A DNA stretch of 28,595 nt, from the IMG/VR virus record IMGVR_UViG_3300002514_000178, positions 1 through 28,595 of that record. One strand, 5' to 3'. The notes below the pieces were generated by a model that had not been told where the DNA came from, made no database searches, and worked only from the letters and a program-made list of their open reading frames with translations. Numbering within the stretch: the stretch's first letter is position 1; each line of letters starts with the position of its first letter. This document shows positions 1 through 28,595 of this stretch, piece after piece. This stretch comes from a virus. A program made the position numbers and the translations under genes.

Positions 1-3000
1 GCGGGTTTTGCCGCTGATCAACTCGTTGAAAAGGTCGAGAAAGCCGTTCAGGGGGCCTGCGGCTGAGCCGAGTGCGCCACGCATGGAGCTGGCCATGCGG
101 TTGTTGACCTCGGAGCCGTACCAGGTGCCGTCGAGGTAGCCATCTTTGATGATGCGCTTGTGCTTGCGGCTTTTGCGGTCGGGGTGGCGCATCACGTCGC
201 GGATGGCCTCGTAGAAAAAGCGGGCGTTGCGCGGATCCCAAATGCTCATGCCCATGGCAGGAGCAAATACGAGGACGTTACTGAGCAGATTGCGGAAAGT
301 GGTCACGGGCGCGGCGACGGTCTGCATACCTTTCCAGAGGCGTACGGCGCGTGAGGGCCATGTGTGTGCCTGGGCGCGGACCTTTTCGAGGTTCAGCAGC
401 TCGTGGACGATGTCGGCGTCGACCCATTTGCCGCTGAGGTCGCCGTGCTTTTTGGGCACCTGCTCTTTTGGGATCCCGAGTTCGCGGGCGCGGCGGTCGA
501 TAGCCGGGTTCATGGGCTCGTCGGGGAGTTGCTCGTAGTGTCCGCGGCGTTCGGGGTGGCGGGCCATCAGGTCGGCGTGTTCGCGGGCCGTGAGTACGTA
601 TTCGCCTGCCCCCTCGCGGGCGAGGCGGTTTTTGGCGGCGGTCTGCTGCACCTGGTAGGACCAGTCGGCCATTGCGTCGGCCTCGGCTTTGATGTCGCGG
701 GACATGCCGTGGCGGCGTTCTGCGGTCTCGATGTGGGTGTTCCCCGAGCGGCGGGTGTTCTCCATCATGCGAGTGCCTTCGACCTGCATGGGAAGCCGTT
801 CGGTGCCGCCGGTGCGGTCGGGGCGGTTGCGGTGAGTCAGCGCATCGCGTGCGCGCGTGAGGAGACCGGGCTTGGGGACCGGGGCGCCGTAGACCTCTGG
901 CCAGAAGAGGCGGAGGGCGGTCGTGGGGTCGAGCACCATGCCGTTTTTGGCGGATTGGCGGGCGAGGATCAGTGCGCGTTGTGCCAGTGGGCGGCCGAGG
1001 TCGTTGACCAGGAGTGTTTTTTCCACCACCTGGGCAGCGAGCAGAGCGTCCTGGCGTCCGTGAATACGTTCGATCGTGCCGTTCTCGACGGCTCGCTTGA
1101 GGGCATCGATGCCGTTCTGGCCCCATTTGGCGCGGCCTTCGCGCGACAGACCCCAGCTGGCGGAACCGGGGTCGAATTCGACCAGGTTTCGACCATGCAC
1201 CTTGTCGAAAATGGGGCTGTGCTCCATGTGCATGAATTCGCGGACGGTTGGGAGGGCGTCAGGGTTCTCTTTGGCGAGCTTGTTGACGAGGTCGTGTAGG
1301 ACCATGTCGAAGCGCCGCGCGGTGCCACGTGTTTCGCGGGTGATGTTGCGGAACATGGCCGGGATGCGCTTGGCCTGTTCCAGCCACATCCAGCGTTGGC
1401 CGGCAGCGTTCGGGTTGTCGATGAGGTGTCGACGCGCGTAGATGGCCAGCGCGTCGAAGGGGACCATCCACGGAGCAGTGCCCATGCTGGCGGCGATCGA
1501 GGCGATGTCGAAGCGTCCGTCGGTGGCCACGAGGGCGCGGATTCGGGCTTCCTGGGCTTCCAGGCGGAGAACGTCGACGGCCATTTTGCCGTTCTGGCCG
1601 ATCCCCTCGGGGTCCATTGCTTCAAGACGGGCTGCGAGCTGCTCGGCGCGGGTTACGAGTGCGGCCTGGCTGGTGCGTTCGGGGTGACTGAGCGTTCGAT
1701 CGCCGCGTCGGGTGGCGGCTGCGAAGTCGCCCGTGGCCTGATCGTGGGGTCGAACGCGGAGTTCGGTGTCCAGCGCATTCAGCTGGTCGCGAATGTCGAC
1801 GAGTTCGCGCCAGGTGGCGCTGTGTGTGGAACCGGCGGTGCTGGTTTTGGCTGCTGCGGTGCCACGCGCTTCCAGTTGGGTTGCGATTGCGTCGATCGCA
1901 GCGGCGTCGAGCTGGCGAGGGTTGGGCGCGGGCGTATGCTGCGGCGCGCTGGGCTGTGCCGAGTCCATTTGCTGGGCAAGGGCTTCTGCGCGGGCGATTG
2001 CGTGCTGTGCGGAGCCGATTTCGCCGTCGTCGAGGTGTTTGCGGACGTCGGCGAGGTGTTCGCGCATCTGTCCGTCGCGATCTTTTAGGCGTTGGGCCCC
2101 GGAGGACTGTCCCTGACCGGATCGGGCGTCTACGCGGCCCAGCGAGGCGTTTTCGGCGACTGTTGCGGTTTCACCGCGGACGATTTCGCCGTGAATCCGG
2201 TTTCGGTCGGCGATTGCGGTGCGGTAGGCCCCGCCGTGGGTGTCACCGAGCGGGAAGTCGGGCGCGAGGCCCGCGTTTTCGGCCTGCCACGTGCGTAGTT
2301 TGCTTTGGAGGGCGTGACGGGCCCACAGACCGACGGCCATGAGCCCCGCGGGGTCGTCCTGCCACAGCTTGAGCGGGTCTTTGACGGCTTCGACGTGGTA
2401 ACGGGCCATGTGGCCGGTGGCACCGAGGGTGTCGTCGGCGAGGTCTTCGGGTGTGCGTTCGAAGTCGCCGAGGGCGGTGCCGGCGTGGTGGATCAGCTGA
2501 AAGGGGGCGAGCGCCAGTCCGACGAGTGAGCGGGGGAAGTTGATTGCGCCCTCGGTCAGAGGGTTGTCGGTGGCGGATTTGAAGTCCTCGGCCTTGCTGT
2601 CGCCGGTCCACGTGTTGCCGATGTCGTCGATCTGCGCCCATTTGGCGAAGCGTTCGGCCCATGCTTCGAGCGGCATGGTGGGCAGCTCGTTGTCGGGAGT
2701 CCACGGGCCGTCGGGGTCTTTCAGGTAGACGTTGGCTGCGATTTTTTCGCCGGTGTGGGCGAGGGTTTGGCCCAGCCGCAGCGGAACGCGCCATGATTTG
2801 TGGAGGAATTCCTCGGCGATGTTCGGGTCGCTGGCGAACGTTTTGCGTTCGCCCTGGGGGGTTATTTCGTCAGAGCCTTCGGTGATGCTGGTGACGTCGC
2901 CGCGGGACAGGCCGGGGAACCAGCCGCCGTAGAGGTCGAAGCCCAGGTCGCTGCCGTCGTGGTGTTGGTTGATGCGGTCTTTGTATTTGTTGCGGAGGTC

Positions 3001-3390
3001 GTGGTGGACCTTGCTGCGACTGGCCGGGGTTTCTTCGGCTGTGCCGGGGGGACGGTAGTAGTAGAGCTCACGGCGCGGGTCGTCGGAGGGTGCGTCGTCG
3101 GACGGGTAGTCCGCCCACGGGAGCGGGTTGGTGATGGTGCCAGCTGTGGGCGTGTATCCGGGTTCCGGTTTGCCGTCGCGGGTGATTGCTTCTTGGATGG
3201 CCTTGTATTTGGGCTCGTAGGCTTTGCGGGCACGTTCGTTGGCGACGTGTTTTTGCGCGGCCTGCGCGGACCATTTGTAGTTGCGTTGTGCGAGCCCAGA
3301 GGGGGTGGTGTCCAGCGCTTCCGACTGGCGGCGGGCTTCTTCGCGCTTCTGTTCGAAGGTCTCGAACGCGAGGGTCCAGGGATCACCCAT
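1..3390 (-). CDS. Giant internal-virion/polyvalent-type protein, C-terminus cut by window edge
   Basis: An open frame starts at ATG 3390 (MGDPWTLAFETFEQKREEAR) and continues without a stop to base 1, giving at least 1130 residues. I translated most of its length and found no stop. The first ~250 residues are hydrophilic and charged. Residues ~285-310 form an amphipathic stretch (NFPRSLVGLALAPFQLIHHA). Long Ala/Glu/Arg/Gln helices fill ~400-620. A hydrophobic patch (FRNLLSNVLVFAPAMGM) lies at ~1032-1048 near the visible end. It starts 1 nt after the stop of the upstream gene, at the end of the structural operon, where podoviruses carry proteins ejected into the cell ahead of DNA. I see no peptidoglycan hydrolase or other catalytic motif. 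The WK...FRNLLSN segment recalls the C-terminal parts of phage polyvalent proteins, but that is impression only. Function is inferred from size, composition and position. Confidence 0.85.
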   Translation of the reverse strand, partial: MGDPWTLAFETFEQKREEARRQSEALDTTPSGLAQRNYKWSAQAAQKHVANERARKAYEPKYKAIQEAITRDGKPEPGYTPTAGTITNPLPWADYPSDDAPSDDPRRELYYYRPPGTAEETPASRSKVHHDLRNKYKDRINQHHDGSDLGFDLYGGWFPGLSRGDVTSITEGSDEITPQGERKTFASDPNIAEEFLHKSWRVPLRLGQTLAHTGEKIAANVYLKDPDGPWTPDNELPTMPLEAWAERFAKWAQIDDIGNTWTGDSKAEDFKSATDNPLTEGAINFPRSLVGLALAPFQLIHHAGTALGDFERTPEDLADDTLGATGHMARYHVEAVKDPLKLWQDDPAGLMAVGLWARHALQSKLRTWQAENAGLAPDFPLGDTHGGAYRTAIADRNRIHGEIVRGETATVAENASLGRVDARSGQGQSSGAQRLKDRDGQMREHLADVRKHLDDGEIGSAQHAIARAEALAQQMDSAQPSAPQHTPAPNPRQLDAAAIDAIATQLEARGTAAAKTSTAGSTHSATWRELVDIRDQLNALDTELRVRPHDQATGDFAAATRRGDRTLSHPERTSQAALVTRAEQLAARLEAMDPEGIGQNGKMAVDVLRLEAQEARIRALVATDGRFDIASIAASMGTAPWMVPFDALAIYARRHLIDNPNAAGQRWMWLEQAKRIPAMFRNITRETRGTARRFDMVLHDLVNKLAKENPDALPTVREFMHMEHSPIFDKVHGRNLVEFDPGSASWGLSREGRAKWGQNGIDALKRAVENGTIERIHGRQDALLAAQVVEKTLLVNDLGRPLAQRALILARQSAKNGMVLDPTTALRLFWPEVYGAPVPKPGLLTRARDALTHRNRPDRTGGTERLPMQVEGTRMMENTRRSGNTHIETAERRHGMSRDIKAEADAMADWSYQVQQTAAKNRLAREGAGEYVLTAREHADLMARHPERRGHYEQLPDEPMNPAIDRRARELGIPKEQVPKKHGDLSGKWVDADIVHELLNLEKVRAQAHTWPSRAVRLWKGMQTVAAPVTTFRNLLSNVLVFAPAMGMSIWDPRNARFFYEAIRDVMRHPDRKSRKHKRIIKDGYLDGTWYGSEVNNRMASSMRGALGSAAGPLNGFLDLFNELISGKTR

Positions 3391-3391
3391 G

Positions 3392-5629
3392 TCAGGCGCC
3401 GATCATCCGCTGCATCAGCTGTGCGCGCTGGGGCGGAGTCAGGTTGGGTTGGTTGGCGATGTGCAGGAAGAGCTGTGCGTATTCGGCCGGTACGCCGATG
3501 CTGGTCGGATCGACCTGGGCGCGGTGTTCGAAGTTCTCGATCAGCCAGTCGTCGTCGGGGTGTGCGGGCTTCAGGTGCTCGGCGTCGAATTGGTCCTGGA
3601 GGATCGCTTTGATGGCTTTGGAGCCGCGGATATCGACCTTGGAGGAGCGGCGGTAGGCATCGTAAATACGGGGCAGGTGTGTGGCCCAGAGGCTTTTCAG
3701 GTTGTTTTGTTCGAGTTTGATTGCGTCATCGACGCTGAGAGTGTTCGCGAGTTTCGCGGCGGCGAAGTACGGGCGGGCCTGCGCCATTTTGGCCGTTACG
3801 CCGCGAGGGAGTTTGGCCGTGATGGTCACGGGCTCGTCGGCGAGGTGTCCGCGGTAGACGGAGCGGGCGTGTGCCTCCAGCAGGTCGAGCGGGACCATGA
3901 CGCCGTTTACGTTTAGCTTTTTGCCCTGGACGGGGTGCTGCTCGGTCATGCGTTTGAGCAGCGAGGCGACGATGCGGTCGTTGCGAGCGTTGGGGTTCAG
4001 CTCGGTGCGGAGTTTGCTCCGGAGCTGCTCGGAAAGTTTCCGGTATTTGTCGCCGTTTTGGCGGCGGAGCGTGGGGTTGTTTCGGGCTTCGCGGATTCCG
4101 CCTTCTTCGGTGGTGATGTCGGTGCGGCCTTTGACGAGGCCGTTGGTCACGGTTTCGATGTCCTGTTTGTATTGCTCCAGACCGGCTGTCCAGGCGGGTG
4201 TTCCGGGCTTCGGGCGGCGTGTCGCCCAGTGTTTTTGGACGTGGGCCAGGCGTGAGGCGGCTTCCAGGATTGGTTTGCGGTCGTTGCCCTCGGGGATGAG
4301 CCGGTGCGGGTAACGCAGGAGCATTTCGTTGTGGAGGTGTGAAGTTGGGTCGAAACGGTCGTCTGCGCCGCGGAATTCGTAATATTTGGCGGCTTTGGCG
4401 GAGAGGGTTGCCGTGTTGGCGAGCTGAATGGAGTTGGCGTAGCCGTCGTCGCCGAATGCCTGGGGCGGGCGGGGTGGCGGCGGTGGTGGCGGCTTGTAAC
4501 GCCGAGTGCGGCCTGCGGCGGCAGCGCGAATGCGGGCTTCCTGCTGGGCTTTGATGTCAGCGCGGTTCTGGTCGATCAGCGCTTTGAGTCCGAGGTACTC
4601 CTGCTCGGACATGGGAACGATTGCGGTGCCGGGGAGGCTGTTGGCCTCGGCCCACTCCTGTGTGGACCCCTTTTTGGGGACGTAGTTGTAGTTGTCGATG
4701 GCGTCCTGGAGTCGGACCATTTTCAGCTTGGCGCGAGAGAGTCGGGTCCATTTGCCGTCGTGGGCGGCTGCGACGACGTCGTTGCTGGCGAGGTGGCTGA
4801 CGACGCGGGCCTCGTACTCGTGGAGTCGCTGAGCGCGGCGGTTACCTTCGATCTTGTTGCTGTTGCGGAGGTTGGAAGCCTGCGCGTTTTTGAGCCCTTC
4901 GGTGCTTCGCTGGTTGGCGATTGTGCGCTGGGACGCTTCCCATTGGGCCCCGGCGGCGGGGTCGGCCCAGCGGGGCCCGTCGTAGCGGGAGCGAGGCTTG
5001 GCGTGGCCGGTCGGCGCTTCGGGGTGACGCGGTTGTGGGGTGCTGTCGGCGATGAACCGATCGTTCTGGTGGCGTTTGGGGAGGGCTCCGGAGAGACCCG
5101 CGCCGAATTCGGCTTTGGGGATCGCGCGCAGTCGGTCGATGGTTGTTTCGTTGGGTCCGCTGATCACGCGGCTTTCGGGGTCGTAACGGAGGCGCTCTTT
5201 GGGGTCGTGCGTTGCGAGGGCGCGGCGTTGGGCGCTGGTGTAGTCGTTCAGCGGCGGGTCGAGGCGTCCGCGGCGCGGAGTGCGGTCTTCGAGATAGGGC
5301 TCAGGGCGGCGGGGTGTCGCGTTGGGCGCTCGGAGGGCGTCGTCGGCCTGCTGTGAGCGGTAGGCGGGCAGCTCTTCGGGCTTGGCGGTGCTGCCGTGTT
5401 GAATGTCGAGGTACGGCTTTTGGTTGCTGTGTTTGTAGGCTTCCGAGGCGAGGGCCCCGCCGGTGTTGACGACGCCAGCAACCAGCTGGTTGACGACGGA
5501 GTTGCGCAGGCGTTTGTCGGCGAGCTCGCGCTCGAGTTCCATGCGCTCTTTGTTCATCTGAAGGTCGGCGCGGTTGCGCGCGAGCTGTGTCAGATAGCCG
5601 CTGGTGCCGTAGCTGGGAATTCCGGACAT
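3392..5629 (-). CDS. Putative internal virion (ejection) protein, 745 aa
   Basis: Start chosen at ATG 5629 (MSGIPSYGTSGYLTQL), whose A overlaps the upstream TGA (TGATG); the frame is open a little further but lies inside the upstream gene. Residues ~20-45 are a charged helix (MNKERMELERELADKRLRNS) followed by a small hydrophobic stretch (VVNQLVAGVVNTGGALA). A proline-rich low-complexity hinge with seven consecutive prolines lies around 4450-4500. The second half is rich in Lys/Arg/Gln helices, with no recognisable enzyme motif. It sits between two other large helical, low-complexity proteins downstream of the tail nozzle and spikes, the place where podoviruses encode core or ejection proteins. 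Assignment as a virion-internal protein is inference from position and composition; the reading frame itself is secure. Confidence 0.8.
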   Translation of the reverse strand: MSGIPSYGTSGYLTQLARNRADLQMNKERMELERELADKRLRNSVVNQLVAGVVNTGGALASEAYKHSNQKPYLDIQHGSTAKPEELPAYRSQQADDALRAPNATPRRPEPYLEDRTPRRGRLDPPLNDYTSAQRRALATHDPKERLRYDPESRVISGPNETTIDRLRAIPKAEFGAGLSGALPKRHQNDRFIADSTPQPRHPEAPTGHAKPRSRYDGPRWADPAAGAQWEASQRTIANQRSTEGLKNAQASNLRNSNKIEGNRRAQRLHEYEARVVSHLASNDVVAAAHDGKWTRLSRAKLKMVRLQDAIDNYNYVPKKGSTQEWAEANSLPGTAIVPMSEQEYLGLKALIDQNRADIKAQQEARIRAAAAGRTRRYKPPPPPPPRPPQAFGDDGYANSIQLANTATLSAKAAKYYEFRGADDRFDPTSHLHNEMLLRYPHRLIPEGNDRKPILEAASRLAHVQKHWATRRPKPGTPAWTAGLEQYKQDIETVTNGLVKGRTDITTEEGGIREARNNPTLRRQNGDKYRKLSEQLRSKLRTELNPNARNDRIVASLLKRMTEQHPVQGKKLNVNGVMVPLDLLEAHARSVYRGHLADEPVTITAKLPRGVTAKMAQARPYFAAAKLANTLSVDDAIKLEQNNLKSLWATHLPRIYDAYRRSSKVDIRGSKAIKAILQDQFDAEHLKPAHPDDDWLIENFEHRAQVDPTSIGVPAEYAQLFLHIANQPNLTPPQRAQLMQRMIGA

Positions 5630-7392
5630 CAGGCCTCCGGCGTGTTGGCGTAGGTGACCCACAGAATGTGTTGGAATTCAGGTCCGAGTGCGGCCCATTC
5701 CTTGTCGTCGTAGGGGGCGTTGGGCGGCGATTTGGCGTAGAGCCCGGTGTCGGGGTTGTAGGCCGTATTGAGTTCCCAATAGGCGTGCTGCTGCTCTTTG
5801 GACAGCTCGGCCCAGTATTTGCCGCCGGGGTAGTGCGGGGGCTGGGACGGGTGCTCTTTGGGGGGAACCCAGTTGCCGTCTTCGTCGTTGTAGCCGTCGT
5901 TGGGGCCAGCGTCTTCCTGTGGATCACCCTCGGGGATGGTGTCGTCGTCGTCTTCGAAGTCGCCGGAAATGCCGACGCTCTTGGGTGTGCCGTCTTCGTT
6001 GGCACCCCAACTGCTGGTGTCGATGACGGTGCCGTCGGGGAGGAGGTTCTGAAGGGCGCTGCCCTTGAGCCCCTGCTGGGACATGATGAAGGCGTTGAGC
6101 AGGGCGTTCCAGTCGTTGGATTTCTCGTCCTGGTCCTGCTGGTGTCCGAATTTGTCCTGTTCGAGGTCGTGCATTTCCTCGAAGATCGCCATCTTCTGCT
6201 CTTCGCTGAGCATGTGGCCGTAGAGGCTGGCGACGGTCTTCAGCTCGTTCAGCCGCTCTTCGATGGCGAGCTGCTCGTTCTTGAAGTGAATGTCGTTGAC
6301 CTGGGCTTGTGCCTGGCTGTCGACGGCACCGAATCCGGAGCCGACGAGGCCGGATGCGCCGAAGCCGCGAGCGCCCATCTGCTGGGAGAGGTTCGCTTTG
6401 GCCTGTGCGGCGGCTTTCGTGACCATGTCCTCCTGGCCGGCGAGTGCTTCGTCGGTCAGTCCGTAGTCTCCGGTGCCAGTCAGGGCCTCGTGGAGGGCCC
6501 ACTCGGCGTCGGTCTTCGTGGTGTCATCGTCGGTTTCGTGCGGGTTCGCGTCGTGGTCGTGTGGATCGGGTTCATCGTCGATGTCACTGGTTTCGTCGTC
6601 GTCAGGCTGGCCACCGGCCAGGGCGTCGAGGAAGTTGATGAGATCGATGTTCTGGGGGTTGTTCCAGCCGTAGAAGGGCGAGTCGGGCTCGTCGGTCGGA
6701 TCGGCTGCGCCGAGGATGTCGATGTCGACGGGGAGGTCGAATTTCCACGGGGCGAGGGGGTCGGAGTCGGAACCGTCGCCTGCGGGGTCGGAGTCGGGGC
6801 CGGGTCCGGAGTAGCTGTTGGGGTCGCTACCGTAACCGTAGTTGCTTCCGGCGCCGGGTAGCGGGACGGCGGTGCCAGCGTCGGGGTTGGGGTTTTGTGG
6901 TGATCCGGGGTCGTCCGGGGTCTCAGGGGGGCCTCCGGAAAACTGGTCTGCGATGACCGGAGCCTGGTACTGCGGCTGCTGGTGTGGGGTCTGCCAGCCG
7001 AGGTTTTGCTGCGGCTGCGGCTGGGTCTGGGGAGGCCCGAAGCCGGTGCCCGGCTGGGGTTGTTGACCGAAGCTTGGCATGGTCGGGGGCGGCTGTGCCG
7101 GGGACTGGGCTTGCGGTTGGGGCTGGAAACCCTGTGTGCTGTTGCGCAGCTGTTGTGCGGCTGCCTGGCGGGGGTGCGCCTGTGGGCGGGGTTGTGCAGG
7201 CTGCTGGCGTCTGGGTTGTGCGGGTTTGGGCTGCGGTGCGCGCGGAGCTGTGGCGGTCTGCGGTGTGGGGGGTGCGCCGTTCGCACGTTTCTTTGCGGCC
7301 TGCGCGAGCAGGTTGCCGCCCCGACCGGGGGCTTGCGGTTGCGGACGCTGCATGCCGCCGCCGCGGGGGCTGTATCCGTTTTTGTACATCAT
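5629..7392 (-). CDS. Putative internal virion protein with disordered Pro/Gln-rich N-terminus, 587 aa
   Basis: Starts with two ATGs at 7392 and 7389; the first forms an ATGA overlap with the upstream stop. The first ~150 residues are almost entirely Pro, Gln, Ala and Arg (QPQPQAQSPAQPPP-type), then comes an acidic Asp/Pro/Gly region with many DDD runs. The only clearly folded part is a helical segment in the second half: KAAAQAKANLSQQM, a Gly/Ser-rich turn (GARGFGASGLVGSGFGA), then SQAQAQVNDIHFKNEQLAIE and ERLNELKTVASLYGHM. Such an Ala/Gln helix, GxxASG turn and helix are common in podovirus internal or ejection proteins. The C-terminus (YPGGKYWAELSKEQQHAYWE) is aromatic and charged. No enzyme motif is seen. 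Its 3' end overlaps the next start by 1 nt, consistent with coupled translation of three ejection-type proteins. Confidence 0.78.
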   Translation of the reverse strand: MMYKNGYSPRGGGMQRPQPQAPGRGGNLLAQAAKKRANGAPPTPQTATAPRAPQPKPAQPRRQQPAQPRPQAHPRQAAAQQLRNSTQGFQPQPQAQSPAQPPPTMPSFGQQPQPGTGFGPPQTQPQPQQNLGWQTPHQQPQYQAPVIADQFSGGPPETPDDPGSPQNPNPDAGTAVPLPGAGSNYGYGSDPNSYSGPGPDSDPAGDGSDSDPLAPWKFDLPVDIDILGAADPTDEPDSPFYGWNNPQNIDLINFLDALAGGQPDDDETSDIDDEPDPHDHDANPHETDDDTTKTDAEWALHEALTGTGDYGLTDEALAGQEDMVTKAAAQAKANLSQQMGARGFGASGLVGSGFGAVDSQAQAQVNDIHFKNEQLAIEERLNELKTVASLYGHMLSEEQKMAIFEEMHDLEQDKFGHQQDQDEKSNDWNALLNAFIMSQQGLKGSALQNLLPDGTVIDTSSWGANEDGTPKSVGISGDFEDDDDTIPEGDPQEDAGPNDGYNDEDGNWVPPKEHPSQPPHYPGGKYWAELSKEQQHAYWELNTAYNPDTGLYAKSPPNAPYDDKEWAALGPEFQHILWVTYANTPEA

Positions 7393-7907
7393 GGTGCGGT
7401 GTCGTCCACGAGAAGGGCTTTGCAGGTGATGACGATCGTGAAGTCGGTGACGGTGTCGCCGCCGCCGCCGGTGGCTTCGGTGAGCTTGATGAAGCAGGTG
7501 TCGCCAGCCGAGAGGCTCGACTCCAGGAAGTCCGTGGTCGTCACTGCGGTGTCGTCGGCGACTGTTTCGAAGGCGGTGGCCTGATCGATGATCGCGGTGG
7601 CGGCGCCTTTGATCCACTCGCACTTGACGGTGCCGCCGCTGGCGCTGCTGCCGTGGGCGAGCGAGACCTCCAGTGGGATGAGGGTCATGCCGGTCGGCAC
7701 CTGCCAGCGCGGAAAGGATTTGGTTGCGGCGGACGTGAGCGTTGCGACGTACGTGATCGGGATGACGAAGCGGGCGCAGTTCGTCGTGAGGTTCGTGGTG
7801 TCGAGGGTGGCCGACCACGTCACGATCGTCGCGAAGTTTGTGTTTACCTCAGCTGGGTCGGCTGTAGCGCCGCCAGAGAAGCTGTTGGGTATTGTAAGGG
7901 CTCCCAA
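7389..7907 (-). CDS. Putative tail fibre/spike accessory protein, 172 aa
   Basis: The frame opens just after an in-frame TGA, and the first usable codon is TTG at 7907 (read as MGALTIPNSFSGGATADPAE), with a weak GGAAA seven bases upstream. The N-terminus (SFSGGATADPAEVNTNFATI) resembles the short adaptor sequence at the start of many phage tail-fibre proteins. The remainder is Thr/Ala/Val-rich and predicted to be beta-sheet (FVIPITYVATLTSAATKSF, DTVTDFTIVITCKALLV). It is short for a fibre and has no visible receptor-binding or enzymatic module. It lies directly downstream of the beta-helix spike gene and ends in an ATGA overlap with the next gene. A role as spike partner or capping protein is inference. 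Confidence 0.75.
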   Translation of the reverse strand: MGALTIPNSFSGGATADPAEVNTNFATIVTWSATLDTTNLTTNCARFVIPITYVATLTSAATKSFPRWQVPTGMTLIPLEVSLAHGSSASGGTVKCEWIKGAATAIIDQATAFETVADDTAVTTTDFLESSLSAGDTCFIKLTEATGGGGDTVTDFTIVITCKALLVDDTAP

Positions 7908-7941
7908 TCAATTTCCAGCCTGGGCGGGCTCGGGTTGGGCG

Positions 7942-7970
7942 TAAAGGCACAATAGCACAGCGATTGTCAA
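7942..7970 (-). promoter_or_regulatory. Possible -35-type element upstream of the TTG-started spike accessory gene
   Basis: A perfect TTGACA (minus strand, 7970-7965) lies in the 68-nt gap between two spike genes, one of the few non-coding gaps in the late region. The sequence 17 nt downstream (CCTTTA) is a poor -10. The context CGTTGACA resembles the better promoter at 15099-15128. Confidence 0.2.
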
Positions 7971-7975
7971 CGGCG

Positions 7976-8746
7976 TTAGTTGATGCGTTGTGCGCCTGCG
8001 TTCAGCTGGACGGCGGAGTCTGGGACGTTGTTCAGGCCGAAGATGTCGATGACGTCGGTGGCTACGTTGGTGCAGCTGTTTCCGATGAACGTGGAGTAGG
8101 TGACGGTGTTGGGGGCCAGGATGGCGTCTGAGCCGGTGAAGGTGGGGAATGTGTTGTGGCTGACGTCCATGGTGTTGGACGTCCCGGTAAACTCGATTGC
8201 GGCCCCGGTGGTGCGCGCGGTGATGCGGTTTCGGCGAATGTAGCGCTGGTTGCCGTTGCCGAAGTTCAGGGCCTGAAAGCAGTCGACGAATTCGCAGTCT
8301 TCGATGGTGATCCAGGCGGTGTTCGTGGTGATCGCGGCGAAGGTGGTCGCTGCATCTTCGATGCGAAGGCCGCGGAGGGTGACGTTGCGAGCTGTGATTT
8401 GAAGCATCGAGGCGGTGTCGGCGGTGGTGGTGCGCTTGAAGGTGGCGACCCCACGTCCGTCGATGACGAGGCCCCCGCGGCTGATGTCGAAGCCGCCTGC
8501 GGGGAAGTACCAGGTGCCCTCGGTGAGGGTGATGTGCAGGGGGTCGGGGTGTAGCAGCGTGGGGTCGCGACCGGCGTGGCCCTGGTTGATCAGCCATCTG
8601 AGCGATTGGTTGGGGCGTCCGATCAGGCCCAGGTCGTGGGTGCGTGTGGACGCGGCCTCGGCGAGTTGGGATAGCCCGCGTTGGGGCATCGTGGCCGGGT
8701 AACGGCGGAGGGGAACGGGGTTGCGTGTGGGCCGGCCGTTGCTCAT
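7976..8746 (-). CDS. Parallel beta-helix tail spike-like protein, 256 aa
   Basis: ATG at 8746 overlaps the upstream TGA (ATGA). Residues ~1-65 are an Arg/Pro-rich head, likely the virion attachment part. From ~70 onward repeated short strands punctuated by Asn and Gly (WYFPAGGFDISRGGLVIDGRG, NVTLRGLRIEDA, WITIEDCEFVDC, YIRRNRITA, MDVSHNTF, STFIGNSC) are the typical signature of a right-handed parallel beta-helix of the pectate-lyase-like superfamily, used by phages for surface polysaccharide binding or cleavage. I see no catalytic Asp/Glu pair I could name with certainty. At 256 residues it is short for a spike; a trimeric minimal spike is plausible. Its neighbours, nozzle upstream and fibre-like protein downstream, support a tail location. 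Confidence 0.8.
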   Translation of the reverse strand: MSNGRPTRNPVPLRRYPATMPQRGLSQLAEAASTRTHDLGLIGRPNQSLRWLINQGHAGRDPTLLHPDPLHITLTEGTWYFPAGGFDISRGGLVIDGRGVATFKRTTTADTASMLQITARNVTLRGLRIEDAATTFAAITTNTAWITIEDCEFVDCFQALNFGNGNQRYIRRNRITARTTGAAIEFTGTSNTMDVSHNTFPTFTGSDAILAPNTVTYSTFIGNSCTNVATDVIDIFGLNNVPDSAVQLNAGAQRIN

Positions 8747-10614
8747 CGGGTGCTACCGGAGTCGGTTTCGACGCTGATGCAACTGAGGTGAACGAGGGGA
8801 GCTCGGGCTTCGTCGTCGGCGTCGTCGAGGAATCCGACGCGGAGCCAGCGCCCTTGACCTGAGGCTTCGACGCGGGACGCGAACGTGTCGACGTGCTCCC
8901 AGGAGCCGCCGGTGGCGCCGTCGTGCCACGTCATGTCGTTCCAGAAGTTGCCGTTGGAGGGCGACGGGTGCAGCTTGACGTCGCCTTGTTTGGAAAGGGT
9001 GCTGGTGTTGTGTGCGGCGTTTTCGCTTTCGACGATGTATTGCGGCGGGTCGGTCAGAAGGCTGGAGTCGCCCTTGCTGAGAATGTGGAGGCGAATGTCC
9101 TTGGCGCGCAGGACGTGGTCGTTGTGCTTGAAGAGGCGTCCGGTCACGTAGGCGACGGGGATGCCTTTGGCGTCGGTGTCGTTCCCGTCGCGAATGTAGG
9201 AGCCGTAACGTTGCAGCTCGCCGATGGAGTTGGTGGAGAAGATGCGTTCTGGGCCGTGGGCCTGATGTCGTATGGAAACGGCGTTGACCATGCAGCTGGC
9301 GGCGTCACCGTTGGTGCGGTCGGCGGGGCGCATGGTGTACAGCGACCAGGCCTGTAGGACGTAGTCGAAGACGAGGGTCCAACAGCGGGCATTGAGCGTT
9401 CGGCTGTTCGTGTCGATGCTCCACCAGATCTGGTTGGCCTCCTGATAGTGGACGGCAGCTGTGCGGTGCATCGTGTTGTGGTTGATGTGAGGGGGCCACG
9501 CGATGTCTTCTGCGAGCGTTTGCATTGCCCAGGGGAGCTGAGTTTTGCCGAAGCGGCCCGTCCAGATGGCGTCGATGGGGCTGCTGAGCTTGGCTACTTC
9601 GCCCGCCTGGGACAGTGAGTACACACCGTTGCGGCCCATGAAGAAAAGTTGGCCCGCTGCCTGGATGATGCTGTGTGGGCTGACGCATCCGACGGTGGCG
9701 TTCACCTTGTGCAGAGCGAAGGTTTCGTCGGTGCCGCCGGTCATGAAGTAGATGGCGCTGACGGTGAAGACCACGAGGTTTTCGGCGAAGCTGACGAGCC
9801 CCGTCACTTCCTCGAGTTCTTCGACGGCGAAGAAGTGGTGCGCCTGCACGGCGGCCCAATCGAATTCGTCGCTGTATGTGACGACGTGAGGGCCGCGGGC
9901 CAGCGTGAAGCGTTCTCCGTCGCTGTCGGAGATGTAGGCTTCTTTGACGAGGATCTGGTCATCTTCGAGCGGGTTGCTCAGGCGGGTCTTTGCAGTGCGG
10001 CCCCACCCGGCCTGGTAGAGGCGTCCCTGATGTTCGGTGGTGATCCAGCCGCGCGGGGTGGAGTTGGCGTAGGCGAAGTTGACGCTGTTCAGGCGAATGG
10101 TGTCGCCGCCGTTGGACACCGTGTCCATGTCGACGCGGCGCAGGAACAGTTCCGGGTCGTTCGGATCGAAGATGTACAGCCCGCACGTCGTGGCGATCCA
10201 CGTGACGAAGCGGGCGTCGTTGGTGGCGGTGGGGATGGTGCCGTTGACCATGGTGCAGCGGAAATTCCGGGTGGGGATTTCGCCGAATTCGTCCGTGAGG
10301 TCTTGGGTGGTCGAGTGGAGTATGTCGCCGTTCAGGTCGAAGAGCGTGAAGTGAATGTCGTGCGTCGTGGCGATCGCGCCGATCAGCAGGATGAATTCAC
10401 GCCCGTTCGGGTCGTGGGTGACGTGGAGGTAGCCGCCGAGGGCCTGGCCGGTCGAGAGCACCTCGAAGCCGTAGCGGGGAGCTGCGTCACCGGCGTGGAA
10501 GTCGACGTTGATCGCGATGTCGCAGTGCTTGTCGGTTTGGAGCGAGTCGCGCCAGTCGAGTCCGTGAAACGGGCCGGCGATGGGCGTGGGTCGGCGGCGT
10601 GCTGCGCTGGGCAT
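8743..10614 (-). CDS. Tail nozzle/hub-like protein, 623 aa
   Basis: Start chosen at ATG 10614 (MPSAARRRPTPIAGPFHGLD), overlapping the upstream TGA as TGATG; a longer open frame to 10704 lies inside the adaptor gene and has non-protein-like composition. The protein is strand-rich throughout with regularly spaced aromatic/Gly motifs (GYLHVTHDPNGREFILLIGA, ARFVTWIATTCGLYIFDPND, GLVSFAENLVVFTVSAIYFM, GQLFFMGRNGVYSLSQAG, WTLVFDYVLQAWSLYTM). This looks like a beta-propeller or stacked-sheet fold, as in the P22 gp10 / T7 gp12 type of podoviral tail proteins that close the DNA channel below the adaptor. Position directly after the adaptor gene agrees. The C-terminal ~90 residues (NFWNDMTWHDGATGGSWEHV) look like a separate beta-sandwich. 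Family-level assignment is inferred. Confidence 0.8.
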   Translation of the reverse strand: MPSAARRRPTPIAGPFHGLDWRDSLQTDKHCDIAINVDFHAGDAAPRYGFEVLSTGQALGGYLHVTHDPNGREFILLIGAIATTHDIHFTLFDLNGDILHSTTQDLTDEFGEIPTRNFRCTMVNGTIPTATNDARFVTWIATTCGLYIFDPNDPELFLRRVDMDTVSNGGDTIRLNSVNFAYANSTPRGWITTEHQGRLYQAGWGRTAKTRLSNPLEDDQILVKEAYISDSDGERFTLARGPHVVTYSDEFDWAAVQAHHFFAVEELEEVTGLVSFAENLVVFTVSAIYFMTGGTDETFALHKVNATVGCVSPHSIIQAAGQLFFMGRNGVYSLSQAGEVAKLSSPIDAIWTGRFGKTQLPWAMQTLAEDIAWPPHINHNTMHRTAAVHYQEANQIWWSIDTNSRTLNARCWTLVFDYVLQAWSLYTMRPADRTNGDAASCMVNAVSIRHQAHGPERIFSTNSIGELQRYGSYIRDGNDTDAKGIPVAYVTGRLFKHNDHVLRAKDIRLHILSKGDSSLLTDPPQYIVESENAAHNTSTLSKQGDVKLHPSPSNGNFWNDMTWHDGATGGSWEHVDTFASRVEASGQGRWLRVGFLDDADDEARAPLVHLSCISVETDSGSTR

Positions 10615-11351
10615 CAGCCGCTCCGGCGGGTGATGACGCGGCGCGGGCGTTGGATGGTGCGGGTGTTCGCGGTGCCTTCCAGTTGCATTTCGGTCTCGGC
10701 CCACAGCTGTTGGACGATGGGGTTGTCGCCGTCCTGCTTGGCGTTCATCAGCCAGGCGAGGCGGTAGGCGACGGCGTCACCCCAGGCTTCAGCCTTGCCG
10801 TTCAGCACTTCGTCGTTGGGATCGTCGTCGCTTGTGTCGTGCTTCAGTTCGAGGGGCTTCGGGATCCACGCGATTTCGATGGTGCGTCCGTTGCCGGGTG
10901 TGGGAGCCACGTAGAACCGATCGCCCTGGAGGCAGTAGTAGGTGGTGGACCAGTTGCCAAGGGACGATGCCTGGCGGTGGCGCTGCGAGCGCTCGGTGAA
11001 GCGCATGGGTAGCCAGTCCCACGGGCGGTTGCTGTTGCTGACGGCGCCGCTGGTTGGCTTCTCGACGACGGCGAGGATTTTGTAGGGCTCTTCGCCCAGC
11101 CCGTTGGGTGCGGCGTCGGTGATCGTGAGGAAGTCCGCGTTGGATGGGACGCTGACGTCGGTGACGCTCAGGAACAACTCGGGGTTGGTTTTGATGAGCT
11201 TCCGGTAGACATACAGGTTAGCCTGGTTGATCCAGCGGGTCTGCTCGGCGTCGGACCAGTAGTCGTTGGTCTCGGCGTCGAGCAGGTCTTTGGCGAGCTG
11301 CTTGACGTCTTTGACCGTGTAGACCGGGATCGGGGTCGTGGTCGCTGCCAT
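10614..11351 (-). CDS. Head-to-tail adaptor-like protein, 245 aa
   Basis: ATG at 11351 (MAATTTPIPVYTVKDVKQLA). The N-terminal half has the pattern of phage adaptor (head completion/gatekeeper) proteins of the P22 gp4 / T7 gp11 type: KQLAKDLLDAETNDYWSDAE followed by TRWINQANLYVYRKL, a helix pair beginning with a 'W-D.E...WIN.A' motif. The middle holds beta strands with ILAVVEK and a hydrophobic strand (TIEIAWIPKPLEL). The C-terminal half is a long helix (AEAWGDAVAYRLAWLMNAKQ ... QLWAETEMQL) that would contact the portal. In the cell it would bind the portal after packaging and recruit the nozzle, encoded by the next gene with a 1-nt overlap. Family call is from motif pattern and gene order. 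Confidence 0.75.
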   Translation of the reverse strand: MAATTTPIPVYTVKDVKQLAKDLLDAETNDYWSDAEQTRWINQANLYVYRKLIKTNPELFLSVTDVSVPSNADFLTITDAAPNGLGEEPYKILAVVEKPTSGAVSNSNRPWDWLPMRFTERSQRHRQASSLGNWSTTYYCLQGDRFYVAPTPGNGRTIEIAWIPKPLELKHDTSDDDPNDEVLNGKAEAWGDAVAYRLAWLMNAKQDGDNPIVQQLWAETEMQLEGTANTRTIQRPRRVITRRSG

Positions 11352-11354
11352 GGC

Positions 11355-11903
11355 TTAGGCCGCTTTGGGCTTGCGTCGGCCACGGTCGACGGAGCGGATC
11401 GCGCCGATCCGTCCCTTGCGAGGCATGTTCCAGGTGCCGAGGCTGTCTGCGTATTTCTTGAAGGGCTCCCATGCTTCCTTGGCGCGGTCGCGGAAGGTGC
11501 TCTTGATGCGCTCAGCGGCGGTCAACTCGTCGAGCTCGTGTATGTCGAGAGCCTCGGCGATGGCGTTGGCGCGGTTGTACGTGTCGCACTTCTGGAGGAA
11601 GGGGATCACCCGCGCGTCGGCGACGTGGATTGGCGTTCCGGTGTCGTCGTCGACGAGGTGTTTCCAGACCACGGGGACCATCTCCTGATGGCAGCGTTCC
11701 TTCTGGAAGTAGTGCGACACGACGGTGCGGAGGCAGAGTCGCGCGAGAACCCAGCAGCCGCCCGATCCGTCTGGATTTTCGGCCTGCGAGTCCCAGCCGA
11801 CCAGTAGGCGATCGTCGTGAAGCGCCTGTTGCAGTCGGCGTGAGTGCGGGTTCCGCCAGCGGATGCGGCGGGACCGCTTGTATCGGTCCTCGCTGATCTG
11901 CAT
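11355..11903 (-). CDS. Hypothetical virion-region protein, 182 aa
   Basis: ATG at 11903 (MQISEDRYKRSRRIRWRNPH), 3 nt after the preceding stop and 3 nt before the next start. I do not recognise the family. The first ~25 residues are very basic. The centre carries Trp, Cys and His in a compact pattern (GGCWVLARLCLRTVVSHYFQ, KERCHQEMVPVVWKHLVDDD), followed by an acidic helix (EALDIHELDELTAAERIKST) and a Lys/Arg-rich tail. It is not a canonical zinc finger. Its position between the decoration-like protein and the adaptor suggests a capsid-associated or assembly role, perhaps a DNA-contacting minor head protein given the basic ends; this is inference only. Confidence 0.75.
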   Translation of the reverse strand: MQISEDRYKRSRRIRWRNPHSRRLQQALHDDRLLVGWDSQAENPDGSGGCWVLARLCLRTVVSHYFQKERCHQEMVPVVWKHLVDDDTGTPIHVADARVIPFLQKCDTYNRANAIAEALDIHELDELTAAERIKSTFRDRAKEAWEPFKKYADSLGTWNMPRKGRIGAIRSVDRGRRKPKAA

Positions 11904-11906
11904 GTC

Positions 11907-12608
11907 TTACGCGCTCTGCTCCTGGAAGCGGTCGCCGTCGGTGCCGAAGTCGGAGTTGGGCAGCTTGCCGTCGCGGCCTCCGGTGAAGCGCTCGTTGAAG
12001 CTGATCTCGATACCGAGAAGGCCGAGGTCGCTGATGTTGGCGTCGGCGGAGTCCATTTCGAGGGAGAAGGCGAGATAGGCCGAGTCTTCGCCGAAGTTCG
12101 AGGCGAGGATCACGCCGTTGGAACCGCCGGTGCCGCCCAGGGCGACCTCGATCTGGTTGGCGGTGCCGGTGGTCGTGTAGTCGCCGGTGCTGGTGAAGAA
12201 GCCGGTGTCGAGTGCGGTCGAGGGCGCGGCGATGGCGTCGCCGATGGCGAAGACGTCGAAAAGGCCCTTCCAGTCGACGAAGTCAGCGGCGTCGGAGGAG
12301 TCGCTGACCCACACGGGACGGATCTGAATGTCCTGAGTGAGATCCCAGTTAGTGGGGATGCCCATGAAGTGGCTGACGATGTCTCCGTCGTTGACCATGT
12401 CGGCGACCACGATGCCGGTGTGTGCCCACTCGACGAGTCCGCCAGCTGTGCCGGTGTCCGCCGCGGTGGCATCGACAGCCTTCATGATGGAAGGATCGGT
12501 GTTACGCGCGTTGGCTGAGCTGTTGTTGCTGATGGCGTACGAGGCCAGGTTGTACGCGGGGATGAAGAGACGGCCGAAGCGGCTTTTGATGTTGAAATTG
12601 TCGATCAC
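11907..12608 (-). CDS. Putative capsid decoration/minor structural protein, 233 aa
   Basis: GTG start at 12608 (read as MIDNFNIKSRFGRLFIPAYN) with a strong AAGGAG six bases upstream (plus 12615-12620). It is the first gene after the major capsid gene, where decoration or cement proteins are usual. The sequence is acidic, strand-rich and Gly/Thr/Ser-rich: LFIPAYNLASYAIS, then VEWAHTGIVVADMV, IVSHFMGIPTNWDLTQDIQI, RPVWVSDSSDAADFVDW, then a Thr/Gly-rich arm and a final strand LGLLGIEISFNERF. The pattern 'IPxNWD ... DIxIRPVWVS' suggests a beta-sandwich. No enzymatic residues are seen. Translation may be controlled by the structured leader at 12606-12714, whose outer helix includes the start codon. 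The role is inferred from position and composition. Confidence 0.78.
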   Translation of the reverse strand: MIDNFNIKSRFGRLFIPAYNLASYAISNNSSANARNTDPSIMKAVDATAADTGTAGGLVEWAHTGIVVADMVNDGDIVSHFMGIPTNWDLTQDIQIRPVWVSDSSDAADFVDWKGLFDVFAIGDAIAAPSTALDTGFFTSTGDYTTTGTANQIEVALGGTGGSNGVILASNFGEDSAYLAFSLEMDSADANISDLGLLGIEISFNERFTGGRDGKLPNSDFGTDGDRFQEQSA

Positions 12609-12714
12609 GGGATGCTCCTTGCGAAGTTGCCCACCGCTCGCGTGGGCACGGTTTTACCCCCCGTCGCGCCGAACGGGGATACCAGGCTTGGGACCGTGAG
12701 GGGCGCATCCCGTG
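12606..12714 (-). promoter_or_regulatory. Structured mRNA leader sequestering the GTG start of the decoration-like gene
   Basis: In the minus-strand mRNA, CACGGGATGC (12714-12705) is perfectly complementary to GCATCCCGTG (12615-12606), a 10-bp helix P1. The 3' arm is exactly the spacer after the AAGGAG ribosome-binding site plus the GTG start codon. P1 encloses two further hairpins: P2 (12678-12659, stem CCCCGT/ACGGGG, 8-nt loop) and P3 (12648-12628, stem TGCCCAC/GTGGGCA, 7-nt loop). Together these make a three-way-junction-like fold with the start codon buried in its closing stem. Pairing is seen directly; folding in vivo and regulation are inferred. The element lies in the largest non-coding gap of the window. 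Confidence 0.5.
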
Positions 12715-12733
12715 TGTGGGTAGAAGGTGACTC

Positions 12734-12775
12734 GGAGGGGGCGAGCCGAGCCCGCCCGGATCGACCGCCCCCTCC
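12734..12775 (-). terminator. Hairpin after the major capsid gene (possible attenuator)
   Basis: A perfect 10-bp GC-rich inverted repeat (GGAGGGGGCG / CGCCCCCTCC) with a 22-nt loop lies 66 nt downstream of the capsid stop codon. It has no U-run on the minus strand, so it is not a classical intrinsic terminator. It could be an attenuator that reduces downstream transcription relative to the abundant capsid protein, or an mRNA-stabilising structure. Confidence 0.4.
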
Positions 12776-12840
12776 TCGTCAGGGCGTTTGTGTCGCCCGT
12801 AGCCCCTACCCCAGTAGGTCACGGACGCGCCCATTTGCGA

Positions 12841-14205
12841 TTACTGCGGCGTGATCAGCGTCGACGAGTTGATGGCGATGTCGTCGAGGAGCCCGTGGGC
12901 GTTGCGCTTGGTCACGAGCAACTCCAGAATCGCTCCGAACGCGGCCTCGAAGTCGGCCTTGTTCGTCACGCGGGAGAGCACCGCGCCGTCGTCGTCGAGC
13001 CACCGGAATTTGTCCTGGTAGCCGATCTTGATGGCTTTCAGATCGAGGAAGTACAGCTTGTTCAGGAAGCAGTGCCGGTCGCTGACGATGGGCACGTCCA
13101 TCTTGCCGTTGTTCCAGGTGAGGAAGCTGCGGACGAAGCCGCCCTTGAATTTCAGGGGGACGTAGCGGACGTCCCCCTCCATCAGCTTCTTGACCTCGCG
13201 CACGGCGCTGTTGTGGCCCGTGATGTAGTTCGGCCGGGTTCCCGATTTCTCGTTGATCCCGTCGATCATCGCGTCCATCAGCTCGTGACTGAGGTTGCGG
13301 TTGGTGCCGCTGTTGCCGTTGACGTGCGAGGTCCACGTGGTGTTCGCGGACACGTCGATGCCCTGGAAGTCGTCCACGTTGGCGTCGTCGTCCACGCACC
13401 AGGTCAGGCCCGTGAGCTCTTCGCGGTAGGAGACGAAGCTGCTGTCACCGACCGTGAGGACGGCGGTGGCATCCCAGGAGGGGACGGTGGTGTGGACGGC
13501 GTCCCACGTCATGGTGAACGTGGTCCGGCTGTCGACGCTGGCCACCTGGCCGAAGGCGAACGCGGTGTCGTCGCCGGTTGCGGTGGTGAGGTCTCCGGCG
13601 GCGCCGACGCTGGAGCCGGTAACGCCGTTGGCGGTCGCGGAGTCGAGCGCGTTGTCGCCGAGTCGCAACTTCATTCCGGCGTGGACGAAGTGGGTGTCGG
13701 TGACGGTCACGGTGGTCGTGGTGGCACCGGCTGCGGAGCACTCGGCGATGACGCCGGTGATGTACTCGTTGGCGTTGGTGACGGTCGACAGGGTGTCGAT
13801 GTTCAGACCGTGCAGTTGGCGGTTCAGCGAGTGCATCAGCTCCAACGACAGGTCGCGCATTTCGGCGTCCATGGCGTCGGCGAACGCGGCTTTGTCGCCC
13901 TTGGAAGCGGTCATGACGCGGTTCGACAGCTGGATGCGACCGTAGATCTCTTTCGGGACCACGGTGGCTTTGCGGCGTGTCTGGTTTCCGGCGGTCGGAA
14001 GCAGAGCGGACTCGGCGACGGCGCCGACGCCACCGCTGCGTCCGGTGTGGACCGGCCAGATGAGGCCGCTACCGGCGATCTTGCACTCGGAACCGGCCTC
14101 CTTGAGCGCGTCGAAGAGAACGACCTCTTCGTTGAGGATCGATTCGAGAGCGGGTCCGTAGTATTCCTTGAGGACCGCGCTGAAGGTTGATGTGGTGACG
14201 GACAT
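12841..14205 (-). CDS. Major capsid protein, HK97-like fold, 454 aa
   Basis: ATG at 14205 with AGGAG ten bases upstream, 17 nt after the scaffold stop. The N-terminus (LKEYYGPALESILNEEVVLF), then an 'SGLIWPVHTGRSGGVGAVAE' loop and the strand-helix sequence KATVVPKEIYGRIQLSNRVM, match the pattern of phage major capsid proteins (N-arm, E-loop, spine helix AFADAMDAEMRDLSLELMHS). A central Thr/Ala/Asp-rich region (~150-260) looks like an inserted or enlarged beta domain. The C-terminal part (SHELMDAMIDGINEKSGTRP, then a domain ending in FGAILELLVTKRNAHGLLDD) fits the A/P domain. Length is usual for this family. It sits between scaffold and decoration genes. Assignment rests on sequence pattern and gene order. 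Confidence 0.88.
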   Translation of the reverse strand: MSVTTSTFSAVLKEYYGPALESILNEEVVLFDALKEAGSECKIAGSGLIWPVHTGRSGGVGAVAESALLPTAGNQTRRKATVVPKEIYGRIQLSNRVMTASKGDKAAFADAMDAEMRDLSLELMHSLNRQLHGLNIDTLSTVTNANEYITGVIAECSAAGATTTTVTVTDTHFVHAGMKLRLGDNALDSATANGVTGSSVGAAGDLTTATGDDTAFAFGQVASVDSRTTFTMTWDAVHTTVPSWDATAVLTVGDSSFVSYREELTGLTWCVDDDANVDDFQGIDVSANTTWTSHVNGNSGTNRNLSHELMDAMIDGINEKSGTRPNYITGHNSAVREVKKLMEGDVRYVPLKFKGGFVRSFLTWNNGKMDVPIVSDRHCFLNKLYFLDLKAIKIGYQDKFRWLDDDGAVLSRVTNKADFEAAFGAILELLVTKRNAHGLLDDIAINSSTLITPQ

Positions 14206-14222
14206 GGTTTAGCTGCTCCTGA

Positions 14223-15026
14223 TTAGCGGTTGACCAGCCGGTCGAACAGCTCCACAGTCGCCTCGCGTGCTTCATCCAGAGAGTTGACCTCACGGTGTTC
14301 TACCAGGCCGGTCTGACCGCTCGGCATGAGCGATCGGGACGGCGGAGCAGCTGGGCGCTGCTGCGCGGCGTGGTAGTCCATTGCGCGTTTCGAAAACCAG
14401 TCGTGGCTGCTCTTGGCGAGAGCGCGGACGTTGGCCCGCGGGTTCGCCAGAATGCCGTCGAGCACCTGTTCGGGGACGAGGTAGGGATACTCCGCGCGTG
14501 CGGCTTGTATCTCGCTCTCGATCCGGGTCCGTTCGGATGCGACCTGGAAGTCGTGCCAGCGCTTCTCCTGGGCTTTGAGCTGTGCCTGTTGGCGATTGAT
14601 CAGGTCTTCGTGAGAGCTGAGCTTCTCGCTGAGCCGCTGTTCGATGGGATCGACCCATTCCTCAGTGGCTGCTGGTGGCGCGGCAGCTGGTTGGTCCTGG
14701 AGTTTTTGAAGGTGAGGCTGAACCTGCTGGAAGTAGTTCGCGGCTGTCTGTAGCTGCTGCTCGAGCGTCCGGTTGCGTGCCTCCAACTGCTCTGAGCGCG
14801 TGCGCTCGCCTTGCAGTTGGGTGCGGGACTCGTGAAAGCGCGAGTAGGGGACCGGGCCCTCGTCGTTACCCTGCTCCGACCCGATGTCGCTCGGGCTGGC
14901 GTGTGCGGGGTGGGTAGCGACAGTTGGCTCGGTCGAAGGAGCAGCCGGCGGCGCTGCGGATGGAGCAGCAGCAGGTGCCGCGCTCTCGCCCGTTGATACG
15001 ACCTCGAATGGTGCGTCGTCTGCCAT
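14223..15026 (-). CDS. Capsid assembly scaffolding protein, 267 aa
   Basis: ATG at 15026 with AGGA eight bases upstream. The first ~60 residues are an Ala/Pro/Ser-rich disordered tail. Residues ~65-105 (ESRTQLQGERTRSEQLEARN, RTLEQQLQTAANYF) and ~130-175 (EQRLSEKLSSHEDLINRQQA, QLKAQEKRWHDFQVASERTR) are strongly predicted coiled coil. Next comes a helical region (IQAARAEYPYLVPEQVLDGI) and a short C-terminal helix (NSLDEAREATVELFDRLVNR), the usual capsid-binding end. This composition immediately before the capsid gene is typical of scaffolding proteins, which guide procapsid assembly and leave before or during packaging. Expressed from the promoter at 15099-15128. No protease domain is visible. 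Confidence 0.85.
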   Translation of the reverse strand: MADDAPFEVVSTGESAAPAAAPSAAPPAAPSTEPTVATHPAHASPSDIGSEQGNDEGPVPYSRFHESRTQLQGERTRSEQLEARNRTLEQQLQTAANYFQQVQPHLQKLQDQPAAAPPAATEEWVDPIEQRLSEKLSSHEDLINRQQAQLKAQEKRWHDFQVASERTRIESEIQAARAEYPYLVPEQVLDGILANPRANVRALAKSSHDWFSKRAMDYHAAQQRPAAPPSRSLMPSGQTGLVEHREVNSLDEAREATVELFDRLVNR

Positions 15027-15098
15027 GGATGGCTTCCTATGGTCCGTGTCGTGGTGCCTTACGAGTTGACGCCGCGACTACCCACGGCTGTCCTACGA

Positions 15099-15128
15099 AC
15101 GGTAGCGGAGCTATCAGTGGGGTGTCAA
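15099..15128 (-). promoter_or_regulatory. Sigma70-type promoter for scaffold-capsid
   Basis: On the minus strand, a perfect TTGACA (15128-15123) is followed after 18 nt by TACCGT (15104-15099). Both lie in the 150-nt gap upstream of the scaffold start, leaving a leader of about 65-70 nt. The -10 shares T, A and final T with TATAAT, a form common in high-GC bacteria. It would allow high-level expression of scaffold and capsid independent of the terminase-portal transcript. Confidence 0.55.
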
Positions 15129-15176
15129 CCGTGTCCTTTTGCGGATAGCAGAAAGTGGACATCTATGGGGTGCGCG

Positions 15177-15701
15177 CTAGCGTTTGTAAGCGGAGAGAGG
15201 CTGGCCGAGGAAGGAGCCGGTGCCGGGGCCGCTGATGACGTATTTGTCTTTGGGCTTTTTGGTCGGCGCGGGGGGACGGGTCTCGGGTCGGATGGTCTTG
15301 AAGGAGTCGCGTAGTTGTTGTGTAGCGTCGTTGGTGGGATCGGGTGTGGGGTCGAGGAAGTCTGCGGGAGGGCGTTCGGAGTTGCCGTGTTGGAGTTGGC
15401 GGAGGATCTCCTGAAACATAGCGGTGCGATCGGGCTTGGGCGCGGGTTGGCCGTCGGGGGCGTTGTTGCCGTGGACGGTGTCGTGAAAGAGGGCCGCGAT
15501 GTTGCCGTAGGTGTCAGCGCTGGGCTTGTGGGCGCCGTACCAGTTCGTGTTGACGACGTCGTCTACGTGACGGTCGAGGGCGAGGTCGTCTACCTCGAAG
15601 CGTTGTGTGGATAGTTCTCGTTGTTTTTCGCGGAGGGCCTGGATGAAGGGATCGGACTCCTGCTGGCCTCGCTGGGCGAAGGCTTTGAAGGGGTTGCCCA
15701 T
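15177..15701 (-). CDS. Hypothetical head-region protein, 174 aa
   Basis: ATG at 15701 (MGNPFKAFAQRGQQESDPFI) directly abuts the portal stop. The family is not recognised. The N-terminal third is helical and charged (IQALREKQRELSTQRFEVDD), the middle is hydrophilic with a short helix (TAMFQEILRQLQHGN), and the C-terminus is Pro/Lys-rich ending in ISGPGTGSFLGQPLSAYKR. Small hydrophilic proteins between portal and scaffold in phages are often minor head or assembly factors; the position is the only basis for that here. It is the last gene before a 150-nt gap carrying a promoter. Confidence 0.7.
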   Translation of the reverse strand: MGNPFKAFAQRGQQESDPFIQALREKQRELSTQRFEVDDLALDRHVDDVVNTNWYGAHKPSADTYGNIAALFHDTVHGNNAPDGQPAPKPDRTAMFQEILRQLQHGNSERPPADFLDPTPDPTNDATQQLRDSFKTIRPETRPPAPTKKPKDKYVISGPGTGSFLGQPLSAYKR

Positions 15702-17942
15702 CTAGTAGCCCTGTTCGAAGTAGGGCACGCCGGGACCGTGCGGCCCCTGATTGGGATAGGTTTCGGGCATGTTGGGGACCGGAGGCTGGGCGGTGCCCAT
15801 CGGCGCGGGTGCGACCGGCATTTGCGGGGGCATCGGCGGCTGGCCTCCCATTGCCTGCATCTGGGCGGCCATCATGTCTTCGGGGGCCATCCCGAAGGGG
15901 TCGACGGGTGGTCCCGGTTGGGGTGGGGGCTGCATGCCGGGTTGCGGGGGTTCACCGGGCATTGCGTCGGGAGGCAGCTGGTCGCCGATGAGGTGTCGCC
16001 ACCAGGGGACGCCCTGCTCATTTTGCGAGGCGTAGTAGTAGTGCCAGGCGAGGTGGTCTTCGAGGCGTTTCTGGGCGTCAGGGGACAGAAGTCGGTATTC
16101 CACAGAGAGCATGAAATCCCGCAAAACGTCGATGTGGACGTCATGCGATTCCCAAGGCCTGGGCTCGACGGGGTCGCCGTCGATGAGGAGGGTGATCTCC
16201 TCTCGCGCCGCCTGGCGGTCTCGGTTGTTGTCTCCATAGACGGCGTCCATTTCGCCGAATTCCAGCATTTTGCGGGCGCGGCTCTGCGTGGTGGGGTCGC
16301 TGGGATCGCCCAAAATTCCCTGCTGGAAGTATTGGACGATTTGTTCCCTGCGGAATGAGATATGGCGGGGCAGTGAGCTGTTTGGAGTTACCCGTACGTC
16401 GGTACTTCTAATGTATGAGCGGTGGAAGGCGATGGCCTCGATCGCGCCGTTGGCACCCATGGTGCGCAGCGTTTTCTCGATGGTCATGTAGTCGCGCCAG
16501 TAGCGGAGCAGTCGGGAGGCGAGTTGTTTGACGCCGATCTCGTATTCGCGGACGAGCGGGCCCAGGAGGGTGGCTTCGAGGTCCGTGGCCATGCCGATGG
16601 TTCGACCGGAGAGGCCGCTGGGGATGCGACCACGGGCGAGGTCGCTGACGCCAGCGAGGGTCCAGATGTGTTCGATGGCTTCCTGGGCGATCAGTCCGTG
16701 CTCGGGGCTGAGCGGCGGGGGGCTGACCGGACGCGGGGGCGGCTTGCTGGGATCGTAGGGGATGATCTCCCCCGGTTCGTCGCTGATGAAGTCGCCGGGG
16801 ACGCTGCCCTCGGCGACGAGCCATTTGGGGGACGCCATTAGGTTGGCGTTCTCGATGCGCTGCGACGATTTCTTGTTCAACTCCTTTTGGGGAGCGATGA
16901 GATCGCGAACGGAGCCTTCGCCGGGGAGGCGCCCGGGCACCGGCTTGTGTCGGATGATGATGAACGGCAGTTCGTTGTGTGGGAGGTAATCGGCCTCTTC
17001 GAGGAGGACGTTGCCAGCGACGACGGCGTAGTAGCCGCGCGGGTGTCGGGGGCTGGGGCGTTCGAAGTATTCGACGACCTTGACGCGGTCGACGAGTGCA
17101 TCCTGGCCTGCTTCCTGACCGCGGAAGGTGGCGAGGATCTGGGCTGCGTAGTTGTCAGCTGTCCAGCGGTTCTGAGGCTGGACGTAGTGGCCGCGATCGG
17201 GCCAGCCGTTGCGCACCTCGTCGATGTGCATGCTGGTTTCGTGGAAGGCCCAGCGAATGTGCTCGGAGTCCTTTCCGCCTGGATCCCAGCCAAACTCCAT
17301 GATGGTGATGGCTTCGACGCGGGGCCCGCCGGTCTTTTTGTAGGTGGGCTTGGCGTCTTCGGGAATGCGGTCGGCGTACAGTTCGGCGGCGCGGGCTTCG
17401 GGGTCGCCGGGCTGGACGACATACTCGTCGCCGCGTTCGGGATCCCAATAGGTCTTCAGCACGCCGGTGCCGGTGACGAAGGCCAGTTGGATGGCCTCGG
17501 TGAGTACGCCCTGGACGTTGTAGGTGTCCCATACGTGGTCCAGGAGATGGTCGCAGGCGCGGGCAGCGTCCTGGTCGGCTTCGTCGGTGGTGGCCGGAAG
17601 GCAGGTGACGGCTGGGCGGTTTTCGGTGGTGCGGGCGACGAGGGTGTCGACGGCGGCGCGGGTGTAGTTCAGGCTCATTCGGACGCGCCAGTCCTCCTGC
17701 TCCAGCTCTTCGAGGCGTCCGGCGAAGTCGTTCCAGTGGACGTAGTGTTTGCCGGTGTAGAAGGCCAGGGAGAGCCATGCTTCGCGGAGCACTTCGCGTT
17801 TGGCGCGATTGGCGGTGTCTACCTGCTTCATGACGTATTCGAGCGCGGAGGACTGCTTCTCGGTGGGGCGGTAGTCGCTGTCGTCCCGATGCGCGTGCTG
17901 GTCGTATTCCGCGTAAGCGGAACGGATGGCGGAGTCGGTCAT
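15702..17942 (-). CDS. Portal protein, 746 aa
   Basis: ATG at 17942 (MTDSAIRSAYAEYDQHAHRD). The product forms the dodecameric DNA channel at one capsid vertex and docks the terminase. Sequence hallmarks include the N-terminal helix with W..ARAFYxGxxY-like pattern (REAWLSLAFYTGKHYVHWND), RVRMSLNYTRAAVDTLVART followed by ENRPAV, and the AARACDHLLDHVWDTYNVQG region with AFVTGTGVLKTYWDPERG. Further on are a stem/wing part with RDLIAPQKELNKKSSQRIEN, and a clip or crown part with SGLSGRTIGMATDLEATLLG. This pattern and the ~750-residue length are like P22-type podoviral portals. The C-terminal ~120 residues are Pro/Met/Gln-rich low complexity. A run of codons rare in this genome lies around 16362-16418. 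It lies between small head genes and the scaffold. Confidence 0.88.
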   Translation of the reverse strand: MTDSAIRSAYAEYDQHAHRDDSDYRPTEKQSSALEYVMKQVDTANRAKREVLREAWLSLAFYTGKHYVHWNDFAGRLEELEQEDWRVRMSLNYTRAAVDTLVARTTENRPAVTCLPATTDEADQDAARACDHLLDHVWDTYNVQGVLTEAIQLAFVTGTGVLKTYWDPERGDEYVVQPGDPEARAAELYADRIPEDAKPTYKKTGGPRVEAITIMEFGWDPGGKDSEHIRWAFHETSMHIDEVRNGWPDRGHYVQPQNRWTADNYAAQILATFRGQEAGQDALVDRVKVVEYFERPSPRHPRGYYAVVAGNVLLEEADYLPHNELPFIIIRHKPVPGRLPGEGSVRDLIAPQKELNKKSSQRIENANLMASPKWLVAEGSVPGDFISDEPGEIIPYDPSKPPPRPVSPPPLSPEHGLIAQEAIEHIWTLAGVSDLARGRIPSGLSGRTIGMATDLEATLLGPLVREYEIGVKQLASRLLRYWRDYMTIEKTLRTMGANGAIEAIAFHRSYIRSTDVRVTPNSSLPRHISFRREQIVQYFQQGILGDPSDPTTQSRARKMLEFGEMDAVYGDNNRDRQAAREEITLLIDGDPVEPRPWESHDVHIDVLRDFMLSVEYRLLSPDAQKRLEDHLAWHYYYASQNEQGVPWWRHLIGDQLPPDAMPGEPPQPGMQPPPQPGPPVDPFGMAPEDMMAAQMQAMGGQPPMPPQMPVAPAPMGTAQPPVPNMPETYPNQGPHGPGVPYFEQGY

Positions 17943-17945
17943 GGG

Positions 17946-18257
17946 TTAGCGACCTGCCTGGCTGGCGGTTCGTTTGCCCTTGAGGAGCAAGCTCGCGATC
18001 TGAGCGGGGGAGAGGAAGCGGTTGTTCTTGCCGAGTGTGACCTTGGGTTGGGGCTCGGCGAGGTTGGGAGCGGTTGGGGAGGAGGTGTTGGTGACACCGC
18101 TGCGCATCTGTCGGGCCGCGAGGCGGGTGAGCTCGGAGGAGTCGAGATCGGGGTGGCGTCCGGAGGATTGCTCGCGAGTGTATTCGTCGAAGGCGTTGTA
18201 GGCCGCGGGTCCGCCGCGGAGTCGCTGCTCTGCGTTCATGTACTGAGGAATGGGCAT
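17946..18257 (-). CDS. Hypothetical protein, 103 aa
   Basis: ATG at 18257 (MPIPQYMNAEQRLRGGPAAY) overlaps the upstream TGA by 1 nt and the gene ends 4 nt before the portal start. Family not recognised. It is hydrophilic with a helical, charged first half (FDEYTREQSSGRHPDLDSSE, LTRLAARQMRSG) and a C-terminal segment NNRFLSPAQIASLLLKGKRT that resembles a short DNA-binding or docking helix. Location between terminase and portal would fit a small terminase or packaging accessory, but I see no helix-turn-helix, so this is only a possibility. Confidence 0.65.
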   Translation of the reverse strand: MPIPQYMNAEQRLRGGPAAYNAFDEYTREQSSGRHPDLDSSELTRLAARQMRSGVTNTSSPTAPNLAEPQPKVTLGKNNRFLSPAQIASLLLKGKRTASQAGR

Positions 18258-18679
18258 CAGTAGGCCCCCCGGTAGCGGTCGCGAAGCGATTGGGCCGCGC
18301 TGAGCCGGACGTCGGGGGAGTTGTCGAGCTGAGCGAGCGGGCTGGAGGAGGAGCTGCCGGGGGTGAAGGCGTCCCGGTAGGAGGGTGGGGTGGGTGTTTG
18401 CCCCGGCATCGCGACCTGTGGTTGCAGCTTGGGCTTGGGCGGCGTCGGCGGGGTAGCAGGGGTGCTGGCGGCACCGCCGAAGAGGGCTCCGAGAATACTG
18501 CCGATGGCGGCGACCGCTGCGCCGACGGGGCCCGTGGCCCCGGCGATGGCGGCACCGGCGGTCCCGAGGGCGCCACCGATTCCGGCTCCGGTGTTGGTGC
18601 GGTCGACACCCGCTGTCCCGGGCTTACCGCCGTCGTTGGTCGGGAAGTGGTGGGTGAAATTAGGGACGGCCACGGCCAC
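18257..18679 (-). CDS. Gly/Ala-rich small virion-region protein, 140 aa
   Basis: ATG at 18679 lies 20 nt inside the preceding gene. After a short polar N-terminus there is a Gly/Ala-rich hydrophobic helix (GALGTAGAAIAGATGPVGAA followed by VAAIGSILGALFGGA, residues ~35-70) that could insert in a membrane or act as a flexible virion segment. A proline-rich linker (TPPTPPKPKLQPQ) and a Ser-rich tail follow, with a terminal helix (AAQSLRDRYRGAY). Similar glycine-zipper-like helices occur in podovirus ejection or pore-forming proteins. The family is not recognised; a lysis or ejection role would be speculation. Confidence 0.65.
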   Translation of the reverse strand: MAVAVPNFTHHFPTNDGGKPGTAGVDRTNTGAGIGGALGTAGAAIAGATGPVGAAVAAIGSILGALFGGAASTPATPPTPPKPKLQPQVAMPGQTPTPPSYRDAFTPGSSSSSPLAQLDNSPDVRLSAAQSLRDRYRGAY

Positions 18680-18872
18680 GCCTCCGTTCGCGAAGGGTGT
18701 CCTCGAAACGGTCCTGGTGGAGCGTTCGGAAGAGATCCCATTCGCGGTCAGGGGCGAGCCTGGTTTCTGGCGTCGGGGTAGACGTCTGGCGGTTTCGGGG
18801 CGGGTGAAACCGTGCGCCGAGCAGGTAGCCGATGGCTATCCCGGCAAAGAGCGTGAGGAGCAGCGCGGTCAT
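18660..18872 (-). CDS. Small single-pass membrane protein, 70 aa
   Basis: ATG at 18872 forms an ATGA overlap with the terminase stop. Residues 2-19 (TALLLTLFAGIAIGYLLG) are a clear transmembrane segment or uncleaved signal anchor. The rest is a hydrophilic, basic tail (FHPPRNRQTSTPTPETRL, then EWDLFRTLHQDRFEDTLRER). This architecture, N-terminal anchor plus a charged helix, is seen in inner-membrane spanins and in many small phage proteins. No outer-membrane partner gene with a lipobox is visible nested here, so the spanin idea is weak. Confidence 0.65.
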   Translation of the reverse strand: MTALLLTLFAGIAIGYLLGARFHPPRNRQTSTPTPETRLAPDREWDLFRTLHQDRFEDTLRERRRGRGRP

Positions 18873-20656
18873 ACGCGGCTCCCCAGGTGCCGGTCGCGGC
18901 GCGTGTTACTGCGTCGACGGCGGGCAAATCTATCATGGGTGCCGGGACGTTTGCGTGTCAACGGCTTACGTGTGACGGGTGGACCGAGTTCGCGGTCGAG
19001 GAAGAGGGCGAGCGCTGTCGCCATGATGGCGTCGTCGTGTTTGTCGGCCATGTGTGTGGGTTTGCCGTTCGCGTCGTAGACGTAGGTGGTGCATTCCTGC
19101 CAGAACCGGCGGTCGGGATCGGTGAAGGTGTCGTTGCGGATGGCGTCGGCCAGATGGTCGATGGCGATCTGTCGTGTGCGGCGGTTGGTGATGAAGCCAT
19201 ACATGTCGGCCCAGTTGTTTCCGGCGCGAACGGTGCGTCCGCTGTCTCGTCGGTAGAGGCGGCGGTAGCCGGTGTCGAGGATGGCGCGAACGGTGGCCCA
19301 GCCGTGCTGGTTGCCCTCGGGGATGATGTAGGCGCCGCCGTATTTGCGGGCGACGTGAACGGCTTGCTGGCCGAGCGATTGCGGGTCGGTGTAGCCGTAG
19401 AACGTGGCGACGAAGTCGCGGGCGTGACGGTCCCATACGCGGATGGCGGCGTAGTCGCCGTGGGTGACACCGGCTGCGGAGTCGGTCGCGACGATGTAGT
19501 CGTGAGTGGGGTCGGGCTCGACGTGGAATTGCCATTCGTCGCCCATGGGGTCGAGAACGAGGTTGCCGTCGTCGTCGTGGTGAAGTCGCCCACCGAAGGC
19601 GGTGTCGTCGGGCGGCGGCTGGCGCAGGTGCTGGAGGATGCGGTGCTGGTCGAAGACGGTGCGTCCGGACGTGACGAAAGCGACCTGCCAGCTGATGGGG
19701 AATTCCTGATCGAAGCGGTCGAGGTCGTTGCGGAATTTGGAGCGTAGGGTGCGTATGGACCAGGCGGTCTCACCGGCGGTGAGCTGGTGTGCGATGGCGC
19801 GTTCGAGCCAAATCTGGGGGTAGTTCAGGCGGGTGGCGCAGCGCTTGGCACCGGCCAGATCGTCGTTCGAGGCGCGGTGCAGCATTTCGTCGTGGGTGCG
19901 GGCGATGTCGTCGCGGACGGTGAGGTTGTATTTGGGCACGCCCTGGTAGCTGAAGAAGAAGGGTTTCCAAAGGCCCCCGATGGGGTGGCTTTCGACGGCG
20001 TCGGTGTAGCGCTGAAAGAAGGAGCCGGCTGCGCCGCCGCTCGTTGATTCGATGAAGACAGCTGTGCCGTCTACGTCCTGTAGTGGGGAGAGGCTGGCCT
20101 GGAGGACGTCTTCAGCGCTGGTCGTGGACCGGCTGCGGTCCCACAGTCCCAACTCGGAAATGTGAAAGGCGGAGGGGGTGTCGCCACGGGCGGCTTCGGT
20201 GGAGCCCTGTGTGACGGCTTCCAGCATCGAACCGCGGTCCTTCCAGTACAGGCCGTTGCCGCTGACGGATGCGGCGCAGCGGTCGATGATGGCGGTGGGG
20301 AGCTCGCGGTTGAAGATGCGCGCGATCTCGGCGATGCGGTTGGTGCTCTTCTGGAGGTGGGCCACAACCTGAGCGCGTACGTGCTCGAAGAAGATGCACT
20401 GGTGGTAGAGCCAGGCTTCGAAGAAGGTCGAGAAGCCGAGTTGGCGGCACTTGGCGATGATGATGCGGATCGGCATCTGCGCGCGTTGGCAGTGCTCGAT
20501 GTACTGAAGAACGGCTTCCTGGTACTCGTTCAGCTCGAAGGGAACGAGTTGCCAGCGTCCGTCGCGAAGTACGCGGATCTTCAGGCACGTTCGCGCGAAG
20601 AAGCGGAAGTCGTATTTGCAGCGATTCCAGAATGCTGCGCGGGAGTTGTCGGACAG
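18869..20656 (-). CDS. terL: Terminase large subunit (packaging ATPase/nuclease), about 595 aa
   Basis: Motor and nuclease that packages DNA. Numbered from a CTG at 20656: adenine-binding Q-motif LVPFELNEYQ (Q46); Walker-A-like AKCRQLGFST (68-77), the KxRQxGxST variant; Walker-B-like AFHISELGLW (E168); motif III FIESTSGG (E203). The RNase-H nuclease has D392 (VATDSAAG), E447 (IIPEGNQHG) and D541/D542 (KHDDAIMATALAL). The first ATG (20476) would remove the Q-motif and the typical N-terminal AFWNRCKYDFRFFARTCLKI, yet from the in-frame TGA at 20704 to that ATG there is no ATG, GTG or TTG. CTG at 20656, with AAGG ten bases upstream, is my best start; the exact 5' end is uncertain. The 3' end overlaps the next gene (ATGA) and contains a candidate promoter. 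Confidence 0.85.
   Translation of the reverse strand: MSDNSRAAFWNRCKYDFRFFARTCLKIRVLRDGRWQLVPFELNEYQEAVLQYIEHCQRAQMPIRIIIAKCRQLGFSTFFEAWLYHQCIFFEHVRAQVVAHLQKSTNRIAEIARIFNRELPTAIIDRCAASVSGNGLYWKDRGSMLEAVTQGSTEAARGDTPSAFHISELGLWDRSRSTTSAEDVLQASLSPLQDVDGTAVFIESTSGGAAGSFFQRYTDAVESHPIGGLWKPFFFSYQGVPKYNLTVRDDIARTHDEMLHRASNDDLAGAKRCATRLNYPQIWLERAIAHQLTAGETAWSIRTLRSKFRNDLDRFDQEFPISWQVAFVTSGRTVFDQHRILQHLRQPPPDDTAFGGRLHHDDDGNLVLDPMGDEWQFHVEPDPTHDYIVATDSAAGVTHGDYAAIRVWDRHARDFVATFYGYTDPQSLGQQAVHVARKYGGAYIIPEGNQHGWATVRAILDTGYRRLYRRDSGRTVRAGNNWADMYGFITNRRTRQIAIDHLADAIRNDTFTDPDRRFWQECTTYVYDANGKPTHMADKHDDAIMATALALFLDRELGPPVTRKPLTRKRPGTHDRFARRRRSNTRRDRHLGSRV
18932..18961 (-). promoter_or_regulatory. Candidate promoter inside the terminase 3' end
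   Basis: Minus-strand TTGACA (18961-18956), 18-nt spacer, CATGAT (18937-18932, four of six matches to TATAAT) in the codons for the basic C-terminus of the terminase. It would transcribe the small membrane gene, the two small head genes and portal. It shares the GTTGACA core with the elements at 15123-15128 and 7965-7970. Coding constraints make chance occurrence possible. Confidence 0.3.
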
Positions 20657-20701
20657 AAACGGACAGCCTTGGGCGGGCTGTTGGGTGCAGTATAGCGGAG
20701 G

Positions 20702-20851
20702 TCAGCCTGCGTAGAGGTTGTGACCGATGGTCCCGAGCACGAGCAGCGTTGCGAGTGTCCACAGAACGAGCACGGAAATGTGCGGCACCGTGCGCCGAGG
20801 GGGCGGCTTGGGCGGCAGCACGGGACCGCGGTAGGGGCGGAAGACGTTCAC
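20702..20851 (-). CDS. Tiny membrane protein, 49 aa
   Basis: GTG start at 20851 overlaps the upstream TGA as GTGA. The product has a Pro/Arg-rich N-terminus (FRPYRGPVLPPKPPPRRT) and one hydrophobic segment (ISVLVLWTLATLLVLGTIGH, residues ~25-44) ending close to the C-terminus, so a tail-anchored or single-span membrane topology. Its stop codon is in the same frame as the terminase, which opens immediately after it without a normal start. Small single-span proteins beside terminase genes are sometimes holins; nothing here proves that. The start and frame are supported by the overlap arrangement and the sharply hydrophobic segment. Confidence 0.6.
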   Translation of the reverse strand: MNVFRPYRGPVLPPKPPPRRTVPHISVLVLWTLATLLVLGTIGHNLYAG

Positions 20852-21171
20852 CCGAGTGTCTCGGCGGTTTGCCGGAGCTGTTGCTGGGCGTTGCGAAGGG
20901 TGTTGCGTGCGGCGTCGCCGGTGGCGTCCTGCGGGAGTTGGCTTTCGAGCTGTTGCAGGGTCTGTCGGACGACGAAGAAGCCACGGCGGGCGTCGTTGAG
21001 TCGGGTGTCGGCGTTGGTCATGTCTGGGGGGTCCTTGTTGTTGCAGATGGGGCAGGGGACGTAGACGACGCACGGATAGCGTCCGCGTCGTTCGGCGGAG
21101 GCCTGTTGTGTCGGGGGGGCCTGGACGGTGCCCAGGCCGTGGCAACGGTGGCAGTCAGCGGACACGTTCAC
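20848..21171 (-). CDS. Small zinc-binding protein with DnaJ-like cysteine motif, 107 aa
   Basis: ATG at 21171, 17 nt inside the preceding gene. Residues ~7-45 carry CHRCHGLGTV (a CxxCxGxG motif as in the DnaJ cysteine-rich domain) and, after a short insert, CPIC, making one four-Cys zinc site. The remainder is a helical hairpin rich in Gln and Leu (LNDARRGFFVVRQTLQQLES, NTLRNAQQQLRQTAETLG), probably a coiled coil that could oligomerise. Lies in the early block between RecT and terminase. The fusion of a zinc ribbon and a coiled coil upstream of a large terminase makes it one candidate for a non-canonical small terminase subunit; no specific similarity supports that. Confidence 0.7.
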   Translation of the reverse strand: MNVSADCHRCHGLGTVQAPPTQQASAERRGRYPCVVYVPCPICNNKDPPDMTNADTRLNDARRGFFVVRQTLQQLESQLPQDATGDAARNTLRNAQQQLRQTAETLG

Positions 21172-21304
21172 CTCGTTCCGCGGGACAGCGGGTGCATTTG
21201 ACGACGGAAACGACGCCGGTTTCGGCGTTGCGGATCCATGGGGCGAAGTCGTGGTAGCCCTTTTTGCAGAGGCGGGAGAACCACCAGCGGAGGAGCCACT
21301 CCAT
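21155..21304 (-). CDS. Tiny Cys/Trp-rich protein, 49 aa
   Basis: ATG at 21304 overlaps the RecT stop as TGATG. The sequence begins MEWLLRWWFSRLCKKGYHDF, then WIRNAETGVVSVVKCTRCPA, ending in charged residues. An amphipathic Trp-rich helix precedes a C...H...CxxC set that could bind zinc. The pattern 'GYHDF.PW......G....KCTRC' is that of a small phage zinc-ribbon protein. Function unknown; coupled to recombination genes. Confidence 0.6.
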   Translation of the reverse strand: MEWLLRWWFSRLCKKGYHDFAPWIRNAETGVVSVVKCTRCPAERGERVR

Positions 21305-22098
21305 CAAGCGCCGACCGCGGGCGGGATGACCTCGCCGGTGTCGGGGTCGACCTCTTCGACGGTGATCGGCTCGGGGAGCAGGTCGATGACGGGGGCGTCG
21401 GCGTTGCCGTAGACGGTCTCGTCGATGGCGGCGGCGTGTTGGAGCTTGGCCGACGCCGGGAGCATTTTGCTCAGTCGGCGGACGACGGTCTTCTTGGCCA
21501 TTTCGACGTAGTTGGTCTGCCAGGGGTTCTGGCGGTTGCTGGTGAGCTGACTCGCGCCGATCTGGTCGATCTCGTCGCGGGTCATGACGTCCAGCCATTT
21601 CCATTTGTCTCCGTCGCCGTCGGTGGCGCGGCACCAGACGTAGGTGAGTTCGGCGCTGCGTCGTTTGCGGTTGTGGATGATGGGCTGATCGGGGCTGGAG
21701 GGCTGTTCGCGCCAGTCGTCGCCTTCGTACACCGGAACGGGGACGTGGATGGTGACGCCAGCGTTGCGCGCGATCTCGACGTAGCCGCGGAAGCCGATGA
21801 TGAGCTTGCACTCGCGGCCGTATGGGACCAGGTGGATCTGCTGGGCAGCGCCGGGTTCGAGTCCGAGCTGGGCAACTTCCATGAGTGCGGCGAGGAGGCT
21901 GGCCTCGTCGCACTTGAACAGCTTGGGGTTCTTGCGAAAGTCGGTCGCCAGCAATCGCTCGAAGCGGTCAGCGTCCTTGCGGAGGCGAGCCGGGAGGCTG
22001 CGTTGCAGCTGTGCCGACACCGACGTGATCAGCGCGTTGGGGTTGCGCTGTTGGATTGCGGTTCGCGGATTCAGGTTGTTTTGGTCGAGCAGTCCCAT
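21304..22098 (-). CDS. recT: RecT-family single-strand annealing protein, 264 aa
   Basis: ATG at 22098, 9 nt after the exonuclease stop. RecT proteins anneal complementary single strands made by their partner exonuclease. Diagnostic stretches are the N-terminal helices (RKDADRFERLLATDFRKNPK), CDEASLLAALMEVAQLGLEP, then the core HLVPYGRECKLIIGFRGYVE followed by IARNAGV, and the conserved lower part TDGDGDKWKWLDVMTRDEID with VEMAKKTVVRRLSKMLP. The 264-residue length is usual. The C-terminus is acidic and variable, as common for this family. Adjacency to the YqaJ/Exo-type nuclease makes a two-gene recombination system that would act on the replicating or injected phage genome. Confidence 0.93.
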   Translation of the reverse strand: MGLLDQNNLNPRTAIQQRNPNALITSVSAQLQRSLPARLRKDADRFERLLATDFRKNPKLFKCDEASLLAALMEVAQLGLEPGAAQQIHLVPYGRECKLIIGFRGYVEIARNAGVTIHVPVPVYEGDDWREQPSSPDQPIIHNRKRRSAELTYVWCRATDGDGDKWKWLDVMTRDEIDQIGASQLTSNRQNPWQTNYVEMAKKTVVRRLSKMLPASAKLQHAAAIDETVYGNADAPVIDLLPEPITVEEVDPDTGEVIPPAVGA

Positions 22099-22107
22099 GT
22101 GGTCCTC

Positions 22108-23058
22108 TTATTTGATGCGGAAGGTGCGAACGCCGTGGCGGTTCGCCTTCCAGGTGAAGGAGCGCTCACCGGCTTCGCCGATGGTGCTGTCGTGTGCGGC
22201 GAGGGCGTGGCAGAGCTGGCCGCTGAGCCAGTCGTAGGCCGCGCTGGCTTCCTTGCGGGCCTTTTGGGCCGTGAGGCAGGCGTCGGCGATGGCAGCGAGT
22301 TCGCGCAGGTTGACGGGCTCGTTGGCCAGGTCGGGGTTCAGCGCTGAGAGTTGTTTCCGTGGATCGTTGTCGGCGCGGGATGGCTTGGGCACGACGTTGG
22401 GGACGACGTGATCGCACCAGAAGGCGCGGGCAGCTGTGTAGAGCAGCAGCTGGTCGTCGTGGTCCGCCATGACGCGGTAGACGCGGTGGTCGTAACCGTC
22501 GATGAGGACGGCGACGAGCCAGCGGTCGACGCCGCTGACCATCATGGACCACTGTGCCTGGCAGTAGGGATCCATGGGGATGATGCAGTCAGCGCCGACG
22601 GTGCGGATCGTGCCGTTGGTGTTGGGCCAGTCGCTGCGTTTGCGGCCCGAAGTGTTCTTGATTTCCAGATGGGTGGGTGCGGCGACACGGGGGTCGTGGA
22701 GCAGCCCGTCGGGCGAGCAGGCCATCCATGTGATGTCGGTGCGCTGGTTGGGGCACAACTCGAGGCTTTCGTAGCGTACGCCCTCGCCGAGCATAATCGC
22801 GGTGGCTTCGCCGATCGCGGCTTCGAGGTGGCGTCCCCAAAACAGGTGGTCGTTGTCGTTCATCGACTCGTGGCGGCGCGAGTAGGCCGTCAGCTGACCG
22901 CCGTAGCGGGACAGATCGGTGATGAGCGCGACCTCGCTGGCGCCGATGATGGTACGGCGCCAGACGAGCCAGTTCTCTCGGGAGGTGAATCGGCGCTGCC
23001 GATGAGGCCCGGAGAGCGGGTCCGGCAGGGCGGGGATGATGTTGGCTTCGTTATACAC
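22108..23058 (-). CDS. YqaJ/lambda-Exo-type recombination exonuclease, 316 aa
   Basis: Start chosen at GTG 23058 (read as MYNEANIIPALPDPLSGPHR), which overlaps by 8 nt the stop of the zinc-ribbon frame upstream; the frame is open further but with non-protein-like composition. The family degrades one strand of duplex ends to give substrates for RecT. Catalytic pattern: IIGASEVA (38-44), WGRHLEAAIGEAT with E79, SPDGLL with D117, LEIKN with E132 and K134, and the YCQAQWSMMVSG helix with Q167/Q169. These are the expected PD-(D/E)XK residues in order. The C-terminal ~100 residues form helices (ELAAIADACLTAQKARKEAS). No key residue seems missing. It lies directly before RecT. Confidence 0.9.
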   Translation of the reverse strand: MYNEANIIPALPDPLSGPHRQRRFTSRENWLVWRRTIIGASEVALITDLSRYGGQLTAYSRRHESMNDNDHLFWGRHLEAAIGEATAIMLGEGVRYESLELCPNQRTDITWMACSPDGLLHDPRVAAPTHLEIKNTSGRKRSDWPNTNGTIRTVGADCIIPMDPYCQAQWSMMVSGVDRWLVAVLIDGYDHRVYRVMADHDDQLLLYTAARAFWCDHVVPNVVPKPSRADNDPRKQLSALNPDLANEPVNLRELAAIADACLTAQKARKEASAAYDWLSGQLCHALAAHDSTIGEAGERSFTWKANRHGVRTFRIK

Positions 23059-23405
23059 GGGGGTCGTCGTCCTTGGGGTGTCGTGGGTCGCCGCCACAGT
23101 TGGGGCAGCCGAGTTCGTCGGAGCGCCCGCGGTAGCAGCATTGTTTGCAGTCGATGAGGATCTCGTTGGGGCCGTTGATGTGCTGGTACGGATCGGTGCG
23201 TCGTCCGTGATCGACGGGCTGGTCGTGTCTGTGAGACGGGCTGGTCGTGTCCGTGAGGCGGTGGGCAGCGTGGACACCAGTTGTCGTCGGAGTAGCCGGT
23301 GTAGCCGCAGTTGGCGCAGGTGCCGTGGGTGAAGCCCATTTCGTCGGCGAGCTCGCGTCGGAGTTCGGGCGTGAAACGTGAGAGCTGGCTCAGGCGGCGG
23401 GACAT
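23051..23405 (-). pseudogene. Double zinc-ribbon gene frameshifted by a 22-bp tandem duplication
   Basis: From ATG 23405 the frame reads MSRRLSQLSRFTPELRRELA, then CANCGYTGYSDDNWCPRC, a first zinc ribbon. At 23256-23213 a 22-bp unit is present twice, which shifts the frame by +1. Downstream of the second copy a different frame encodes DQPVDHGRRTDPYQHINGPN, then CKQCCYRGRSDELGCPNC (second zinc ribbon) and a charged end (DPRHPKDDDPRV), stopping with TAA at 23051 across the exonuclease start. Removing one repeat unit gives a continuous ~110-residue protein with two CxxC...CxxC ribbons. No ATG, GTG or TTG is visible near the start of the second half. Without a shift, the first ribbon continues in a non-protein-like frame to 22890. 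It could be a pseudogene, a phase-variable gene or a frameshifted gene. Confidence 0.7.
23213..23256. repeat. 22-bp tandem duplication, two copies with one mismatch
   Basis: Copies at 23213-23234 and 23235-23256 differ only at position 17 (t versus c). The unit begins gacgggctggtcgtgt and ends gtga. A degenerate fragment of the same unit (gtccgtga, then tc) precedes the first copy. A unit of 22 is 1 modulo 3, so each gain or loss changes the reading frame of the zinc-ribbon gene. Confidence 0.85.
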
Positions 23406-23439
23406 GTGGCTCTCCGTGGTGGATTGACAAAAAAGGGGG

Positions 23440-23922
23440 TCATAGGAGTCCGTCCAGCAGCGCGTCGGCGATCCACAGCGCGTCGGCTTCGTTGTCGTCG
23501 GGCGTCCAGTCGTCTGGACTGCTCTCGCGCCAGCGGTGCTGTGCGGTTTCGATCATGAGTGGTTTGCCGGCGTTGCCTTTGCCGGTGGCGTGGCGTTTCA
23601 CGGTGGCGACGGGGGCGCCGCAGCACGGGGTGTTCAGTCGCTCGCACTGCGCGGTGAGCATGCCGGTGATCGCGCCGTAGACGTGTGCGGCATCGACACC
23701 TTTGTGTTTTGCGACCTCTTCGATGGCGACACAGGGGTCTTTGAAGGTCTGGAGCAGGTCGGAGAAGTGCGCTGCCAGGCGAACAAGGTACATGCCGCTG
23801 CCTTCGAGGCGATTGCCACGCAGGCCCCATGTGCCGCTGGCGACTCGGTTGCCGTCGCGGTCGAGCACGGCCCATCCGCAGTGGAGGCCGGGGTCGATCC
23901 CGATGTAGTGGCGGGGTGTCAT
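23440..23922 (-). CDS. RuvC-like Holliday junction resolvase, 160 aa
   Basis: ATG at 23922 overlaps the upstream TGA (ATGA). Resolvases of this family cut four-way or branched DNA, clearing recombination intermediates before packaging. Motifs: YIGIDPGLHCGWAVLD with D10, VAIEEVAKHKG with E68/E69, and the C-terminal PDDNEADALWIADALL with D143 and D147, the acidic set of RuvC-type nucleases. The central VATVKRHATGKGNAGKPLMI stretch is typical of phage and bacterial RuvC-like enzymes. Length (160) matches. Lies with RecT and exonuclease genes. Followed by a run of six T without a hairpin at 23425-23430 (minus strand). Confidence 0.88.
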   Translation of the reverse strand: MTPRHYIGIDPGLHCGWAVLDRDGNRVASGTWGLRGNRLEGSGMYLVRLAAHFSDLLQTFKDPCVAIEEVAKHKGVDAAHVYGAITGMLTAQCERLNTPCCGAPVATVKRHATGKGNAGKPLMIETAQHRWRESSPDDWTPDDNEADALWIADALLDGLL

Positions 23923-24119
23923 GCGGTGCCGCCCATCCCGGTGCTGGTGACGATCTGCCTGAGCGTGTGGCAGCAGAACGGGGCGGTGGTGGGTGTCAGC
24001 TGGAGTGCGCGGCCACGCGCGACGAAGGCGGTGGTGCCGTGGGCGCAGGCCAGGTACAGGCCGCTGCCGTCTTTGGACGGGGCGACCCGGCAGTTGGGCT
24101 TGGTGCTCGGGGCGATCAT
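23919..24119 (-). CDS. Small hypothetical protein, 66 aa
   Basis: Start at ATG 24119, which forms an ATGA overlap with the previous stop; the end overlaps the resolvase start in the same way. Residues include C10, C25 with H27 (YLACAHGTTAFVARGRALQL) and a late FCCHTLRQIV, so a small metal-binding fold is conceivable, but the spacing is not a standard ribbon. Family not recognised. The double overlap strongly supports that it is translated as part of the replication-recombination operon. Confidence 0.6.
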   Translation of the reverse strand: MIAPSTKPNCRVAPSKDGSGLYLACAHGTTAFVARGRALQLTPTTAPFCCHTLRQIVTSTGMGGTA

Positions 24120-24709
24120 GGGCTGATCCGTGCGGGGTTCATGGTGTCGAGTTGGAGGCGCAGCTCGTCCCAGCCGCGTCCGGAGTCGCCCGGTTGGCCC
24201 ATGAGAATGACGGTCTTGCCTTCGAGACGGGCGATGTGCTGGGTGAGCGAGATGCGCTGGTAGGGGGTCAGGCGCATGTCGACGTGACCGAAGGCGACGA
24301 TTGGGGCGGTGTTGTAGCCCTCCCAGGTGTCGACGCTGCGGGTGGGGGCTTTGCGCGCGTCGTGGTAGCGAGCGGCGATGTTGTGCGTTTCCATGAGCGT
24401 TTGTGTGAGGAGCAGTCCCGCTTCGAGGGCGCGAACGGGTGCGGCGAGGATGACGATCCACTGAGGAAGCGAACGGGTGGTCAGCTCGTAGAGCGACGGG
24501 TGAAACTGTCGGTAGTCGCGGCGCTGAATGGAGGACGGGAAGTTGACCTCGTGGTGCAGCGCGTGGTCGCACCTCGCGGTCCATGTTCGGCCCCGGTCGT
24601 CGGTGGTTATGATCCAGTTGGTGTCGTTGCAGCGGTCGCAATCGTGCCGTACCGGGTCGCGGTTGGTTGGTGGCGGGGGTGGAGGCATCTGGTCGGAGAT
24701 CGGTTTCAT
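24116..24709 (-). CDS. DnaC-like helicase-loader homologue with degraded ATPase motifs, 197 aa
   Basis: Start at ATG 24709 (MKPISDQMPPPPPPTNRDPV), ATGA-overlapping the replication gene. After a proline-rich tail, HDCDRCNDTNWIITTDDRGR followed by TWTARCDHA (22-50) resembles the zinc-binding N-terminus of DnaC/DnaI-type loaders, which deliver the host replicative helicase. Next comes RRDYRQFHPS and a segment placed like an AAA+ core. Where Walker A (GxxGxGKT) should be, the protein reads WIVILAAPVRALEAGLLLTQ (84-103), with no GKT. The Walker-B-like strand is APIVAFGHVDMR, with G instead of D. EGKTVILMGQPG resembles a sensor strand. Visible: both ATP sites altered. Inferred: an ATPase-dead loader or adaptor. 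Alternative: an unrelated protein with a zinc motif. Context next to a replisome organiser supports a replication role. Confidence 0.65.
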   Translation of the reverse strand: MKPISDQMPPPPPPTNRDPVRHDCDRCNDTNWIITTDDRGRTWTARCDHALHHEVNFPSSIQRRDYRQFHPSLYELTTRSLPQWIVILAAPVRALEAGLLLTQTLMETHNIAARYHDARKAPTRSVDTWEGYNTAPIVAFGHVDMRLTPYQRISLTQHIARLEGKTVILMGQPGDSGRGWDELRLQLDTMNPARISP

Positions 24710-25713
24710 GGGGCGGTTCCTTCGTATTCGGCCCAGGCGTCTTTGACCTCGTCGGCGCCGGGGGCGGTGGTGTCGGTGCGGGGTCGGGTCTTGGCCTCGG
24801 CCTCGGCTTTGAATCGGGGGATCAGGTCCATGGGGTTGTTGTTGCGGCCGTCTCCGAAGATCCATCCGGGCCGGAGGAGCTTGTCGCCCCACCGACCTTC
24901 GACGTCGCGCCACCTGGCGTTGGTGGCGAGGTAGTCCAGGATGGTGGTGAGTGTGGCGACCGGCTCCCATTGGGACTCCTGGCAGGCGACCACGGCCATT
25001 TCGACGTAGATTGCGCAGCTGCCGTAGGGGGCCTCGGAGTAGCCCTGCTGGGCCCGGATGCGGTTGTAGTGGGTCAGGACGTCGCGGGCGGCAGCGGTGC
25101 CTCCGGTGGATGCGTTCATTTGAGCGATCGCCCCCAACGAGGTGCGGGGTGTTTCGAGCGTGACGCGGGACGCGTGTCCCCCTCCCCCTCCTTCTCCTTT
25201 TCCTCCTCCTCCTCCTCCTCCCCCTCCAGCGCGCGCGCGGGGGGACGGGATTTTTCCCGTCTGAGGCGAAGGGGGAGCAGTGGCACGTTCAACTGAACCG
25301 GAAGTTTCCGGATCGGGACCGAAAGTTTCCGGTTTGGAACGGAGAAAATCCGGTACGTCGAGCGGCTCGTCGGGGATTCCGGCGGGGAGCGGGAGCGTGA
25401 GTTTGGCGCGTTTGTGGATCCGCTGGTGTCGCTGGAAGGTCACGACGATCGCGAGCTGTTCGCCGCGGTCGGTCTCGTAGGGGTAGAGCAACCCCTGCTC
25501 GGTGAGTTCGCGCATGACCTCGGCCACGTCGTTGTGAGGCAGGTCGTCGTACATGAATGCGTGGGCCTTGATGTAGCGGGGGTTCCAACGCAGCGCGCCG
25601 GAGTCTTCTGCGAGGTTCCAGGACGCGATGAAGAGCAGGCGGGCGCGGGGCGTCAGCTGTCCTACGATCTCGTCAGCCCAAAAATCGGGCTTGATTGAGC
25701 GGATCCGGGGCAT
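24706..25713 (-). CDS. Phage replisome organiser/replication initiation-like protein, 335 aa
   Basis: ATG at 25713 with GGAGAAGGA directly upstream. The N-terminus MPRIRSIKPDFWADEIVGQL, TPRARLLFIASWNLAEDSGA, then a winged-helix region (NDVAEVMRELTEQGLLYPYE) and ERGEQLAIV-like strand with FQRHQRIHKRAK is the well-known pattern of phage replication proteins that bind the origin and recruit helicase loader. A Gly-rich linker (~160-185, encoded by the GGA tract at 25177-25227) joins it to a C-terminal helical domain (AARDVLTHYNRIRAQQ, LTTILDYLATNARW, GDKLLRPGWIFGDGRN) that is typical of the same family. The origin may lie in or near this gene. First gene after the repressor, so it would be the first leftward early gene. 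Confidence 0.85.
   Translation of the reverse strand: MPRIRSIKPDFWADEIVGQLTPRARLLFIASWNLAEDSGALRWNPRYIKAHAFMYDDLPHNDVAEVMRELTEQGLLYPYETDRGEQLAIVVTFQRHQRIHKRAKLTLPLPAGIPDEPLDVPDFLRSKPETFGPDPETSGSVERATAPPSPQTGKIPSPRARAGGGGGGGGGKGEGGGGGHASRVTLETPRTSLGAIAQMNASTGGTAAARDVLTHYNRIRAQQGYSEAPYGSCAIYVEMAVVACQESQWEPVATLTTILDYLATNARWRDVEGRWGDKLLRPGWIFGDGRNNNPMDLIPRFKAEAEAKTRPRTDTTAPGADEVKDAWAEYEGTAP
25177..25227. repeat. Polypurine GGA-type tract encoding a glycine linker
   Basis: About 51 bases are all pyrimidine on plus (purine on minus), dominated by tandem GGA triplets. In frame it encodes runs of glycine with one Lys and one Glu between the two domains of the replication protein, followed by a GC dinucleotide run (25229-25239). 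The mRNA carries many consecutive Shine-Dalgarno-like GGAGG sequences and could slip or stall ribosomes. Confidence 0.8.
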
Positions 25714-25779
25714 TCCTTCTCCAAGCGGACGTACCGATCCCGTCCTGCGGGCGGCGGGTGGGGTAGGTCAGCTGGCGGT

Positions 25780-25801
25780 GCCCCGTCGTGGGGCGGGTTT
25801 T
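25780..25801. terminator. Small hairpin with T-run beyond the repressor stop
   Basis: Stem GCCCC (25780-25784), loop GTCGT, stem GGGGC (25790-25794), followed on the plus strand by GGG and four T. It sits immediately downstream of the repressor stop (TAA at 25802-25800). The T-run orientation favours plus-strand termination, so as a repressor terminator it is only moderate. Confidence 0.35.
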
Positions 25802-26366
25802 AGTCGGTGTCGTCCGTCCCGAGTCCGTAGTCCTCGGGCAACGGGGGCAGGTTCTCGTCGAGGAGGCGTGTCACCAGCTCGTTTTTGGAACGAACGGTGA
25901 GGTCCGCTCGCGCCGCGGCATCGATGCGCTGATCGATCTGCTGCGGGAAGCGGTAGTTGCGCTGAACGATGTTCCCTGACTCCATTGTGGGATGAACGAT
26001 AGCAGCGCTATCTGGGGTGGACAAGTGTGGAATGTCGATATGCGCGGGTTCGCCTGTGGGCATGTTGTGGAGGGGTGCGGTGAGCGCATGTTGGAGGTTC
26101 TGCACAAGTTGTTGAATTCGTGCGACGACCAGCGGAGGGAGACTGTGGATGGTGGGTTGGAGGGAAATTCCCTCCGGAGTCCGGTGTGCCGCCAGGCGCC
26201 CCTCGATGAACGCGGCGAGCGTCACCAGGGCGTTCGCCTGGGGGGGCAACTGCCCTCCCTCCCATCGCGCAAGCGTTTTAGGGGTCATCTGGAGGCTCGC
26301 GGCCAACTCCTTCCTGGTGAGGCGTGCGGCCTCTCTGGCTTCGCGAAGGCGGGCGAAAATCATCAT
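25800..26366 (-). CDS. Two-domain repressor: XRE-type HTH plus C-terminal ribbon-helix-helix, 188 aa
   Basis: ATG at 26366 (MMIFARLREAREAARLTRKE) with AGGGA eight bases upstream. Residues ~5-55 are a canonical XRE/Cro-CI helix-turn-helix (LTRKELAASLQMTPKTLARW, then EGGQLPPQ). Residues ~136-172 (RNYRFPQQIDQRIDAAARAD, then SKNELVTRLLDENL) have the strand-helix-helix pattern of Arc/MetJ-type ribbon-helix-helix proteins. The middle ~80 residues are a linker with a helix (PLVVARIQQLVQNLQHAL). No S24/LexA-type protease domain is visible, so induction would not be by classical RecA self-cleavage. It diverges from the lone plus-strand gene across a palindrome at 26386-26409, and sits directly upstream of the replication gene. 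A lysogeny repressor is the natural reading. Confidence 0.8.
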   Translation of the reverse strand: MMIFARLREAREAARLTRKELAASLQMTPKTLARWEGGQLPPQANALVTLAAFIEGRLAAHRTPEGISLQPTIHSLPPLVVARIQQLVQNLQHALTAPLHNMPTGEPAHIDIPHLSTPDSAAIVHPTMESGNIVQRNYRFPQQIDQRIDAAARADLTVRSKNELVTRLLDENLPPLPEDYGLGTDDTD

Positions 26367-26385
26367 GTTGGCAATCCCTGCTAAG

Positions 26386-26409
26386 GTGATAGTAGGACTA
26401 CGATATCAC
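26386..26409. promoter_or_regulatory. Palindromic operator upstream of the repressor
   Basis: A 24-bp interrupted palindrome: outer arms GTGATA and TATCAC, inner arms GTAG and CTAC, in an AT-richer patch 20 nt upstream of the repressor start. On the minus strand TACTAT (four of six to TATAAT) lies within it, so repressor binding could overlap its own -10. A further palindrome GATAGC-AGC-GCTATC lies inside the gene at 25998-26012. Confidence 0.5.
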
Positions 26410-26510
26410 GGGTTTCTAACTGTGGGAAAACTGTGGAGCGGGAATGCAAGTGGACAGCGGTGGGGTGTTTACGGTTGACGGCGACCCCGTGGAGCCGCGA
26501 TGTTGAAGGC

Positions 26511-26726
26511 ATGCCCGTGCCGGAAAAATTGACAGACGCAGAGATTGAAGCGATCGCCGAACGTGTGTTTGGTAAACTGGTCGGCCGGCTGTTGAATCCT
26601 GCGGTGGACGAGGAGTCCGCGCAGGTCGCGGCTGTGCGTGAGGCGCGTCGAGCCGCCGAACAGGACATCGTGGGCGGTCGTGCCGCCCGTGCGGCGCAGC
26701 GGAAGGCGCGGCGTCCCGGCGGTTAG
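26511..26726 (+). CDS. Small plus-strand protein, 71 aa (only rightward gene)
   Basis: Start chosen at ATG 26511 (MPVPEKLTDAEIEAIAERVF), though an upstream GTG at 26433 is in frame and adds 26 residues of atypical sequence. The product is a helical, charged protein (EAIAERVFGKLVGRLLNPAV, QVAAVREARRAAEQDI) with a basic tail (AARAAQRKARRPGG). No known family is recognised. Its stop (26724-26726) overlaps the integrase stop (26723-26725) tail to tail. It diverges from the repressor, the position where many temperate phages encode Cro, excisionase or an antirepressor. No HTH is evident, so the function is open. Confidence 0.55.
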   Translation: MPVPEKLTDAEIEAIAERVFGKLVGRLLNPAVDEESAQVAAVREARRAAEQDIVGGRAARAAQRKARRPGG

Positions 26727-28150
26727 TCGAGTTCGAGCATCGCGAAGCGGTTGTCGATGCGACGGCCGGGGAGTGGCTGTTCCTCCTTCAGTTCGAGCAC
26801 GGCGTCGGGCGCGCTTTCGTGAATGTAGTGTCGGCGCGTGGTGGTGACGTTGGTTCCGTGTCCCATTTCGAGCGCGAGCTCGTGGTCGGAGAGTCCATCC
26901 AGTGATTTGAGCGTGGCGTAGGTGTTGCGCAAGCCGTGGGGGCAGACGCGGGCGACGTCGGCGTGTGCGCAGGTGCGCGCGACGAGTCGTCCCAGCCAGG
27001 TGCGATCGTGTGGTTCGCCTGTTTCGGGGCTGGGCGGAGGGGTGTCCGTGGGGCTTACGAGGGTTTTCTGCTCGGGCCCTTCGAAGGTGACGATGCCTGC
27101 TTTGCGCATGCCGCGGAGCATGGGGTAGACGCAGTCGCGGGTGGTCTGCATTTCGGCGGTCGTGGCGCGGACGATGTCGGGACGGAGCATGGGCCCGTTC
27201 CGGAGCAGCATTCGGTAGATCGCCTGCTTGATGGCGGAGTGGCGGAATTTGGTGCGTTGGTTGTGAGGCATGAGGAACCCGTTCGGGTGGCGCTGAACGA
27301 GGTTCTTCAGTGCGGGGACGAGCAACGAGGGCATGTGCAGTTCGCGCCAGCTGTCTTCGCTCTTCGGGGTCCAGTGCGGTGGCTTGGGGTGGCAGCGACA
27401 CGGGGGCTTGTCGCCCTGGATCCAGATCACGCGGTGAACGAAGTCGACGTCGGGGGCCGTGAGGTGGCGCAACTCTCCGCTGCGGATCCCGGTGAGCAGC
27501 GGCAGCGCGGCAGCCACGCGAACGACGGGATCGGGATGGGTCAGGGCGGTCAGCGCGTAGGTGCGGGGCTCTTCGCCGCGGAGGATGGGCTTGCGCCGGT
27601 TGACGGCGTTGCGGTTGGCTTTGGTCTTGTGTGACCAGGGCAGTGCTCGCAGGTCCGAGCATTCGATGGCGTCGGCGGTCTCCTGACGCAGGTCGCGTTG
27701 GAGCAGGCCGATCGCACGCCAGTGATCGATGACGCGCAGCGTCATTTCCCAGCATCCCTTTTTGGTGGCCATGGCGATGGTGGAGTCGAGCAGGACGTCC
27801 AGGTACATCATGGTGTGACGGGCGCGCAGGGTGCTGACGGGGATGCGGTGGAAGAGATTGAGGAAGCGCGCGGCCATGGTTCGGTAGCTGGCCAGCGAGT
27901 CGGCTTGAATGTCGCGTGCCTGGAGGGACAGCTCGTAGCGGTCCCAGGCGTGGGCGACGGTGACGCTGGGGTCGTTGGCCACGACCAGCTTCTTGGCGTG
28001 GTCGAAGTGGGCCTGGGCGACGACGGGATCGCGGGTTTTGCAGGGGATGCGGTAGCGTTCGCCGCCCTCCCACAGCACGTAGTAGTAGTTGCCGTTCTCG
28101 TGGTAGGGGGCGTCGCCGACGACGCGGTCGCCTTTCTTTTTGCGGGGCAT
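26723..28150 (-). CDS. int: Tyrosine recombinase integrase with inserted winged helix, 475 aa
   Basis: ATG at 28150 with GGAG seven bases upstream. The enzyme integrates the phage genome at attP/attB. Residues ~15-58 (YHENGNYYYVLWEGGERYRI ... AQAHFDHAKKL) resemble an arm-binding domain, and ~60-150 a SAM-like core-binding domain. Catalytic residues in order: R223 (LLTGIRSGELRHL), a lysine candidate at K263, H405 and R408 (PHGLRNTYATLK), H431 (EMGHGTN), Y442 (RRHYIH). Between the beta-hairpin and HxxR, residues ~303-366 (IKQAIYRMLLRNGPMLRPDI, TTRDCVYPMLRGMRKAGIVT, FEGPEQKTLV) form what looks like a complete winged helix-turn-helix, absent from ordinary phage integrases. The protein is therefore longer than the usual 350-400 residues. 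No excisionase was recognised nearby. Confidence 0.92.
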   Translation of the reverse strand: MPRKKKGDRVVGDAPYHENGNYYYVLWEGGERYRIPCKTRDPVVAQAHFDHAKKLVVANDPSVTVAHAWDRYELSLQARDIQADSLASYRTMAARFLNLFHRIPVSTLRARHTMMYLDVLLDSTIAMATKKGCWEMTLRVIDHWRAIGLLQRDLRQETADAIECSDLRALPWSHKTKANRNAVNRRKPILRGEEPRTYALTALTHPDPVVRVAAALPLLTGIRSGELRHLTAPDVDFVHRVIWIQGDKPPCRCHPKPPHWTPKSEDSWRELHMPSLLVPALKNLVQRHPNGFLMPHNQRTKFRHSAIKQAIYRMLLRNGPMLRPDIVRATTAEMQTTRDCVYPMLRGMRKAGIVTFEGPEQKTLVSPTDTPPPSPETGEPHDRTWLGRLVARTCAHADVARVCPHGLRNTYATLKSLDGLSDHELALEMGHGTNVTTTRRHYIHESAPDAVLELKEEQPLPGRRIDNRFAMLELD

Positions 28151-28176
28151 GGGCGGGCTCCGGGGTCAGGGCTTGT

Positions 28177-28202
28177 GTTCCGTGAACCGTTCCGCGGGAA
28201 CG
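28177..28202. promoter_or_regulatory. Paired palindromes upstream of integrase (operator or attP-associated site)
   Basis: GTTC-CGT-GAAC (28177-28187) abuts CGTTCC-GCG-GGAACG (28188-28202), so GTTCCG recurs at a 12-bp step. They lie 27-52 bp upstream of the integrase ATG in a 137-bp gap. Candidate roles are an operator for integrase, integrase-binding sites or part of attP. The rest of the gap shows only a weak promoter-like pair (TTGCAG, 17 nt, TACTTT). Confidence 0.4.
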
Positions 28203-28287
28203 ATTCGGGCGTCGAAAGTAGTGGGGATCATTGGCGGCTGCAAGCGGGCATCGAAATCATGAGTATTGAGCAGGCCAGTGATTACAG

Positions 28288-28485
28288 CTAGTTAGCAGAC
28301 GTTTTGTTCCGGGCCTGCCAGGCGGAGTCGAAGGTCGCCCCGCGCTCCGGTCTGCAGTCCGTGCAGACATCCCCCCGGCGCTCTTCTCCGGGCGTCAGGT
28401 CTTCGCCGCATTTCTGACACGGGGTGGGAGCATCCGGGCACCCGGGGCGATGGCCGGACCGGGATCGGCAGGTTCCGCAACTCAC
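28288..28485 (-). CDS. Small zinc-ribbon protein, 65 aa
   Basis: Start chosen at GTG 28485, which overlaps the stop of the partial upstream gene as GTGA; an in-frame GTG at 28503 would add six residues. The sequence holds CGTC (3-6), a HRPGC stretch, then CQKCGEDLTPGE and CTDC, a clear CxxC-x(n)-CxxC zinc ribbon with an additional Cys pair, then a polar tail (RGATFDSAWQARNKTSAN). It resembles the many small zinc-ribbon proteins of phage early regions, for which no general function is known. Together with the partial gene upstream it forms a small two-gene cassette beside the integrase. Confidence 0.7.
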   Translation of the reverse strand: MSCGTCRSRSGHRPGCPDAPTPCQKCGEDLTPGEERRGDVCTDCRPERGATFDSAWQARNKTSAN

Positions 28486-28595
28486 GAGCGGCACACCACG
28501 CACTCAGGCACGTCCTCTCGCATGGCCAGGCGGATGGCGCATGCCAGGCATCGGCCGGCCCAACGGTGCCTGTTGACGGTCTCCCAGGGGAGACA
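28482..28595 (-). CDS. C-terminal fragment of a Cys-rich protein (start outside window)
   Basis: The frame is open from the right edge to TGA at 28484-28482, giving at least 37 residues. It contains CLAC and CVVC pairs separated by a short helix (AIRLAMREDVPE), the layout of another zinc ribbon. It is GTGA-coupled to the next gene. The N-terminus lies beyond the window. Confidence 0.6.
   Translation of the reverse strand, partial: CLPWETVNRHRWAGRCLACAIRLAMREDVPECVVCRS

Follow-up and report, generated by a model that had tools for sequence, protein, structure and literature searches.

Trp-type attenuator leaders are built on 1:2 versus 2:3 pairing. In RNA phages such as MS2, RNA of the coat gene occludes the replicase start over a long range, and translation of the coat gene opens that start. 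In phage T7, a terminator immediately downstream of the capsid gene has been described, as has coupling of the genes that follow to capsid translation (PMC5592923).

The DNA analyzed here, referred to as the window, spans 28,595 bases (GC 64.8%) and comprises an IMG/VR virus record in full. It represents an uncultured tailed phage with genes for an integrase, a terminase, a portal, and an SU10-like capsid protein. In the spacer that follows the capsid gene, as in trp-type attenuators, one arm has two mutually exclusive partners and the upstream arm adjoins a stop codon; however, the arrangement would act on translation start rather than on termination, is without leader-peptide control codons, and is absent in the relative discussed below. 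As in MS2, the start of the downstream gene can be paired with RNA near the upstream capsid cistron; in the window, however, the start is predicted to become closed when RNA close to the capsid stop is masked. A comparable layout is that of T7 gene 10, T-phi, and gene 11, where a strong hairpin adjoins the end of the capsid gene, the head genes farther downstream share its transcript, and their translational coupling via a structured ribosome-binding site has been suggested (PMC5592923). The window hairpin is without a U tract and the spacer arms differ, and the two are likened by layout, not by sequence homology.

We tentatively favor the view that the 232-nt gap between the capsid gene and the next head gene is a structured spacer specific to one clade, in which a strong hairpin downstream of the capsid gene would precede a ribosome-binding site whose structure reduces translation of the following gene or couples it.

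The capsid gene junction

The features of the junction are given in Table 1. The capsid protein also gave a sub-threshold match to the Pfam family SU10_MCP. No match of the 233-aa protein to Pfam or PHROGs was detected, and its AlphaFold model (pLDDT 34) was unusable. The preliminary description had called its gene decoration-like, a label that goes by position only and is unproven in view of the missing family match and the very low model quality. A weak homolog was identified at the same place in the related phage L043. The next protein, of 182 aa (11355-11903, minus strand), is 46% identical in L043 and is encoded ahead of a gene for an SU10-type adaptor protein; no match of the 182-aa protein to Pfam or PHROGs was found.

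Table 1. Features at the capsid gene junction, with positions in the window (arm pairings and hairpins as predicted by folding)
Feature	Position	Strand	Remarks
Major capsid protein gene (SU10/HK97-like)	12841..14205	-	PHROG 14242 major head protein, E 1.7e-47
Capsid gene stop codon, TAA	12843-12841	-	
Arm 1, GGGCGCGTCCGTG	12820..12832	-	8 nt past the capsid stop codon; rival partner for arm 2
Hairpin A	12728..12781	-	GC-rich, very stable (-41.5 kcal/mol); folding z -5.4
Arm 2, CACGGGATGCGCCC	12701..12714	-	able to pair with arm 1 or arm 3
Hairpin B, GTATCCC-stem-GGGGGTAAA	12653..12682	-	sole part conserved in L043 (4998-5027)
Hairpin C, TGCCCAC...GTGGGCA	12628..12648	-	probability 0.81-0.97; no counterpart seen in L043
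Possible 14-codon leader ORF (GTG...TGA, MPTRAVGNFARSIP)	12605..12649	-	putative, read directly from the sequence
Arm 3, GCATCCCGTG	12606..12615	-	last SD base, spacer CATCCC, and GTG start
233-aa protein gene, next after the capsid gene	11907..12608	-	GTG start 12608-12606

Of the late-strand junctions listed, none is wider than the gap between the capsid gene and the 233-aa gene; the second widest measures 150 nt, and most of the others span a few nt or overlap. The whole spacer folds at a z-score of -3.7, which was reached by 0/200 shuffles, while a 191-nt stretch and the 109-nt element gave -3.2 and -2.3, respectively. By folding z-score the spacer ranks 7th among 284 windows of 200 nt, and equally low scores are also present in coding regions; folding alone is therefore not exceptional. 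Rfam covariance models gave no match in the whole window at gathering score and chance-level matches only at a relaxed threshold. Hairpin A is followed by CCTTCTACCC rather than by a U tract, and a scan for terminators gave no hit on the minus strand, which counts against the spacer we favor.

Complementarity at the start codon

The sequence CACGGGATGC (12714-12705) is perfectly complementary to GCATCCCGTG (12615-12606), giving a 10-bp inverted repeat that encloses two stable hairpins. The Shine-Dalgarno (SD) sequence of the 233-aa gene is GGAG (12618-12615, minus strand). The perfect complementarity of the two arms and the coincidence of the second arm with the SD spacer and GTG start, both reported in the preliminary description, were confirmed, and the two enclosed hairpins (12678-12659 and 12648-12628) were predicted in all contexts tried, hairpin B in either of two registers. 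Folding of 12714-12606 gave -51.1 kcal/mol with all ten outer pairs closed.

It had been suggested that chance was unlikely to produce such a match. Its placement is indeed unusual, but the repeat as such is not: the window has 5 perfect inverted repeats of at least 10 bp with loops no longer than 120 nt, compared with 4.0 +/- 2.1 in shuffles, so that only the position on the start region stands out. A helix of this kind on the start arose in 5/3000 upstream shuffles (last 18 bases fixed, remaining spacer shuffled), and 11/3000 shuffles matched arm 3 as well as arm 2 does. Among 23 gene starts, upstream complementarity of the start region is strongest here (z -3.57; next -1.47). The energy needed to open the SD and start is 14.1 kcal/mol versus 7.7 +/- 1.9 kcal/mol with the upstream sequence shuffled, a value reached by 1/300 shuffles. 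Opening energies are higher at four other gene starts in the window, indicating that start occlusion is widespread in this GC-rich genome; this too weighs against the spacer that we favor.

It is possible, though doubtful, that the structure is incidental, that is, that a GC-rich spacer free of coding constraint folds well and that the 10-bp match to the start is due to chance and has no function. This is a serious rival to our favored explanation. The repeat number and the rank of the spacer in folding agree with it, the arms are absent from L043, and 5/3000 per start over some 24 starts corresponds to a chance of roughly 4% per window. It accounts less well for the second improbable match of arm 2, with arm 1, for the conservation of hairpin B with compensatory changes, and for the long folded spacer that both phages have at the same junction.

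Competing pairings of arm 2

When minus-strand RNA was folded from 12780, as had been proposed as a check, or from 12714, the probability of the outer 10-bp helix was about 1. In a fold from the capsid stop (12843) to 12560 the probability was 0.00. The helix is lost in the whole-spacer fold because arm 2 has a better upstream partner: the minimum-free-energy structure contains a 13-bp helix of arm 1 (12832-12820) and 12714-12701, with hairpin A inside. The energy of the arm 1/arm 2 duplex was reached by 6/3000 shuffles. In this fold the arm 1:arm 2 state leaves the start partly accessible, and the arm 2:arm 3 state is costlier by ~5 kcal/mol. In the folding models, arm 2 thus has two competing pairings, and the predicted winner varies with context; with longer flanks that include more capsid sequence, the outer helix had a probability of 0.02, 0.18, or 0.99, so that thermodynamic prediction leaves the held state unsettled.

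Simple burial of the start within a three-way junction is not supported, given that the helix is gone in the full-spacer fold and the arms are absent from L043. The broader proposal of a folded element touching initiation fares better: the start complementarity is an outlier, both spacers fold (z -3.7 and -3.1), and hairpin B is conserved, although the helix itself is context-dependent.

The two pairings could constitute a ribosome-sensed switch, in which arm 2 paired with arm 1 would leave the start open and arm 2 paired with arm 3 would close it. A ribosome ending at the capsid stop would cover arm 1, heavy capsid translation would close the downstream start, and this negative coupling would set the protein ratio. 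We regard this as improbable. The leading edge of a ribosome terminating at the capsid stop would lie near 12832-12829, and masking of the RNA from the stop codon was predicted to flip it to the closed state between 12832 and 12829, at a position set by context. The probability of arm 1:arm 2 was 0.78-0.90 without masking, and that of arm 2:arm 3 was 0.98 with masking up to 12829. Each arm match is improbable by itself, and 0/3000 shuffles contained both kinds of helix (1:2 and 2:3); however, this three-arm statistic was devised after the data had been seen and concerns one sequence. How much capsid sequence is included in the fold also changes the predicted state, and arms 1 and 2 are both without a counterpart in L043. 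That a terminating ribosome would mask arm 1 and close the start of the next head gene as a ligand-free control of stoichiometry appears still less probable.

Two readings of the repeat as a DNA element were discarded. As an operator it belongs to no family (allowing up to 3 mismatches, 23 sites in the window against 23.3 expected), and for a small transposon with 10-bp ends neither a target-site duplication nor a second copy was seen.

Comparison with a related phage

L043, which has the same gene order, was the only close relative found in alignment-based scans; the identity of its capsid protein is 57% in the best segment and 61% across the alignment. Single-protein scans with the 233-aa protein, the capsid protein, the portal, and the terminase found no relatives, a scan with the 182-aa protein returned L043 alone, and no relative was found in the genomes and plasmids searched. 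Capsid alignments brought up, in addition to L043, a large number of phages, for the most part at 21-31% identity. In the members inspected of a clade at ~31% capsid identity, a ~105-aa gene directly follows the capsid gene and the spacer is absent, making this clade unable to test the element. The ~105-aa gene (MAASVSITYGPEVPG...) directly after the capsid gene was observed in L090, L105, L124, and related loci, a large clade. A search of viral contigs for the exact arm pattern at similar spacing gave 36 matches, all in unrelated sequences and 0 at a comparable gene junction, and these were taken as chance.

The L043 spacer at the same junction is 157 nt long, and its folding z-score (-3.1) was reached by 0/200 shuffles. 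A strong hairpin (z -4.6) is located a short way past the capsid stop. An absence of covariation between the 10-bp arms in related phages had been named as an outcome that would refute the buried start, and that outcome is seen in L043, the one case available, whose spacer has no counterpart of these arms. The L043 SD is instead predicted within a different 7-bp outer helix (4924-4930 / 5028-5034), with a probability of 0.87-0.99 whenever its 5' arm lies in the fold. Occlusion of the L043 start is not unusual, being equaled by 115/300 shuffles for opening energy and by 1496/3000 for SD-start complementarity.

A T arm and acceptor strand resembling those of tRNA or tmRNA (GCGGGTTCGATTCCCGCCACCTGTACTA; L043:4926-4973) are also present in the L043 spacer, with two copies of TCTACAGG upstream. 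Sub-threshold Rfam matches to tmRNA and permuted tmRNA and short matches to phage tRNA-Gly genes were detected in this region, and no tRNA was called by ARAGORN in the spacer. This piece may derive from an earlier attachment site or from a tRNA, or it may represent a tRNA-like fold.

Hairpin B is the best local match between the two spacers (reached by 42/2000 shuffles). All seven pairs (7/7) are kept, with 3 double compensatory changes and conserved flanks; the comparison involves two sequences, and 57/500 control shuffles did equally well, which limits the support that this one relative lends to the spacer we favor. A covariance model of hairpin B found no further copy in 29 sources. Hairpin B is followed in both phages by a conserved GTG, as GGGGGTAAA(A)C(C/T)GTG, and the opening energy at this GTG in L043 is 15.2 kcal/mol. 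It has been considered that hairpin B is the functional part, covering an SD (GGGGGU) with a GUG a few nt later in both phages. In the window this GUG would open the 14-codon leader ORF, and ribosomes translating that ORF would unwind the arms and couple initiation of the 233-aa gene. The leader GTG is preceded by GGGGGG, and its TGA overlaps the GTG of the 233-aa gene (GTGA, 12608-12605), in agreement with such coupling. The products differ, however, being a separate putative peptide in the window and five in-frame codons added N-terminally in L043, and with two sequences and a leader ORF of putative coding capacity we consider this role very unlikely.

Implications

The 10-bp helix is absent from L043 and hairpin B is common to both phages, which points to what is probably an ordinary structured spacer. 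In the clade-specific spacer that we favor, hairpin A would probably protect the 3' end of the capsid mRNA or, in some cases, release polymerase. The remainder would act as a GC-rich leader, structured so as to reduce initiation of the 233-aa gene, with the 10-bp start-codon helix as one of the two competing pairings of arm 2. The 233-aa protein would be made in smaller amounts than the capsid protein, and its translation would rely partly on ribosomes arriving from upstream. We infer these effects on termination, mRNA stability, translation, or coupling from the predicted folds. It had also been suggested that the element mediates autoregulation or responds to a ligand; no evidence was found for either.

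From a single operon, phages have to make capsid and accessory head proteins at fixed ratios. Should the arms be inactive, the ordinary spacer would serve mainly as a warning that what looks like a lock on the start codon can arise from folding a selected sub-window. If the competing arms are active, they would be a compact, ligand-free means of tying the second gene to ribosome flow on the first, with a sign opposite to that of the usual coupling.
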